Shown here: positions 1 to 64,000 of the stretch, in pieces | Numbering within the stretch: position 1 is the first letter of the stretch | Layout: each line of letters starts with the position of its first letter | Assembly: GCA_022843805.1 (NCBI GenBank) | Contig: JALHMY010000015.1 | Span: forward strand, 1-64,000 | Reading direction: 5' to 3' | DNA: 64,000 nucleotides | Source of the DNA: Fuerstiella sp. | GTDB lineage: Bacteria; Planctomycetota; Planctomycetia; Planctomycetales; Planctomycetaceae | Program-made: the position numbers and the translations under genes | Notes under the pieces: model-generated | What the model saw: only the letters and a program-made list of their open reading frames with translations | The model's database searches: none | Told to the model about the DNA's origin: nothing

Positions 1-168
1 CGCGTGTTGCACAGAACGCCGATCCGGTAGCACGCGCAACGCTTCGTTCACCCACCCCCTCCCGATCTTGCTTCGCTCGATCGACCTCCCCCGGCTTCGC
101 CGGGAGAGGGGGTAAAATCATCCCCTCCCGCGAATCGCAGCGAAGTGCGAGGGGTCGGCCGTCAGCCG
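1..168. repeat. Single diverged copy of the 185-bp GC-rich repeat family
   Basis: This stretch before the first gene is a diverged copy of the unit repeated four times in tandem at 32171-32910. Shared blocks are TTGCACAGAACGCCG near the left edge, CCCTCCCGATCTTGCTTCG around 55-74, a hairpin CTCCCCCGGC/GCCGGGAGAG around 87-110, and GAGGGGTCGGCCGTCAG around 149-165. It abuts the stop codon of the minus-strand gene ending at 169, so its hairpins may help end that transcript. The repeat runs off the left edge, so its true boundary is not visible. Confidence 0.75.
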
Positions 169-1266
169 TTATGCCTGTGACAGCTCTCTCAATTCATCCA
201 GTGCATCTTCAACGTCCGGTACGCGGATTCCTGGCTGTCGACTGTTTCGATCGCACTGATTCAGTAACAGCAGAGTTTCATAGTCTTCGTTTTCCTTCAG
301 TCTTTGATGAAGGCGGAAGCCGATGGAGCGGTCGCGGATCAGATGAGCGTCCATGTGATGGCGAATCAGCCACGCGGTACGTTCAGTAATGAAGCCATCA
401 AGAGCCTCAAGGCCGGCGTTTACGTGATCCTGGGAATCAATGCCTTTGCCAACATCGTGCAGTAACGCGGCCAGTTGGAATTCTTCATCGTAGGGAAGTT
501 CATCGACGGCCAGCACGTAACATTGCAGCAGATGATACAGGACATCTCCCTCCGGATGGTGCTTGCGACCCTGGGCGACGCCGCCCAGTGGAAGCAGCAA
601 AGAACGATAGACCTGAAAGCGATCGATGGAGTTGTCGGCAGCTGCGACTTCGGATTCAACATCGAAATCCGGATACTCCCGTTTGAGAAACTGTTCGAAT
701 TCAGGCAGAGTGGCTCGTTCAATGGCTTTGCCGGTGATTGAACTCTTGAAGTGAAACGTCGCCTTGTCCGGGGCGTACATCGTGAGTTCAATCGGAAAGC
801 GATCCTTAAGATGGAAGTGCGTAAAAATTCGCTCTTCGCCATGCTTGCGAACTCGTTTTCGTTCCGGCAGATAATCGATCCCTTCGGCATCCAGTCGAGC
901 TTCGACGGCTTCGGCTGTGGCAGAGAAGATGTGAATATCGATATCCGAACCCTGTCGAATATGACCGGTGAATGTGCTGCCGATAATTTTTGGACGGAAG
1001 TTCTCCAGCATTCGCATGATTCGCAGGGCCTCGAATCGCATTTCTCTCAGGCGATCGAACCGCGAGTCGCCCTCGAAGAGATTGGCGAGCCGCAGGATTT
1101 CGTCACGGATTTCTGCGTTGCTGGGCAGCTCCGAAGGTTTTACCCAGCCCTGGCATAGTCGCTGAGCGGCTTTCAGTTTGGCTCGGTAGTACTCCGTTTC
1201 GCTGCGGGAGTACATCAGGCGTGCGGATTCCACAATGATCGCACGTCGCAGTTTCGCATCTGTCAT
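169..1266 (-). CDS. Nucleotidyltransferase and HD phosphohydrolase domain protein
   Basis: A 365-residue protein with two recognisable domains. Residues about 90-200 carry a minimal nucleotidyltransferase signature, GS at 96-97 followed by SDID at 107-110, which supplies the metal-binding acidic residues. Residues about 220-350 form an HD domain: HHPEGD at 236-241, HD within LLHDVGKG at 270-271, then HH and a final NQCD. The arrangement recalls tRNA CCA-adding enzymes, whose HD domain has the same HPEGD and HDIGK motifs, but the usual CCA-transferase core is not evident, so a CCA role should not be assumed. I chose the ATG at 1266 (MTDAKLRRA) over an in-frame start 51 codons upstream because the extra N-terminus looks like non-coding translation. 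No strong ribosome-binding site is visible. Substrate unknown. Confidence 0.75.
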   Translation of the reverse strand: MTDAKLRRAIIVESARLMYSRSETEYYRAKLKAAQRLCQGWVKPSELPSNAEIRDEILRLANLFEGDSRFDRLREMRFEALRIMRMLENFRPKIIGSTFTGHIRQGSDIDIHIFSATAEAVEARLDAEGIDYLPERKRVRKHGEERIFTHFHLKDRFPIELTMYAPDKATFHFKSSITGKAIERATLPEFEQFLKREYPDFDVESEVAAADNSIDRFQVYRSLLLPLGGVAQGRKHHPEGDVLYHLLQCYVLAVDELPYDEEFQLAALLHDVGKGIDSQDHVNAGLEALDGFITERTAWLIRHHMDAHLIRDRSIGFRLHQRLKENEDYETLLLLNQCDRNSRQPGIRVPDVEDALDELRELSQA

Positions 1267-1550
1267 GAAACTGTGTCGAATTTTTTTGAATCCGTCTGCA
1301 GGCCGATGACTATCACCAGCACATTGTGGACGGTTATTCAATCTGCCCTTCAATGCCGACACTCGGGGCCGGGGAATCATAGTCGGACATCCGGCATTGT
1401 TCAAGAACAAAGTGAACATCTGCCAGCTGGCTTGTTGTGCTGAGTGGTATATGCAGTCAAATTGTCAATAATTCCGGTGACTGTATTCAATTCAGGCGAC
1501 TGTCAGTCCCTGTCCGATTTGTTTCGCAATCTGTACAGAAAGCCGACACG

Positions 1551-3668
1551 ATGAAGGTTGTTAGTGGTTCGTTGCTTTTGACTTTCATGACGAGCTGGCT
1601 GTGTGCTTTTCCCTGCATGGCGGCGGACTGGAGTTTGACCGACAATCCTCAGCTGGCCGCATTCTTTGAGGAGGAAGTGCAGAGGATTGAACGGCGGAAT
1701 TCGCTGACTCAGTATAGGACACTTGAAGAGTGGAATGCGGCGAAACCACGCCTTCGTCAGCAGTTGTTTGAAATGCTGGGGCTGGATCCGCTCCCGGAAC
1801 GTACGGACCTGGAGGCGGAGGTTTCCGGCGTTGCGGAGCACGAGGAATTCCGCATGGAACGCATCAGCTTTCAATCCATGCCGGGCCTCTACGTTTCCGG
1901 CAATCTGTACATTCCGAAGAAAATGGATGGACCTCTGCCGGCGGTTCTATATGTCTGCGGCCACGGCAACGTCAAAAAAGACGGGATCAGTTATGGCAGC
2001 AAGGCATCCTATCAGCGGCACGGGGGCTGGTTTGCACGCAATGGATACGTGTGCCTGGTGATCGATACTCTGCAGCTGGGTGAAATCGAAGGCATTCATC
2101 ATGGTACGTATCGTTACAACCGCTGGTGGTGGAACGCACGTGGGTACACTCCGGCGGGCGTTGAGGCGTGGAACTGTATGCGTGCGCTCGATTATCTGCA
2201 GAGTCGATCGGAAGTCGACGGGAGTCGGCTGGGAGTGACCGGGCGATCGGGAGGAGGAGCTTACAGCTGGTGGATCGCAGCACTTGACGATCGTATTCAG
2301 TGTGCGGTACCGGTCGCCGGAATTACGTCGATGCGCAATCATGTTGCAGACGGCTGTGTCGAAGGCCACTGCGACTGCATGTATATGGTGAATACGTATG
2401 GCTGGGACTATGCGGTTGTGGCCGCGCTTGTGGCACCTCGTCCGCTGCTGATTTCCAATACCGACAAAGACACGATTTTTCCTCTTGAAGGAGTGGTCGA
2501 CATTCATCGACAGGTGCGACACATTTATCGGCTTTATGGAATGCCAGAGCATCTGGGACTGCAGATCACCGAGGGACCGCACAAGGATACTCAGGAACTG
2601 CATGTGCATGCGTTTCGCTGGATGAATCGATTTCTGAGGAAAGACGAATCGATGATCAGCAAGCTCGTTGAGGATTTCTTTGTCCCGGAGCAGCTCCGAG
2701 TGTTCACGGCGATTCCGAAGGATGAGCGTAATACAACGATCGATGAAGTCTTCGTCCCGTTTCGCAGTCAGCCGTCAGCATCCGAAGATGCTGGAATTCT
2801 GGCCGATCTTCCGCGATGGGAACAATCGCTGCTTGAGATTCTGCGTGACAAATGTTTTGCCGCATGGCCGGAGAATCGATCCGACTGGCAGGCGACCGCA
2901 GTCAGTCTTCGGGAGACGCTCAAATCCGGGCCATTCTGGACATCCGCGTTTCCGGAACATGTTGTTAGTCGGCTGCATTTTGAGAGTCAGCCCAGTGTGC
3001 CTTTGTTTGTCGACGTGATCCATGCAAAGAATGTGCCACCAGCAAAGGTTGCACGTATTCACCTTCTGGCCGTGGACGATCTCACGTGGTCAGCGTATGA
3101 ACGGATTCTGGCAGGGCAGAACGATGCCGATTCGTCCACTTCAACCGATGATGTTTCGTCTGTGTTTCGTCTGATTCAGGGGCATCTTAAAGAAAGCGGT
3201 TCGGCAGTTGCCGTGTTTTCATCCCGCGGTATCGGTGCTCAGAAGTGGAAGGGTGACGAGAAGAAACAAATCCAGATTCAGCGACGATTTCAGCTGCTGG
3301 GGATGACTGCTGATGGAATGCGAGTCTGGGACCTGCGGCGAGCCTTACAGATATTGCGATCGGAGGCGGGAGACGAGGTGAACTTGTCTCTGCAGGCTTT
3401 GGGCAGGCAGGGACTGCTGGCCATTTGTGTGGGGATTTATGAGCGGCTGCCGGGAGGATTGTTTGTGGATGCCGCGTCACTGCCCACGGACGATACGGGC
3501 CCGGTCATTCTGAATCAGCAGAGACTTATCCATGTTCAGGAACTTGCAGCTCTTGCGCTGCGGAAGAATGCAATAACGGTGCGAGGTGACTCGCCACTGA
3601 CGGATCTGTCGCGGCGCCTGACGGAAGCACCTCAGTGGACTGGCGGTCATCTGACGCTTGAACCGTAA
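1551..3668 (+). CDS. Secreted alpha/beta-hydrolase (acetylxylan-esterase-like), long form
   Basis: A 705-residue protein. The start at 1551 gives a clean signal peptide of about 24 residues ending CMAA; an in-frame start 38 codons earlier adds no recognisable sequence. The N-terminal half is an alpha/beta hydrolase of the acetyl-xylan esterase/dienelactone hydrolase group: the strand AVLYVCGHGN at about 131-140, the nucleophile elbow GRSGGG with Ser233, an aspartate in SNTDKDTIF and a histidine in EGPHKDTQ supply a plausible Ser-Asp-His triad. The C-terminal 300 residues are less conserved and may be a second, degenerate hydrolase-like domain. It is probably periplasmic and removes acyl groups from plant or algal polysaccharides; the exact substrate is inferred. 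It is divergent from the preceding gene and is not obviously in an operon. Confidence 0.75.
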   Translation: MKVVSGSLLLTFMTSWLCAFPCMAADWSLTDNPQLAAFFEEEVQRIERRNSLTQYRTLEEWNAAKPRLRQQLFEMLGLDPLPERTDLEAEVSGVAEHEEFRMERISFQSMPGLYVSGNLYIPKKMDGPLPAVLYVCGHGNVKKDGISYGSKASYQRHGGWFARNGYVCLVIDTLQLGEIEGIHHGTYRYNRWWWNARGYTPAGVEAWNCMRALDYLQSRSEVDGSRLGVTGRSGGGAYSWWIAALDDRIQCAVPVAGITSMRNHVADGCVEGHCDCMYMVNTYGWDYAVVAALVAPRPLLISNTDKDTIFPLEGVVDIHRQVRHIYRLYGMPEHLGLQITEGPHKDTQELHVHAFRWMNRFLRKDESMISKLVEDFFVPEQLRVFTAIPKDERNTTIDEVFVPFRSQPSASEDAGILADLPRWEQSLLEILRDKCFAAWPENRSDWQATAVSLRETLKSGPFWTSAFPEHVVSRLHFESQPSVPLFVDVIHAKNVPPAKVARIHLLAVDDLTWSAYERILAGQNDADSSTSTDDVSSVFRLIQGHLKESGSAVAVFSSRGIGAQKWKGDEKKQIQIQRRFQLLGMTADGMRVWDLRRALQILRSEAGDEVNLSLQALGRQGLLAICVGIYERLPGGLFVDAASLPTDDTGPVILNQQRLIHVQELAALALRKNAITVRGDSPLTDLSRRLTEAPQWTGGHLTLEP

Positions 3669-3676
3669 GCATGATC

Positions 3677-3726
3677 GTCGTGGGCAACCATAGTCGTGGG
3701 CAACCATAACGTGGGCTTCAGCCCAC
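3677..3726. repeat. Short tandem repeat followed by a small hairpin
   Basis: Two exact tandem copies of the 16-mer GTCGTGGGCAACCATA lie at 3677-3692 and 3693-3708. They are followed directly by the perfect palindrome GTGGGCTTCAGCCCAC at 3711-3726. The element sits just after the esterase stop codon and may act as a weak transcription stop, although no T-tract follows. The remaining bases up to 3885 show nothing recognisable. Confidence 0.6.
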
Positions 3727-3885
3727 AATCAAATCCGCCGACGATTTCAACCCAATTGACAAGGGTAGTGTGGGGCCTAGAATCCGGCCCAATGCTGCTG
3801 CACTGTGGCACGGATTAAAGGCGAGCACGGTGGGTCAATTCCCTGCTGCCGTTCCCCACAACACTGATTTTTCTGTTCGAAAGTA

Positions 3886-4995
3886 ATGTTCATGAAAGCC
3901 ATCGCCGTTCGTCCCGGAACACCCAACAGTGTTCATCTGGCGGAACTGAAGAAACCGACGGTGGCTGAGATTCCGGATGGACGTGGTGTGCTGATCCGGG
4001 TGTTGAAGGTCGGTGTTGATGCAACCGATCGCGAGATCAACGATGCCTTGTACGGGAATGCTCCGCCAGGATACGACTTTCTGGTAATCGGGCACGAATG
4101 TTTTGGGATCGTGGAAGAAGTGGGTGCGGCCGTACGCAAGGTGAAACCCGGTGACTACGTGACCTGTACGGTACGGCGGCCAGGGACGTCCATTTACGAT
4201 CGCATCGGCCGGTCCGACATCACCAGCGAAGAAGAATACTACGAACGTGGGATCAACCTTCGTCATGGTTATCTGACCGAGTACTTTGTCGATGACGAAG
4301 AATTTGTCGTTCGCATGCCGGTCGGGCTGAAGCATTTGCATGTGCTGGCCGAACCGATGAGCTGTGCTGCGAAGGCTGTTGAGCAGGCGTTTCTGGCTCA
4401 AAAGCGGCTCCAGGTCTGGGAACCAAAGCGAGCGTGGGTGACAGGAGCCGGCCAGATCGGACTGCTGTCGACTCTGATTTTGCGTCTTAGAGGTATGCAG
4501 GTGTTTACACTTGCCCGAGGGCGAAAACCGTGTTTGAAGTCAGAAATTGCTGAAGGGTTTGGATCGACCTACATCAGTACGGCGGAAATGACCATGTCGG
4601 AGCTGGCAAAGGCACACGGAAAGCCTGACCTGATCATTGAAGCAACGGGCAGCAGTGCGATTGCGTTCGAGGCGATGGAGATCCTGGGACACAATGGATG
4701 TATTGTTTGGACCAGTATCACAGGCGGGCAACGAAAAGTGGAAGTTCCCAGCGACCGGGTCAATTTGAACTGGGTTCTGGGAAACAAGCTGCTGGTTGGA
4801 TCGGTAAACGCCAATTTCCGGCATTTTGAGGCTGGAATTGCGGATCTCGCGCTGGGGGAGGTGACGTGGCCGGGAGTGATTCAAAAAATCCTGACGACGC
4901 CCGTCAAAGGTTTGGACAACTACCGGGAAATGATGCGTTTGCTGGTTGAGGATCGCGACGCATTGAAGGTGTTTGTTGACGTCGCTGAAGGTTAG
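3886..4995 (+). CDS. Zinc-type alcohol dehydrogenase family, glucose 1-dehydrogenase-like
   Basis: A 369-residue medium-chain dehydrogenase. It resembles the haloarchaeal and Thermoplasma-type glucose dehydrogenases rather than ordinary alcohol dehydrogenases. Asp45 in GVDATDRE stands where most relatives have the zinc-binding cysteine, His70-Glu71 in GHE follow, and an ERGI..HGY..E segment and an EP motif come after, all as recalled for the Haloferax enzyme whose zinc is held by Asp, His and Glu. The Rossmann motif GAGQIG lies near residue 187. The likely reaction is oxidation of D-glucose or a similar aldose to the lactone with NAD(P)+. The start may equally be the ATG two codons downstream (MKAIAVRPG). 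It stands alone; the upstream gene is a secreted esterase, so a link to sugar use is plausible. Confidence 0.8.
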
Positions 4996-5433
4996 TGCAT
5001 CGTCAGAGCCTTTGTAATGGCAGACCAGTTGATCGCTCACTTCTGCCGAAACGGCAGCGGCAGCTAATGCCGATGGTAAGTGAAGATTGCGTGGCTGCGC
5101 GGGGTTTTGGACGGATTGACTCAAGAATCGCCGTTGCAGCGGATTCCGCTCGATCCTATTCTTCCCGTGAATCTGGCAGAAGAATTCTCGGGAGAATCTC
5201 TCAAGTTCCCGAACCGCGAAAAGAAAACGCGGAATTCCCTGCGATTGTCCCCTGTCATCTCATCATCTTCATTCCACTCTCCTCTCCCACACAACCTGCT
5301 GGTCACGGCAAAGAGCCGGGTTTCGCATGATTAGCCGCTGCACCGCAGATGGCTGATGAGGCACCTTCCGAGTTTCAGACCCTGACCTTGCACCACCTCC
5401 CTACTGCATTTTCCATTGCGAAAGGCAAGCGCC
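4996..5433. other. Gap with no recognised feature
   Basis: About 440 bases between the glucose dehydrogenase-like gene and the TPR lipoprotein. Several short open frames exist on both strands, but none has a recognisable motif or a convincing ribosome-binding site, and they overlap one another. The last part must hold the promoter of the TPR gene; no clear -35/-10 pair stood out. Confidence 0.6.
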
Positions 5434-6798
5434 ATGCGCTGCGATCGTTTGCGTAAAATGGGTCGACATCTTGCCATGTTGGCAAGCGCCACTGCACTTG
5501 CCGGATGTACATCCATGAACGGCTATGTGACAAATTCCTCCGGACAAAGTTATTACGAACAGGGCAATTATGTTGCGGCCGCTGGAGAATTTCAGCAGGC
5601 GATGATGGCGGAACCTGACAATCCGGATTACATCGCCAACCTGGCAAGAACTCGGTCGAAGATGGGTGATATGGCAGGTGCCGAACAGCTGTATCGTCAG
5701 GCCTTAATGGTATCTCCTTCGCATCAGCCATCGTATCATGGGATGTCTGAGCTTATGTTGGCGCAAGGGCGGGGCAATGAGGCCGCAGGTCTGTTGCAGA
5801 CCTGGGTTGCAACTCAGCCTTACATTGCAGAATCTCATCTGGAAATGGCATGGTTGCAGCGGGAAATGGGTCAGCAGGACGCGGCGGCGCAGTCGCTGCA
5901 GAATGCCCTTCAGGTGAATCCAGCTCACACTACGGCACTGGCCCATCTGGGTCAGTATTATCAGGATACCGGACGGCCCGATCAGGCGGTGGCCATGTAT
6001 CAGCAGTCGCTGCAGACGGACTGGAATCAGCCGGAAGTACATTCGCGGATGGCGATGGCAGCTCAGGCGACTGGAGGAGCCCATCCGATGGCTTCAACGG
6101 CGATGGCTCGCGGCGTTCATCCCTACGAAATGCCTCGTCAGGCCACCGCTTTTGGTCCGCCAAGCCCGGGAGCTCGTATGGCACAAATGCAGCTGCCGCC
6201 GATGCAGCAGATGCAGATGGCCCGACAAATGCAGATGCAGCAACAAATGCAGCAGATGCAAATGGCCCAAATGCAGCAGATGCCGCCAATGCAGATGGCT
6301 CAGATGCAAATGCCATCCATGCAAATGCCATCGATGCAAACGGTACAGGGCATGCCGACCAGTGGGATGCCCATGTCGTCTGCCGGGCCCATGTCGTCTG
6401 CTGGAGGAATGACAGCGAGCCATTCGTCAGCGTTCAGTCCTTCAGGCAGTTCTCAGCCGATGACCAGCTCCACTGGCTGGACAACAGGCTCAACTTCGCC
6501 TCAGACAGCGTTTACTCCGCCGATGGTTCCTCCATCAATGGATATGTCACCACCGGACCTGGGCGGCGGCTGGCAGGTTGTGCCAGGCAGCCTGAAAGTC
6601 ATCGATAACGGTCCGGCCTCGGCATCATCTGCATCACCTGGTCAGACAAGTCGTTCGGCCGTTGTCCCTTCCCCTCAGCCTGATCCATCGTTTTCGCAGT
6701 CGAACGGCAGCGTGCCGGTGCAGTCGATTTCCCGCAGTACAGCCGGAATGACTGTACCGGGAACTTCGGCAGGGGTTCCTGAACTGGAAGCGTTCTGA
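5434..6798 (+). CDS. TPR lipoprotein with a Met/Gln-rich tract
   Basis: A 454-residue predicted lipoprotein. The signal peptide ends in a lipobox, ATALAGC, with Cys25 as the lipidation site. The ATG at 5434 has AAAGG about ten bases upstream and is preferred to a TTG at 5416. Residues about 38-205 form four to five tetratricopeptide repeats (NPDYIANLARTRSKMGDMAGAEQLY is shared over units; typical NPAHTTALAHLG and YYQDTGRPDQA also appear), a fold for protein contacts. Residues about 248-304 are nearly all Met, Gln, Ala and Pro in MQQMQMA-like units. The remaining C-terminus is Ser/Pro/Thr-rich and probably disordered. It should sit in the outer part of the cell envelope. The function is unknown; a scaffold or assembly role is only inference. 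Confidence 0.75.
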   Translation: MRCDRLRKMGRHLAMLASATALAGCTSMNGYVTNSSGQSYYEQGNYVAAAGEFQQAMMAEPDNPDYIANLARTRSKMGDMAGAEQLYRQALMVSPSHQPSYHGMSELMLAQGRGNEAAGLLQTWVATQPYIAESHLEMAWLQREMGQQDAAAQSLQNALQVNPAHTTALAHLGQYYQDTGRPDQAVAMYQQSLQTDWNQPEVHSRMAMAAQATGGAHPMASTAMARGVHPYEMPRQATAFGPPSPGARMAQMQLPPMQQMQMARQMQMQQQMQQMQMAQMQQMPPMQMAQMQMPSMQMPSMQTVQGMPTSGMPMSSAGPMSSAGGMTASHSSAFSPSGSSQPMTSSTGWTTGSTSPQTAFTPPMVPPSMDMSPPDLGGGWQVVPGSLKVIDNGPASASSASPGQTSRSAVVPSPQPDPSFSQSNGSVPVQSISRSTAGMTVPGTSAGVPELEAF

Positions 6799-6852
6799 CC
6801 CAGGTGAGCGAATTTCCTGTCGGTTAAGGCGAGCGGCAAAATCGTATTTCCC

Positions 6853-6951
6853 GGGAGGGCGAGGCTCCTGCCGAGCCGAACTTTTTTCGGCTCAGCAGGA
6901 GCTTCGCCCTCCCGATTGCTTTTCACGGCTCAGCAGTAGCTTCGCCCTCCC
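6853..6951. repeat. Inverted repeat with a third partial arm
   Basis: A left arm at 6853-6880 (begins GGGAGGGCGAGGCTCCTG) pairs imperfectly with a right arm at 6886-6913 (ends CAGGAGCTTCGCCCTCCC). The central spacer includes a run of T. A third partial copy of the right arm (GGCTCAGCAGTAGCTTCGCC and on) follows at about 6927-6951. It is a dispersed palindromic element of a type common in planctomycete intergenic DNA and could end transcription of the TPR gene. Confidence 0.7.
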
Positions 6952-6996
6952 ATTTGCCGCGGCGATCGGCATGTTGTCAAATGTCGGGCAGTTTAA

Positions 6997-7045
6997 AAAG
7001 CGAAACCGCGGTCCGACGGAGAGTCGAATCGCGGTTTCTGTTTTT
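6997..7045 (-). terminator. Candidate terminator of the giant surface-protein gene
   Basis: The arms GAAACCGCG at 7001-7009 and CGCGGTTTC at 7029-7037 are perfectly complementary. The run TTTTTT follows on the plus strand and AAAAA precedes the left arm, so the hairpin could work in either direction. It lies about 45 bases after the stop codon of the minus-strand gene ending at 7088, its most likely client. Confidence 0.6.
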
Positions 7046-7087
7046 TATCCGGGTCCGTTGTTACACGGACGGAGTCAGCATTTCAGA

Positions 7088-10000
7088 CTATGGAAGGAAC
7101 GGTGCGAATCCAATGTTCGGGAACAGCGGATCAGCTGCAGCCCGGATATTGTAGCCACCTGTGGCAAAGGCCCCGGTGACTGACTGAGTAATCCCGAAGT
7201 TGATGAAGCTGTTGTTGGGATTATTCAGGTTAGCACCATTTTCCACCTGGAACAGGAAGGCATTGCGGTTCTGTGCTCCGATGTTGCCCAGGAAGAGAGC
7301 CTTCAGAGGATCCAGTGTTGTGTATGTGGCACCCAGAGCACTTGGATCGATCTGGTTACCCGAGTTGTTCTGGAATCGCAGATCGAACTGAGCTGTGTCA
7401 TCCAGATACACGAAGTCGAATGTCAGGTCTCCGTTGTTATCCTGTGAGGTGAAGGTTTCACCGGCTGACAGGAAGGATGAAGTGACGAAGTCTTCTTCCA
7501 GGTTACCACCCATTGTGTTGTTGCGGATGTCAGCGGCCACATAGGCACCCGTTCCAACGTCCACTCGAATACCTTCACCCGTCACAGTATTTGTTCCGTT
7601 GTTCTGAATTGTGTTGTTCACAATGGTCAGGAAACTGTTCTGTACTGTTCGCAGATTCAGGTAAGGAGCGATGTAGGCTGTGTTACCATTGACTGTGCCA
7701 GCATTCAGGAATGTGAACTCAGGCAATGTTGGGTCATAGGATGCACCATTCAGAGGTCGATCGTTGCCGGTGAATGGCGGATCCGGGAAGTTTGCCAGGT
7801 AGACGAATCGGCTCTGATTCATGTTGGCGTCTGCACGGTAGTAGATACCTTCTTCACCGTTGGAAACAATCGTATTGTCATCGAAGGTGATTTGCACCAG
7901 GTCGAGGTCGTCTGCCGCATTGAATGCTCCGTCTTCACGATCTCTCAGTCCGGCCGCTCCGGTCAGCAGGATGTTCGCACCTTTGCGATTGTTCTGGCTG
8001 ATCAGGTTACCCGTGACAGAGATATTCGGAATTGGTCCGCTTTCGGTAACTCCACCGTTGAATGTCAGGACTGGCAGGGTGAAGTCGACGTTACCCGGAG
8101 CCACACCGACAGCTGTACCTCCGAAGATATTCACACTCAGACCATCGCCGCCGTTACCGGCAGAGATTCCATTGTTCTCGCCACCGATCGTGTTATCCAC
8201 GATGGAGATGATTGGCTGTGGATTTCCGGTTGCATTGGATCCGGTCGCTGTGATGGCGATCCCGTCATCCTCATTGGACTGAATCCGGTTGCCTTCTCCC
8301 ACGTTACCCACAACCAGAGTCGATGTGGCATTGTTGGAGAAATTGGCCTGGATACCGTCGCCGTTGGCCACGTCGATATCGTTGTTGCTGTTCAGATCTT
8401 CACCCGGATCGAGGATACCGTTTCCGTTGAGGTCTTCAGTTGCACCTGCGATGCTGTTCGTGATGTTCGTACGAGTTACACGAACTGTGGCATCTGATGT
8501 GCCGCTGGCATCCCAGCGAATACCATTACCACCGCCAGCACCTGTTCCGTTACCGTTAATCGTTGTCTGACCGGTTCCTGAAGTGATCAGGATGTCAGAG
8601 CGACCGCCAGTTGTTTCAATGCCAACTCCATCACCACCGTTTCGGGAGATGCTGGTATCGCCACGAGAGTTGAGAGCAGCATGAGCACCGGAAGCTGCCG
8701 GGATTCGTGTGCTGGTGATTTCAACCAGAGCCCGTGAATCTTCTGTAGCAACGATCTGTACCCCGTCCACTCCGTTGTCTTCAATAGTGTTGCCATCAAA
8801 CTGGACTCGGCGTCCCGGTGGCAGGCCATCGGTTGCGTCACCAAAGTTGGAGTTTTCTGATGTCTGTACCAGGATACCGTTCTGGCCGTTACCGTTGAGG
8901 GTATTGGACTGGCCGTCTGCGATCAGCATTGAGTCACCGCGGGTTCTGAATCGAGCACCGTTCTGACCATTGTTGCTGAGGTTATTGCGATTCCATGTGA
9001 CCATGTTAACCGTACCTGAAGCAGGCTGATCAGGATCGTTCTTGTCGTTGCCCTGGACATCCACATCCAGACCGTCACCGGCGTTTCCAGTTGCCGTTAC
9101 ATCTTCAATCGTGGCCGTCAGCAGCGAAGTATCTGCACGTCGCAGGTTGATGCCGTCACCATTCAGTGCAGGATCTGCTCCATCTGTCGTGTCAGTGATG
9201 GATGTATTTCGGATATCAACAGTCGCTCGTCCGTTTCCGGTCACCTGTACCCCAATACCAACATCTGCGTTGCCGGAGATTGTGTTGATTGAAGGCACTG
9301 TGGTGCCGCCAATGCTCAGGTTAAGAACGTTGTTCTCCACAACCAGTGGAAGAGCCGGAGGCACGTTGTTCGGGCCATTCAGGTTAGCGACGATACCGCC
9401 ACCACCATTACCCGATACCGTGTTACCCTGGATAGCAGCATTGATCAGACCTTCTGTTGTGGCTGAGACGTTGCTGACCAGCCGGATACCGGCACCGTCA
9501 TTGTCGGAGACAGTATTCCCTGAGATGATCCGTCCGCTGGCGGGTGTTCCGAAGTCCAGTTCACCGCCGTTGTCAACCAGCAGTGCCACACCGTCGCCGG
9601 TATTCTCACTGACTGTGTTACCCTGAACACTTCCGCGAATGAGTGAGCCGTTCCTTGCAACAAACTGCACACCGTCTCCGGTACCAGAGGTTCCGTTGTC
9701 GCGGATCGTGTTACCCTGTGCAAACGAGGTTCCATTCAGAGTATTGTTCTGCAGTCCGCCGATCGTTGCTGTGTTGATGCGGGCATTCGGTCCATCGGCT
9801 GTCATGGTCAGACCATTCAGGCGACTTCGAGAGATGTTGTTACCCTGAACGACCACTGATGAGGCAACAGCGTTGTCCGTTGCTGCCAGTGATACACCGT
9901 TGTTGCGGGACTGTGTGATCGTGTTGTTGATGATTCGGCTTGAGTTCAGCACTGCATCGTCTGAGAGTCTGACGGCAATTCCGTCTGCTCCGTTGATCGC

Positions 10001-13000
10001 TGCACCGGATGTGATTGAGCCGTTTCGTGATTCGAAGACATATCGGCCAAGGACTCCGCTGTTCAGACTGTTCTGCACCAGACTCGTGGCTGCCGGACCG
10101 GAATCCAGGAAGGAGCCTGGGATACCTGAACCTGGCAGTTCAAAGGCACGGTCAACACCGTTGGTCCAGCCGACTCGGGCTGTACTTCCGCCGAGACCCT
10201 GAGCATTACTTCCGCTTGCCTCGCCGGCTTCCCACTGAATTTGACTGTAGTTGAATTCGATATCGAAGTCACCAGGGCTGACGTCAGAGCGATCAACGAG
10301 CACCAGCTGGAAGTCATTCGTTGGCAGGCCCTGATTCGCACCAAACACGCTGAAGTGACGCACATCGTTGTAGTTCACTCCAAATGCATTCTGGCCGTCA
10401 ATTGTTCCAGTCCCAAACGTCACTGTGTTGCCCAGTCGTGTATCGACGTCAGCAAAGAATGGAGCAATCATTGGAGTGGCCGTTGTCAGCAGCGGGAACG
10501 GAGTGAATGTGGCCAGCGGGCCAGCAAAGCTCACGTTACCGTTGTTATTGACGGTCAGGTCGTTGAAGATCTGGCCAAAGAAGTTCATTGTAAATCCGGT
10601 ATTGATCAGCCCTGTGAACAGGTCGTCGTTGGCCGCGAGCGTATTCTGGCTGAATCCGGTTCGCAGAACATCACCGGCTGTTGGTTCGCCGAAGCCAAAG
10701 ATGCGGTTATTCACGATATTGAGCGAGCCGGTTGCCGTTCCGTTCAGGTCAACAGCGATTCCTCCACCGAGGTTTGCTGCAAACAGGTTACCCAGAGTCG
10801 GGACATCGCCGCCAATATCAAAATTACCGTCTCCCGAGTCTTCCCCGAAGATACAGAGTCCTGCGACTGAGTTTCCGACGAATGAGTTGGATACGATCCC
10901 CTGATCCATGCGGCCGTTGCCGTTCAGGTCCTCACCGGCATCCAGCAAGCCGTCCCGGTCAAGATCTTCTGAGATTGCCTCGAATGTGCCGCCATTCAGA
11001 TAGTGCAGAAAGGCACCATTCGCCCGGTTGGACACAAAGGAGTTTTCCTGCATGCTGAACAGGTTGAATACGCCACCGTCAGTTTCACCAAGGAAACCGT
11101 TGCCGGTATTGTTTGAAGAGATGTTTCCTTCAACTACAGCGTTGATGGTTGAACCGGCTTCGCCGGTCAGGCTGATACCGTCTGCTGCACTGGAGACAGT
11201 TCCGTTCGCTGCCAGAACACCATTGCCTGTGACAACGTTGTCGATGATCCCGGTTGCAGGGATATTGGTTCCTGTACCAAAGGCGTCTGGATTGTCTGCG
11301 TTAATCGTGCTTCCGGTTTTGGCTGTGATTACCAAACCGCCGGAGGCATTTCCTGTTGCCCTGTTGTTCTGCACCAGGAGGTCAACAGTCTGACCAGCAG
11401 CTGTCGTGAACAGCAGGCCTGTCTGTGATACGGAGTTCGCTGTGCGTCCGGTAAACGTGTTGCTGTCGATAATCGCCAGGCCGGAGACATCGTTCAGGTT
11501 GGCTCCAACGGTGTAGTTGGTGAACGTATTCCCCTGCAGTGTGACATCTTCGATTGGCAGAGCGTTTGAAACGCCATTTCCAAAGACAGTTCCTGCGGCA
11601 TTAGCACCGTCGATCCGCATGCCAATGATCTGGTTCTGATTGGCAAGGTGAACCACACTTCCGCCGGCAACCATCGTCGGGTTGGAAATCAGCGGTCCAA
11701 GGTTGGATGGTGTTGGTGTTCCCGGGATGATGAAGTCACGAGTTCCTTCAGTGAACAGGTTGAAGTCTCTCGTTGAAGACAGCAGGATCTGGCAGTCAAA
11801 GAGGTTGAGTCCGCCGTTCACGGTCAGGTTTGTGTTGGTGTCGTCAGACCGTGGAGTGACTCGGATGATATCCACCAGAGCACTGTTGGCATTTTCTGCC
11901 TGCTGCAGAGTTCGGAATGGATTCTCAAACGTACCGTTCCCGTTCGCGGAGGCATTCGGGTCGACATACATCAGGAAGTAAGGTCGATTCTTGTCGGCAT
12001 TGACGATGGCTTCCGGAACAATCGATTCGTCGATATGTGCATGCACACGATTCTGGCGAATGACCGGGTCCTGAAGTCGTTCACGAACGCCGGAGGGCCG
12101 CAGGATTCGTTTGTTCTTGTAGTTCGGAATTGAATACTGCATGCTGACCCAGCTGTTGGTTCCGAACGTGTCGTCAGTGGTCAGAAAAGTATTGACCGTG
12201 ACCGACTCAGTGATCAGGGCTTCCCAGCGTGCCTGGAAACCGACTGTGTCTTCACTGTTGTCATTGTTCAGGTAGTAGCCACCCAGGTACATGTTCAGGC
12301 CATATCGACCCAGCAGCGGCAGGGGGCCACCGGCTTCGATGTCAAAGCCGGAGTAAGCGTTCTCACGAACCTGCTGGTGCAGCCGGAAGACGTTGTTACC
12401 AGCAAGAGAAAGATCACCCGTCAGCTGATCGCTCAGCAGCATGGTGTCATTTCCCAGAACAAAGTAGCCGTTGGCTCGCCAGTCAATGTACTTGCCCAGC
12501 GACTCAAGACCGAACGTCATGCGATGCCATTCGGTATTGCCGTAGCCCTGGTCGTAGTCACCAAAGACGTTCCAGCCGAAGATCCGATTGAGGGCCTCGT
12601 CATAATTGCGGTACACAAGACCGTAATTATAAAGCGGCGAACCGTCATTGGTTACCGCAGCCGACAGGTCCCCAATCATGACTGTCGTATTCGGCAGCAC
12701 ATGGTAAGGGATTCTGGCGTTAAGCCGATGGTAACCTTTGGCGTAGCCAAGGCCGTCATCGATGTTCGATTCGAACATCAGGACCGGGCCGAATGGCTGC
12801 TGAGGCTGATAAGCCTGGCTGGGCACCGCCTGTGTGGCTCCCAGACTTCGCTCAAAATAGGGAGCGTAGTTGCTCGGCTGCGGATAGGGCATTGGGCCAC
12901 TGGGGTCGCCATAGACGACGCCAGTTCCTCCCATCTGTCCCATCTGATCCGGTACAGGGGCAGGAACAACGCCTGTGCCTGCACCGCCGGTCTGGGGGTT

Positions 13001-13117
13001 AAGGGACGACAGCCGTACTACACCGGGTTCATCCCCGACAGAGATACTGGCTGCGGTGAGCAAAGCGACGCTGCTGACAAGCAGGCAGGCCGAGGCAAAG
13101 ACGCGTGTGGTTTTCAT
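7088..13117 (-). CDS. Giant surface protein: inverse-autotransporter-like barrel, beta-helix, NIDO domain
   Basis: A 2009-residue exported protein. Residues 1-28 are a signal peptide. Residues about 115-345 resemble the intimin/invasin-type inverse autotransporter barrel (WNVFGDYDQG, alternating aromatic strands), which would anchor it in an outer membrane. At about 380 the motif YVDPNASANGNGTFENPFRT marks entry into a right-handed parallel beta-helix built of repeated N.(I/V).NN..(G/N)I..N turns, running to near the C-terminus. A nidogen-like domain interrupts the helix at about 825-1030 (FF and DVDTR motifs, FQLVLVDRSD, FNYSQIQWEAGEASG). Two Asp/Asn-rich loops, about 717-740 and 1560-1588, contain DLNGNG..D.GED and look like calcium sites. 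A role in adhesion or in the cell surface is inferred. Repetitive frames on the plus strand here are shadows. Confidence 0.8.
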   Translation of the reverse strand: MKTTRVFASACLLVSSVALLTAASISVGDEPGVVRLSSLNPQTGGAGTGVVPAPVPDQMGQMGGTGVVYGDPSGPMPYPQPSNYAPYFERSLGATQAVPSQAYQPQQPFGPVLMFESNIDDGLGYAKGYHRLNARIPYHVLPNTTVMIGDLSAAVTNDGSPLYNYGLVYRNYDEALNRIFGWNVFGDYDQGYGNTEWHRMTFGLESLGKYIDWRANGYFVLGNDTMLLSDQLTGDLSLAGNNVFRLHQQVRENAYSGFDIEAGGPLPLLGRYGLNMYLGGYYLNNDNSEDTVGFQARWEALITESVTVNTFLTTDDTFGTNSWVSMQYSIPNYKNKRILRPSGVRERLQDPVIRQNRVHAHIDESIVPEAIVNADKNRPYFLMYVDPNASANGNGTFENPFRTLQQAENANSALVDIIRVTPRSDDTNTNLTVNGGLNLFDCQILLSSTRDFNLFTEGTRDFIIPGTPTPSNLGPLISNPTMVAGGSVVHLANQNQIIGMRIDGANAAGTVFGNGVSNALPIEDVTLQGNTFTNYTVGANLNDVSGLAIIDSNTFTGRTANSVSQTGLLFTTAAGQTVDLLVQNNRATGNASGGLVITAKTGSTINADNPDAFGTGTNIPATGIIDNVVTGNGVLAANGTVSSAADGISLTGEAGSTINAVVEGNISSNNTGNGFLGETDGGVFNLFSMQENSFVSNRANGAFLHYLNGGTFEAISEDLDRDGLLDAGEDLNGNGRMDQGIVSNSFVGNSVAGLCIFGEDSGDGNFDIGGDVPTLGNLFAANLGGGIAVDLNGTATGSLNIVNNRIFGFGEPTAGDVLRTGFSQNTLAANDDLFTGLINTGFTMNFFGQIFNDLTVNNNGNVSFAGPLATFTPFPLLTTATPMIAPFFADVDTRLGNTVTFGTGTIDGQNAFGVNYNDVRHFSVFGANQGLPTNDFQLVLVDRSDVSPGDFDIEFNYSQIQWEAGEASGSNAQGLGGSTARVGWTNGVDRAFELPGSGIPGSFLDSGPAATSLVQNSLNSGVLGRYVFESRNGSITSGAAINGADGIAVRLSDDAVLNSSRIINNTITQSRNNGVSLAATDNAVASSVVVQGNNISRSRLNGLTMTADGPNARINTATIGGLQNNTLNGTSFAQGNTIRDNGTSGTGDGVQFVARNGSLIRGSVQGNTVSENTGDGVALLVDNGGELDFGTPASGRIISGNTVSDNDGAGIRLVSNVSATTEGLINAAIQGNTVSGNGGGGIVANLNGPNNVPPALPLVVENNVLNLSIGGTTVPSINTISGNADVGIGVQVTGNGRATVDIRNTSITDTTDGADPALNGDGINLRRADTSLLTATIEDVTATGNAGDGLDVDVQGNDKNDPDQPASGTVNMVTWNRNNLSNNGQNGARFRTRGDSMLIADGQSNTLNGNGQNGILVQTSENSNFGDATDGLPPGRRVQFDGNTIEDNGVDGVQIVATEDSRALVEITSTRIPAASGAHAALNSRGDTSISRNGGDGVGIETTGGRSDILITSGTGQTTINGNGTGAGGGNGIRWDASGTSDATVRVTRTNITNSIAGATEDLNGNGILDPGEDLNSNNDIDVANGDGIQANFSNNATSTLVVGNVGEGNRIQSNEDDGIAITATGSNATGNPQPIISIVDNTIGGENNGISAGNGGDGLSVNIFGGTAVGVAPGNVDFTLPVLTFNGGVTESGPIPNISVTGNLISQNNRKGANILLTGAAGLRDREDGAFNAADDLDLVQITFDDNTIVSNGEEGIYYRADANMNQSRFVYLANFPDPPFTGNDRPLNGASYDPTLPEFTFLNAGTVNGNTAYIAPYLNLRTVQNSFLTIVNNTIQNNGTNTVTGEGIRVDVGTGAYVAADIRNNTMGGNLEEDFVTSSFLSAGETFTSQDNNGDLTFDFVYLDDTAQFDLRFQNNSGNQIDPSALGATYTTLDPLKALFLGNIGAQNRNAFLFQVENGANLNNPNNSFINFGITQSVTGAFATGGYNIRAAADPLFPNIGFAPFLP

Positions 13118-13365
13118 CGATTGTTCCGATCGATCCGTACTTACAGACTGTACCGGTTCTGCCGGGTATACCGGTTACTCTGTTCGATCGGAAAAATCCG
13201 GTAGTCAGGTTGAGTTAAAATGTACGGGTTGTGACGAACTTCCCGAACGTAATGCTGCTGCCGATTCGGCCGTTTGGCTGAATTTCATATCAATTCCTTT
13301 GCGGGTAACTGCTGAAATGGACTCAGGTGTCAGGCATGAGCCGCCGAATCGTCTGGTGCCAAAAA

Positions 13366-13402
13366 AAAACCTGCCGAACACGTACTGTGTTCGGCAGGTT
13401 TT
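13366..13402 (-). terminator. Strong intrinsic terminator
   Basis: A perfect 16-bp stem (AAAACCTGCCGAACAC at 13366-13381, its complement at 13387-13402) with a five-base loop. Read on the minus strand it is followed by a run of nine T (plus-strand A at 13361-13369). It lies about 50 bases after the stop of the Gfo/Idh gene ending at 13452 and should end that transcript. Confidence 0.85.
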
Positions 13403-13451
13403 GCATGCATTAATCTGGCGGAGCAGGGCGTATCAGGCCACTGCATAATGC

Positions 13452-14849
13452 TCACAGCGTCCAGCCTTCGCGGTATTCTCGCTGTACAAACTGGTTGAGT
13501 TCCGGCAGATTTGTACTCTTCAGCTCCTTTGCATCCCATTCAATCCGCTGACCTTCACCGGCGCGGACGGCGAGATTGCCGACCAGGATGGTTTCCGTCA
13601 GCCGACCTGCATAGCCAAAGTTGGACATTGTTCCGGGTTTGTATTCGCCCCTGATTGTCGAAACAAACTCCCACTTCTGACGCTGGTCATTGCCACCTTT
13701 GAAGGGAATTCGAGGCAATGACTGCTCAGGAACCTTGTAGTTTTCAAAGCCTTCTCCCAGCAGCTCGTACTTCGCGCCATAGTCGTCCGGCGAAAACAGC
13801 ATTCCCTTGCTGCCCACCACCAGAGCACCACTGGTCTTTCCTTCGCCAGCTCGCTGTTTGGCAATTCGCTTCTGAAATCCTTCCGGCAATTTTGATGTCA
13901 GTTCTTCGCTGGGAAGATTACCTCCGTCGTACCAGAAGAATTTGCAGGGTTTCAGGCCATTGCGGGCAGGGAATTCAAACATCAGCATTGTGCTGCCCGG
14001 GAAGGTTTCCCCGGCGAAGATTCCGGGATTCTTTACGGCTGTGACAGCAATCGGATCCCAAAGCTCAAGAGCCATCACGGGCATATTGGCGGTATGGCAG
14101 GCCATGTCACCCAATGCTCCCGTTCCAAAGTCCACCCAGCCTCGCCAGTTAAACGAGTGGTACACACCCTCTTTGTAGGGCCGCATCGCAGCAGGGCCAA
14201 TCCATGCATCCCAGTTCAGAGTCTTTGGAACTTCGTCAGCACCGTCCGGTCGACCAATGCCCTGTGGCCACACCGGGCGATTTGTCCAGAGATGTACTTC
14301 GCTGCAATCCCCGATTGCACCCGATCGAATTACTTCCACGGCTTCACGAAGTCCGTCTTCAGATGTGCCCTGATTACCCATTTGTGTAATCACGCCCTGC
14401 TCAGCAGCGACTTCTCTCATCATTCGGGCTTCCCGAATGGACCATGTCAGCGGTTTCTGACAGTACACATGCTTCTTCATCTTCATGGCTCTGACAGCCG
14501 CGGCAGCATGCGTATGGTCAGGAGTACTGACGGTGACGATATCCACTTTGGAGCCGAGCTTGTCGAGCATTTCGCGGAAGTCAGTGAACTTTTCCGCGTC
14601 TGGAAATTCGCGACCCTTCTTCGTGAGCGTTCCTTCATCGACATCGCACAGGCCGACAAGTTTTACGCCCTGTTCCGCAATATGGCTGGAGTCACTGCCG
14701 CCTTTTCCGCCAACCCCAACGCAGGCCGCACTGAGCGACTGCAGGGCAGACGTGGAAGCCTTCACCTGAGTTTGGCCACCAACCCAAAAAGCCGTCCCCA
14801 GTGCAGCAGACTGGCCCAGAAAACGTCGACGCGTCGATTTGTTTGACAT
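13452..14849 (-). CDS. Tat-exported Gfo/Idh/MocA family oxidoreductase
   Basis: A 465-residue protein starting with a twin-arginine signal, STRRRFLGQSAALG, so it is exported folded with its cofactor. The dinucleotide-binding domain starts near residue 40 (VGVGGKGGSDS, then LVGLCDVDE) and the family motif YCQKPLTWSIREA (the usual EKP is QKP here) lies near residue 133. Downstream NQGTSEDGLREAVEVIRSGAIGD and the tryptophan-rich WTNRPVWPQG are typical of the exported planctomycete and Bacteroidetes subgroup. Such enzymes oxidise or rearrange sugars or inositols with tightly held NAD(P). The substrate cannot be read from the sequence. It is monocistronic: a strong terminator follows and the next gene upstream diverges. 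Confidence 0.85.
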   Translation of the reverse strand: MSNKSTRRRFLGQSAALGTAFWVGGQTQVKASTSALQSLSAACVGVGGKGGSDSSHIAEQGVKLVGLCDVDEGTLTKKGREFPDAEKFTDFREMLDKLGSKVDIVTVSTPDHTHAAAAVRAMKMKKHVYCQKPLTWSIREARMMREVAAEQGVITQMGNQGTSEDGLREAVEVIRSGAIGDCSEVHLWTNRPVWPQGIGRPDGADEVPKTLNWDAWIGPAAMRPYKEGVYHSFNWRGWVDFGTGALGDMACHTANMPVMALELWDPIAVTAVKNPGIFAGETFPGSTMLMFEFPARNGLKPCKFFWYDGGNLPSEELTSKLPEGFQKRIAKQRAGEGKTSGALVVGSKGMLFSPDDYGAKYELLGEGFENYKVPEQSLPRIPFKGGNDQRQKWEFVSTIRGEYKPGTMSNFGYAGRLTETILVGNLAVRAGEGQRIEWDAKELKSTNLPELNQFVQREYREGWTL

Positions 14850-15152
14850 GAGGATACCTCATCAGAGCAATGGTAAAGATCAGACCAGTGGATTGCTGGA
14901 ACGACTTCAATCAGCCGCGTACAACCCACAATCGCAGATCGGTAAGAGATTGCATCCTGCGATCAGCAGCAGCTTCCTGAACACAACCCCACTATGGTAA
15001 CGATGTGGAAGGAAACGGCAAGAAACATGGCCAATTCTTCGGAATCGACAATCCTGAAATACGCCGGTTGTTGCGATGCAGCCCCCGCAGCTCTATGCTG
15101 ACAGTTTGTGCATTGACGAATGATCCCGTTTCCGACCGGAGCACTCTGCGAC
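14850..15152. other. Divergent promoter region, no element resolved
   Basis: About 300 bases between the divergent Gfo/Idh gene and the leucine-rich-repeat lipoprotein. It must hold both promoters. I see no convincing -35/-10 pair, no palindrome and no small gene. Confidence 0.5.
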
Positions 15153-16490
15153 ATGCGATTCCTCGCAACTCAGTTCGTTCTTTTTAACGCTGTCATGGCA
15201 TTCGCTGTCATGGTATTCGCTGTATTGTCAGGCTGTCAGGAAGCAGGCAATCAGCAGCAGCCTTCCGCTGCAGACTCAAAGAACGCAGAACCTCAGACTC
15301 TGGCCGTTCCGGTGCCTGCAGATGATCCGGCTGCAGTAGCCGCACTTGAGGCGGCAAAGTTCAGCCTGGTGAAAGATAAGGCAGGTGTCGTCCTCGAGAT
15401 TTCCATCTCCGCGGATAGCAGTGTTTCGGAAAGTCTGAAACTTCTGGCTGGACTTCCCGGAATTGAAGTTGTGCGTTTTACGGGCCCAGGAATGACCGAT
15501 GCCGGTCTGGAGGTGCTCGCCAGCCTTCAGGGACTAAAACGACTGGATCTGACGGACTCCGCCATTGGCGATCCAACGTTGAAAGTGATTGGCCAGCTGA
15601 AGAAGCTGGAGTCTTTGGCGATCCGGCGAACGGGTTTCACTGATGAAGGGCTTGCGGCACTGAAGGATCTTCCAAAACTCCGTGCGCTGGATCTTCGCAA
15701 CAGCAATGTCACAGATACCGGAATGGATCATGTGAATGCAATAGCGTCACTGGTGGACGTTCAGCTCGAAAAATCCAAGGTGACGAACGCGGGTGTTGCC
15801 AAACTGAAGAATCTGAAGCTCAAATCCCTGAACCTCAACTATACAGCCGCCTCTGACGGTGCTCTGGAAACAATTGGTGAGATGCCGACGCTGGAATCTA
15901 TTCAACTGGATGCATCCCGAATTAGCGACGAAGGGATGGTGCATGTCGCAAAGCTGAAGAATCTGAAGCGATTGCGAATTCGTGACACGGATATCACCGG
16001 TGAAGGCATTCGCCATATTGCAAAGCTGGACAAGCTTGACCGTCTCGAACTTCGCGGAACATCGCTCGATGATGCCGGTCTGGAAATCATCAGTCAGCTT
16101 CCCGGTGTGAAGTATCTGGATATCAGCGAGTGTCGACTGGCTTCAGCAGAGGGAATTGCAAAAATTGGTCGGCTGACGGGGCTGCAGAGTCTTGGTCTGT
16201 GGGAAACCAAAACGAACGATGCGGCATTGACTGCTATGGCGGGCCTGACGGAACTGACGGAACTGAATCTGGAGGCGACGCAAATTACTGGTGAGTCGGC
16301 TTCCGTGATTCTTTCGTTTTCGAAACTGCAGGACCTGAATGTGGGAGGCACTCAGATTGGTGATGAAGCGATCGGTGGTCTGGCATCGCTGAAGAATCTC
16401 AAAACGCTGAATATCGCCAACACCGGTGTTTCCTACGATGTGGTCGATACGTTACGTGAATCACGGAGTGATCTGGAAATCGTTGAATAG
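15153..16490 (+). CDS. Leucine-rich-repeat lipoprotein
   Basis: A 445-residue protein. The start at 15153 (MRFLATQFV) gives a signal peptide ending in the lipobox VLSGC; an in-frame start 11 codons earlier would lengthen the n-region. After a Gln/Pro/Ala-rich linker, residues about 80-440 are a run of roughly 14 leucine-rich repeats of about 24 residues with the pattern L..L..L..LDL..T.ITD.GL, resembling the cysteine-containing or internalin-like LRR types. Such domains bind proteins. The product should be anchored on the periplasmic side. The partner and role are unknown. The next gene, hemL, lies 90 bases downstream on the same strand and could be cotranscribed, but no functional link is evident. 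Confidence 0.8.
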   Translation: MRFLATQFVLFNAVMAFAVMVFAVLSGCQEAGNQQQPSAADSKNAEPQTLAVPVPADDPAAVAALEAAKFSLVKDKAGVVLEISISADSSVSESLKLLAGLPGIEVVRFTGPGMTDAGLEVLASLQGLKRLDLTDSAIGDPTLKVIGQLKKLESLAIRRTGFTDEGLAALKDLPKLRALDLRNSNVTDTGMDHVNAIASLVDVQLEKSKVTNAGVAKLKNLKLKSLNLNYTAASDGALETIGEMPTLESIQLDASRISDEGMVHVAKLKNLKRLRIRDTDITGEGIRHIAKLDKLDRLELRGTSLDDAGLEIISQLPGVKYLDISECRLASAEGIAKIGRLTGLQSLGLWETKTNDAALTAMAGLTELTELNLEATQITGESASVILSFSKLQDLNVGGTQIGDEAIGGLASLKNLKTLNIANTGVSYDVVDTLRESRSDLEIVE

Positions 16491-16580
16491 CGTGTCACTG
16501 CCGGTCTGGTTCCTTTCCTGCGTTCGCATTTTGCTCAATTTTGTCATTGCTGATCTTCTGATTGCTGAGCACCCGATTTT

Positions 16581-17879
16581 ATGGCTGACACGTCACGACG
16601 AGCTCAAAGTGAAATTCAGTTTGCACGTTCCTGCAGGGTAATTCCCGGAGGCGTCAACAGTCCGGCGCGTGCGTTTGGGGCAGTGGGCGGCGTGCCTCCG
16701 TTCATAGCCAGGGGTGAAGGGCCATTTTTGATTGATATCGATGGCAATCGCTACATTGATTACATCGGTTCCTGGGGGCCACATCTTTTTGGTCACGGAT
16801 ATGCGCCTGTGATCGAGGCTGTCGAACGAGCGATTAAGACGGGAACAAGTTTCGGGGCTCCGACGGTGGCGGAAGCAGAGCTGGCGGAGCTGGTTACAGA
16901 GCTGATCCCGTCGGTGGAAATGGTTCGCATGGTGAATTCGGGAACTGAAGCCACGATGTCGGCTATTCGAGTGGCTCGAGGTTTTACGCGGCGAAATCTT
17001 ATTATCAAATTTGCCGGATGCTATCACGGGCATGTGGACAGTCTGCTGGTTCAGGCCGGAAGCGGAGCACTGACCCTGGGAACTCCATCAAGTCCAGGGG
17101 TTCCGGCCGGCTGTACGAGTGATACTCTGGTGTTGCCTTATAACGACTGCCAGTCGCTGAAAGACGCATTTGCTGTCCGAGGCGGGGAACTGGCTGCCGT
17201 GATTCTGGAGCCTGTTGTCGGCAACATGGGTTGCGTTGTTCCGTCGTCTGAGTTTCTGAAGCAGCTGCGAACGCTGTGTACCGAGCATGGTACGGTCCTG
17301 ATCTTTGATGAAGTGATGACCGGTTTTCGAGTCGCTCGGGGTGGAGCGCAGGAGCTTTTTGGAATTCGACCGGATATGACCACACTCGGGAAAATCCTGG
17401 GAGCCGGATTACCTGTCGGTGCCTATGGCGGCAAAGCCGAAATCATGAAATGCGTATCACCAGTCGGAGCTGTGTATCAGGCGGGCACGCTGTCGGGTAA
17501 TCCTGTCGCAATGGCAGCCGGAATAGCGATGCTGAAAGCAATTCGCAGTGAGAACCCTTATCCCAGGCTTGAGCAACTTTCTGCACGGCTTGAGGCGGGT
17601 TTGTCGAAAGCCGCAGTCTCAGCAGGCCAGCAGGTTCAGATTAATCGGGTGGGCAGCATGCTGACGGCCTTTTTCACATCGCAGCCGGTCCATGATTTTG
17701 CAACGGCAACGGCATCCGATACGAAGAAGTTTGCGGCGTGGTTTCATCAGCTGCTGAACCACGGTGTTTATCTGCCCTGCAGTCAGTACGAAGCACTTTT
17801 TGTTTCTGCCGCACACTCAGAAGCCCTGATTGACGAAACAGTTGCAGCCGCGCAGGCTGGATTTGCCGCCATTGGTTAG
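16581..17879 (+). CDS. hemL: Glutamate-1-semialdehyde 2,1-aminomutase
   Basis: A 432-residue PLP enzyme of full family length. It converts glutamate-1-semialdehyde to 5-aminolevulinate in the C5 route of tetrapyrrole (heme) synthesis in the cytoplasm. Diagnostic segments are IPGGVNSPARAF near residue 21, the substrate-loop region MVNSGTEATMSAIRVAR near 117, GCYHGH near 146, FDEVMTGFR near 242 and the PLP lysine Lys271 in TTLGKILGAGLPVG. The start ATG at 16581 agrees with the family, although no clear ribosome-binding site precedes it. Presence of hemL implies that the organism makes heme from glutamyl-tRNA, in keeping with the many c-type-cytochrome proteins encoded nearby. Confidence 0.95.
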   Translation: MADTSRRAQSEIQFARSCRVIPGGVNSPARAFGAVGGVPPFIARGEGPFLIDIDGNRYIDYIGSWGPHLFGHGYAPVIEAVERAIKTGTSFGAPTVAEAELAELVTELIPSVEMVRMVNSGTEATMSAIRVARGFTRRNLIIKFAGCYHGHVDSLLVQAGSGALTLGTPSSPGVPAGCTSDTLVLPYNDCQSLKDAFAVRGGELAAVILEPVVGNMGCVVPSSEFLKQLRTLCTEHGTVLIFDEVMTGFRVARGGAQELFGIRPDMTTLGKILGAGLPVGAYGGKAEIMKCVSPVGAVYQAGTLSGNPVAMAAGIAMLKAIRSENPYPRLEQLSARLEAGLSKAAVSAGQQVQINRVGSMLTAFFTSQPVHDFATATASDTKKFAAWFHQLLNHGVYLPCSQYEALFVSAAHSEALIDETVAAAQAGFAAIG

Positions 17880-17890
17880 GATCTGTTGCT

Positions 17891-17917
17891 TTTCGGCATC
17901 ATTTGATGTTGCCGAAA
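17891..17917 (+). terminator. Weak hairpin after hemL
   Basis: The arms TTTCGGC (17891-17897) and GCCGAAA (17911-17917) are complementary, and inner bases ATCA/TGAT extend the stem with a bulge. It lies 11 bases after the hemL stop codon. There is no T-run after it, so termination is uncertain. Confidence 0.35.
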
Positions 17918-18087
17918 TACAACATCCCCCATCACCCGTCAGCGCTGGTGAGAAACCAGCAGATTCTGTCGGCTCAGCCTTCTGCAACATGTCCGTTTTC
18001 AGACTACGCTGCAGTATCTGCATCGTGGTTCAGCGTGAGGCTGATACCGAAAACTGATTCTGTCAGGACCTGCCGAAGTCTCGCCCA

Positions 18088-18972
18088 ATGAATACCACCG
18101 GTCTTTTGGATTCTGCTCCCTGTCATCGGAGCGTCAGTACTGCAATACCTGTTTCAAGTTTGCCGGCCGGTGATCTTGCCGATATCGTGTCCGGTTACTC
18201 TGTTGAGCTTCCAAAGACGGAGTGGGTTCGCAAACTCCGTTTGAGTGAGCCTCGGGAAAATCTGCAGTGTCTTCCCCTGTCGTTTCGATTTACGAAGCGA
18301 TGCTTCGATATTTTTGGTTCACTGCTGCTTCTGACGCTCTGCGGGCCGCTGATGTTGCTGACCGCCGTCCTGGTACGACTGACGTCACCGGGTCCCGTCA
18401 TTTATCGGCAAACCCGCGTTGGACTGAATCTGCGGAAGAAGAAGGGGAGCGATCGCCGCCAGCTTGTATCGGCAATTCTTCCCAGCGAAACCGATCGTCG
18501 CCTTCCGGGACGAGACCGCCGGGAGCAAACAAACTTTGGCCTTCCGTTCACAATCTATAAGTTTCGAACCATGCGGAACGATGCCGAAAAGAACGGTGCT
18601 CGTCTTGCTGTCCATGGAGATGCACGCGTTACCGCGATTGGCAGACTGCTGCGGAGAACTCGAATTGACGAACTTCCTCAGCTCTGGAATGTTCTGAAAG
18701 GCGATATGTCCCTCGTCGGACCTCGCCCTGAACGTCCGGAGTTTATGCAGGATCTTTCAGGACATATTCCCAGCTATGTCGATCGCCTGGGACTAAAGCC
18801 AGGCCTGACGGGCCTTGCTCAGGTTGTCAACGGTTATGACAACGAGCTGGATGGCTTTCGCAGGAAGGTTGCATACGATCTTCTTTATCTGCAAAACTGC
18901 TGCCTCGCCAATGACATCAAAATCCTGATGCGAACGTTTCGAGTCGTGATTACCGGCGAAGGCGCACTTTAA
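18088..18972 (+). CDS. Polyprenyl-phosphate sugar-phosphate transferase (bacterial sugar transferase family)
   Basis: A 294-residue membrane enzyme that should transfer a sugar phosphate to a lipid carrier, the first step in building exopolysaccharide or O-antigen units. One membrane segment (FGSLLLLTLCGPLMLLTAVLV, interrupted by Gly/Pro) near residues 75-95 is followed by the family block SPGPVIYRQTRVG, then FTIYKFRTMRNDAE, a basic-Asp-Glu segment RRTRIDELPQLWNVLKGDMS, GPRPERPEF and the C-terminal KPGLTGLAQV. Between RVGLN and FTIYKFRTM the protein has about 38 extra charged residues (KKKGSDRR to EQTNFGLP) where relatives usually have only a few. No other glycan gene is adjacent. Confidence 0.85.
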   Translation: MNTTGLLDSAPCHRSVSTAIPVSSLPAGDLADIVSGYSVELPKTEWVRKLRLSEPRENLQCLPLSFRFTKRCFDIFGSLLLLTLCGPLMLLTAVLVRLTSPGPVIYRQTRVGLNLRKKKGSDRRQLVSAILPSETDRRLPGRDRREQTNFGLPFTIYKFRTMRNDAEKNGARLAVHGDARVTAIGRLLRRTRIDELPQLWNVLKGDMSLVGPRPERPEFMQDLSGHIPSYVDRLGLKPGLTGLAQVVNGYDNELDGFRRKVAYDLLYLQNCCLANDIKILMRTFRVVITGEGAL

Positions 18973-19024
18973 GCTGTTTTCCGGCAATGCAACTGTGGCA
19001 GAATTTGCCGAAAGCCAACGCAAA

Positions 19025-19050
19025 AAGGCCCGTACAAATGTACGGGCCTT
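19025..19050. terminator. Bidirectional intrinsic terminator between convergent genes
   Basis: A perfect 11-bp stem, AAGGCCCGTAC (19025-19035) with its complement at 19040-19050 and a four-base loop. It is flanked by AAAA on the left and CTCTGATTCT on the right. It lies between the stop codons of the convergent sugar transferase (18972) and the small secreted protein (19102), and its T-run on the minus strand best suits the latter. Confidence 0.75.
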
Positions 19051-19101
19051 CTCTGATTCTGATTCAGGTGAGCTGCGGATAATGCGGTCCGGCGAGCAAT
19101 C

Positions 19102-19698
19102 TTATGGAGAAACTGGCAGCTGTGCCTGGAGGTCATCCAGCTTCTGGTTGACGTCGTCAAGTTCGTTGTTTGTGTCAATTGCGAAGACGAGAGCTGCGAC
19201 TGATGTTCCCACCATTGCCAGCGTGACAACATCAATCAGTCCAAAGCCTGAAGTTGTCGGAGGACAGCCGGCGATGGGGTTTCCGTACATGTCACACGCC
19301 TGGCCTCGAACGACATTTTCGCTTCCGGAGACAATCAGGCCCTGCGAGGCACTCTCAGGAGCTGTTCCGTTTTTCCACAGACGCACGGGAGTTGACATGG
19401 AACCCACAGTGATTTCATGTACGCCACCGCGAACCCCGGTGATCGTAAACTGACCGTCTTTGACAGACACAGTTCTGGCGATTGTCGTTCCCTGATATCT
19501 AAGTTCAATCTGAGCCTGATCGACAGCTCGGCCTTCTGAAGTGAAAACACGACCGTAGAGCGTGCCGTCTGCTGACAATTCCACATTTCTGACCGCGCTG
19601 GAGCTTGTACCGGCAAATGCCGATCCGGGTCCGGACAACATGATTCCAAAGCACACAGCGATGCTGGCAGCCTTGGTCATAAGTGTGTGCATTCGCAT
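19102..19698 (-). CDS. Secreted protein with a carboxypeptidase-regulatory-like domain
   Basis: A 198-residue protein. A signal peptide (residues 1-29, ending SAFAG) is followed by a domain of about 70 residues with the pattern of carboxypeptidase-regulatory-like Ig folds: GTLYGRVFTSEGRAVDQAQIELRYQG, then GQFTITGVRGGVHEITV split over strands. The C-terminus holds one membrane segment (VVTLAMVGTSVAALVFAI, about 160-177) and a short polar, coiled-coil-like tail (DDVNQKLDDLQAQL). It is probably membrane-anchored with the Ig-like domain outside. Start at 19698 with AAAGG about ten bases upstream; the second ATG two codons in is also possible. Function unknown. Confidence 0.65.
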   Translation of the reverse strand: MRMHTLMTKAASIAVCFGIMLSGPGSAFAGTSSSAVRNVELSADGTLYGRVFTSEGRAVDQAQIELRYQGTTIARTVSVKDGQFTITGVRGGVHEITVGSMSTPVRLWKNGTAPESASQGLIVSGSENVVRGQACDMYGNPIAGCPPTTSGFGLIDVVTLAMVGTSVAALVFAIDTNNELDDVNQKLDDLQAQLPVSP

Positions 19699-20004
19699 CG
19701 TTTCATGACCTTTTTTTGGTATGTGCGGTAAACAATCCCCAGATTCTGGCTGATTGAATTAATAGCCCTGTTATCGTTGTTATCGTCATGGACGTTTCAG
19801 TCGCTGGAATCGGCTTATCAGAATTTTCGTTTTTTTGCGGAAATCAGGCAGACACAACCCATGTTGCATATTCTTCCTGTTTTACATGCTGGGGTTGAGT
19901 GAAACGGCGTTCAGGGAAGCGGCAATTCTGCTACCGCAGGAATGTGGCAGCGCCTACAATCCGTTGCGTTCTTCCCCTGCCTGGCCTTAGATGGAGCTTT
20001 AAAA
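19699..20004. other. Divergent promoter region
   Basis: About 300 bases between two divergent genes. The only notable pattern is the short direct repeat GTTATCGTTGTTATCGT near 19771-19787. No reliable promoter or hairpin was resolved. Confidence 0.45.
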
Positions 20005-21063
20005 ATGCGTCACGGCTCCATGCTTGATCCTCCAAATCGGTTCGAAAAACATCAGCGCGAACCGGATCCCGAGCATTTCGAATGGGACCAGGAATACCTG
20101 GCGCAGCTGGACCAGCGTCAGACTGAGTACCTTTCCGACACATCAAAGAGCATTATCTCCGAGAACGATTCGCCTGACATTCCGTTCCGGTACAGTCTCA
20201 ACCCGTATCGCGGATGCCTTCATGGATGTTCGTATTGTTACGCCAGGAATACACATGAGTATCTGGGCTTCAATGCGGGTCTGGACTTCGAGACCAGGAT
20301 TGTCGTGAAACACGATGCTGCCAGGTTGTTCCGGGACTTTCTCGCAAACGATGCCTGGCAACCTGAGGTGATTGCTTTTTCCGGTGTGACCGATTGCTAT
20401 CAGCCAGCGGAAAGACAGTTCCGATTGACTCGGCAGTGTCTGGAAGTGGCGCTTGAATGCCGACTTCCTGTCGGGATTGTTACCAAGAATGCCCTTGTCG
20501 TACGCGATCTCGATCTGCTGCGAGAGATGGCATCGCTGAGACTGATTCATGTCAATGTCTCTGTGACAACTCTGGACATTGAGCTGGCTCGGGTGATGGA
20601 GCCACGAACCAGCATTCCGTCTGCTCGTCTGAGGGCCATTCAAATGCTGTCTGACGCCGGGATTCCGACGCAGGTGATGGTGGCACCGATCATTCCCGGG
20701 CTAAACGATTCCGAGATACCATCCATTCTTGAGGCTGCGAGGGCAGCTGGTGCCCAGGCCGCATCCTACATTCTGTTGCGGCTTCCACTAACTGTGGAGC
20801 CTGTTTTTAAGGAATGGCTGCATCGCACACAGCCTTTAAAGGCAGGGAAAATCGAGAGTCTCATTCGGGAAACGCGTGCCGGCCGTCTGAACAGTTCCGA
20901 ATGGGGAAAGCGGATGTCTGGCACCGGCCCTTTTGCGGATCAGGTTCGCAGTTTGTTTCGAGTGTTTGTGCAGAAGTATGGTCTGGATCAGAGTCTGCCG
21001 CCGTATGACTTTAGTCAGTATCGACCGGCAACCCCTCGCTCGGGACAGCGTCGGTTGTTTTGA
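20005..21063 (+). CDS. Radical SAM protein, PA0069/SplB-like family
   Basis: A 352-residue protein with the radical SAM cluster motif CLHGCSYCYAR near residue 72, after the family segment PFRYSLNPYRGC. The three cysteines would bind the 4Fe-4S cluster that cleaves S-adenosylmethionine. Later segments (FSGVTDCYQP, LPVGIVTKNALVVRDLDLL, VSVTTLD, EPRTSIPSARL, PIIPGLND, LRLPL) match the family often annotated as PA0069-type radical SAM proteins, related to spore photoproduct lyase, for which no substrate is established. I start at the ATG at 20005 (MRHGSMLDPPNRFE), since conserved sequence begins there; an earlier in-frame start at 19942 adds 21 unlikely residues. Monocistronic. Confidence 0.85.
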   Translation: MRHGSMLDPPNRFEKHQREPDPEHFEWDQEYLAQLDQRQTEYLSDTSKSIISENDSPDIPFRYSLNPYRGCLHGCSYCYARNTHEYLGFNAGLDFETRIVVKHDAARLFRDFLANDAWQPEVIAFSGVTDCYQPAERQFRLTRQCLEVALECRLPVGIVTKNALVVRDLDLLREMASLRLIHVNVSVTTLDIELARVMEPRTSIPSARLRAIQMLSDAGIPTQVMVAPIIPGLNDSEIPSILEAARAAGAQAASYILLRLPLTVEPVFKEWLHRTQPLKAGKIESLIRETRAGRLNSSEWGKRMSGTGPFADQVRSLFRVFVQKYGLDQSLPPYDFSQYRPATPRSGQRRLF

Positions 21064-21109
21064 CGGATGTACCGGGTTATTCAGGCAGGAATGCATCCGA
21101 CCAGCCTGC

Positions 21110-21305
21110 TCGGCAACCATCGAAGAAGCGCGGCAACGCGCGGCAAACTCTGTGGATCAATACAACAACGCAGACGCACAGTGCGATTGGCTGCGTGATA
21201 CCAGTCGAGAAACTCATTGGGCTGGAAAAGCAGATCTTTGCAGAGCGGGATCGCAGGCGGGAAGCAGCCCACAAACCCAGAGCTTTGAAGCGTTTTTTTG
21301 GGTGA
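21110..21305 (+). pseudogene. Frameshifted C-terminal remnant of an integrase-type (IS3-like) transposase
   Basis: Two reading frames join to give the end of an rve-type transposase. One frame reads IEEARQRAANSVDQYNN, the next frame reads HSAIGCVIPVEKLIGL and then EKQIFAERDRRREAA before the stop at 21303-21305. Intact relatives read roughly W(I/V)D.YN.RRPHSALGY.TP at this point, so the two pieces flank a one-base loss near 21170-21175. No start, catalytic DDE residues or terminal inverted repeats remain. The assignment rests on this short motif only. Confidence 0.5.
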
Positions 21306-21490
21306 AAACAGTGCGATTCAACCCGGAACGGGTTTCACAACAAAGCCTGGGGTCGACGCGAAGCGGCGAACCCCAGGCTTGTTATGTTTGTTTGCTCCGA
21401 ACCCCGTTGGGGTTCAATCGCATTTTCCTTTTGTTTTCCTGGGGTGCGCCGTGTTCACGGCGACCCCAGGCTTTGTTGTGCAACTCCTGT
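21306..21490. repeat. Pair of GC-rich palindromic repeats
   Basis: Two related hairpins. The first, about 21344-21377, has arms GCCTGGGGT and ACCCCAGGC around a GACGCGAAGCGGCGA core. The second, about 21437-21472, has arms CCTGGGGT and ACCCCAGG around GCGCCGTGTTCACGGCG. Between and around them lie matching pieces GCGATTCAACCCGGAACGGG and CCCCGTTGGGGTTCAATCGC, an inverted pair. It is a dispersed palindromic element with no sign of coding. Confidence 0.65.
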
Positions 21491-21630
21491 CGGGGTTGGA
21501 AAACGGACATCGTCTGAACAACAGCGAGTCCGCCATGTTTGCTGATAGAAATGCTTCACAGTCTTGCCGCAAACCCAGAGCTTTTTCAGGACATCGATTT
21601 ATTGTGGTCGCTCCTTCGTCCGCAGATTGT

Positions 21631-21845
21631 TCAATCAGCAGCAGTGTCTGACCGGAACCGTTGCCCCACGACTCTGGCTCGAAGGTACTCCGTTACTTCG
21701 CATTGCGCGACGAATGTTCGGGAAAGTCGCGACGGTCAAATTGCCCCGCCCGGTCCCTGAGCCATTCATTGAGCACCGGCTGGCCACAGTCGAATGCTGC
21801 GCGATCATGCGTCTTGTGCAGGCGACGAATCGTCCATGTTGCCAT
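21631..21845 (-). pseudogene. Frameshifted, truncated GNAT toxin (TacT-like) downstream of a DUF1778 antitoxin
   Basis: The antitoxin stop and this start overlap as TGATG (21843-21847), the usual coupling in such operons. The first frame reads TIRRLHKTHDRAAFDCGQPV, then LNEWLRDRAGQFDRR, the classic N-terminus of GNAT toxins that acetylate aminoacyl-tRNA, and stops at 21693 after 50 codons. In another frame the sequence continues RLSRTFVAQCE, the expected next strand, showing a frameshift near 21725. That frame ends at 21631 without the acetyl-CoA binding segment or the catalytic tyrosine. The toxin is therefore dead. Confidence 0.7.
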
Positions 21846-22123
21846 CAACGAACCTGCTTCGTGTACCGTTTGGCTGCTGATACCAAAGCGTCATTCGGTT
21901 TGGTCGTTTCGCCATCAAGGATCGACAGGAAATGTTGACGGTCACGATCACTCAGGCGAGTCACCTGCTGGTCGTGCAGGATTTTCCTCGCTGTCTGCAC
22001 AAGCGTGGAGACAGCAAAATCACTCACGGACTGGCCCATCTCGGCCGCAGTGTCCTCGATAGTCTGCTTCAATTCACTGCTCAAACGAAAATTGATCCGG
22101 GCCTCGCTCTTTGCAGTCGGCAT
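21845..22123 (-). CDS. DUF1778 (TacA-like) antitoxin
   Basis: A 92-residue protein starting MPTAKSEARINFRLSSELKQ, the ribbon-helix-helix DNA-binding start typical of DUF1778 antitoxins. The helix ..TIEDTAAEMGQSVSDFAVST follows, and a C-terminal tail ends KRYTKQVR that would wrap the toxin. In intact systems the protein represses its own operon and neutralises a GNAT acetyltransferase. The ATG at 22123 has AGGAGAG eight to ten bases upstream, which fixes the start; longer in-frame extensions upstream are unlikely. The partner immediately downstream is frameshifted, so this antitoxin appears to be an orphan kept after loss of the toxin, or not yet lost. Confidence 0.8.
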   Translation of the reverse strand: MPTAKSEARINFRLSSELKQTIEDTAAEMGQSVSDFAVSTLVQTARKILHDQQVTRLSDRDRQHFLSILDGETTKPNDALVSAAKRYTKQVR

Positions 22124-22263
22124 GGCGACAACTCTCCTGGAAATCATGAATTCTGGAACTCGCAAAAGTGTAAGTCGAATTGACATACACGGCGAGGTTG
22201 TGATCTGGGAAAATGGCTCCTCCGCAAGGAGAGTGGTCTGAGGTCCGAGTCGAGACATGCGCG

Positions 22264-22798
22264 GCGGACGCTATTGCTCCCCCACGAGCTGCCTCGTGGG
22301 TTCATTTCGCCTCAGCGCCAGGGGGAGTTCCTTCGAACGTCGTCGTTCCGCGGGCATGTCCTGGCGCAAAGGCCCTGCGAGCCCACGAGGTGAACTCGTG
22401 GGGGCTGAGTGACGCGATTGGTCGCCCACGAGCTTGCCTCGTGGGTTCACCTCGCCTCTGCGTTTTGAAGTTGCACACTCTCAGCTCCGAAGGAGCGACA
22501 GCATGTAGCCGCGGGTGCCAACCCGCGGTTCCTGGTGTCTTCTGAACCACCAGCCACGAAGTGGCGACAGCAAACATTGCTGTCGCCACTTCGTGGCTTT
22601 CGGTTGGGATGGCTTCGTTTTCCCACGGCTTACGCCATGGGCTACATGCAGCCACCGCTTCGCGGTTAGAAAGTGCGCAACTTCAAAACCTCTGCGCCAG
22701 GGGGAGTTCCTTCGAACGTCGTCATTCCGCAGGCAAGTCCTGGCGCAAAGGCCCTGCGAGCCCACGAGGTGAACTCGTGGGGGCTGACGCCACACCGC
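22264..22798. repeat. Mosaic of direct and inverted repeats
   Basis: Two direct copies of a 94-base unit lie at 22315-22408 and 22694-22787 and differ at about three positions by eye. Each starts GCGCCAGGGGGAGTTCC and ends in a hairpin of CCCACGAG and CTCGTGGG. Between them is a perfect 22-bp stem (22552-22573 with 22577-22598, outer bases AGCCACGAAG, three-base loop). There is also a CCGCGGGT/ACCCGCGG hairpin near 22509-22528, and a TTTTGAAGTTGC element near 22464 that recurs inverted near 22676. Short open frames across the mosaic repeat the same peptide pieces on both strands and are not genes. Confidence 0.8.
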
Positions 22799-22823
22799 TC
22801 GCCTTTGAACGTCAGGGCGCCCG

Positions 22824-24164
22824 TTACAGATCTGTCAGACGAGTGTCCGCATCTCCGAATGATGGCAGCTGCACGTTCATTCGATCCATCAGCGACAGAT
22901 ACAGACTGCACAGCCTGCGGTCCTGGTCGCCTTTTTCGGTATAATCCAGGACACGTCCGGTCTGCAGTGTACCACCAAGGCCGCCGGCGAGCAGCAGCGG
23001 CACTTTCGAAGAATCATGTCGACTGCCCGACCACATGTTGGAAATGAACATCAGACAGGAATTGTCAAGGACCGTCCCGTCACCTTCCGGCATCGCCTCA
23101 AGGCGTTCGGCCAGGTATGCCATCTGGCTGACATAGTATCGCGACACTCGTTCATAGTCATCTGACAAATCATCGTGCGAAGCCGGGTGATGGGCGGTGC
23201 GAACATCAAGAAATGGATAGAAGAGTCCGGACAAATCCCGGCACAAAAGCAGGGATGCAATTCGTGTCTTGTCCATTTGAAAGGCGAGTGCAATCATATC
23301 GCCCATCAGCTTCATGTGTTCGCGAATGTCTTCCGGCAGGCCATTGTCGGGCCTCGGCATGCTGCCGGCTGCTTTTCCACGGATCGCAGCATTCTGATCG
23401 GCCGAGTCTTTCAGGCTTCGCGTCAGCTGGACCCGTTTTTCCACTTCACGCACACTGGCAAGGTATTCTTCCAGGCGAGCCTGGTCAGACTGGCTGACTC
23501 GACGCTGAATATGCGCGGCATGTTCGCTGACACGGTCCAGAATACTGGATGCCCGGCGACTGCCCTGGTTATCAAACAGACTGTCAAACGCCAGTGACGG
23601 ATAAACCTCCATCGGGACCGGGGAATTGGCATCCTGCCAGGAGATGTGGGAGCTGTACGCCATCGAGAAGTTGGTTTCATGATATCCGGTAATGGGCTGT
23701 TCGCAGCCCAGAACCAGTGATGGTACCGCCGTATTCTCACCCATATGTGCGGCGAGCATCTGATCCATACTGATGCCACCCTTCAGAACGGCTCCTTTTT
23801 GCAGTGCCGCTCCCGAAAGAATGTTGCCAGTTTGTCCGGGATGAATACCGACGCCATTCGCATGCTGATTGAACAGCCCGTTTACAACATTGAGTTTGGT
23901 TTTGAATGGCTGCAGAGGTTCCAGGCTTTTGCTGAGCTCCATTTCGGATCCCGCACCGCGAGCCCACCAGTGTTTGGGGTTGATGCCGTTTCCCATAAAC
24001 AGCACCGCCAGCCGTTTTGGAAATCTGCTGTCACCAGCATCTGTACTCTGATGATTTACATCGTCCTCAATCGCTGCCGGAACAGACTCCAGCCACGGTA
24101 AGCCCATGGCAACACCCGATCCGATCAGCAAAGTACGGCGGGAAAGTTCATCTGAAGAACGCAT
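22824..24164 (-). CDS. DUF1552 protein, exported
   Basis: A 446-residue protein of the DUF1552 family, which in planctomycetes is almost always encoded next to a DUF1592-type protein, as here (the partner ends 127 bases upstream). The N-terminus ELSRRTLLIGSGVAMGLPWL is a twin-arginine-like signal. Conserved blocks include LAVLFMGNGINPKHWWA near residue 52, HANGVGIHPG near 100, the polar MDQMLAAHMG near 133 and the late SNMWSGSRHDSSKVPLLLAGG. The fold is thought to be related to the alkaline phosphatase/sulfatase type seen in DUF1501, but metal ligands cannot be assigned with confidence. It may act on polysaccharide-derived compounds in the periplasm; no member has a firm assigned reaction that I know of. 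Confidence 0.85.
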   Translation of the reverse strand: MRSSDELSRRTLLIGSGVAMGLPWLESVPAAIEDDVNHQSTDAGDSRFPKRLAVLFMGNGINPKHWWARGAGSEMELSKSLEPLQPFKTKLNVVNGLFNQHANGVGIHPGQTGNILSGAALQKGAVLKGGISMDQMLAAHMGENTAVPSLVLGCEQPITGYHETNFSMAYSSHISWQDANSPVPMEVYPSLAFDSLFDNQGSRRASSILDRVSEHAAHIQRRVSQSDQARLEEYLASVREVEKRVQLTRSLKDSADQNAAIRGKAAGSMPRPDNGLPEDIREHMKLMGDMIALAFQMDKTRIASLLLCRDLSGLFYPFLDVRTAHHPASHDDLSDDYERVSRYYVSQMAYLAERLEAMPEGDGTVLDNSCLMFISNMWSGSRHDSSKVPLLLAGGLGGTLQTGRVLDYTEKGDQDRRLCSLYLSLMDRMNVQLPSFGDADTRLTDL

Positions 24165-24199
24165 ATCAGGGCTCTCCTGCAGTTGGCCGGCTACACGGC

Positions 24200-24237
24200 G
24201 GATCAGGGTTTGCGAGTCGGATCAGGGCCTGCGAATC
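24200..24237. repeat. Two tandem 19-bp repeats upstream of the DUF1552 gene
   Basis: Copies at 24200-24218 and 24219-24237 share GGATCAGGG..TGCGA.TC and differ at three positions. They lie 36-73 bases upstream of the DUF1552 start. An AT-rich stretch with TATAAT-like hexamers on both strands follows at 24258-24265. This could be a regulator site plus an internal promoter between the DUF1592 and DUF1552 genes. Confidence 0.4.
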
Positions 24238-24291
24238 TAAATAGTATAAGTCTAAACATTATAATCAGCGTTGCGGACTTCGTCAGGCTGT

Positions 24292-27200
24292 TTATTGGCC
24301 ATTTGCGGGTTCTGGTTCCGTTCGCCTGCAGAGAAACTGCTGGCTGCACACGACTGTTTCCACAAGGCTGTGAAATCGGTAGTCGTTACGGATCAGCTGA
24401 TTCCTCATTGTTTTTATCAGAGACTCGTCCGACAACAGCAGTGAACGACCGAGGGCGAAGGACAGGAATTTTCTGCACAGGTTGTCCACGAAGTCCTGCT
24501 GTCTGTCTTCGATCAGATATTTCTTTAGTCCTTCAAGTCCTTTTCCGGATGTGCCACTCGGGAATTCTGCTTCTGTTTGTACAGGGCGGTTTCCGAGATC
24601 CAGTTCCCGCCGTTCGCCGACGGGGCCGTAACCTTCAAACACCAGACCTGCCGAGTCGAATCTCTGATGGCACCCGGCACATGCCGCATGGTCGCGGTGT
24701 CTGGCCAGCAGCTGAGCGAGCGTTGCGTCTCCAAACTGTGATTCGTCTTTGGGAAGTTCCGGTACGTTTGGAGGAGGCGCTGGAATGTGTTCTCCCAGCA
24801 ACCGTCGGATTACCCAGTATCCGCGCTTTACCGGGCTTGTTCGCAGTCCTGGCGAGTTCTTTGTCAGGAACACGGACATCGGCAACAGGCCACCTCGCCC
24901 ATATCGGTCAGCGTCGCTGATTCGAATCCATGGCGTCGTGGTTACCGATTCTGCGTAACCTGGAATTGAAGTCCAGTCCATCTCAATTCCATAATGCCGG
25001 GCCAGCAGAGGATTCACAAACGTGTGGCGACCATGTAGACAGTCCAGGACGGAGCCATTGTTTTGCGCCAGCTCCACAAGAAACCGAACAGGTTCTTCGA
25101 ACATTGCGGATCGCAGTTCACTGGTGAATTCCGGGAATCGTTCGCGGTCCACACTGTTGTGTTCTTCAAACCGGCGGAAATCGAGCCAGTTACCGCCGAA
25201 TTCAGTTGCCATTCCGCGAATCTTCGGATCTGCCAGCATCCGCTGAGCCTGAGCAGTGAGAATTTTCTGATCGTGCAGAGTTCCGGATCGGGCCGCCTGC
25301 ATGAGCTCTTCGTCCGGCATACTGCACCACAGAAAATAGCTGAGGCGACTGGCCAGTGCATAATCATTCAGGGGTTCGATGGAATAGTCCGACTGGCCCG
25401 CCGCCGGACTTTCTGTTCGATTGTTTGCTGGTACCGAGTGATCAGCCAGGTCAAAGCGATAAGAAAACCAGGGAGACATCAGCACGCTGGCCACAGAATC
25501 ACGCATTGCCTCTTCGTGACTCAGGTTTTGATCATCTCTCAGCGTTCGATAGAAAGCCAGCAGTTCGTCCTTTTCCGAGTCTGGCAGTGGTCTGCGCCAG
25601 GCACGTTCGGTCAGTTGCAGCAGGGACTGCAGATGAAGCGGTTCAGAAGTTTCCTGAGCGGATTCGATCCAGCGAATTGTGCGATTCATTTCTTCAAAGT
25701 AAGTTTGAATCGCCTGAAGTGCGTCTTCTCCGGCTTTCTTTTCTGTGGCACGCTCCTGATAAACTTCCAGCATGCGCATCAGCATTGATTCCGACGTAAC
25801 ATCCTTGTTTTCCGGGCGAGCAAAATCAAACTCCGGACCGCCTGCAAACTGAGGAGGTTCCGCACGTTCGAAAAACAAAAAGTCCTTGTACTGTCGAATG
25901 GGCGCCAGAGTGGCAAAATTCAGTTCATTCCACAGTCGGTCGATTTCCTTTTGCTCAGCATCGCTGAGTACCAGTTCATAGAGTGGGGCATCATCGCGAA
26001 AATATCCCTGCATCAGATGAAAGCCAGCAGAGAGAAGTCGAACGCCGGAACCCAGATCCGGATTGGAGTAATGTCCGCGGCTCGAGACAGAGAATCCGGC
26101 TGGAAACGTCTGACAAAATAATCTTCGGGCGTGATCGAGATCAGGGTCGCTTCCTTCCCCGGTGTATTGCATTCGATGAGAGGCCTTCTTGCGATTCCAC
26201 CACAGAACCAGTGGCTGACTGCCCTGCGAGATTCCACTGACGTTCAGTTTTTCGACATCCGGCATCAGTTCATATCTCAGATCCCATACCATGTCGCTCA
26301 GTTCAGTGCAGGCTTCTTTGACTTTCGTCCGGTCAGCCGTTACTGCAGGAAGTGCGTTCCATTTTTGCTGAACGTCGAAGAGTGGTCCTGATGCCACTTC
26401 TGCATTCAGTGCTTCCCAGATTCGTGTCAGATACCGGGGGCTGAGCTTCTTCGAACCGGCCTCTGACTGTCCTGCGCTGGCATCGTCAGGATTCGAAAAA
26501 TCGGTAAGAGAGGCGTTCGGAAATCCGAGCTCATGGCGATGCCGATATTGCCAGGCTGCCAGAAAGTAATCAGCGTATTCAACATCGTGTCGCCTGTAGA
26601 AGTCCACGATTCGCTCGACACAGAATTTATCCCGATCGGTTTCCGTGACAACAGGATGGGGCGCAAATGTGAAGCCGTGGGGCTGCAGAAGCATGTGATC
26701 GGCGACAAGTCTCGTCGCAGAAAGGTATTTTTTCAGCAGAGCAGGGGACATGCTGAGAGACTCGCCCGAATTATCGAATCCAGCGGTGTTGGCCGGGTCG
26801 ACGGGAAACTCTCGAGTGGGTCGGATGTCAGTTCCGGTCAGATCACGTATGGAGTTGTCGAATTCAGCATTGCTGAGCCGCCTCGCAAGGACTGGTCCGG
26901 GATCCCCCGTGTTTCGGCTGGCTTCATAATCACGAAGATCGCGAATCCATTGAACGATGTCATCCCGCTGCTGTTTGTCAGGATGCTGCTCCGCCGATTC
27001 CGGCGGCATCTCCGAGCTTTCCAGCCGCTGCAACACAATGTCCCAGACAGCAAACTGTTTCGAGACCTGCTCGACGGAAGCAAACCCACTCAGATCCAGC
27101 TTGCCTTCCGATTTCGACGCGTCATGACACGACAGGCAGTAGGATTTCAGAAATGGCTTCACCATGCCTGAAAAACGGGCCTCCAGTTTTTTTATGTCGG

Positions 27201-27294
27201 CGTCAGGGCTTTCCGTTTTTTCATCAGCCCGACTGAAGCGATATGGCAGACAGAAAACGAAGAACAGTAAACTGACCAGACTGATCCGAGACAT
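24292..27294 (-). CDS. DUF1587/1595/1592/1588/1585 protein with cytochrome c motif
   Basis: A 1000-residue exported protein of the large planctomycete family usually named DUF1592. After a signal peptide, a c-type heme motif CLSCH (Cys53, Cys56, His57) opens a cytochrome-like domain with SEGKLDLSGF and a later SSEMPPE. The DUF1587 segment follows near residue 130 (LARRLSNAEFDNSIRDLTG). DUF1592 covers about 550-740 (ASRLSYFLWCSMPDEELM). DUF1588 covers about 790-890 (TSPVKRGYWVIRRLLGEHIPAPPP, with a CAGCHQRFDS second Cys motif). DUF1585 closes the protein (FVDNLCRKFLSFALGRSL). It is probably periplasmic. The following DUF1552 gene is its standard partner. Both lie downstream of a PSD1-DUF1501 pair on the same strand, giving a likely four-gene operon. 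Confidence 0.88.
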   Translation of the reverse strand: MSRISLVSLLFFVFCLPYRFSRADEKTESPDADIKKLEARFSGMVKPFLKSYCLSCHDASKSEGKLDLSGFASVEQVSKQFAVWDIVLQRLESSEMPPESAEQHPDKQQRDDIVQWIRDLRDYEASRNTGDPGPVLARRLSNAEFDNSIRDLTGTDIRPTREFPVDPANTAGFDNSGESLSMSPALLKKYLSATRLVADHMLLQPHGFTFAPHPVVTETDRDKFCVERIVDFYRRHDVEYADYFLAAWQYRHRHELGFPNASLTDFSNPDDASAGQSEAGSKKLSPRYLTRIWEALNAEVASGPLFDVQQKWNALPAVTADRTKVKEACTELSDMVWDLRYELMPDVEKLNVSGISQGSQPLVLWWNRKKASHRMQYTGEGSDPDLDHARRLFCQTFPAGFSVSSRGHYSNPDLGSGVRLLSAGFHLMQGYFRDDAPLYELVLSDAEQKEIDRLWNELNFATLAPIRQYKDFLFFERAEPPQFAGGPEFDFARPENKDVTSESMLMRMLEVYQERATEKKAGEDALQAIQTYFEEMNRTIRWIESAQETSEPLHLQSLLQLTERAWRRPLPDSEKDELLAFYRTLRDDQNLSHEEAMRDSVASVLMSPWFSYRFDLADHSVPANNRTESPAAGQSDYSIEPLNDYALASRLSYFLWCSMPDEELMQAARSGTLHDQKILTAQAQRMLADPKIRGMATEFGGNWLDFRRFEEHNSVDRERFPEFTSELRSAMFEEPVRFLVELAQNNGSVLDCLHGRHTFVNPLLARHYGIEMDWTSIPGYAESVTTTPWIRISDADRYGRGGLLPMSVFLTKNSPGLRTSPVKRGYWVIRRLLGEHIPAPPPNVPELPKDESQFGDATLAQLLARHRDHAACAGCHQRFDSAGLVFEGYGPVGERRELDLGNRPVQTEAEFPSGTSGKGLEGLKKYLIEDRQQDFVDNLCRKFLSFALGRSLLLSDESLIKTMRNQLIRNDYRFHSLVETVVCSQQFLCRRTEPEPANGQ

Positions 27295-27347
27295 CGATCG
27301 TTCCTCTTTTCCTGATTGCTGATCGACCTGATTGCTGACCGAAACGG

Positions 27348-28784
27348 TCAGGCCAGAATTCCCTGAACCACTTGTCCGTGGACGTCGGTCAGTCGATAGT
27401 CCCGTCCCTGCGATCGAAATGTCAGACGGGTATGATCAAAACCCAGCAGATGCAGCAGGGTGGCATTCAGATCGTGAACATGGACCGGATTCTCGGTCAC
27501 ATTAAATCCCAGTTCATCTGTCTGACCATATGTCAGGCCCGCCTTAACGCCTCCACCCGCCAGCCACATACTGAAACAGCGGTTGTGGTGATCTCGTCCG
27601 TCATTGCCGCCCTGAACCATCGGGGTTCTGCCAAATTCGCCTCCCCAGACCACAATGGTGTCATTCAGCAGACCTCGTTCCTTAAGGTCCGCAACAAGGG
27701 CAGCACTGGCACGATCGGTATCCGCGGCGTTTGCTTTGACACCGGCTGTCAGATTTCCATGCTGATCCCATGCTTCATGGAACAGCTGGACAAAGCGAAC
27801 TCCTCGTTCAATGAGTCGGCGAGCAAGCAGGCAGTTTCGAGCGAAACTGGATTCTTTGGGATCCTTCACGCCGTATTTCTCCAGCGAGTCCTTCGACTCA
27901 CTGGCCAGATCCATCAGCTCGGGCGCACTGGTTTGAAGTCGGTAGGCCATTTCATAGCTCTGAATTCTGGCCGCGATTTCAGGATCGCCAGCCGCCTTTA
28001 CGGCCAGACCGTTGAGCCTTTGCAGAGTATCCAGCGACGCTCGCTGACTCTCCGCATCCACACCCGGCGGGTTGGAAAGATACAGTACCGGGTCACCGGC
28101 GCTTCGAAACGGAATGCCCCCATACATTGTTGGAAGAAATCCACTGCCGTAATTACTGGCGCCACCGCTGGTGCCTTTTGCACTGGTCAGCACGACGAAT
28201 CCGGGCAGATCCGCGGACTCGCTTCCCAGTCCATACAGCGTCCATGCGCCGATGCTCGGACGACCAAACTGCTGAGAACCGGTATTCATCATGATTTGTG
28301 CGGGCGCATGATTGACGGCATCGGTTTGCAGCGTTCGAATCAGGCACAGTTCGTCGGCAATGGCTGCTGTGTGCGGCAAAACTTCGCTCAGTTCCATCCC
28401 ACACTGGCCATGGCGTTCGTATTTGAACTTTGGACCCAGAAGCGCGGAATTGGGATTGATGAAGGCGGCTCGATAGCCCTTCAGCAATTCGGCGGGAGGC
28501 AGCTGTCCATCCCTTTTCGTCAGTTCCGGCTTGTTGTCAAACAGTTCCAGATGACTGGGAGCGCCGGCCTGGAAAATATAGATGACGCGTTTGGCTTTGG
28601 GTGCAAAATGGGGTTGTCTGGGGGCAAGCGGATTTGCATCGGGACTACTGACCGCGGCAGCCTGATCAGAGTTCATCAGGGTGCTGGCGGCAATCGATCC
28701 AAGACCAATGCCACAGTCGCGGAGAAACCAGCGTCGTCGCAGGACCTGAGCATACGATTCGCGAATATCGTGAATGAGATTCAT
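27348..28784 (-). CDS. DUF1501 protein, Tat-exported
   Basis: A 478-residue DUF1501 protein with a sulfatase/alkaline-phosphatase-like fold. A twin-arginine-type signal ([20 protein letters not shown]) is preceded by about ten residues. Conserved blocks are [20 protein letters not shown] near residue 65, the [20 protein letters not shown] segment, and the C-terminal [20 protein letters not shown] with HN following, whose acidic and histidine residues could bind metal. I start at 28784 ([10 protein letters not shown]); 42 more in-frame codons upstream would overlap the preceding gene and lack conservation. The upstream neighbour is a PSD1 protein, the usual partner, 100 bases away. The DUF1592 gene begins 53 bases downstream. 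Reaction unknown; periplasmic. Confidence 0.85.
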
Positions 28785-28884
28785 AAGTTTCTCTGCAGCA
28801 TCTGATGATAAAGTTTTGCGGATGACAGATCCGCAGTTGGCTGAGTTTTCACTTTTCAGTGTTACTGAAGTGTTTGAGTATCGT

Positions 28885-31800
28885 TCAATTTTTTGACAGT
28901 GTTTCGTCAAGGTTCAGCAGGACGCGCGCCACGAGTGTCCATGCGGCAGCATCCTGAGGTGTTGTTCCGGCCGGAAGTTCAGGCAGTTTGGCGGCGTCAC
29001 CCGTTGAAATTTCCCGGGCATTCAGCCACCCATCCGCGATTCGTTCACGACGCGACTTCAGCAGAGCCAGAACTTCCTCGCGTTCCTGATCGTCCGGATG
29101 CCGGGACATACACAGCAGGAATGCATAGTCTGCCCGGGAGGAATCACTGTCGCCGGCTTCTCTGAGAATTCGCAGTGCAAGAGCGCGTGCGGCTTCCACA
29201 AAGATTGTTTCGTTGAGTGCCGTCAGGGCGGCGAGGGGTGTATTTGAGCGAACTCGCCGCACGCACGAAAAGTCCCCGTTCGGTGCATCAAAACTGGTCA
29301 TCACCGGGTCCGGCATCGATCGTTTTCGAAATCCGTACACAGTGCGGCAATATCGATCTGAGCCCTCTGCCGGTTTCCAGTACGAAGGATATACGTAGTT
29401 ATAGTCGAGCACATTCTGGGGTACTGGCGGGATTACACCGGGACCACCTTTTCTTTCCGACAGGAGTCCGGACACTGATAGCGCAATATCGCGAATAACT
29501 TCGGCTTCCGCACGAAATCGCGGACCTCGTGCAAGCAGGCGATTTCGAGGATCTCGTTCAAGCATTTCTGGTGAGGCCTGAGACGACTGCCTCCAGACCG
29601 CACTTGTGACGATCGTTCGAATCAGATGTTTCTGGCTCCAGCCGTGTTCCATAAAATCGACAGACAGCCAGTCCAGCAGTTCCCGATACTCCGGCACGGG
29701 GGCACGAGTTCCAAAGTCCTCGGGAGTCTCGACCAGACCTTCCCCAAAGATTGCCTGCCATACTCGATTGACAGCAACACGGGCCGTCAGTGGTGACTTG
29801 CGGTCTGCCAGCCATCGAGCAAATCCGAGCCGATCGCGTGAGGCATCTGCGGGAAAATTATGAAACGCTGCAGGTGTGTGCGGTTCAATCGGCTGACGTG
29901 GCTGATCCCAGTTTCCACGGTCCAGAAGTGACGTTGTTCGTGCGTATCGGGCAGGGCGTTCGGAAAGGTGAAGGATCGAAGTGACGGCTGTCGGCCAGGA
30001 CTTCCAGAGTTCATCGATCTGATCATTGATCGCTTTAAACTCCGGCACAGTGCGACACCAGCCATTGAAGACCGCAGTCTGTTGTACGTCGGAACGCTCA
30101 GCCGCAGGTTTCTGAATTGCCAGTGTTATCGCATGATCTACCGGCGGAGCCGACGGCTGCGGATGAGTTGTCAGGCTGAATCGGCAGCAGCCCAGCATGT
30201 CGGTCATCCGCATGGCAATTTTAAGTTCGGTGCCTTCCGGAGCATCCAGTGGCTGCTCAAACTGAATGACTGCGACTGACGGCTGATTGCGCCGTCCAAT
30301 ACCCCGATCTGAAACCCAGGTTGTGTCGTCTGATCCGTCAATCAGGAACGAAACCGGTCCCGTGGCTTTCTTTCCATCGGGCTGCTTGTTTTCGGGCGAT
30401 GAGAAATCGGCGGAGGCACTGACCAGCTTCACTTTCTGCCATTCACTGCTGCCGGGCGCCTTCGTAAAGACTTCCAGTTCACTGATTCCCCAGGTGCCTG
30501 TGGAACTTCGACCTGGGCCCCGATGCGGCAGATCACCATGATTAAGCGCTTCCAGCTGCAGGCCCGTGATGCCTTTCAGATCGGGGGCTGAGATCATGAA
30601 AACGTCGGCACTGGTATGCCCCAGCATGATGATCGACTTGTCCGCTTCCTGAACGGGATGGTTCAGACCGCTGATACTGCCAAGTTCGGTTGTTACGACC
30701 GGAACCCACGGTGGCAGCTGTGACGTCAGAGCTGCTTCCCACTGTGACTGTTCCTGCAGCCATTGGGGACGCTGTTCCTTCATCTGACCTTCAAGTGCAC
30801 TCATGCGATTTCGAAGGTCCTGTAGTGTTTGCTGCTGCTCTTTCGAGTAAACCCATGATCGGGCTTCCCAGGAGTTGTTCAGAAAGGCGAACATCCCGTA
30901 ATACTCAGTATGAGAGACAGGGTCAAACTTATGAGAATGACACTGTGCGCACTGAGTTGACAGTCCCAGGACTCCTTTGCCAATACAGTCAATTCGATCA
31001 AACATTTCCACCATGCGAAACTGCTCGGCCACGATGGCACCCTCTTCGTTGATCATGCTGTTTCGCAGAAATCCTGTGGCGATGATCTGGTCCTGTGTGG
31101 CGCCGGGCAGCAGGTCTCCCGCAATTTGTTCAATCAGAAACTGGTCATACGGCATATCCTGGTCGATCGCATTGATGACCCAGTCTCTCCATGCCCATTG
31201 TTCCCGCTGCAGGTCCTTTTCGTAGCCATTCGTGTCGCTGTAGCGAGCAACATCCAGCCAGTGTCTTGCCCATTTTTCGGCATATTGTCGACTTTGAAGC
31301 AGTTTATCAGCAGTCGCCTCAAGTCCCTGGGTTTCAAAATCTGCCAGCTGTTGTGGAGTAGGTGGCAGGCCGATCAGGTCAAGATACAGTCGGCGACACA
31401 GTGCGGACGATGATGCAGATGCCGATATTGCCAGCCCGTCTTCCTGTAATCGGCTTGAAACAATGGAATCAACCGGATGTGCGGAATGCCCGGCAGGAAG
31501 GCTGATTTTCTGTGGAGCTGTGAAGGCCCAGTGCGATTCAAACTGAGCACCCTGGGCAATCCATTGTTTGAGTGTTTCGATTTGTGCCTCGGAAAGTGGA
31601 TTCTTCGTCGACGGAGGAGGCATCAGGGTATCCTGATCGGAGGATATGATGCGGCGAATCAGTTCGCTTTGTTCCGGATGTTCCGGCACGATTGCTCGTT
31701 CGCCCGACTCACCTCCGCGAAGTGCATCTTCTGCGGTATCGAGTCGCAGTCCGCCTTTGCGAGCATCCTGGTCGACGCCATGACACTGGCTGCAGTGTTC

Positions 31801-31923
31801 GGCCAGAATGGGCTGAACCTGCCGGGCAAAGTCAATTTGCTTTTCACCAGCCGTTGCCTGAGCTGATGATTTTGCAGCGATCAACAGTAAGCACAGTAGG
31901 AATTGCTGGCGGCGGGAGGGCAT
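28885..31923 (-). CDS. PSD1 protein with an inserted discoidin-like domain
   Basis: A 1012-residue exported protein with c-type cytochrome (PSCyt1), DUF1549 and DUF1553 domains. The heme motif CSQCH lies near residue 42, followed by the typical GGLRLDT and [15 protein letters not shown]1549 covers about 140-340 ([55 protein letters not shown] with a second Cys motif). A segment of about 190 residues, roughly 420-610, resembles a galactose-binding or discoidin beta-sandwich ([35 protein letters not shown]). DUF1553 follows to the C-terminus ([20 protein letters not shown]). I start at 31923; a start at 31956 would lie only about seven bases from a TATAAT box. First gene of a likely four-gene operon. 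Confidence 0.85.
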
Positions 31924-31963
31924 CGGACGACTCGCAGGAAATGATGAGAGATGCATCTATACT

Positions 31964-31990
31964 ATTATATAAGTTCGGCAGGAGCTCCAA
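31964..31990 (-). promoter_or_regulatory. Candidate sigma-70-type promoter of the PSD1 operon
   Basis: On the minus strand TTGGAG (31990-31985) is followed after 15 bases by a perfect TATAAT (31969-31964). The surrounding CTTATATAATAGTATAG is far more AT-rich than its neighbourhood. A transcript would begin near 31957, which argues for translation from the ATG at 31923 rather than 31956. The -35 match and the spacing are suboptimal. Confidence 0.45.
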
Positions 31991-32170
31991 TTTTAGCCCG
32001 AGGGGATACCTCAAAACAGGTGTTACCAGAAAACTTTCTGCTCAAAGCAAAACTTAAGAAAGTGGCCGACAAGGAGAGACGCAGGAGGTACCCCAATCGG
32101 CCAATGCCAGAGTTTCGCAGCGTCGGCTTCAAATTTCTCCCAACTTCGTTGGAAGACGAGGTGTAAAAAA

Positions 32171-32910
32171 CCTCCCCTCCCGCGCAGCGAAGCGAAGTGG
32201 GAGGGGTCGGCCGTCAGGCCGGGGGAGGGCTCGCCGCGAGTTGCACAGAACGCCGCCCCAATAACACGCTCGCCCCGCCGTTCACCGGGCCCCCTCCCGA
32301 TCTTGCTTCGCTCGCTCGACCTCCCCCAGCTTCGCTGGGGGAGGAGGTTTTATAACCTCCCCTCCCGCGCAGCGAAGCGGAGTGGGAGGGGTCGGCCGTC
32401 AGGCCGGGGGAGGGCCCGCTGCGTGTTGCACTCAACGCCGCCCCAATAACACGCTCGCCCCGCCGTTCACCGGGCCCCCTCCCGATCTTGCTTCGCTCGC
32501 TCGACCTCCCCCAGCTTCGCTGGGGGAGGAGGTTTTATAACCTTCCCTCCCGCGCAGCGCAGCGAAGTGGGAGGGGTCGGCCGTCAGGCCGGGGGAGGGC
32601 TCGCCGCGAGTTGCACAGAACGCCGCCCCAATAACACGCTCGCCCCGCCGTCCACCGGGCCCCCTCCCGAGCTTGCTTCGCTCGCTCGACCTCCCCCAAC
32701 TTCGTTGGGGGAGGAGGTTTTATAACCTCCCCTCCCGCGCAGCGCAGCGGAGTGGGAGGGGTCGGCCGTCAGGCCGGGGGAGGGCTCGCCGCGAGTTGCA
32801 CAGAACGCCGCCCCAATAACACGCTCGCCCCGCCGTTCACCGGCCCCCTCCCGAGCTTGCTGCCGCTCGCTCGACCTCCCCCAGCTTCGCTGGGGGAGGA
32901 GGTTTTATAA
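32171..32910. repeat. Tandem array of four 185-bp GC-rich repeats
   Basis: Four head-to-tail units of exactly 185 bases start at 32171, 32356, 32541 and 32726; the TTTATAA at each junction recurs with the same period. Each unit has a hairpin from ACCTCCCCCAGC and GCTGGGGGAGG, a CCCTCCC/GGGAGGG pair around GCGCAGCGAAGC, and a CGGCCGTCAGGCCG palindrome. A related single copy lies at 1-168. Minus-strand open frames of about 70 residues across the array are translations of the repeat, not genes. The array fills most of the roughly one-kilobase gap between two same-strand catabolic pairs and should be a barrier to transcription. Confidence 0.92.
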
Positions 32911-32971
32911 AACCCTCCCCTAGCAAACTTGTCGCCAATCCCCAGGATTTGCCTTGAGGAGCGGAGGACTT

Positions 32972-34438
32972 TCAAAGTAGTTCGCGAATCACTCGTCCCT
33001 CAACAAATGTGAGTCGCTCATTGCGTCCCAGATGAGGGTAGGTCAGCTGGTGCTGATCGAGGCCCAGTTGGTGCAGAATGGTTGTGTGCAGATCGCGGAA
33101 GTGACAGGGCTGTTCGATTGCACGCAGTCCAATGTCGTCCGTTGCACCAACAACCTGACCGCCTCGGATTCCTCCGCCCGCCAGCCACATTGTGAATCCC
33201 AGATTGTGGTGATCACGTCCTCGCCCCGCCTGGGCCTCCGGCGATCGACCAAATTCCCCGCCCCAGACGACAAGTGTATCGTCGAGCAGACCGCGGCGTT
33301 TGAGATCTGTCAGAAGGCCGGCAACCGGCTTGTCTGTTTCGGCTGCTTTCCGAAGATGATTCTCTTCAATATCCTGATGAGCATCCCATTGCATGTTGCC
33401 CGGGCCACCTCCGGAGACCACGCATATAAATCGTACTCCCCGTTCCACGAGTCGGCGAGCCAGCAGGCAGCGCCGCCCATAGTCTTCTGTCGGTTTTTCA
33501 GTTGCTCCATAGAGCTCCTGAGTTTCTCTCGTTTCCTGTGAAAGATCCAGCGCTTCGGGTGCCTGCATCTGCATGCGAAATGCCAGATCATACGAACTGA
33601 TTCGTGCGGCAAATTCATCCTGCACATGATCCGGTGCAGCTCTGTTGAGATCCTGAATCAGCCCCAGCGTTTTCTGCCGCTGGCTGATGGAGACACCTGC
33701 CGGAAGATTCAGATTGAGTACGGGTTGTGTGCCAGGACGAAACATGGTTGGCTGATAAGTCGCCGGAAGGAAGCCGTGCATGTACATCGGCTGACCGGCT
33801 TCCAGAGCACCCAGAGGGTCCGGCATTACAACGTAGGCTGGAAGAGAAGAACTTTCTGATCCCAGACCATACAAGACCCACGATCCAATGCTCGGGAATC
33901 CGGGATTCAGCCGTCCGGAGAAAAGTTCGTACTGTGCGGCTGAATGGACCACCATGTCTCCATACATGGATCGAATCACGGCGATGTCGTCAATGCATTT
34001 GGCCGTATGGGGAAACAGATCCGAGACCTCGGTGCCGGACTGTCCGTGTTTGCGAAAACGTCGCTGACTTCCCAGAAGACGGGCATCTGTTTCCACAAAC
34101 TGATAGCGGGCTTCACCGAATTCCGCCGGACGTTTCTGCCCGTGCAAGCGGTTGAGCAGGGGCTTGGGGTCAAAAGTCTCCAGATGGCTGGGGCCGCCTG
34201 CCATGAACAGAAAAATAACCGATTTGGCTCGAGCCTGTGAATGGGCGGGCAGGGGGGACAGTGAAGCTCGTCCCTCTGCCCGAACATCATCGCTCGCCAG
34301 CATGGTATTCAGTGCCAGACCACCGAATCCACAGCAGGCATCCTGCAACATGCGACGCCGCGATGCCCTGTGCGCTGGCCTGTACTCAGGTTCGTGATGA
34401 TGCATGGGTTCGTATTGATACACAGTGTCACGGGACAT
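32972..34438 (-). CDS. DUF1501 protein, Tat-exported
   Basis: A 488-residue DUF1501 protein paired with the PSD1 gene just upstream. The signal RASRRRMLQDACCGFGG is preceded by a His-rich stretch (EPMHHHEPEYRPAHR). Conserved blocks are AKSVIFLFMAGGPSHLETFD, SGTEVSDLFPHTAKCIDDIA, ERGVRFICVVSGGGPGNMQW and [20 protein letters not shown] with HN following. The start is uncertain: the ATG at 34438 overlaps the end of the upstream gene by 11 bases, which suggests translational coupling, whereas the ATG at 34405 avoids the overlap; longer starts are unlikely. The role is presumed periplasmic, in the same pathway as the partner. The 185-bp repeat array begins about 60 bases downstream. Confidence 0.83.
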   Translation of the reverse strand: MSRDTVYQYEPMHHHEPEYRPAHRASRRRMLQDACCGFGGLALNTMLASDDVRAEGRASLSPLPAHSQARAKSVIFLFMAGGPSHLETFDPKPLLNRLHGQKRPAEFGEARYQFVETDARLLGSQRRFRKHGQSGTEVSDLFPHTAKCIDDIAVIRSMYGDMVVHSAAQYELFSGRLNPGFPSIGSWVLYGLGSESSSLPAYVVMPDPLGALEAGQPMYMHGFLPATYQPTMFRPGTQPVLNLNLPAGVSISQRQKTLGLIQDLNRAAPDHVQDEFAARISSYDLAFRMQMQAPEALDLSQETRETQELYGATEKPTEDYGRRCLLARRLVERGVRFICVVSGGGPGNMQWDAHQDIEENHLRKAAETDKPVAGLLTDLKRRGLLDDTLVVWGGEFGRSPEAQAGRGRDHHNLGFTMWLAGGGIRGGQVVGATDDIGLRAIEQPCHFRDLHTTILHQLGLDQHQLTYPHLGRNERLTFVEGRVIRELL

Positions 34439-36878
34439 AGACGAACTCATTGAGGTTAAAGAGTGCCAGGGCAAATTCTTCCAGTGGCTGGTCATCAAGG
34501 AACTGAACCGAGAACTCATATTCCTTTGGATGTGGCTGTCGGCCGATCGCATGCAGGAACGCTGAGCGAATCAGAGCATCCTGGTCATTGCCACATTCCC
34601 GCCGACATCGATCCGCAAACGATCGAGCCAGATCATTGGAAAGTGTGCCGTTCAGCAGTTCAAGTGCCTGCGGTGCATGAGTGCTGGCGTCGCGTCGGTC
34701 GCAGCTGGTCAGCAATGCTGGAGCGTCAAATATTTCCAGAAACGGCAGTCTCAGGTTTCGTTTGGCGATCAGATAAATTGAACGCCGATCATGATCTCGA
34801 GTATCCGGGGACACCTGCCATTGCGAAGGTTTATAAAGAAGCCGGACCAGAGACTCGTCGACCGGAGGCATCACACTGGGGCCTCCCAGCTTTACCTCCA
34901 GACGGCCTGAGACGAACAGCATGCTGTCTCGCAGTTCCTCCGCCGTCAAACGCCGGCGCGGCATGTGCCAGAGAAGCCGATTCTGAGGATCCGACGTCTG
35001 CGCGTCGGCGGCCCATGGTGATGTATGAGACTGACGATAAGTGCTGCTGAGCACAATCAGTCGGTGCAGAGGCTTGAGTTTCCAGTCGCCCAGCACGAAC
35101 TCAGACGTGAGCCAGTCGAGCAGTTCCGGATGGTCGGGCCGTTCTCCTCGTGTGCCAAAATCATTGGAAGTGCGAACGATTCCGTGGCCAAAATGCTGCT
35201 GCCAGACACGATTGACGATGACTCGGGCCGTCAGGGGGTTCTGTTCCGAAACCAGCCATTCAGCAAGCCGGGTGCGAGGGTTGGCGATATCGGCCGGAAG
35301 TTCAGGTGCTTCATCTTTCGTGAGAATCTCGGGCGGGCGAGGCCCGACAGCATCACCTTTATTCTCCCAGACCCCTCGTTTTAAGACATGGATGGCCGTT
35401 CTGTTTTCATGGTCATTACGGATCCCCGGGATGGACGGCAGAGTGGGGGGGAATTGCGTTTCGAGATCTTCCGCCCGTTTCTCAAGAAGGCGTTTTTCTT
35501 CTCCGGTCGCAACTTTTGCCGCGTTGCGCAGAGAGGTTTGCTTTGCTCGAAGTTGCGAGGTCTCGGTGTTCCATTTCGCTGTTTCTTCCGGAGAGGCAAG
35601 CCGAATCGTGTTTTCTTCCGTTGCCGCCAGATAGGCCTGAAAGCGGTAATAGTCCTTTTGAAGTATGGGTTCCAGCTTGTGATCATGGCAGCGCGCACAG
35701 CCGATGCTTAGCGCCAGAAATGCGCTGCCAATGATGTCTGTGCGTTCGGTCAGAACCTCATTGCGGCTCAAAGCAATGTCCGGGTTCCCCGCATTTCGAC
35801 GCACCGGACCCAGTCGATGAAACACCGAAGCGATCTGCAAGTCGTGATTATCCGGATCCAGTTCGTCACCAGCAATCTGTTCGGTAATAAACTGCTTAAA
35901 TGACTTGTCGGTGGCGAAGGAACTGATCACGTAATCCCGGAATCGCCATGCATCCGGAAGGTGACCATCATATTCGTAACCTTCCGTTTCGGCGTATCGA
36001 ATCACATCCAGCCAGTGCTGAGCCTGACGTTCTCCGTAATGCGGATTCTCAAGCAAACGATCGGCAACGGTTTCAAAGGCTGTCGCGGATCCGTCATTGA
36101 GAAACGTGCGGATCTCAGCGGGAGTCGGTGGCAGACCGGTCAGATCAAAGGTCACCCGTCGAATCCAGTCGCTGCGACTGATTGAAGGTGCGGGCGACCA
36201 GCCCTGTTTTTGAAGACGATCTGTAATAAATGCGTCAATTGGGTTCAGGAGCCCAGTCGAATTACTGATCGCCGGAGGCACCGGACGGACGACAGGTTGA
36301 AAGGCCCAGTGCTGACGAGCTTCTGCGGATGGTCGTCGGTCAGGTTCGACAGACCGAGGATCTTCCGCACCGTCTTTGATCCAGCGTTCGAAATCGGCGA
36401 TTATCTGGGGAGGCAGACGGTCACTGTCGGGCGGCATTGCCAGGCCGTTTTCATGTCGCAGAACCTGAAGGAGCAGGCTTTGCTCAGGTTTTCCTTCAAC
36501 AACGATCGGTCCGCTGTCGCCGCCCCGGTGTATGCCAGGACGGGAATCCAGCCGCAATCCTCCCTGAACGCTGGCTGCTTCGGCGGAGTGACACTGGTAG
36601 CAATTTGCTCTTAAAACCGGTTCAACTCTGTTTTGGAAGTGGTCAACTGCCGCAGCTGTCTGAATCTCTGCCGGTGTTTCCTGGGAGTTGATGGAGCCGG
36701 CAGTGACCGTGGTTACTGCAATCAATTGCGTCATGGTGATCAGCAGCGGAAACCAGGCGGCAGCAGGATTGACAAATATCCACCGATCAGGATTGTAGAA
36801 TGGGAAGGCCGCTTGCTTCTGCCCGCCACGGGTTCTGTGTGTTCGGAGAGAGAATTTCAGTTTCACAACGGCTGCCAC
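34428..36878 (-). CDS. PSD1 protein (cytochrome c, DUF1549, DUF1553), compact form
   Basis: An 816-residue member of the PSD1 family without a large inserted domain. The heme motif CYQCH near residue 93 is followed by GGLRLDSRPGIHRGG and LAMPPDSDRLPPQ. DUF1549 spans about 210-420 (FDLTGLPPTPAEIRTF, AQHWLDVIRYAETEGYEYDG, CARCHDHKLEPILQKDYYR). A short Lys/Arg/Glu-rich coiled region follows near 430-480. DUF1553 covers about 540-810 (RVIVNRVWQQHFGHGIVRTSNDFG, LLWHMPRRRLTAEELRDSM). The N-terminus up to residue 60 is unusually long and basic before the signal-like core FPLLITMTQLIAVTTVTAGS, so the true start may lie inside it, for example at the ATG at 36734. The DUF1501 partner overlaps its stop codon. 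Confidence 0.82.
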   Translation of the reverse strand: MAAVVKLKFSLRTHRTRGGQKQAAFPFYNPDRWIFVNPAAAWFPLLITMTQLIAVTTVTAGSINSQETPAEIQTAAAVDHFQNRVEPVLRANCYQCHSAEAASVQGGLRLDSRPGIHRGGDSGPIVVEGKPEQSLLLQVLRHENGLAMPPDSDRLPPQIIADFERWIKDGAEDPRSVEPDRRPSAEARQHWAFQPVVRPVPPAISNSTGLLNPIDAFITDRLQKQGWSPAPSISRSDWIRRVTFDLTGLPPTPAEIRTFLNDGSATAFETVADRLLENPHYGERQAQHWLDVIRYAETEGYEYDGHLPDAWRFRDYVISSFATDKSFKQFITEQIAGDELDPDNHDLQIASVFHRLGPVRRNAGNPDIALSRNEVLTERTDIIGSAFLALSIGCARCHDHKLEPILQKDYYRFQAYLAATEENTIRLASPEETAKWNTETSQLRAKQTSLRNAAKVATGEEKRLLEKRAEDLETQFPPTLPSIPGIRNDHENRTAIHVLKRGVWENKGDAVGPRPPEILTKDEAPELPADIANPRTRLAEWLVSEQNPLTARVIVNRVWQQHFGHGIVRTSNDFGTRGERPDHPELLDWLTSEFVLGDWKLKPLHRLIVLSSTYRQSHTSPWAADAQTSDPQNRLLWHMPRRRLTAEELRDSMLFVSGRLEVKLGGPSVMPPVDESLVRLLYKPSQWQVSPDTRDHDRRSIYLIAKRNLRLPFLEIFDAPALLTSCDRRDASTHAPQALELLNGTLSNDLARSFADRCRRECGNDQDALIRSAFLHAIGRQPHPKEYEFSVQFLDDQPLEEFALALFNLNEFVYVP

Positions 36879-37154
36879 CTGAGAATCTCCCCAGGAAATC
36901 CAAAGTATTTTGCTGGAAACTCCGTCGAATCAACTCTGTTATGTTTCGCCCTGTTTCCGAATGTACCGACTTTACAGGTAAGAAAACCTGCCGTGGATGA
37001 TACCAGCGGCTAAGACGATAAACGAACGTCTTTTGCAATCGCGTTGGACATTTGCTCAGGGTTACACCAAAATGCGGGGCTCTGGTACCAGCGCGTTCAA
37101 ATGTTGTTCTGCTTTCTTTAATTGATGAAATGAATCACAGGAGCCTACGCAGGC

Positions 37155-39101
37155 ATGACCCAGCCAGCCATTCACAGCAGCCTGAAAGAATCTCGCACGT
37201 TCGCGCCTCCGGCTACGTTCTCGGCCAACGCTCATATTAGTACACAGTCGCAGTACGAGCAGATGTGGCAGCAGGCAAAAGATGATCCGGCTGGCTTCTG
37301 GGGGCAAATGGCACAAAATCTGGACTGGTTCCGTCGCTTTGACACGGTGATGGAAGGGCAGATGCCGAATGTCAAATGGTTTACTGGTGGCAAAATCAAT
37401 GTCAGTTACAACTGCCTTGATCGGCATCTGAAAGGTGCTCGTAAGAATAAGGCGGCGATCATCTGGGAGGGCGAGCCTGGGGATACTCGTGTTCTGCGTT
37501 ATCAGGATCTGCATCGTGAGGTCTGTAAGTTTGCCAACGTTCTGAAGAAGCTGGGCGTGCAGACCGGTGACCGTGTCACTTTGTATATGCCGATGATTCC
37601 GGAACTCACAATTGCCATGCTGGCGTGTTCCCGAATTGGGGCTGTGCACTCGATCATTTTCGGTGGTTTCAGTGCCGATGCGGTTGCCGACCGCAACAAT
37701 GACGCACAGGCGAAGGTTGTGGTGACGGCTGACGGAGGCTGGCGACGCGGAAAGGAAATCCCGCTCAAGGCGTCCGTTGATGAGAGTCTGAACCAGTCAC
37801 CTTCCGTGGAAAAGGTTGTTGTTGTAAAGCGAACCGGTGGCGATGTGGACATGGTTCCTGACCGTGACTACTGGTGGCACGATCTGATGGAAGGCGCGTC
37901 GACCGACTGTGATCCTGTTCAGCTCGACAGCGAACACCCGCTGTTCATCCTTTATACTTCGGGAAGCACAGGTAAGCCCAAGGGAGTGCTGCACACATCG
38001 GCCGGATATCTGCTGGGGACTGCTCTGACGACAAAATGGGTGTTTGACCTGAAGGAAGACGATACATACTGGTGCACGGCAGATATTGGCTGGATTACCG
38101 GACACAGCTACATTTGTTACGGACCGCTTGCCAATGGCGCAACCGTTGTCATGTACGAAGGTGCTCCCAACTGGCCGGACGAAGGTCGGTTCTGGGAGAT
38201 CATTGAAAAATACCGAGTCAGCATTTTCTATACGGCCCCGACGGCCATTCGGGCGTTCATCAAGTGGGGAAATGAGTGGCCGGAAAAACATGACTTGTCC
38301 AGCCTGAGGTTGCTGGGCAGCGTCGGTGAGCCTATCAATCCGGAAGCCTGGATGTGGTACCATCGCGTCATTGGCCAGGAGCGCTGTCCGATCGTTGACA
38401 CATGGTGGCAGACAGAGACGGGCGGCATCATGATCAGCCCGCTGCCGGGTGTGACGTCCACGAAGCCAGGAAGCTGCTGTCGGCCGCTGCCCGGAGTCGT
38501 TCCTGATATTGTGAGCCGTGACGGCAAGAGCCTCGGCCCCAATGAAGGCGGACTGCTGGTGATGCGACAGCCGTGGCCCCACATGCTGCGTACGCTTTAC
38601 GGTGATCACGAACGATTTGTGAAGACCTATTTCAGTGAAGTCGAAGGCTGTTATTTTGCCGGTGATGGTGCTCGTCGCGATGAAGACGGATATGTGTGGG
38701 TGATGGGTCGCGTTGACGACGTGATCAACGTTTCCGGCCACCGGCTCAGCACCATGGAAGTGGAGAGTTCTCTGGTCTCTCATCCCAGTGTCGCGGAAGC
38801 GGCAGTCGTTGGATTTCCTCATGAAATCAAAGGCGAAGGGATTTGTTGTTTTGTCACTCTGAAAACTGGTGAAGGCGATGAGAGTCTGAAGAAGGAGCTG
38901 ATTCAGCATGTGCGCCACCATATTGGTGCACTTGCTCAGCCCGATCAGGTCAGGTTTGCCGCCTCTCTGCCGAAGACTCGCAGTGGAAAGATTATGCGTC
39001 GACTGCTGAGAGACATTGCCGCCGGCCGGGAATCGACTCAGGACACGACCACACTGGAAGATCTGAATGTTCTTGCGCGACTGCGAGCCGACGAGGAGTA
39101 G
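37155..39101 (+). CDS. acsA: Acetyl-coenzyme A synthetase (AMP-forming)
   Basis: A 648-residue enzyme of standard length that activates acetate to acetyl-CoA through acetyl-AMP in the cytoplasm. The AMP-binding signature [15 protein letters not shown] lies near residue 267, the adenine-pocket motif WWQTETGG near 415, the hinge region [14 protein letters not shown] near 525, and the C-terminal [11 protein letters not shown] carries the catalytic Lys612, which in many bacteria is switched off by acetylation. Trp at [11 protein letters not shown] suits the small acetyl group. The ATG at 37155 has AGGAG about 11 bases upstream. It is divergent from the PSD1/DUF1501 pair and stands alone. Confidence 0.95.
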
Positions 39102-39560
39102 TCCCGTAAATACCTGATTGTTGCCTATCACTCTCTCTGAACTGGTGGTGCGAGGATTTTGAGGTCCCTTAGCGGTCTTTGTCGAATGCCACAGTTCGTC
39201 GATCTGTTCCAGCGAGATTCTGTGGTAGAGGCGATCAGAAGTCCGACAATCGTTAGAGTGCCCTCATGTCGGCCCGCTATTTACAGACGTCGCTGTCGAA
39301 AATGGTTTTGAACCGAAGGACAGAAACTCCGATGAAGGGAGTACGGCAGGAAGACCGCAGTCAGTGGCGACTCAGGGAACATGACTAGTGCTTTGTCAGG
39401 CTTTGAATTTCGGGTAGTGGACCTTGCTAAAGGTCCTGCAGCCAGGGGATCTTTAACAAGATCCACTACCTCCAACCTGAATTCTTTATCCCGACGGAGC
39501 AATAGAGATCACGATTGATGTCCGAAGGATATTTTCCAGCGATACATTAAAAGAAATGTC
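39102..39560. repeat. Gap containing a 24-base imperfect inverted repeat
   Basis: The only recognisable element is a hairpin with arms 39413-39436 (begins GGTAGTGGACCTTGC) and 39447-39470 (ends AAGATCCACTACC), separated by ten bases. The arms differ from perfect complementarity at three positions, all allowing G-U pairing in RNA. It is a dispersed palindrome about 90 bases before the PARIS-like operon. The rest of the gap shows no gene. Confidence 0.65.
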
Positions 39561-40898
39561 ATGAATCAGAATCGAATACACCATCCTCGACGATTGCGTG
39601 TGATTTCAGTCATGCGTCTCTTTGGAGTATTTGACCATCGCATTGAATTGAACGAAGAGCGAATCACTATTGTTCATGGGCCGAACGGGTTTGGTAAGAC
39701 TGCCATTCTTCGTCTGGTCGCTGGCTTCTTCGAACGTCGCTACTCAATGCTAAGAAGTGTTCCCTTTGAATCTTTAAACTTCGAATTGGATGACGGCACA
39801 TCGATTTGCGTAACACAAGTATCCGAGGAAAATAGAAAGGTGGTGAAGCCGGAGTTGCTGGTTGAGTCTGTTGATCACTCATGGAAGTGGCGGTATCGCA
39901 CGCAGCCGGGGATTGAGATCCCACGGCATTTTGTTGATGAGCAGATTCCCTGGTTGCACCGAATTGACGATGATGTTTGGTTTGACAACCAGTCTGGCGA
40001 GCAACTTGATACAAGCGAAGTGATTGATCGGTATGCAGAATACCTTCCGATCAAGCATCTGCCGGACAAGACACCAGCATGGCTGCAGGAGATCCAGAAT
40101 TCTGTCAACGTGTACTTCATTCGCGCTAATCGACTGGAAACACCTGCAGCTCCCGACCAATTCCTTCGCTCGGGACGACGTCGCCCATTTTTATCAGCGC
40201 CCGCTGTGGCCAACTATGCAAATGAACTGTCTCAACGAATCCAGCGTGTTCAGACCGAGTACGCCAATCTTGCGCAATCGCTGGATCGCAGTTTTCCGGT
40301 TCGCATTATGTCACAGAATGGAAGAGAATCGCTCTCTCTGGAGGACGTCAAGAAGAGACTTGCAGCGCTTGATCAGCAGCGCAAGGATCTCAACAGCGTA
40401 GGGTTGCTGGAACAGACGTCACAAGAAGTGGAGCACTTGCCGGAACCCGACGAATCTCAGCTGGGTGTACTGACTGTCTATATCACCGATGTGACTCAAA
40501 AGCTGGACGTATTTCGTGATTTGCGTGAGAGAATTGAGTTGTTTCGCGAATTGCTGAATGATCGTTTTTTGTATAAACAAGTACGCATAGACAAGAGACA
40601 GGGGCTTGTATTTCAAACGGATTCTGGCCAGGAACTGCCTCCGACGTCGTTGTCTACCGGCGAGCAGCATGAAGTCGTCATCCTGTATCAACTTCTTTTT
40701 CTAACGCAGCCGGATTCATTGGTACTCATTGACGAGCCAGAAATCTCGTTACATGTGGCGTGGCAAAAGCCATTCTTGAAGGACATCGCACGAATTGCAT
40801 CGGTCACTAAAGTCGACTTCCTCATAGCAACTCATTCACCGCAGATCATCGGAAACCGCTGGGATCTGACTGTTGAACTCAAAGGTCCGCGTACATGA
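39561..40898 (+). CDS. AAA ATPase, AriA-like component of a PARIS-like defence module
   Basis: A 445-residue ABC/RecF-type ATPase. Walker A is GPNGFGKT at residues 40-47. A coiled-coil segment covers about 215-330 (IQRVQTEYANLAQSLDR, VKKRLAALDQQRKDL). The ABC-like signature LSTGEQ is at 364-369, Walker B LVLIDEPE at 387-394, then the D-loop SLH and the switch histidine in ATHSPQ (His425). The next gene overlaps by four bases (ATGA) and encodes a DUF4435 protein. An ATPase followed by a DUF4435 TOPRIM-like protein is the gene order of PARIS, where AriA is the sensor that holds the AriB effector until a phage anti-restriction protein triggers release. Family assignment is by architecture; other OLD-like ATPase/nuclease pairs remain possible. 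Confidence 0.75.
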   Translation: MNQNRIHHPRRLRVISVMRLFGVFDHRIELNEERITIVHGPNGFGKTAILRLVAGFFERRYSMLRSVPFESLNFELDDGTSICVTQVSEENRKVVKPELLVESVDHSWKWRYRTQPGIEIPRHFVDEQIPWLHRIDDDVWFDNQSGEQLDTSEVIDRYAEYLPIKHLPDKTPAWLQEIQNSVNVYFIRANRLETPAAPDQFLRSGRRRPFLSAPAVANYANELSQRIQRVQTEYANLAQSLDRSFPVRIMSQNGRESLSLEDVKKRLAALDQQRKDLNSVGLLEQTSQEVEHLPEPDESQLGVLTVYITDVTQKLDVFRDLRERIELFRELLNDRFLYKQVRIDKRQGLVFQTDSGQELPPTSLSTGEQHEVVILYQLLFLTQPDSLVLIDEPEISLHVAWQKPFLKDIARIASVTKVDFLIATHSPQIIGNRWDLTVELKGPRT

Positions 40899-41788
40899 GG
40901 CAATACATCGACAGCGATAGCCTCGCAGCAGAGGTACGATTGCAGCGAACTCAGGATTCACGGATTGTAATTCTGGTTGAAGGTGCGACTGATGCGAGAT
41001 TCTTTGAGCGGTTTGTAGATCATGAACAATGCTATGTGCTGTCGGCGCACGATCGCGAGCGTGCTTTGGCATTGTTACGTATTCTGAATTCTGAGTCTTT
41101 TTCAGGTATACTTGCTGTGGTCGATGCCGACTTCGGTCGCGTTAATGGCACGATCGAGTCTGACGCGAATCTCGTCTTCTGTGATGGCCACGATCTTGAG
41201 ATGATGCTTATTCGGTCCCAGGCGCTGGAGCGAGTAATTTCCGAGCACGGATCCAGGGAAAAACTTCAGTTATTCTACGCAGATCGGAATCCGCCGACAG
41301 TGCTGGCGGCATTTCTCGCACGCTCCTGCATGCCAATTGGGGCCCTGGTACTCACTTCGTTGAAGAACGAGCTGGCACTAACATTTGACGGACTGCCCTT
41401 CTCTGATTTCATTGACAAATCTACCCTGGAACTCGATCTCAACAAACTTGTTCGTTCTGTCATGAATAAATCGAATCGGCATGATCCACAACTTTTTATG
41501 GAATTGAGCAAGTCAGTTGGAACTGAGCTTTCAGTGCATTGCGATGCCTGGGAGATGTCTCGCGGCCACGATTGCGTTGAGTTCCTTGCTTTTGCACTTC
41601 GATCTGCCATTGGTACGAAGAAGTCGAAGACTGAAGATCGAAAGCCACAGTCCGTTAACATTGGTGTACTTGAACGGGAACTCAGACTTGCGTTCAGTGA
41701 GGCGGACTTCCTTTGCACTGAACTCGCAAGAGCCATCATTGAATGGGAGTCATCCCTTCCGGAGAGTCACGTGTTGTTGCGATCATAA
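40895..41788 (+). CDS. DUF4435 TOPRIM-like protein, AriB-like effector
   Basis: A 297-residue protein. The TOPRIM-type motifs are visible: the acidic residue in VILVEGATDARFF (Glu29, with Asp33), the pair in VVDADFG (Asp77, Asp79), and FCDGHDLEMML (Asp97, His99, Asp100, Glu102), which is the DUF4435 hallmark DxHDxE. In PARIS the corresponding protein, AriB, is a nuclease toxin that cleaves host tRNA after its ATPase partner is triggered, stopping phage growth. Here all expected acidic residues are kept, so activity is plausible. The four-base ATGA overlap with the ATPase gene shows a coupled operon. The module sits between acsA and an NtrC-type regulator with no function shared with either, as expected for inserted defence genes. 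Confidence 0.75.
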   Translation: MRQYIDSDSLAAEVRLQRTQDSRIVILVEGATDARFFERFVDHEQCYVLSAHDRERALALLRILNSESFSGILAVVDADFGRVNGTIESDANLVFCDGHDLEMMLIRSQALERVISEHGSREKLQLFYADRNPPTVLAAFLARSCMPIGALVLTSLKNELALTFDGLPFSDFIDKSTLELDLNKLVRSVMNKSNRHDPQLFMELSKSVGTELSVHCDAWEMSRGHDCVEFLAFALRSAIGTKKSKTEDRKPQSVNIGVLERELRLAFSEADFLCTELARAIIEWESSLPESHVLLRS

Positions 41789-42219
41789 CTGACATCGTGA
41801 TGGAAGGGGGCAATAAGGTCGGCCCGTGATTGAAGGCGAGTTGGAAATCGTTCGTTGCACCAGAAAATAGCAGTAAGCGTCATTGCAGACCTGCTGATAT
41901 ATTGGCGTTTGAAATTGAAACCATTCGGAGTGTCCCTGCTGATTTTTGCGATCTCTGCTGCTTGTCGTAAGTGATTGCGGGTGAACGATTTGCGGTTTGT
42001 TCAGGGTTTTCAGCCTGAGTGCTGCTGAACGACAGTGGCAGAAATGGCCGTTGCTCTGAATTGCCGTTTCTGGTATCACCCTCTTTCTCAATCTTCCACT
42101 GTGTCGACGAGTCTGTGGGCTGTCGGCAGAACAGGTCAATTCTCTCTCAAACGCACCTGACTGATGGACAATTGTCAGGCAGGTGTGTCAAACGAAAAAG
42201 CCAGAATCAGCCGGCAGGG
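41789..42219. other. Gap with no recognised feature
   Basis: About 430 bases after the DUF4435 gene. No third defence gene, hairpin or known repeat is visible. Upstream in-frame extension of the following regulator runs through here but has no conserved residues. The right edge of a possible inserted island should lie in this gap. Confidence 0.5.
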
Positions 42220-43665
42220 ATGCCGGACGTCGTGGCCATGGAGCAGGCAGTGAGCGCGAAAAAACGGCACAATCTGCGAGTGCTTTTTGTCGACGATGAG
42301 CAGTCGATCGCTGATCTGATGAGGTCTGAGCTGCCTCGTATGGGGCATACGGCCACCATTCGGCAGACGGCCAGTTCAGCTATTGAGGCGATCAACAACA
42401 ATTCGTTCGATGCGGCCATCGTGGACCTGCGGATGCCAGGGGGCAGTGGCTGGGACGTGATCGACCATCTCCGCAAACATTCGCCGGAAACCGACTATAT
42501 CATTAGTACGGGTCACGGGAGTATGGATGATGCCATTCGCGGTATCCGCATGGGGGCATACGATTTTCTTCCCAAACCTGTTTCGCTGTTTGAGATTTCG
42601 AGTGCTCTGGATCGGATTGGCGAAAAAAAGTCACTGCAGAACAAGGCGCTTGCACTGGAGAGCCGGCTGGAGCGAGTTGAAGGTCGGTCTGACCTGATTG
42701 GTAATTCGCCGCCGATGCAGAGGGTGCATAAGCTGATCGAAAAAATTGCTCCGACGGACAGTGCGGTACTGATTCTTGGTGAAACGGGTACCGGTAAGGA
42801 AATGGTGGCCCGTCGGATTCATGATATGAGCGACCGGCGAGATGCGCCATTCGTTCCTGTCAATTGCGGAGCGTTACCGGAGAGTCTGGTCGAAAGTGAA
42901 TTTTTCGGCCATCGACGAGGCGCGTTTACCGGAGCAGACACGGCTCGGACGGGACTGTTTGAGGTCGCCAACGGTGGCACACTGTTTCTGGACGAACTGG
43001 GTGAGCTTGATAAGTCGATGCAGGTGAAGCTGCTTCGGTTTCTGGAATCTGGCGAAGTTCGCCGAGTCGGCGAGAATGAACCGATTCATGTGGATGTTCG
43101 AATTGTCTGTGCGACGAATCGTGAACTGGAGGAAATGGTTACGGAGGGAACGTTTCGTGAGGACCTGTTCTTCCGAGTGAATACTTTTGAAATTCATTTG
43201 CCGCCTTTGCGGGAGCGTCTGGATGACATTCCTCGTCTTGCCCTGCATCTGATCGGCCGACATTTGAAGCGCGAGCAGATTCCGCCGACGATTTTGCCGG
43301 CAGAAACGATTCAGATTCTGCAGGCACATCACTGGTCAGGAAATGTGCGTGAACTTTCGAATGTGCTTGAGCATGCACTCATTCTGTCGGACGGTACGCG
43401 GATCCTTCCCGAAGATTTGCCCCGAAGTGTGACTCGCGGCCCACATGCGTCACGTCATGCCGAATCGAATACGGTTCGGACGCCTGCGCTGGCGGTTGCT
43501 GAAGAAACTCCCACCACTCTTCGGGACATGGAGACTCGCATGATTCTTAATGCCTTAAAGAAGTATGAGGGTGACAAGCCAAAGGCAGCTCGTGAACTCG
43601 GCATTGCTCTGAAAACGCTCTACAACCGGCTGAATCAGATTGAACCGCACCGGGATGCCGGTTAA
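42220..43665 (+). CDS. Sigma-54-dependent response regulator (NtrC family)
   Basis: A 481-residue regulator with three domains. Residues about 18-135 are a receiver: DDE acidic pocket in VLFVDDEQS, phosphoacceptor Asp in AAIVDLRMPG, and Lys in FLPKPVS. Residues about 160-390 are the AAA+ sigma-54 activator domain with Walker A GETGTGKE, the sigma-54 contact loop GAFTGA, Walker B GGTLFLDELGEL and the arginine-finger region FREDLFFRVN. The last 45 residues hold a Fis-type helix-turn-helix (ALKKYEGDKPKAARELGIA). It should open sigma-54 promoters once phosphorylated. The start may be the ATG at 42220 or the one at 42238; neither has an ideal ribosome-binding site. The kinase encoded at 44247 on the same strand is a likely partner. 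Confidence 0.92.
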   Translation: MPDVVAMEQAVSAKKRHNLRVLFVDDEQSIADLMRSELPRMGHTATIRQTASSAIEAINNNSFDAAIVDLRMPGGSGWDVIDHLRKHSPETDYIISTGHGSMDDAIRGIRMGAYDFLPKPVSLFEISSALDRIGEKKSLQNKALALESRLERVEGRSDLIGNSPPMQRVHKLIEKIAPTDSAVLILGETGTGKEMVARRIHDMSDRRDAPFVPVNCGALPESLVESEFFGHRRGAFTGADTARTGLFEVANGGTLFLDELGELDKSMQVKLLRFLESGEVRRVGENEPIHVDVRIVCATNRELEEMVTEGTFREDLFFRVNTFEIHLPPLRERLDDIPRLALHLIGRHLKREQIPPTILPAETIQILQAHHWSGNVRELSNVLEHALILSDGTRILPEDLPRSVTRGPHASRHAESNTVRTPALAVAEETPTTLRDMETRMILNALKKYEGDKPKAARELGIALKTLYNRLNQIEPHRDAG

Positions 43666-44246
43666 TGCAGGCAGGGCAGTGCTGAAAGCAAAGTAACGCA
43701 TGTTCCGGAGAGTACAGGAACCGGCCATTTCGGCTGGAGTGGTCTGAAACGGACGTCTGAAGTGTCGTGGTCCACGCGGAACCCGCATGTGTTGCACCAC
43801 GAATTCAGAAATCCCGGCACCCGGCTGATCGTCCTCGGCACAAAAGCAGCAACCCCGGAACTCAGGCATTCAGCTTCACCCTGAGTGAGGTGTTGTCATG
43901 TGGAGTGTTTGCCTCTGGTGCGATCGACAGGTTGTTGAGAGGAGCCCCGCGGAGGTTTCTTTAGTTCCGGTCATGGAGAATCGGAATGCCGACAGCCCGG
44001 CGATTGAGTACTGCCGAGGGTGGATGGAGTACTGCACCCGGGTAATATGAACAGGTGCAGTCTGGCACCGGCAATGGCATAGGTACTACAGAATTGTGGT
44101 AGCACACCCTGGGACGACTGCTTCCCATAGTGCCTTTGGTGTGATAAAAGTCGGCGAGTACCAAGAGAATCTGATTTCCTGGTGTTATCAGTTCGTGCGA
44201 ATTCCGACATCCTGCCATGCCGAGTGTTGGAGAAAGGTCTTTGAAA
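43666..44246. other. Long gap between regulator and kinase, nothing recognised
   Basis: About 580 bases. Several open frames shorter than 130 codons occur on both strands, but none has known motifs, and those on the minus strand overlap the kinase start. I found no convincing sigma-54 (GG-N10-GC) promoter, hairpin or RNA gene. Confidence 0.5.
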
Positions 44247-47126
44247 ATGACTGATGAGCATCTCCATCAATTGCTGGCAACTGCTAACCGGAATCTGCTG
44301 CGGTATGAGAAATTGCTGGAGCTGATTTCGCTCTATGTCTGGGTGAGCGATGTGCATGGAGAATCTGCGTCGATCATGCTGGGTGAATCCTCGCCCTTCG
44401 GTCGTACCACAATGTCATTCCATGACTGGATGGGAATGATCCATCCGGATGATCAGGCGGCCCTTGGCTCAGTTGTCGAACGTGCAAAAGCATCGAACCA
44501 GCCGTTCGACACGATTATTCGCGGTTTGAATGCTGACGGTCAGTGGAGAAAACTTCGTATTCAGAGTCAGCCGATTCTGGCCTCGGACGGGACGACTGAA
44601 GAATGGGTGGGTGTGTCAACAGACGTAACACGACAGGAGGATGCGGAGGCAGAGCTGCGGAGCAGGAATGAGAGTCTGATGGCCAGTCAGGAACGGCTGA
44701 ATATTGTACTGGGTGCTTCGGATATGGGTGTCTGGGAATGCGATCTGCGCGATGGTTCGCTGAAGTGGACGTCAGAGGTAGGTCGAATTCTTTCCGTTGG
44801 CGACCCAGTCGATCACATTGACAGATTTCGTGAACTGGTACACCCTGATGATCTATCCCGGATGCACGGGGAGTTTCAGAATTCCATTGCAGGGAACTCT
44901 GCTTTTCACGGAGAGTTTCGAACGCGGAGCCCCGACGGCACGTACCGCTGGATGCAAAACGCTGGCAAGCCTTACTACGATGAATGTGGAAATCCCGTAA
45001 GGATGGTTGGGATCGTTCAGGATATAACTGATCGCAGGGCGGCAAGTAACTGGCTGATTGCTCAGAACGATGTGCTGCACCGAATAGCATCCGGGCGTTC
45101 GCAGATGGATGTGTTCGAGTCGATTGTCAGTCTTTTGGAGGCTGGAATTCCGGATTCCGTCGTTAGCATGGTGCTGAATCATTCTCGCGGGAATGACTAT
45201 GTGGCTTTGGGGCCTGTGATTCCCCGGGGGTTTCTGGATTCGATTGAGGCTCGGCCCCTGAACTGTGCTGAAGTGGCAGGCCGTGTGAATGGTCCGGGGG
45301 ATTCCATCATTGTTGAGGATTTGAGCACTGATCCAGGATGGCTGGGATATCCGGAAATTACCAGTGAACGCAACCTGCGGAGTTGCTGGGCGGTGCCTCT
45401 GTTTTCCGGGCCTGGATCACTGAGCCGATTGGGAGCAGGGCGTGAAAACAGGGGTCACCTTGAGGGGGTTCTCTGTGTTTATCTCCGCAGAACGGGTCGC
45501 CCTGCAGAGCAGCAGTTGCAGAAGGTCGCTCAGGCTGCTCATCTTGCCAGCATTGCACTGGAACGTTATCGAAACGAAAAATCTGTTCTGGAAAGTGAAA
45601 ATCGCTTTCGAAAGCTGGCTGATGCAATGCCTCAGCTGGTCTGGACCACAGATGAAACCGGGAAATTAACATACAGGAATCAGCGACTTCAGGATGCTGC
45701 CGGAGTAACAGAAAGTACTCAGTGGCTTTCAGCCGTTCATCCTGACGACCAGCTTGAAACGTCCCGTCGACTCAGACACGCACTTGCGTCCGGAGACGAG
45801 TTTACGGTTGAACATCGTCTCAAACTGCGAGGTTCCGGTCAGTATCGCTGGTTTCTCTCGCGGGCGACTGCTTCAAGGAATGAAGCGGGAATTATTGACT
45901 GCTGGTACGGTGCAGCAACCAATATTGATGACCTGAAACGAACAGAACAGGAACTGATAGAAAAACAGGATCGACTCTCGGCGATTGCAACGGCTTCACC
46001 GGGAGTGATCTTTTCCTATCTTGAGAATCCTGACGGTACCGGTTCATTCCCTTATCTGGCTCCGACAATTTCAAACCTTCTGGGAGTCACCCATGAGGCC
46101 GTCCGTCATGATGCAGGCCTCATACTTTCTCTTATACATTCGGATGATGTCACGGTTGTTCGGGAACTGGCGAGGAAATCGGCGGCTGAGCTGACCACAC
46201 TCGCCACGACGTTCCGAGTGGCTCATCCGGTCCGGGGACTGATTTGGGTCGAATGTCAGGCATCCCCATGTCGAGTGGGGGAGGGATCCGTTTGCTGGCA
46301 TGGGGTACTGACTGATATCACCCAGCGTAAATTGATCGAAGAGAAGCTGCTGCAGTCGGCAAAGATGGAAGCTATCGGACGACTTGCCGGTGGCATTGCT
46401 CATGATTTTAATAATCTGCTGACCGTTATCATCAGTTCCTGTGACCTTCTGGATTTAGCCGAGATCAGAGATGCCTCGTTTCGGGAAAGTATCGAGGCAA
46501 TTCGCCATTCATCGCTCCGGGCAGCCGGGCTCACTCGACAGTTACTGACCTTCAGCCGCCAGCAGGAGATCACTCTTCAGACAATTGATGCCAACAGCGT
46601 GGTAAGGGACACTCAACGCATCCTGAGGCGACTTCTGGGCAGCAACATAATCCTTGAGGCTGACCTTGCCGCTGATTTAAAAATGGTACGTGCAGATCCC
46701 CTGCAGCTGGAACAGATTCTCATCAATCTCGTTGTTAATTCCCGCGACGCGATGTTGCCGGATGGAGGTCTGATATCAATCGCCACTCGAAACGAAAGGC
46801 GAGAACATGAGCTGCCAGCCGGAACAAATGACTCGGCATTCACCGAATATGTTGTAATCTCGGTTTCGGATACAGGACATGGGATTGATCCGCATCTTCA
46901 GTCGAGGATTTTTGAACCGTTCTTCACGACCAAGGCTCCCGGTCATGGGACGGGTCTCGGACTGGCCGTTGTCCACGGAATTGTTGCGCAAAGCGGCGGA
47001 CTTGTTGAAGTTGATTCCGCGGCAGGAACAGGTACGCTGATTCGGATTCTGCTGCCTGCGATGAGTGCAGCTGCTGCAGCTGCGTCCGACCATGGTGCTG
47101 ACGATGAAATCAGTGAGCCGAAGTGA
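44247..47126 (+). CDS. Multi-PAS/GAF sensor histidine kinase
   Basis: A 959-residue soluble sensor kinase; no membrane segment is evident, so it should sense an internal signal. In order: PAS about 15-125 (MIHPDDQAAL, WVGVSTDVT), PAS about 145-270 (LVHPDDLSRM, YRWMQNAGKP, MVGIVQDITDRR), GAF about 280-440 (VEDLSTDPGWLGYPE, CWAVPLFS), PAS about 450-575 (LVWTTDETGKLTYRN), PAS about 580-690 (ending VLTDITQRK), HisKA about 700-770 with phosphoacceptor His in GRLAGGIAHDFNNLLT, and HATPase about 810-935 (N-box NLVVNSRDAM, DTGHGID, GHGTGLGLAVVHGIV). There is no receiver at the C-terminus, so it must act on a separate regulator. The ATG at 44247 is preferred because GAGAAAGG lies about nine bases upstream; an ATG at 44217 lacks one. 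Confidence 0.92.
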   Translation: MTDEHLHQLLATANRNLLRYEKLLELISLYVWVSDVHGESASIMLGESSPFGRTTMSFHDWMGMIHPDDQAALGSVVERAKASNQPFDTIIRGLNADGQWRKLRIQSQPILASDGTTEEWVGVSTDVTRQEDAEAELRSRNESLMASQERLNIVLGASDMGVWECDLRDGSLKWTSEVGRILSVGDPVDHIDRFRELVHPDDLSRMHGEFQNSIAGNSAFHGEFRTRSPDGTYRWMQNAGKPYYDECGNPVRMVGIVQDITDRRAASNWLIAQNDVLHRIASGRSQMDVFESIVSLLEAGIPDSVVSMVLNHSRGNDYVALGPVIPRGFLDSIEARPLNCAEVAGRVNGPGDSIIVEDLSTDPGWLGYPEITSERNLRSCWAVPLFSGPGSLSRLGAGRENRGHLEGVLCVYLRRTGRPAEQQLQKVAQAAHLASIALERYRNEKSVLESENRFRKLADAMPQLVWTTDETGKLTYRNQRLQDAAGVTESTQWLSAVHPDDQLETSRRLRHALASGDEFTVEHRLKLRGSGQYRWFLSRATASRNEAGIIDCWYGAATNIDDLKRTEQELIEKQDRLSAIATASPGVIFSYLENPDGTGSFPYLAPTISNLLGVTHEAVRHDAGLILSLIHSDDVTVVRELARKSAAELTTLATTFRVAHPVRGLIWVECQASPCRVGEGSVCWHGVLTDITQRKLIEEKLLQSAKMEAIGRLAGGIAHDFNNLLTVIISSCDLLDLAEIRDASFRESIEAIRHSSLRAAGLTRQLLTFSRQQEITLQTIDANSVVRDTQRILRRLLGSNIILEADLAADLKMVRADPLQLEQILINLVVNSRDAMLPDGGLISIATRNERREHELPAGTNDSAFTEYVVISVSDTGHGIDPHLQSRIFEPFFTTKAPGHGTGLGLAVVHGIVAQSGGLVEVDSAAGTGTLIRILLPAMSAAAAAASDHGADDEISEPK

Positions 47127-47150
47127 TACTGCCGATGTGTTGAGCGGAAT

Positions 47151-47180
47151 TCCGGGCTGATCGTGTCTGACCAGCCCGGA
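47151..47180. terminator. Hairpin between convergent genes
   Basis: The arms TCCGGGCTG (47151-47159) and CAGCCCGGA (47172-47180) are perfectly complementary. They lie between the kinase stop (47126) and the stop of the LexA-like gene (47194). There is no T-run on either side, so it may act only as a weak or factor-assisted stop. Confidence 0.45.
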
Positions 47181-47193
47181 TCAACCAGCTGAA

Positions 47194-47856
47194 TCAGAAT
47201 TCATCGGCCTTCACTTCGGGCTCCGCCACGGCGATCGCCACTGGTACGGGGGCAACCTTGAACTTGCGCACGACTCCGGTGATGACGCCCAGCACCTGAC
47301 GAGTCACAGATGAATAAGTGCCTGGGATTGCAGGGACAAGATGGTGGCTGCCTTCCTGGACCGTGCAGATGACAACCATGTGACGATCATCGAGCGCTGC
47401 AACCATACTGCCTGCCTGCATTGGCGATTCGCGATTCAGAATCAGGAAATCCCCGTCACAGATATTGAGTGGATTGAAGGCATTTCCTTCCACTTTCATG
47501 CAGCAGATATCGTTACCTTCGAACACTGTACCGAAGGAGACTGTTTCTTCTGACGACACAGTTGGCTGTACGGCACGTCCCGATACAGCGGTGCCGATCA
47601 GGGAAACGCTGAGGCGGTTTTGTGGAGCATCAGACAGCTGAATAGCGCGAGACATGTTTTGTTCGCGGCTGATCAGTCCCTTTCTCTCCAGTGCCTTCAG
47701 GTGGCACATCACACCGTTTGGAGAGCGGATGTTAAAGTGCACACCAATTTCTCTGACCGTTGGGCCATATCCCCGGTTAATAATCTTGTCTCGCAAAAAA
47801 TCGTAGATTTCTCGCTGACGGCGAGTCAGCGACGGCTTCTTGCTGTTTCCAATCAT
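47194..47856 (-). CDS. lexA: LexA-like repressor lacking the self-cleavage residues
   Basis: A 220-residue protein with the LexA layout. The N-terminal winged helix (TRRQREIYDFLRDKI, then TVREIGVHFNIRSPNGVMCH and LKALERKGLI) closely matches LexA. The C-terminal peptidase-like domain (SLIGTAVSG..., CDGDFLIL, AGSMVAAL, QVLGVITGVVR) is also clear. However, the scissile Ala-Gly is Ser92-Gly93, the catalytic Ser in the usual GDSM is Ala126 (in VEGNAF), and the catalytic Lys in the usual TVKR is replaced by hydrophobic residues (VVIC at 161-164). It should bind DNA but not cut itself in response to RecA. The start at 47856 follows GAAAGAAC; a longer frame upstream crosses the palindrome at 47882-47903 and is rejected. 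Confidence 0.88.
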   Translation of the reverse strand: MIGNSKKPSLTRRQREIYDFLRDKIINRGYGPTVREIGVHFNIRSPNGVMCHLKALERKGLISREQNMSRAIQLSDAPQNRLSVSLIGTAVSGRAVQPTVSSEETVSFGTVFEGNDICCMKVEGNAFNPLNICDGDFLILNRESPMQAGSMVAALDDRHMVVICTVQEGSHHLVPAIPGTYSSVTRQVLGVITGVVRKFKVAPVPVAIAVAEPEVKADEF

Positions 47857-47881
47857 TACAGTTCTTTCATGTATTTCTGAC

Positions 47882-47903
47882 CTCGATCGGATATCCGATC
47901 GAG
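47882..47903. promoter_or_regulatory. Perfect 22-bp palindrome, candidate operator of the LexA-like gene
   Basis: The half-site CTCGATCGGAT is followed directly by its exact reverse complement, with no spacer. It lies 26-47 bases upstream of the start codon of the LexA-like gene, where an autoregulatory operator would be expected. Its core GATCGG...CCGATC differs from the E. coli and Bacillus LexA boxes, as is usual in divergent phyla. Confidence 0.65.
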
Positions 47904-48594
47904 TATCAAAACCTGGTTCGCTCACCTGGTTTTTCGTTGCTTGTATCACTTCACACCACCATGTCAGTAAATCTGCAGACCAACAACCAGAACACCTGAG
48001 GGGAAGATAACGCCCGCCGTCAAACGAATCCCGCCCCGGCTTGTGGGCAAGCAACTCGACGACTCTCCGACATCACCACATGCAAACGCAGTGCCAGTCG
48101 AGTAGACAAAATTACAGCACCTGCCCCGGTAATTGTCGTTTGACGCCGGATTCAACGGATTTCTGACAGTTTTTTGCCAATTTCATTCGAGAAAAAACAA
48201 ATCGGATTCGCTGATGGTTGCCACAGCTGACAAAAACGCTGCCGGAAAAATATCAATTCAGCCGTTAACTTGCCAGGGGTGACAAATGTTCTGTAGTCGG
48301 AGTATTGCGGACATTGCTGAGACTTCAATACCTGAACAGGTCTGAATTCGTCGGAAAGCAAAAACAGACCATGTTTCCCTGCATTTCATCAACAATTTCT
48401 CTCGTCTGGGCGAGGAATCGGTGAAATTTTCGTTAAAAAGAAGTGTACAGCGTCATTGTTTGCGAAACGCGCAGAATGATGAATTCTGATTCCCTGGAAG
48501 GCAACTCGTCAAATGAACCACGAGTATTCCGGTACAGGTTCTTCCGACGAATTCTCGGGAAGATTTTTGCCTGTGCGATGTTCAGTGATGTTTA
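47904..48594. other. Gap with no gene recognised
   Basis: About 690 bases between the LexA-like gene and the TlpA-like gene, both on the minus strand. It is AT-richer than most of the window, especially near 48370-48490. Short frames on the minus strand carry no motifs. The upstream promoter of the LexA-like gene must lie in its left part. Confidence 0.5.
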
Positions 48595-49950
48595 CTATTT
48601 CAGCATTGCCTGAAGCCGGGAACCGAGGTCTTTCGAGTTTGAGGTGGTTGTAATCACCACGCCGTTTTTGTCGACCAGCCAGACGGCTGGGCTGCGGGCG
48701 ATGCCCCAAAAGACCACCAGCGGGCTATTCCAGGATCGCTGATCAGGGTTCGGGAAGAAAATCTGCTGTCCGGGAACCTCATGCGATTCCATAAACGCGT
48801 TCAGTTCCGTTTCCGCATCATCGAGAGCCACTCCAACGATTCTTAGTCGTTCACCAGGAACCTGGCTGCGAATGCGCTGCAGTAGTGGAAGCAGATCGTC
48901 GGTAAATTCCTTGTCTTCTGACGACCAAAAGTAAATCAGCGTGGGTTTTCCCGAAAAGTCGTCCACAGAAACAAATCCACCATCGAGTGTGGGACCGGAG
49001 AACTGTGACAGTTTTTGTCCGGCCAGTGCCATCCTTCTGAGTGTCGCCGTTGCTTTCTGTCCCTGTGTTGATTCCGGGAATTTTTCTGCCAGTGCCGTGT
49101 AGCAAAGTTTGGCTTCGGTCATCAGTCTTTTGGCAAGCTCGGTATCCGCAGAGGACATAGAGTGCAATTCACAGCTTAATCCCGCTCCAAACAACATGGT
49201 GACAGCACGATTTTGCTGCTCGGGGAAGCGGTCCGCAAATTCTCTGGCCCACTGGGAAAGCGTGGTAAACCATTCTGGCTGTGTTTTCCCGAGCATACCG
49301 GCCTTAGTGTGGGCGAATTTTGCAATATAGTACACACCTTCGGCTGCGGCTGCTGATTTGGGGTCCCTTGAAGCGATGGCTTCCACATCGGCATAGAGCT
49401 GATCCACGTCTGTTTGATTACCGGCGAGCGCCATTTGAAACCGTGCTTCAAGGAGCTGTCCGATCGCCTGGTTAAAGAGTGGTTCTTTGCCTTCGTTATT
49501 CATTGTCAGGCGAAGGACATTTGTCGCCATTTCAATAATCTGTTCGTTTCGATCGCGTCGAGTTTTTCGGGCCTGTTCCAGATCCGCCGGTACGCTCCCC
49601 AGTCGCAGCTGCTGAATTTCTCTGAGGATCTTTGTTGCTTCATCGGCCTCGCCAGCGTTTTTTGTTTCCGGAGTCTCGCTGGCATCGACCGACTGCGACT
49701 CAGGCGATGCAATCGATGCCGTAATTCGTGCGGCCGCCGGAGTGTTCTGCTCATCCGGGGAAGAATCTGAGCCGTTTGCTGGTGACGATTCGGAGTCACT
49801 GTTGGGCAGATTCTGCCTCGTACCCGCGTTTGAAATCACCTGCGGCGAGCTGTCGGCAGACGGAGTCGAATCCGTTCCGCCACCGCACCCGGAAATCACT
49901 GCGACTACCAAAACAGAAATGGTGGCAAGGTGCAGTCGAAAACTAAACAT
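48595..49950 (-). CDS. Thioredoxin-like (TlpA-type) lipoprotein without CxxC
   Basis: A 451-residue predicted lipoprotein: the signal MFSFRLHLATISVLVVAVIS is followed by lipobox cysteine in ISGCGGG. A Ser/Pro/Asp-rich linker of about 90 residues leads into a helical, TPR-like middle region (about 120-320). Residues about 320-451 have the TlpA/AhpC-type thioredoxin fold: FSGPTLDGGFVSVDDFSGKP, then LIYFWSSEDKEF, RLRIVGVALDD and the cis-proline segment ARSPAVWLVDKNG. The redox motif expected after FW is SSED (343-346), with no cysteine in the domain, so disulfide exchange is excluded. It may act as a binding module or scaffold. Start at 49950; an ATG nine codons upstream would disrupt the signal peptide. 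Monocistronic. Confidence 0.78.
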   Translation of the reverse strand: MFSFRLHLATISVLVVAVISGCGGGTDSTPSADSSPQVISNAGTRQNLPNSDSESSPANGSDSSPDEQNTPAAARITASIASPESQSVDASETPETKNAGEADEATKILREIQQLRLGSVPADLEQARKTRRDRNEQIIEMATNVLRLTMNNEGKEPLFNQAIGQLLEARFQMALAGNQTDVDQLYADVEAIASRDPKSAAAAEGVYYIAKFAHTKAGMLGKTQPEWFTTLSQWAREFADRFPEQQNRAVTMLFGAGLSCELHSMSSADTELAKRLMTEAKLCYTALAEKFPESTQGQKATATLRRMALAGQKLSQFSGPTLDGGFVSVDDFSGKPTLIYFWSSEDKEFTDDLLPLLQRIRSQVPGERLRIVGVALDDAETELNAFMESHEVPGQQIFFPNPDQRSWNSPLVVFWGIARSPAVWLVDKNGVVITTTSNSKDLGSRLQAMLK

Positions 49951-50244
49951 TGGGCATCGATCCTTCGATTTTTCCATACCGGCGTTGCCTTATGATGACA
50001 ACCTGATTGCGTCCGCGAGGATGCTCGTCTCCTGAGAACCAGCGTTTTACAGCAAATTGTTCAGGAGTAAAATACGAATTCTGCCGATTCACGCTGTCCG
50101 TAGCGAACTCCTGTGAAACCGTTTAAAGTAATTCAAAGATTCTTCTTCGGCGGTACCGGCAAGTGAAATTTGCGGGCCAGCCGAGTCCTCCCTTTGGCGA
50201 TGCGTTGCCTTCTTCCAGGCTGATTTGTTTCTGAGATTATTGCT

Positions 50245-51042
50245 ATGGCCGCTGATGCAAAACCTGTCAATCCTTCAGAACTCCGAGTTCTGGCGATTCA
50301 CGCACATCCCGATGATATTGAATTCCAGTGTGCCGGGACTTTGGTCAGACTGCGTGATCTGGGATGTCGGATTTCTGTTGCCACGATGACGCCAGGCGAC
50401 GGCGGAAGTGCAGAACATTCTGCCGAACAAATCTCGGCAATTCGCCGTGGTGAGGCTGCCGCAGCGGCAGAGATTCTTCAGGCTGATTACACCTGTCTTG
50501 AATTCCGCGATCTTTCCATCTGTTTTGACAATGACAGTCGCCGACGGATGACGGAATTTGTACGTCGCAAACGCCCCGACCTGATTTTGACGGCACCTCC
50601 GGTCGACTATATGCACGACCATGAAATCACGAGTGCGCTTGTTCGGGATGCCTGCTTCAACGCGTCTGTGCCAAATTATCGAACTCAGCAGTGGGATCCG
50701 GCTCCCCCGACGAAAAAGATTCCATGGCTGTATTACGTCGACCCCGTTGAAGGAACTGATCATTTTGGCAATCGGCAGCCTGTGGATTTTATTGTCGATG
50801 TGACTGCTCAGTTTGATATTAAGCATCGGGCGCTGGCCTGCCACGCCAGCCAGCGGGAATGGCTTCGGCGCCAGCACGGCATCGATGAATATATGGATGC
50901 CTGTGTGCGCTGGAGCCGGGCGCGGGGAGCGGAACTGGGCGTCGAACATGGAGAAGGATTCCGTCAGTACAAAGGGCATCCTCATCCGGTCAGCAATCTT
51001 CTTTATGAACTGCTGGGTTCTGCCCGTACCCCGCAAACCTGA
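50245..51042 (+). CDS. PIG-L (LmbE-like) family deacetylase
   Basis: A 265-residue zinc hydrolase. Family motifs are AIHAHPDDIEFQCAGT at about residue 17 (the HPDD zinc and catalytic residues), TPGDGGS near 49, and YMHDHEITSALVRDA near 123 with two His ligands. PIG-L enzymes remove N-acetyl from GlcNAc linked to lipids, thiols or antibiotics, for example BshB in bacillithiol synthesis; the length fits this type. The substrate here is not determined. The protein is cytoplasmic, since no signal peptide is present. The ATG at 50245 has no strong ribosome-binding site. It is followed on the same strand, about 200 bases on, by a small membrane protein gene. Confidence 0.85.
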   Translation: MAADAKPVNPSELRVLAIHAHPDDIEFQCAGTLVRLRDLGCRISVATMTPGDGGSAEHSAEQISAIRRGEAAAAAEILQADYTCLEFRDLSICFDNDSRRRMTEFVRRKRPDLILTAPPVDYMHDHEITSALVRDACFNASVPNYRTQQWDPAPPTKKIPWLYYVDPVEGTDHFGNRQPVDFIVDVTAQFDIKHRALACHASQREWLRRQHGIDEYMDACVRWSRARGAELGVEHGEGFRQYKGHPHPVSNLLYELLGSARTPQT

Positions 51043-51245
51043 AAAAGCCTGTACGAAATTGCTAAACATCGATTTCCCTGACGGTCCCTCATGGATTAGA
51101 ATCAGCCGGGTCGGAATTTGAGCCGATGGAAACAATCTGGTCGGTGTTCAAAATTCGGCCATGCTTTTTGGGCCTTCAGTATCAGTTTCTTTCGCGAAAC
51201 GGCTTCGCGTCTCACCAAATTTTTTATTGTCAGAACGTCACGGTC

Positions 51246-51485
51246 ATGTCTGAAACCGCTCACGAACCAGCTCATTCGGAAACTGCACTGTTCACGCCGG
51301 TGGAAATCGAGCAGTTTGAAGCTGACGACGTCACCGCTGGCCGCGCTATTGGAAAAATGCTGTCAATCCTGTTTCTTTACACCGTGCTGGCGATGGCGCT
51401 GGTGACATGGTGGACGTATAGCAGCCTGCAGAGTGCAGAATCTCAGAATGCAGCTCCCGCCGACGGTCACGAAACAGGTCACTGA
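51246..51485 (+). CDS. Small single-pass membrane protein, unknown
   Basis: A 79-residue protein starting MSETAHEPAHSETAL. An acidic N-terminal half (TPVEIEQFEADD) is followed by one membrane segment (MLSILFLYTVLAMALVTWW, about 38-56) and a short polar tail ending in Gly-His. No family is recognised. A longer in-frame extension from 51126 has no support. The stop codon lies 18 bases from the stop of the convergent gene at 51504. Confidence 0.5.
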   Translation: MSETAHEPAHSETALFTPVEIEQFEADDVTAGRAIGKMLSILFLYTVLAMALVTWWTYSSLQSAESQNAAPADGHETGH

Positions 51486-51503
51486 TACTTCGTGAGCGAC
51501 GTT

Positions 51504-53018
51504 TCATTCGGGCGTCTTCAATGCTGATGCTGACGGGCGTTGCTGTTCCAGTCTGGACCGCGCATGATCAGCCCAGGGGCCGCGGGAGTCATACTCCAGA
51601 TATTGCTGCCAGTAAGACAGGGCTTCCTCATAACGCTGCACATGGTCCAGCAGCTGAGCATAATGAAGAAGGGCGTCCGGATTTCCCGGGTGAATGGAAA
51701 TCGCAGTCAGGAGTGATTCCTCGGCAGCCTGGTGCTGTCGCAGCTCGGTTTGAAGACATCCCAGCTGAGTCCATGCTTCGATGAAGTCGGGAGCAAACTC
51801 AATCGCACAGAGATAGCGTTCGATCGCAGCTTCAATTTTTGAACTGCGATAAAGTGCATCGGCCATATGGAAATTGACATCCGCCGGATCCGGGAAAACG
51901 CCTCCCCGGTCTTTCAGATGGGGCTGATTTTCTTCGCGCAACAATGACTGCTCCGATACCAGCAGGCTCATCGAGTTCCGAAAAGCGTTCACAGCCGATT
52001 CAAACTCGGCTTCTTCCGATAATCGGCATCCTTCATGAAACCATTCATCCGCATTCCAGTCGCTCATTCGCCGATCGCCGATCTGCAGTCTGGCTTCGGT
52101 AATTGAGAATGAAATGGGTTCGTCGTCATCTGTAGCAGAGTCTGATGTCGAGGCGGATGCTGACCGACTATTCGAATTGCTCAATTGCAGTGAGGTCAGG
52201 TGCGCGACCGAGTGAGCCGGTTGTTCACTGTCCGGAGCGTCATCATCTGGCATCGGCTGCACGATGTTGTTCGTACTCTCCTCGGTTGCGTCAAAGTCCA
52301 GCAGGCGCTGTCCGGTTCGTGGATTCAGAACGCCGTGGGAATCACGCAGCAGGACTTTTTCGTCCTGTACAAGCAAATTCAGCTGAGCAAGCGAACGATC
52401 GGTACCTGCGAGCGTTTGTCCGAGTTCTCCCAGACTCTGTTCAATTTTCTTTGCAGAAACACCTTCATCAAGGAGAGACGCCAGTCTGCGTGCGCTGGCA
52501 ACTTCGCGGTAATCAAAGTATGGCAGTCGACAAACTCGACGCACCGCCCGAATGAGTCCAAGTCGAGCCCAGCGTCGAATCAGGCGAACGGGCACATCGA
52601 GCAGGCGAGACAGCATGGCGGGAGTGTAGGCTCTTTGAATTTCCTCACGCCGTTCATTCATTCCCAGAAGATGCAGCCAGTCGGATTCCGGGAGGATGCT
52701 TAAATGGTGGCCATTCGAAATCAGCTCCGTTGCCTGTTGAAGCTTTTGTGAAGTTGTTCCGTCCTCTTCCAGTGGCCAGCCTTCTTCGCCCACCACCAGC
52801 ATCGTGGTTAAGCCGGATACAGAATGACTGGCGCGTCCGCCGTATTGTTCCACGAGCCTTGCGGCATCGCGGTGCACCATAGATGCGAGCGTACCGGTAA
52901 AAGCAACGGTTTCCCCGGCCAGCGGCAGGGAGCTGGCTGTGATGAGCGACTCCGGGGTGGTCGGTCTTTCCTCAGGCATACTGGAGCTGTCGTCTGATTT
53001 GCTGGAATCCACCCACAC
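51504..53018 (-). CDS. BRCT-MerR-TPR fusion protein
   Basis: A 504-residue protein. Residues about 32-115 form a BRCT-like domain of the DNA-ligase type (LAGETVAFTGTLASMVHRDA, then LVEQYGGRASHSVSGLTTML). Residues about 126-195 resemble a MerR-type winged helix (YTPAMLSRLLDVPVRLIRRW, ARLGLIRAVRRVCRLPYFDY, then REVASARRLASLLDEGVS). A disordered acidic and Ser-rich linker covers about 240-310. The C-terminus (about 370-490) is a set of TPR units (ADALYRSSKIEAAIERYLCA, HYAQLLDHVQRYEEALSYWQ). The start codon is GTG at 53018 with GAGAAAG about eight bases upstream, though the ATG at 52979 is possible. A role in transcription control or nucleoprotein contacts is inference. Confidence 0.75.
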   Translation of the reverse strand: MWVDSSKSDDSSSMPEERPTTPESLITASSLPLAGETVAFTGTLASMVHRDAARLVEQYGGRASHSVSGLTTMLVVGEEGWPLEEDGTTSQKLQQATELISNGHHLSILPESDWLHLLGMNERREEIQRAYTPAMLSRLLDVPVRLIRRWARLGLIRAVRRVCRLPYFDYREVASARRLASLLDEGVSAKKIEQSLGELGQTLAGTDRSLAQLNLLVQDEKVLLRDSHGVLNPRTGQRLLDFDATEESTNNIVQPMPDDDAPDSEQPAHSVAHLTSLQLSNSNSRSASASTSDSATDDDEPISFSITEARLQIGDRRMSDWNADEWFHEGCRLSEEAEFESAVNAFRNSMSLLVSEQSLLREENQPHLKDRGGVFPDPADVNFHMADALYRSSKIEAAIERYLCAIEFAPDFIEAWTQLGCLQTELRQHQAAEESLLTAISIHPGNPDALLHYAQLLDHVQRYEEALSYWQQYLEYDSRGPWADHARSRLEQQRPSASALKTPE

Positions 53019-53318
53019 GACTTTCTCAGAGTTGGAAGACTGGGTCGAATGCGGTCCGGAAAGAACGAAGACCGGATATCGAAGATACCGTGGAAAATAA
53101 TGAAAGGGTAGTATTCAGACGTTCTACTGCTATCAGAGAGGGAAGAATTGGTGGCTGGCTGGAAAAGTCGCCGGAGTTTTCCATCACTGGCGGCGAAAAC
53201 TTTCGATTTTCCGTGTACGATTTTTTCCCAAAACGCAGGTTTGGCCGTTATCCGCATCGAATCTCGGCCGTTTGACCGCGAATTTGACAGTGAATTTGAC
53301 AGCGAAAGAGTTTTGAAT

Positions 53319-54560
53319 ATGTCTCGTCTTCAGACGTCCGATCCTTCCATCTGGGATGCTGTCTGCCACGAACGTAAAAGGCAGGCTGAGGGTTTGGAAC
53401 TGATTGCGTCGGAGAACTACACCAGCGCCGCGATCATGGAAGCGGCTGGTACGGTTCTGACGAACAAGTATGCCGAGGGCTATCCGGGGAAGCGGTACTA
53501 CGGTGGGTGCGAACATGTTGACACGGTTGAGCAGATCGCCCGAGAGCGAGCCTGTCAGCTCTTTGGTGCTCAGCATGCGAACGTTCAGCCGCATGCGGGT
53601 TCCCAGGCGAACATGGCCGTCTATTTCACGGTTCTGAACCCCGGCGATCTGATCCTTGCCATGGATCTGTCTCATGGCGGACACCTGACGCATGGAATGC
53701 ATCTGAACTTCAGTGGCAAACTCTACAGGACAGCTCATTATGGTGTCCGGCGAGATGACCATCGCATTGACTTTGATCAGGTCGTGTCACTGGCTCGGGA
53801 GCATAAGCCAAAGCTGATCGTTGCAGGTGCAAGTGCCTATCCGCGTGAGATTGATCATGCAAAGTTTGCAGAGATTGCGAGAGAAGTTGGTGCTTTGCTG
53901 ATGGTTGATATGGCACACTATGCCGGGCTTGTTGCCGGTGGTGTTCATAACAGTCCGGTCCCAGTTGCCGATTTCGTGACGTCGACTTCACATAAGACGC
54001 TGCGTGGTCCCCGTTCCGGATTCGTATTGTGCCGGGAGGAACATGCAAAGAACCTGGATCGAAATGTTTTCCCGGGAATGCAGGGCGGCCCGCTGATGCA
54101 CATTGTTGCAGCAAAAGCCGTTTGTTTTGGTGAGGCTCTGCGGCCGGATTTTCAGGTCTATGCGCGACAAATCGTAGAGAATGCCAGAACCCTGGCAGAG
54201 ACTTTGACCTCGGGTGGCCTGCGTCTGGTTTCCGGTGGAACAGACAACCATCTGATGATGTGTGATGTGACCGCCATCAACCTGTCAGGCAGTATTGCTG
54301 AAAAGTCACTGGATAAGGCGGGGATCACTGTCAACAAGAATATGATCCCCTACGATCAGAGAAAGCCAATGGATCCCAGTGGAGTGCGAATCGGTACGGC
54401 CGCACTGACAACTCGAGGAATGAAGTCTGACGAGATGAAGAAGGTTGGAGGCTGGATTCTGGATGCGCTCAGGCATTCAGACAATGATGCTCAGCTGCAG
54501 CGCATTCGGAGCGAAATCGCCAGCTTTGCAACTGCCTTTCCGGTGCCGGGAATTGACTGA
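53319..54560 (+). CDS. glyA: Serine hydroxymethyltransferase
   Basis: A 413-residue PLP enzyme that interconverts serine and glycine with tetrahydrofolate, feeding one-carbon metabolism in the cytoplasm. Motifs: [20 protein letters not shown] near residue 27, [16 protein letters not shown] at 49-64, [15 protein letters not shown] near 88, SHGGHLTHG near 118 and the PLP lysine Lys226 in [12 protein letters not shown]. The start ATG at 53319 matches the family; the in-frame extension to 53148 is not conserved. GAAAGAG lies about ten bases upstream. It is divergent from the BRCT-MerR-TPR gene. The PQQ-type gene follows after only 30 bases, so the two may share a transcript. Confidence 0.96.
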
Positions 54561-54590
54561 TCCTGCGTTCAGCGAACAGGAGTATTGTCT

Positions 54591-56057
54591 GTGAGTGGCT
54601 CATATCACGTTGCTGCTGCAATGCAGGCTTATGCATCGAGGGCTGCTGTCCTCCTGCTGGCTGTCTGTTGTGTGGGAGACGTTCTGGCCGAAGACTGGCC
54701 TCAGTTCCGGGGACGCCGGTCCGGCGGTGTCAGTGAATCAAAGCAGTCACTTCCGGCGGAAGTGTCTCCTGAGTCGCATCTTTTGTGGAAAGCGGACGTC
54801 CCGGCCGGACATTCGTCCCCCGTCCTGGTCGGTGATCGTATTTTTATGACGGCCGCTGACGGCGAACGTCTGCTGACACTAGCTCTGGACCGAGCGACGG
54901 GTAAGCAGATCTGGGAGAAGGAAATTCCTCATGATGGACTGGAGACCATTCATCAGACGGGAAGTCTTGCGCAATCGAGTCCTGCGGCGGACGGTGAGAT
55001 CGTGGTCAGCTTCTTTGGGTCCGCCGGGCTGTTTGCCTTTGACCGGGATGGTAATCTGCTGTGGCATCATCGTATGGGGCCATTCAGGAACGACTTCGGT
55101 GCCGGGAGTTCTCCGATCATTGAAGGTGATCTCGTAATTCTGCTTCAGGATCATGATATCGATTCGTTTATCGCTGCCTTTGACAAACGAACGGGCCGGG
55201 AAGTCTGGCGTCAGGATCGTTCCGAGTTTCTGCGAAATTATTCCACACCGGTCATCTGGACGGTGGAAGGTCAGAAACAGATTGTGGTTGCCGCAACTCT
55301 TCGTATCGTGGGCTACGATCTGGAAACCGGAAAGGAAGTATGGACCGTTCGTGGTGTCTCACGGATCATCAACATGACTCCGGTGATTGGGCCGGACAAT
55401 ATTCTGTATGCTGCATGTTATTCGCCTGGGAATGGCGGCGATGATCGAGTGACTCCGCTGGCGGTTGATGAGTTGTTTGCATCCGATGCCGATGTGAACG
55501 GAACCATTGAAGAGCCGGAGTTTCCCAGCCATCCTTTCAAATCGCGATTCTCTCAGCTCGATCGCAACAAGGATGGGCATTTGAGTCGTGCAGAGTACGA
55601 AGTTGCCAGTCGACCGCATCGGGAGGGCCGCAATGTTGTTCTGGCGATCGCTCCAGGTGGCCAGGGTGACATTACATCAACGCATGTGAAATGGGAGTTT
55701 TTAAAACAGATCCCCTATTGTCCTTCACCTCTGTATTACCAGGGTCTTCTGTTTATGGTGAAGAACGGCGGGATTCTGTCCGTTCTGGATGCATCCAGTG
55801 GCAATCTCCTGAAACTGAAGAGGCTCAGGGCAACTGGTGATTATTATGCATCGCCTGTTGCCGGGGACGGAAAGGTCTTTCTGCTCAGCCAGCAGGGGGA
55901 ACTCACTGTTCTCTCTGCCGACAGTCTCGAAGAACTGCATACCGTGAACTTTAACGGCGATGGCCACGCAACTCCCGCAGTTGCGGATGGGCGACTCTAC
56001 CTGAGGATCGGCGATTCGCTTTACTGTTTTGGAGATTCCGTAATCCAGACTCAGTAG
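54591..56057 (+). CDS. PQQ-type beta-propeller protein with an inserted EF-hand
   Basis: A 488-residue exported protein. The start is GTG at 54591, fixed by CAGGAG eight bases upstream; a TTG two codons earlier is too close to that site. After a signal peptide (ending DVLAED) the sequence WPQFRGRRSGGVS is the usual entry of the PQQ-like propeller family (PF13360-type). Repeated blades carry A.DRATGKQIWE, AFDRDGNLLWH, AFDKRTGREVW and DLETGKEVWTV. At about 325-345 an EF-hand, FSQLDRNKDGHLSRAEYE, is inserted between blades and should bind calcium. It has no recognised dehydrogenase catalytic set, so it may be a binding or assembly protein in the periplasm. A link to glyA is only positional. Confidence 0.83.
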   Translation: MSGSYHVAAAMQAYASRAAVLLLAVCCVGDVLAEDWPQFRGRRSGGVSESKQSLPAEVSPESHLLWKADVPAGHSSPVLVGDRIFMTAADGERLLTLALDRATGKQIWEKEIPHDGLETIHQTGSLAQSSPAADGEIVVSFFGSAGLFAFDRDGNLLWHHRMGPFRNDFGAGSSPIIEGDLVILLQDHDIDSFIAAFDKRTGREVWRQDRSEFLRNYSTPVIWTVEGQKQIVVAATLRIVGYDLETGKEVWTVRGVSRIINMTPVIGPDNILYAACYSPGNGGDDRVTPLAVDELFASDADVNGTIEEPEFPSHPFKSRFSQLDRNKDGHLSRAEYEVASRPHREGRNVVLAIAPGGQGDITSTHVKWEFLKQIPYCPSPLYYQGLLFMVKNGGILSVLDASSGNLLKLKRLRATGDYYASPVAGDGKVFLLSQQGELTVLSADSLEELHTVNFNGDGHATPAVADGRLYLRIGDSLYCFGDSVIQTQ

Positions 56058-56198
56058 GATTGCGTTGAGTCTCTAAAGCGGCAGACATCTGGTACGGTTG
56101 AGGCGAGATCTGACGCATTGAATTTTGAACGAGATCGTCGCTGAGTGTCTCGGCCGACGATTTCAGATCAGGTTGGTTAACAGGAGAGTTCCGTCGTG

Positions 56199-56885
56199 AT
56201 GGATATTTACTCTCTGCCAGACTCAATGCAGCGGCTGGTTCAGGGTGAGCTTGCTGGTGGTGAATCTGTCCGATGGGTTGGCCAGCCGATTCCGAGAAAG
56301 TCGCTGTCGTGGGCATCACTGTTTCCGGTTCTGTTTGCGATTCCCTGGACAGGATTTTCATTGTTCTGGATGGCGGCCGCTGCGGGTGTGCTGGATGGCT
56401 TTCTTGACGGCGGTGCTGCAAAACCAGTTGATCCCGGCCGAATTTTCTTTGCGCTGTTTGGGGTTCCGTTTGTGCTGGTGGGGCTGGGAATGCTGAGCGC
56501 ACCCTACTGGATGAGACGACGGACTCGCCGAGCTGCTGAAAAGACCGTCTATGTGATTACGGACCGGCGAGCGATCATCGTGAACGGCGGATATTTTGGC
56601 GATAGTGGTGTTTTAGGCCTGGCCAGCGGACTGATACGAAGTGCCGGAGATGGTATGCAGATCAGTTCATACAGTCCGGAGAATATCGGTCAGATCCACC
56701 GCATTCAGCGAGAAGACGGTTCCGGCGACCTGACTTTCGGAACAGAGCTGTTCACTTCCGAAGAAAATGGCACTCGACAAATCGTGCGGAACGGTTTTTT
56801 CTCCATTCCGGATGTCCGGGATGTGGAACGAATTCTGGATTCTCTGGCGGAAATTCGACGAGAAGAGGATCTGGACGAGCAGTGA
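56199..56885 (+). CDS. Membrane protein with PH-like domain, unknown
   Basis: A 228-residue protein with two membrane segments (LFPVLFAIPWTGFSLFWMAA about 42-61, and FFALFGVPFVLVGLGMLSA about 85-103) followed by RRRTRRAAEKTVYVITDRRA. That basic turn into a beta strand is typical of bacterial PH-like domains. The rest (about 120-210) alternates strands and ends in a charged helix, DVRDVERILDSLAEIRREED. The ATG at 56199 has CAGGAGAG about ten bases upstream; a GTG one codon earlier is possible. It lies 140 bases after the propeller gene. The exact role is unknown. Confidence 0.6.
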   Translation: MDIYSLPDSMQRLVQGELAGGESVRWVGQPIPRKSLSWASLFPVLFAIPWTGFSLFWMAAAAGVLDGFLDGGAAKPVDPGRIFFALFGVPFVLVGLGMLSAPYWMRRRTRRAAEKTVYVITDRRAIIVNGGYFGDSGVLGLASGLIRSAGDGMQISSYSPENIGQIHRIQREDGSGDLTFGTELFTSEENGTRQIVRNGFFSIPDVRDVERILDSLAEIRREEDLDEQ

Positions 56886-57082
56886 TTCCAATCTGCAGCA
56901 AAATCACATTCAGACGTGAATCGGTAGCGAAAAGGTAGCCTCAGCGGGTTTTGCCAGATACCATTTCTGTGCTGTCCGGTTCTCTCCGATCCTGCCTGCG
57001 GCCGGTATTTGAAGCAGCGGACAGTCTCCTGCCTGATCTACTCTCCTGCATTTCCTCCTGCCTTTCACAGTCTGGTTCAACC

Positions 57083-60000
57083 ATGATGACGCCAGCGACT
57101 TTCTGTGATCCGAAAACAGCTTTTCTGACTTCGGTCTTCGTTTTGTCAGTATTTGCATCTGTTCAGGCTCAGCCTGCATCCCAGTCGTCACCGCAGGAAT
57201 CAGCAGCAGAATCGTTTTTGCCTGAATCCGCAGGGCCTGACCCGACTGTGGTGAATTCGCCGGCAGCGGGTGCCAGGGCGGTCGATTTTTTGCGGGACGT
57301 TCGGCCCATCCTGCGTGCCAAATGCGTCATGTGCCACAATGATGTTGGAGGGGAAGGTGGGTTGCGACTTGATCAGGGCACAGAGATCAGGAAGGGCGGC
57401 GAAAGCGGGCCGGTCGTTATACCCGGGCACAGTGCTGACAGTCGATTGCTGCAGGCCGTTCTGCAGCAGGGCGACCTGAAGATGCCTCCCCCGGATGAGG
57501 GGCAGCCATTGTCTGCTGCTCAGATTGAAATCCTGCGCAACTGGATTGATCAGGGTGCAGTGATACCGGACGACGAAAATCGGGTGACTCACTGGGCCTT
57601 TCAAAAACCATTGCGGCCCGTTGCACCTCAGCCGGAACTCAGCGAACGTCTGCTCTCCGAGGGCTGGGGAATTAACCCGATTGATGCGTTCATTGCGGAC
57701 TCGCACCAGCAGCATCAGCTGCATGCTGCTGCTCCAGCGCCCAAAGCCGTGTTGTTGCGAAGGCTCTATCTGGATCTGATTGGCCTGCCACCAACTCCGG
57801 AACAAATGAACGCGTTTCTGGCGGATGAATCTGCAAATGCATGGAACCGTGTGGTGGATCAGTTACTGGACAGCCCGCACTACGGCGAGCGGTGGGGGCG
57901 GCACTGGATGGATGTCTGGCGATACAGTGACTGGGATGGATATGGGGCAGAAGTTCGCGAGAGCAAACCTCATATCTGGCGTTGGCGGGACTGGATCATC
58001 GAGTCTCTCAACAGTGACAAGCCGTATGATCGAATGCTGATGGAGATGCTGGCAGCGGACGAATTGTCGCCGGGAGATCCGGATTCGCTGCGGGCCACGG
58101 GTTATCTTGTGCGGAACTGGTACGTTTTCAATCGCAATACATGGATCGACAGCACGATTGAACATACCGGCAAGGCGTTCATGGGAATGACGTTTAACTG
58201 TGCTCGCTGCCATGATCACATGTATGATCCCGTGCGTCAGACGGAGTATTATCAGCTGCGGGCATTCTTTGAACCACATGATGTTCGAACAGATCGTGTA
58301 CCGGGTCAGAGTGATCTGGCTCGGGACGGACTTGTTCGAGTATTCGATGCCACGGCTGCCGCGCCGACGCATCTGTTTGCCCGCGGGGATGAGAAGAATC
58401 CGATCAAAGATAAGCCACTTTCGCCTCTGATACCGGTTCTCTTTGGGAATCCTGAACTGCCTGTTCAGCCCGTCGAACTACCACCACAGGTCTGGTATCC
58501 CGGACTGCAGGATTTTGTTGTGGCCGAGACACGAAGTGCTGCACAGTCGGCACTGGATTCCGCTGTTGCCGCTGACACAGCAGCACAAAAGGCCGTTGCG
58601 AATGCCAGAGCACAGCGGGAACAGTTTCAACAGTCTGTTCAGGAGTCGACAGTAAGAGGGCCGGTGCTGCAGGACGATTTCTCTTCTGCTCGTTCGGATG
58701 TCTGGCGGGCCGGACCAGGTGACTGGAAGTACCAGAATGGTCGGCTGGTCCAAACTGACCCTGCTGACACCATGCTCAGCTTTCAATGTTTGCAGAGTCA
58801 TCCGGCTGACTTCACAGCTGCATTAAAATTTCGAGTGACGGGTGGAGATGTCTACAAGTCAGTCGGGCTGGCATTTGATGGCGTGGATGAAAAGAATCTG
58901 ACGTTTGTCTATGCAAGCGTAGGCGGCGGAAAACTACAGGCCGGTTATAAGGTGAATGGTGCCGATGAGTACCCTGCTGCCGGCGCTAAGCCGCTGACCA
59001 TCAGTCAGGACCAGGATCAGGAACTGGTTCTGACAGTTCAGGGGACTCGTCTGGAAATTCGCCTGAATGGTCAGGAACAGCTTGTCTGGACGCTGCCGAA
59101 TGCACGTCCGTCCGACGGACACATTTATCTGTGGACATACGATGCAGCTGCGGAGTTCCGCAGCTTTGAGCTGCGTGATGCAGGAGTTCAGGATGAAGCC
59201 AGTCTGCTGGCCGCTGAATCGCGGGCCGAATCTGCGGCACAGGTCGCCGTTTTGAAACGGTCGATTGCCGAAAAATCGCTGGCTTACACGGAAGCTCGCA
59301 TTGCTGCCGACAAAGCAAATTATGCTCAGCCGACGGCGTCTGAAGCGAAGGACCTGTCACTTGCAGCAGGCCGTCTGGAACGCGAGCTGTCCGTCATGCA
59401 GGAAGAACTGAAGCTGCTGACAGCTCAGCAGGCACTGCATTCCGCAACAGCAGCACTCGCGGCAGCCACAGAATCGAAACAAACCGATCCGAAGTTTGGC
59501 AAGGCTGTAGCGGATGCTGAGGCGAGTGTTGCAGCGGCAAAGACTGCAGTTGATGTGGCATTGAAGCTCGTCGGTGAACCTCACGAGGCTTATGCACGTC
59601 TGACTCCCGTTTATCCGCAGACCAGTACGGGGCGAAGACTGGCACTGGCGCGATGGATTGCAGGTCCGGAAAATCCTCTGACCGCTCGTGTCGCCGTCAA
59701 TCATATGTGGATGAGGCATTTTCATCAGCCGCTGGTAACGACAGTTTTCGATTTCGGAATGAATGGAAAGACGCCGTCTCATCCGGAGTTGCTCGACTGG
59801 CTTGCCTGTGAGCTGGTTGAACAGGGCTGGCGAATGAAAGCACTGCATCGTCTGATTGTGACGAGTGCCACGTATCGGATGGCGTCCACTTCCGCCTATG
59901 CTGAGGATTCTGCTTTGGAGTCTGCCGGAAAGAGGACAGATGCGGAGAATCGGTTTCTCTGGAAGCAAAATGTTCGACGTATGGAAGCCGAAGTTGTGCG

Positions 60001-60532
60001 CGATGCTGCTCTTCATATTGCCGGGCAGCTTGATACGCAGATGTATGGTCCGGACCTCGATCCGGCCACCGGGATGACTGTGCCGCGTCGAAGTATCTAT
60101 TTCCGTACATCGAAGGAAAAGAAAATGACATTTCTTGCAACCTTCGACAGTGCGAATCCTGTGGAGTGTTATCAGCGAGCGGAGAGTATTTCGCCCCAGC
60201 AGTCGCTGGCAATGAGCAACAGTCCGCTGACACTTGCTCAGAGCCGTCTGGTTGCGACAAGACTGACCGGGCAGGGGGTGTCTGCGGACGAGCAGTTTGT
60301 TGATCTGGCGTTCCAGTATGTGCTTTCACGGGAGGCAACGGCTGCTGAACGGACGGAGTGCGTCAGCTTTCTGGCGACTCAGGCAGCTCGTCTGGAGTCG
60401 GGCAGCCAGCTGACTGTTTTCCCGGGTACTTCAGAGAGTCCTGTGAAACCGGCCGCTGACGCTCGACAGCGAGCCCGGGAAAATCTGGTTCATGTTTTGT
60501 TTAACCACAATGATTTTGTGACGATCCGTTAA
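57083..60532 (+). CDS. PSD1 protein with an inserted LamG-like domain and coiled coil
   Basis: A 1149-residue PSD1 family protein. The start at 57083 gives a signal peptide (MMTPATFCDPKTAFLTSVFV, ending VQAQ); an earlier frame start at 56951 adds an unlikely 44 residues. A heme motif CVMCH lies near residue 81, followed by GGLRLDQG and MPPPDEGQPLS. DUF1549 spans about 195-400 ([37 protein letters not shown]). A laminin-G/DUF1080-like beta sandwich covers about 525-700 (DDFSSARSDVWRAGPGDWKY, LEIRLNGQEQLVWTL). A long Ala/Glu/Lys coiled coil spans about 705-830. DUF1553 closes the protein from about 845. It precedes its DUF1501 partner by 14 bases in one operon. Confidence 0.85.
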   Translation: MMTPATFCDPKTAFLTSVFVLSVFASVQAQPASQSSPQESAAESFLPESAGPDPTVVNSPAAGARAVDFLRDVRPILRAKCVMCHNDVGGEGGLRLDQGTEIRKGGESGPVVIPGHSADSRLLQAVLQQGDLKMPPPDEGQPLSAAQIEILRNWIDQGAVIPDDENRVTHWAFQKPLRPVAPQPELSERLLSEGWGINPIDAFIADSHQQHQLHAAAPAPKAVLLRRLYLDLIGLPPTPEQMNAFLADESANAWNRVVDQLLDSPHYGERWGRHWMDVWRYSDWDGYGAEVRESKPHIWRWRDWIIESLNSDKPYDRMLMEMLAADELSPGDPDSLRATGYLVRNWYVFNRNTWIDSTIEHTGKAFMGMTFNCARCHDHMYDPVRQTEYYQLRAFFEPHDVRTDRVPGQSDLARDGLVRVFDATAAAPTHLFARGDEKNPIKDKPLSPLIPVLFGNPELPVQPVELPPQVWYPGLQDFVVAETRSAAQSALDSAVAADTAAQKAVANARAQREQFQQSVQESTVRGPVLQDDFSSARSDVWRAGPGDWKYQNGRLVQTDPADTMLSFQCLQSHPADFTAALKFRVTGGDVYKSVGLAFDGVDEKNLTFVYASVGGGKLQAGYKVNGADEYPAAGAKPLTISQDQDQELVLTVQGTRLEIRLNGQEQLVWTLPNARPSDGHIYLWTYDAAAEFRSFELRDAGVQDEASLLAAESRAESAAQVAVLKRSIAEKSLAYTEARIAADKANYAQPTASEAKDLSLAAGRLERELSVMQEELKLLTAQQALHSATAALAAATESKQTDPKFGKAVADAEASVAAAKTAVDVALKLVGEPHEAYARLTPVYPQTSTGRRLALARWIAGPENPLTARVAVNHMWMRHFHQPLVTTVFDFGMNGKTPSHPELLDWLACELVEQGWRMKALHRLIVTSATYRMASTSAYAEDSALESAGKRTDAENRFLWKQNVRRMEAEVVRDAALHIAGQLDTQMYGPDLDPATGMTVPRRSIYFRTSKEKKMTFLATFDSANPVECYQRAESISPQQSLAMSNSPLTLAQSRLVATRLTGQGVSADEQFVDLAFQYVLSREATAAERTECVSFLATQAARLESGSQLTVFPGTSESPVKPAADARQRARENLVHVLFNHNDFVTIR

Positions 60533-60546
60533 CAGGTTCGAAAACA

Positions 60547-62061
60547 ATGAAACACAATACTGCCACTGATTCGATTGAAAACGGCAATTCACGATCCAGA
60601 CGCCGATTTCTGTCAGATGCTGGTATGGGATTTGGAAGTCTGGCACTGGGCGCCATGCTTTATCGCGATGGGATTGCGCGAGCCGATGCCGCAGCGCCCT
60701 CGCACAGGCCAGATTCTTCAGAGACGATCCTGCCTTCTCCCTGTCATTTTGCCCCGAAGGCGAAGAGCGTCATCTGGATATTTCTCGTGGGAGGAATGTC
60801 CCAGATGGAGTCGTTTGACCCAAAGCCAGCGCTGAATCAGTACGCTGGTTTGTCTTATGACGCGACGCCATTCAAGGCGGTTCTGGATTCTCCTTATCTG
60901 AAGAAGAACCTTCGCGAATTTATCCCAGGCCTGCATACGGTTCATCCGAAGCTTTACCCGATGCAGGTGACCCATGCACGGCGAGGAGCCAGCGGACTGG
61001 ATATCAGTGACTGGTGGCCGCATCTGGGCAATGTAATTGATGATGTGGCGATCGTCCGATCGATGTGGACGACCGATAACAACCATGGTGCTCAGCTGCA
61101 GTTTCATACGGGGCGACATGCTCTTGAGGGGCAGTTTCCGACAATCGGTTCATGGGTGCATTACGGGCTTGGTTCATTAAACGATGACCTGCCGTCATTC
61201 TGTGTCATTGGTACTCCAATTGCGGATTGCTGTGGTGGCGTGGGGGCTCATGGTGCCAACTATCTTGGTCCGGCGCATGCCGGTATACAGCTGAATGTGG
61301 ATCCGGCCAGTCCTCTGCCGTTTGCATCTCCGGGCGCCGAGGTTTACCGGGAAGAGCAGCGGGCGGAATTTGAGCTGCTCCATCGCCTGAATCGATTGTC
61401 GGCCGACAGTTTTCCGGATGATTCATCACTGCAGGCCAGAATTAAATCGTATGAGCTTGCGTTTCGAATGCAGTCAGCGCTGCCGGGAGTGATCAACTTT
61501 GCCGCCGAGACTCAGGCAACTCAGCAGGCATATGGTCTGGACCAGGACCCGACTAAGACGTTTGGTCAGCAGTGTCTGGTTGCAAGAAGGCTGGTGGAAT
61601 CGGGAGTCCGGTTTGTTCAGCTGTTTCATGGCAGCAATGGAGGAGCAGGTTCGTGGGATGCTCATGGAGGTCTGAAGGCCAATCACACAGGTTTGTGTGC
61701 ACAGGTGGATCAGCCAATTGCCGCTTTACTCAGTGATCTGAAGCAGCGAGGCCTTCTGGAAGAAACGCTGGTTGTCATTGGCACTGAGTTTGGCCGAACG
61801 CCGGGCGCGCAGGGATCCGATGGTCGTGACCATCATCCTTATGGCTTTTCGGTGGCACTCGCCGGAGGTGGCGTCAAAGGCGGGATTGCTCATGGAGCAA
61901 CCGATGAGATTGGCTTTCATGCGGTGGAAGATCGGCATTATGTGACCGACCTGCATGCGACGGTCATGCAGCAGCTGGGTCTGGACGCTCGCAGGCTGGA
62001 ATTCCCCGGAAGAAAGCGGCTGGAACTGGACTATGGAGTACCGATCCATGCGATCCTGTGA
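60547..62061 (+). CDS. DUF1501 protein, Tat-exported
   Basis: A 504-residue DUF1501 protein, 14 bases downstream of its PSD1 partner and almost certainly cotranscribed. Twin-arginine signal SRSRRRFLSDAGMGFGSLAL near residues 15-34. Conserved blocks are AKSVIWIFLVGGMSQMESFD near 76, [40 protein letters not shown] and IGTEFGRTPGAQGSDGRDHH near 410. Within the last, Glu/His residues are candidates for metal binding in the phosphatase-like fold. It differs from the other two DUF1501 proteins here in having a longer middle region with GGVGAHGANYLGP. Its terminator is not obvious; the convergent larE gene ends only 16 bases away. Confidence 0.86.
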   Translation: MKHNTATDSIENGNSRSRRRFLSDAGMGFGSLALGAMLYRDGIARADAAAPSHRPDSSETILPSPCHFAPKAKSVIWIFLVGGMSQMESFDPKPALNQYAGLSYDATPFKAVLDSPYLKKNLREFIPGLHTVHPKLYPMQVTHARRGASGLDISDWWPHLGNVIDDVAIVRSMWTTDNNHGAQLQFHTGRHALEGQFPTIGSWVHYGLGSLNDDLPSFCVIGTPIADCCGGVGAHGANYLGPAHAGIQLNVDPASPLPFASPGAEVYREEQRAEFELLHRLNRLSADSFPDDSSLQARIKSYELAFRMQSALPGVINFAAETQATQQAYGLDQDPTKTFGQQCLVARRLVESGVRFVQLFHGSNGGAGSWDAHGGLKANHTGLCAQVDQPIAALLSDLKQRGLLEETLVVIGTEFGRTPGAQGSDGRDHHPYGFSVALAGGGVKGGIAHGATDEIGFHAVEDRHYVTDLHATVMQQLGLDARRLEFPGRKRLELDYGVPIHAIL

Positions 62062-62077
62062 TGTTTGCGGCGGTTGC

Positions 62078-62926
62078 TCAGACCGTGGCGGACTGACCCA
62101 GCTGAACCAGTGGTAATGTGTCATTCAGACTGCCCGAACGAAATCCTTCAAGATCCAGAGTAATCCGCCGAAAACCCAGAGCTCTCAGCTGAGAGGCAAT
62201 CTCGCTGCGACTGGTATGTTCAAGAAACGCTGACATGGCAGTTAGCGGGACCTCAATCCGAGCCAGTTCGCTGGCTTCCAGACGCACTCGCAGCTCCTGA
62301 ATTCCGGTGATTCGGCGAATGCAGGCTTCGGCCTGTTCAATACGAGCAACTCGTTCTTCTGTTACTTCGATTCCGTAGGCGATTCGACTGGACAGGCAGG
62401 GGGAGGCTGGCTTTTCCGCGACCGTGAGATTCCAGAACTTTGCCAGTGCCCGCACCATGGCTTTGTTAAGACCTTCTTCAATCAGCGGGCTGCGGACCTG
62501 ATGATTGATCGCCGCCTGCAGCCCTGGCCGATGGTCTCCCAGGTCGTCGAGGTTAGTGCCGTTCAGAATGCAGCTGACCTGCAGTTCTTCAAGTCTGGCG
62601 GATGTGACGGTATACAATGTATCTTTGCAGAAGAAACAGCGGTTCCCTGCGTTGGCTCGATATTCCGGACGCTGGAATTCATCAGTCATCAGCTGCAGGT
62701 GGCGAATACCGATCGTTTCTGCCAGCTGAATTGCTGACCGGAGTTCTTCCGCTGGCAGACTTGGACTGACCGCGGTCACCGCGACTGCATTTTTTCCCAG
62801 TGCGAGAACGCTTGCTTTGGCAACAACGGCGCTGTCTACTCCTCCGGAGAAAGCCACAGCGGCCGAGGAAACTGAGCGAATTCGGGCCACAAGCCGGTCT
62901 GCGATGCTGGAAATGTCAGGGTTCAT
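62078..62926 (-). CDS. larE: ATP-dependent sacrificial sulfur transferase LarE
   Basis: A 282-residue member of the PP-loop ATPase family. The ATP motif SGGVDS lies at residues 27-32. EKPASPCLSSRIAYG contains Cys177, the cysteine equivalent to the sulfur donor of Lactobacillus LarE, which gives up its own sulfur to the nickel-pincer nucleotide used by lactate racemase and related enzymes. Other conserved segments are CFFCKDTLY near 97 and NGTNLDDLGDHRPG near 122. Neither larB nor larC is in this window, so the cofactor pathway would be completed elsewhere. The ATG at 62926 (MNPDISSIAD) matches the family start; 79 further in-frame codons upstream are rejected. It is convergent with the DUF1501 gene. 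Confidence 0.92.
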   Translation of the reverse strand: MNPDISSIADRLVARIRSVSSAAVAFSGGVDSAVVAKASVLALGKNAVAVTAVSPSLPAEELRSAIQLAETIGIRHLQLMTDEFQRPEYRANAGNRCFFCKDTLYTVTSARLEELQVSCILNGTNLDDLGDHRPGLQAAINHQVRSPLIEEGLNKAMVRALAKFWNLTVAEKPASPCLSSRIAYGIEVTEERVARIEQAEACIRRITGIQELRVRLEASELARIEVPLTAMSAFLEHTSRSEIASQLRALGFRRITLDLEGFRSGSLNDTLPLVQLGQSATV

Positions 62927-63279
62927 GGCCGGTACCGGTTTCGTCGCGTGAAAGTCATGGTCAGGGGATTGAATCGCAATTCGGCGCTGGCTGATCGCGT
63001 GCGAAGTGACAGATTGCGTGCACATTGTCAGTATATGAATCCAGTATATGCTGACGGAGAGTTCGTGCAAAAAACAGTCTGTCGAACTGAAGAATCTTCC
63101 CTTCTGAGCGAAGCGAGAGTTTAATTTCTGAGCGATGGCTGAAATTCCGGACGCCTGACACAAGTTCAGTTCGACAAATGGGGGGCTTCAGGGGAAAATT
63201 GATCTTTGGCATATACTCGATTTGTTGGCCGGATGGCCCGATGTCATCATTCACGTTCTGAGGTTCATTCTTAAACTTT
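62927..63279. promoter_or_regulatory. Divergent promoter region with short direct repeats
   Basis: About 350 bases between divergent larE and the FHA gene. A pair of direct repeats CAGTATATG lies at 63029-63037 and 63042-63050, bracketed by GTCAG and CTGAC. An inverted CATATAC occurs at 63210. They could be binding sites for a regulator; no -35/-10 pair was resolved. Confidence 0.35.
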
Positions 63280-64000
63280 ATGATCAGCGAATCAGCAACA
63301 CTTAGCGAACCGGCAGACGATGTGGCATTTCTGCTGACATGGGATGGTGCGACATGGCGCGATGTGGTACGGCTGCGGCACGGACAGGTTACCACAATCG
63401 GCCGCAGTGCAACCAATCGAATTGTCCTTCAGGATGACTCCTGCAGCCGAAATCACTGCGAAGTCTTCTATTCGGAAGGCGAGTGGCGACTGAGAGATCT
63501 CAGCAGCCGAAACGGCACGCTGTTGCGCGGTCGGGAAATTGTCGGTGATGCGGCAATGACATCCGGCGACGTGATCATGATAGGAGCGTGTCGGCTGGCT
63601 TTTACGACCAGTCTCGATGCGGCTCCTTCCTTTCCTGCAGGTCAGCCTGCAACGCAGGAAAGCGAGACCAATCCTTCGCAGCAGCCCGTTGCTGCCGCGT
63701 CTGTGAGGGAACCGAATATTCTGCACCGGACATCGGCGCCCGAGTTTCTTTCACCAACTGGCAGCAATGTCCAGAAAAGCAGCCACCAGGCTGAGCTGGC
63801 AAAACTGTATCGGCTTGGGCTTGAGATGGGTACGGCACGCAACCGTCAGCAGCTGACGGATGTTGTCATCGCCAGCCTGACGCGTGAGACCGTGGCGGAT
63901 ATTTGCGCAATTTTGCTGGCTCATCCAGATCTGTCGCGACCACCTGCACCGCTTGATCTGCAGGTTGTGGCGTATCACAGCCGCAAGGACTTACCTTATC
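63280..64000 (+). CDS. FHA-GAF domain protein, C-terminus beyond the window
   Basis: A partial protein of 240 visible residues starting MISESATLSEPADDVAF. Residues about 28-108 are a forkhead-associated domain that binds phosphothreonine: TTIGRSATNRIVLQDDSCSR, NH, then WRLRDLSSRNGTLLRG. A linker rich in Gln, Ala and Pro follows. From about 165 the sequence KLYRLGLEMGTARNRQQLTD begins a GAF-type sensor domain. The gene runs past the right edge. In planctomycetes such FHA-GAF proteins often end in a sigma-54 activator or another signalling output, which cannot be seen here. It is divergent from larE. Confidence 0.8.
   Translation, partial: MISESATLSEPADDVAFLLTWDGATWRDVVRLRHGQVTTIGRSATNRIVLQDDSCSRNHCEVFYSEGEWRLRDLSSRNGTLLRGREIVGDAAMTSGDVIMIGACRLAFTTSLDAAPSFPAGQPATQESETNPSQQPVAAASVREPNILHRTSAPEFLSPTGSNVQKSSHQAELAKLYRLGLEMGTARNRQQLTDVVIASLTRETVADICAILLAHPDLSRPPAPLDLQVVAYHSRKDLPY

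Follow-up and report, generated by a model that had tools for sequence, protein, structure and literature searches.

What does a LexA repressor do once it has lost the residues with which it cuts itself? The question is raised by P0001, a protein encoded in a 64,000-nucleotide stretch of a Fuerstiella sp. genome, here called the window. An earlier note, made from the sequence alone, had recognized the DNA-binding domain and overall layout of LexA, and profile and structure comparisons bear out this assignment. The open reading frame was confirmed and starts with ATG (Table 1). P0001 scores 78.6 bits against PF01726 LexA_DNA_bind (Pfam cut-off 23.7), so a LexA-type winged helix is present, and 25.7 bits against PF00717 Peptidase_S24 (Pfam cut-off 23.3). 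The NCBIfam equivalog TIGR00498 lexA is matched with 120.9 bits (cut-off 110.95) despite the absence of the catalytic dyad. The best sequence matches among solved structures are LexA repressors, and a structure model built from 11 family members is most like LexA structures in a fold comparison with the PDB (model confidence is moderate, with a pLDDT of 71.9 and a pTM of 0.47).

Table 1. Features of the window at and around the P0001 gene.
Feature	Position	Strand	Description
NtrC-like response regulator (receiver, sigma-54 AAA+, HTH_8)	42019..43662	plus	convergent neighbour of lexA in the clade
PAS/GAF histidine kinase, 969 aa	44217..47126	plus	between the response regulator and P0001 in the window genome
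P0001, dyad-less LexA (LexA1 type)	47194..47856	minus	220 aa; winged helix, residues 9-71; S24-fold domain, about 85-200
Perfect 22-bp palindrome CTCGATCGGATATCCGATCGAG	47882..47903	none	25 bp upstream of the P0001 start codon
Thioredoxin-fold protein (AhpC-TSA/Thioredoxin_8)	48595..49977	minus	conserved upstream neighbour; also beside cleavable LexA1
PIG-L deacetylase	50245..51042	plus	conserved neighbour

In the alignment with E. coli LexA, Ser119 corresponds to Ala126 of P0001, Lys156 to Cys164 and the scissile Ala84-Gly85 to Ser92-Gly93. Both features of an SOS repressor, the Ser-Lys dyad and the Ala-Gly scissile bond, are absent. Ala126 and Ser92-Gly93 had been named in the earlier note and are retained here; the loss of the lysine also stands, but its replacement, described there as hydrophobic residues, is Cys164, though set in a hydrophobic strand. 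The same losses run through a clade of relatives, represented by 24 alignment rows from 22 different genes (the genes of L147 and L155 are those already counted from G053 and G098). The rows comprise 11 loci and 13 of 80 named contigs (L147-L159), and L037 is cut by a contig end. The lysine position holds Cys in 23 rows and Tyr in one; the serine position holds Ala in nine, Gly in four, Leu, Ser and Asn in three each and Thr in two; the scissile AG pair is kept in 3 of the 24. Because the lysine is missing from every row and the serine from 21, a sequencing error is very unlikely to be the cause of the missing dyad. A tree containing 13 of the rows unites them in one clade with support of 100/100, and a larger quick tree keeps 21 rows together with an SH-aLRT value of 92. 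The record names of L147-L159 include Planctomycetaceae, Planctomyces sp. and Fuerstiella sp.; two titled Candidatus Kuenenia stuttgartiensis are taken to be mislabelled bins.

Self-cleavage could in principle persist through another dyad in the fold, and the serine kept in three clade rows may be read in that direction. The alignment with other planctomycete LexA proteins, which had been proposed as a check, reveals no alternative conserved Ser/Lys pair among the 24 rows. Serine is kept in at least half of them at columns 83, 92, 101, 102 and 107, and a C-domain lysine at residue 121 alone (12 of 24). With no lysine column kept in more than half of the rows, a relocated dyad is scarcely credible. 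As far as its sequence tells, P0001 is a real and conserved LexA that should be unable to cut itself, in a genome in which a recA gene is present.

The clade has gained conserved residues as well as lost them. Phe127, Leu130, Arg158, Val161, Cys164 and Arg186 each occur in 20-23 of the 24 clade rows and in none of 79 cleavable comparison rows, a set that includes near-copies. Asp156 occurs in 24/24 clade rows versus 6/79 cleavable rows, and His159 in 22/24 versus 2/79. Several of these residues lie at or adjoining the old active site in the alignment, and we infer that the former site has been rebuilt as a pocket with a new function. The dN/dS values of the clade C-domain range from 0.077 to 0.132 (five pairs with unsaturated values; the sixth pair is saturated) and those of its DNA-binding domain from 0.014 to 0.059 (four pairs). 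For the C-domain of cleavable LexA the values are lower, 0 to 0.042 (five pairs). Both domains are thus under purifying selection in the clade, the dyad-less C-domain less strictly than its cleavable counterpart. Gradual decay towards a pseudogene would account for the loss of three catalytic features and for a C-domain dN/dS above that of cleavable pairs; however, the values of about 0.1, the reading frames open in all 24 rows (L037 ends at the contig edge) and the newly conserved residues make decay highly improbable. With a C-domain dN/dS of 0.08-0.13 and new conserved residues, P0001 is therefore no pseudogene.

The genome position of P0001 is that of cleavable LexA. Of 23 dyad-less loci, 15 have the response regulator nearby, 10 the thioredoxin-fold protein and 9 the PIG-L deacetylase. 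Of the family's 28 cleavable LexA1 genes, viewed with flanks of at most 1.5 kb, 23 have the response regulator, the thioredoxin-fold protein or both as neighbours and five have neither. All three neighbours are present at L166 and L181, both of which encode AG, Ser and Lys. The recognition helix SPNGVMCH is likewise common to both groups (21/24 dyad-less and 76/79 cleavable rows). Since the neighbours and the recognition helix are shared with cleavable planctomycete LexA, P0001 is best read as a vertical descendant of the ancestral cleavable gene, changed in place. Among the matches listed, a lexA match occurs in 98 of 101 genomes of the family; some family genomes have many LexA-like matches, for example at least 13 in G093.

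The neighbours also bear on whether P0001 could stay responsive to damage through another protease, such as Clp, Lon or an IrrE-like metalloprotease of the kind known for DdrO. The case is one of analogy, with IrrE acting on the repressor DdrO as the precedent. The genes around P0001 encode a two-component system, a PIG-L deacetylase and a thioredoxin-fold protein, none of which points to a partner protease, and we regard this route as improbable.

Elsewhere in the window, two Acido-Lenti-1 RNA matches lie in opposite orientation, 93 bases apart (22483-22528, minus; 22622-22667, plus). A second such pair, separated by 105 bases, is found in L079 (3485-3530, minus; 3636-3681, plus). The paired matches at two genome places are perhaps the ends of a small mobile unit.

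Dyad loss extends beyond the P0001 clade. Further dyad-less LexA1 proteins form a Schlesneria group (L190, L193, L195, L206 and L215) and a group with Arg for Lys (L168, L172, L183, L186 and L214), together with single dyad-less rows. The Schlesneria group nests within cleavable LexA (99/94), none of 200 bootstrap trees separates the cleavable rows from the rest by a single branch, and the starred branches of the LexA tree require at least two changes. A single origin of the Schlesneria group and the P0001 clade survives an AU test (p 0.153). Several independent losses are likely rather than certain. The 80 named loci are the best 80 of 520 relatives by likeness to the P0001 clade and give no measure of phylum-wide frequency. 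In L170 and in L051/L224, LexA1 keeps Ser and Lys and carries PG and AT, respectively, in place of the Ala-Gly pair; these proteins are possible intermediates of dyad loss.

To place P0001 in a regulon, we inferred the planctomycete LexA box from sequence. AC-N4-GTATA occurs upstream of 45 of 78 cleavable LexA1 genes (shuffled mean 1.0, maximum 5), and its fuller form is TGTAC-N4-GTATATTA. The initial reading of the box, made by eye, used sequences that belong to the 78; the first set gives 15/28 and the later set 30/50, with some genes, such as L013 and L162, in both sets. The count of 78 leaves aside L007 and L026 (another LexA type), the Ser+Lys rows without Ala-Gly, L195 (as L190) and one cleavable row for which the upstream region could not be located or was of insufficient length. 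None of the 24 genes of the P0001 clade has the box upstream, and neither do any of the four Schlesneria dyad-less genes or any of 12 dyad-less genes of other groups. With a relaxed form the count is 39/78 for the cleavable genes versus 3/24 for the clade (shuffled mean 0.27) and none for the Schlesneria and other dyad-less genes. At imuA, TGTAC-N4-GTATA occurs in 4 of 12 scanned genomes outside the clade (L086, L087, L088 and L095), and the tested form is found in none of the eight clade genomes scanned. The P0001 clade thus appears to be cut off from the ancestral LexA regulon.

These counts weigh most directly on a P0001 that would occupy the ancestral SOS boxes permanently and, as it is not cleaved, would damp or block SOS induction. 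Such a floor repressor is in keeping with the unchanged recognition helix and with the relaxed box at 3 of the 24 clade genes, but AC-N4-GTATA is absent from the clade lexA promoters and no box of the tested form stands at imuA in the eight clade genomes scanned. The strict TGTAC-N4-GTATA box has no copy in the window genome (reversed control 9), yet it is also rare in other genomes of the family, 11 of which, all having a strong lexA match, contain 0 to 4 copies each; because relatives have so few, the zero decides little. We consider a permanent repressor of this kind unlikely, though somewhat less so than the route through another protease.

Upstream of P0001 itself lies the 22-bp palindrome CTCGATCGGATATCCGATCGAG. 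It is the sole copy in the window genome with up to three mismatches allowed, and none is present in three genus mates. It could be a private operator or a hairpin of the 5' leader; as the operator of P0001 it was not adopted, given the single copy and the absence from the genus mates. Reading by eye and a palindrome scan found no shared operator motif upstream of the clade lexA genes. No target gene of P0001 was found, so its non-SOS role is put forward as a proposal.

The imuA promoters of the clade carry a different element. A TTGAC-N7-N(T/G)CAA palindrome lies over the -35 region of imuA in 13 of 18 scanned clade genomes (G000, which is the window genome, G047, G080, G100, G081, G053, G077, G098, G101, G102, G108, G109 and G110), and its best copies read AAGTTGAC-N7-GTCAACTT. 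It was not seen in G103-G107, which also have a dyad-less LexA. Outside this count are G042, G071 and G111, where imuA is part of a lexA cassette, and G005, which has no imuA match. Genome-wide, with one mismatch and with near-palindromes counted on both strands, GTTGAC-N7-RTCAAC is more frequent than its reversed control in eight of the 10 clade genomes, among the matches listed. Examples of the excess are G047 (149/92), G080 (128/67) and G042 (164/76); it is smallest in G100 (48 versus 27) and G098 (147 versus 124), and there is none in G000 (63 versus 64) or G071 (82 versus 91), again among the matches listed.

The protein that binds this palindrome could be P0001 itself, which would then still control mutagenic repair through a changed operator. 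Consistent with such a takeover, all 13 genomes with the palindrome have a dyad-less LexA, G098 has it without an XRE-S24 protein, G109 keeps it perfect although its csrA-xre operator (described below) has changed, and the genome-wide excess is seen in the eight genomes, G000 and G071 excepted, among the matches listed. However, in relatives the recognition helix of P0001 accompanies the AC-N4-GTATA box, the loci scanned show no copy of the palindrome upstream of clade lexA genes, and G103-G107 have no visible copy at imuA despite their dyad-less LexA. The csrA-xre promoter of G080 has a one-mismatch copy, which links the palindrome more readily to the XRE-S24 operon. On balance, control of imuA by P0001 is doubtful, about as much so as control of P0001 by another protease.

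The leaders downstream of these promoters share an GGTAGGGA element, often GGTAGGGAAACCGT, in 16 of 17 leaders viewed (L079, L084, L085 and others). It lies approximately 77-190 bases downstream of the palindrome and could form a small hairpin. Most leaders also have a GCCGAT(G/C)A stretch, and no Rfam match up to an E value of 1 was found in the imuA leader at six loci. The AGGGA of the leader element might be a CsrA site, which would connect it with the csrA-xre operon.

If P0001 cannot be cleaved, a second repressor is the natural place to look for a switch, and the earlier note had suggested a search for one. The window genome has two S24 matches, P0001 with 26.7 bits and another protein (G000:C4) with 92.4 bits. 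The latter has a different DNA-binding domain, combining HTH_31/HTH_3 with S24 in an XRE-type arrangement; it keeps AG, Ser and Lys in the motifs HIAAG, GDSM and ATLKR, and its gene adjoins csrA. A further protein of the window genome (G000:C73; L002 1441-1932, minus; 163 aa) has a winged helix of the LexA type but does not match S24.

We extended the search to 38 genomes with a broken LexA1; the dyad is lost in 37, and G010 keeps Ser and Lys without Ala-Gly. Another S24 protein scoring at least 89 bits is present in 34 of them, the next value being 58, and all 34 proteins have Ser and Lys by pattern and Ala-Gly by reading. The comparison for the figure of 34/38 is a substitute for a matched PF00717 control in cleavable-LexA genomes: a single strong lexA match (E below 1e-55) and no other occurs in 38 of 101 family genomes among the matches listed. 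No second intact S24 protein was found in the other four genomes, namely G100, G005 and G019 (66%, 86% and 90% complete) and G119, which by contig and position appears to be the same as G014 (78% complete). By these sequence patterns, the pairing of dyad loss with another, dyad-keeping repressor holds in 34 of the 38 genomes. The second repressor is an XRE-S24 protein in 16 genomes, a winged-helix LexA in 12 and another winged-helix S24 protein in six. csrA lies directly upstream of the XRE-S24 gene in 15 of the 16, and the 12 winged-helix LexA genes have imuA in the same stretch.

We hypothesize that the XRE-S24 protein runs the SOS response, and its operator was sought accordingly. The csrA-xre promoter carries TGTTG-N10-CAACA or a near form, within 170 bases, in 11 of 15 genomes. 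The copies lie farther upstream in G105 and G107, and the operator is changed in G109 to TGTTTTG-N6-CAAAACA (TGTTT-N10-AAACA). When each genome's own operator was sought at its imuA, a copy was found in 1 of 15, G109 (17/20 bases; 0 of 100 shuffles as good), and not in the other 14, including G000, where takeover of imuA by the XRE-S24 protein is thus not borne out. Three observations point towards such a takeover: the copy in G109 and the imuA-type palindromes in the csrA-xre promoters of G080 and, with three mismatches, G000. The G109 copy (L274) adjoins a perfect AGTTGAC-N7-GTCAACT palindrome, and the G080 palindrome (L046 4266-4286; one mismatch) lies approximately 20 bases from TGTTG-N10-CAACA. 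Shared control of imuA and csrA-xre is possible in G080, as judged by these promoter elements.

Our preferred reading is that P0001 is probably the ancestral LexA turned in place into a non-cleavable, most likely non-SOS regulator with a rebuilt pocket. On this reading the lineage's own chromosomal LexA lost the Ser-Lys dyad and the scissile bond in place, with the recognition helix unchanged. P0001 would still dimerize through its S24 fold and bind DNA; DNA damage and RecA would be unable to switch it off. Its role would lie outside SOS, and some other input would tune it, most probably by way of the remodelled old active site (Phe127, Leu130, Arg158, His159, Val161 and Cys164). RecA-dependent switching, if any, would fall to the second S24 repressor, which in the window genome is the XRE-HTH/S24 protein encoded next to csrA. 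The earlier proposal that the SOS switch works differently here, or that the protein controls other genes, gains support from the lack of a replacement dyad and the presence of a second intact S24 protein, and from the absence of the ancestral box at the lexA and scanned imuA promoters of the clade.

A broader and less probable version is that planctomycetes, once another S24 repressor was at hand, repeatedly converted the chromosomal LexA into a sensor that works without proteolysis. Within the P0001 clade, the rebuilt cleft might then make LexA a one-component sensor of a signal other than DNA damage, possibly as a redox, metal or small-ligand pocket. The site would possibly be formed by Phe127, Leu130, Asp156, Arg158, His159, Val161 and Cys164 plus the older Cys119.

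The textbook DNA-damage switch should be unable to work through a LexA of the P0001 type, and the curated equivalog TIGR00498 still labels such a protein an SOS repressor, which is a warning for annotation. Cleavable and dyad-less LexA proteins with the same neighbours and the same DNA-reading helix in related genomes form a natural series, in which the fate of a regulon after the loss of its switch becomes directly testable. In the literature searched, with most subscription journals outside its scope, no report of a dyad-less planctomycete LexA was found among the matches listed, and the non-cleavable LexA described there is that of Synechocystis; the clade adds a planctomycete case.

Three known systems invite comparison. 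The first is LexA of Synechocystis sp. PCC 6803; the earlier note had mentioned non-cleavable LexA in some cyanobacteria. The Synechocystis protein is reported to lack Ala-Gly and the serine, to have no part in SOS and to control other genes, perhaps tuned by phosphorylation (PMC3091678, PMC4759255, PMC7567884). By the same features P0001 is alike, having neither Ala-Gly nor the catalytic serine (PMC3091678, PMC4759255). However, Synechocystis is a cyanobacterium and the loss reported there is that of Ser and Ala-Gly, whereas the P0001 clade has lost the lysine throughout. Unlike Synechocystis LexA as there reported, the clade also has new residues conserved around the old site, and a second intact S24 protein accompanies the broken LexA in 34/38 genomes. 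The second system comprises the HdiR and Bacteroidetes repressors; Bacteroidetes are reported to use HTH_3-S24 proteins to repress SOS (PMC8565304). The second repressor described here is built in the same way, with HTH_3/HTH_31 and an S24 domain containing Ala-Gly, Ser and Lys; unlike those repressors, the XRE-S24 protein of the window genome adjoins csrA, and its control of the mutasome is putative. The third is the cleavable planctomycete LexA1 with the helix SPNGVMCHL; planctomycete LexA is reported not to recognize the E. coli motif (PMC3108266). P0001 has its neighbours, recognition helix and family in common with this protein, but cleavable LexA1 keeps AG, Ser and Lys, and 45 of its 78 genes have the upstream AC-N4-GTATA box, which none of the 24 genes of the P0001 clade has.
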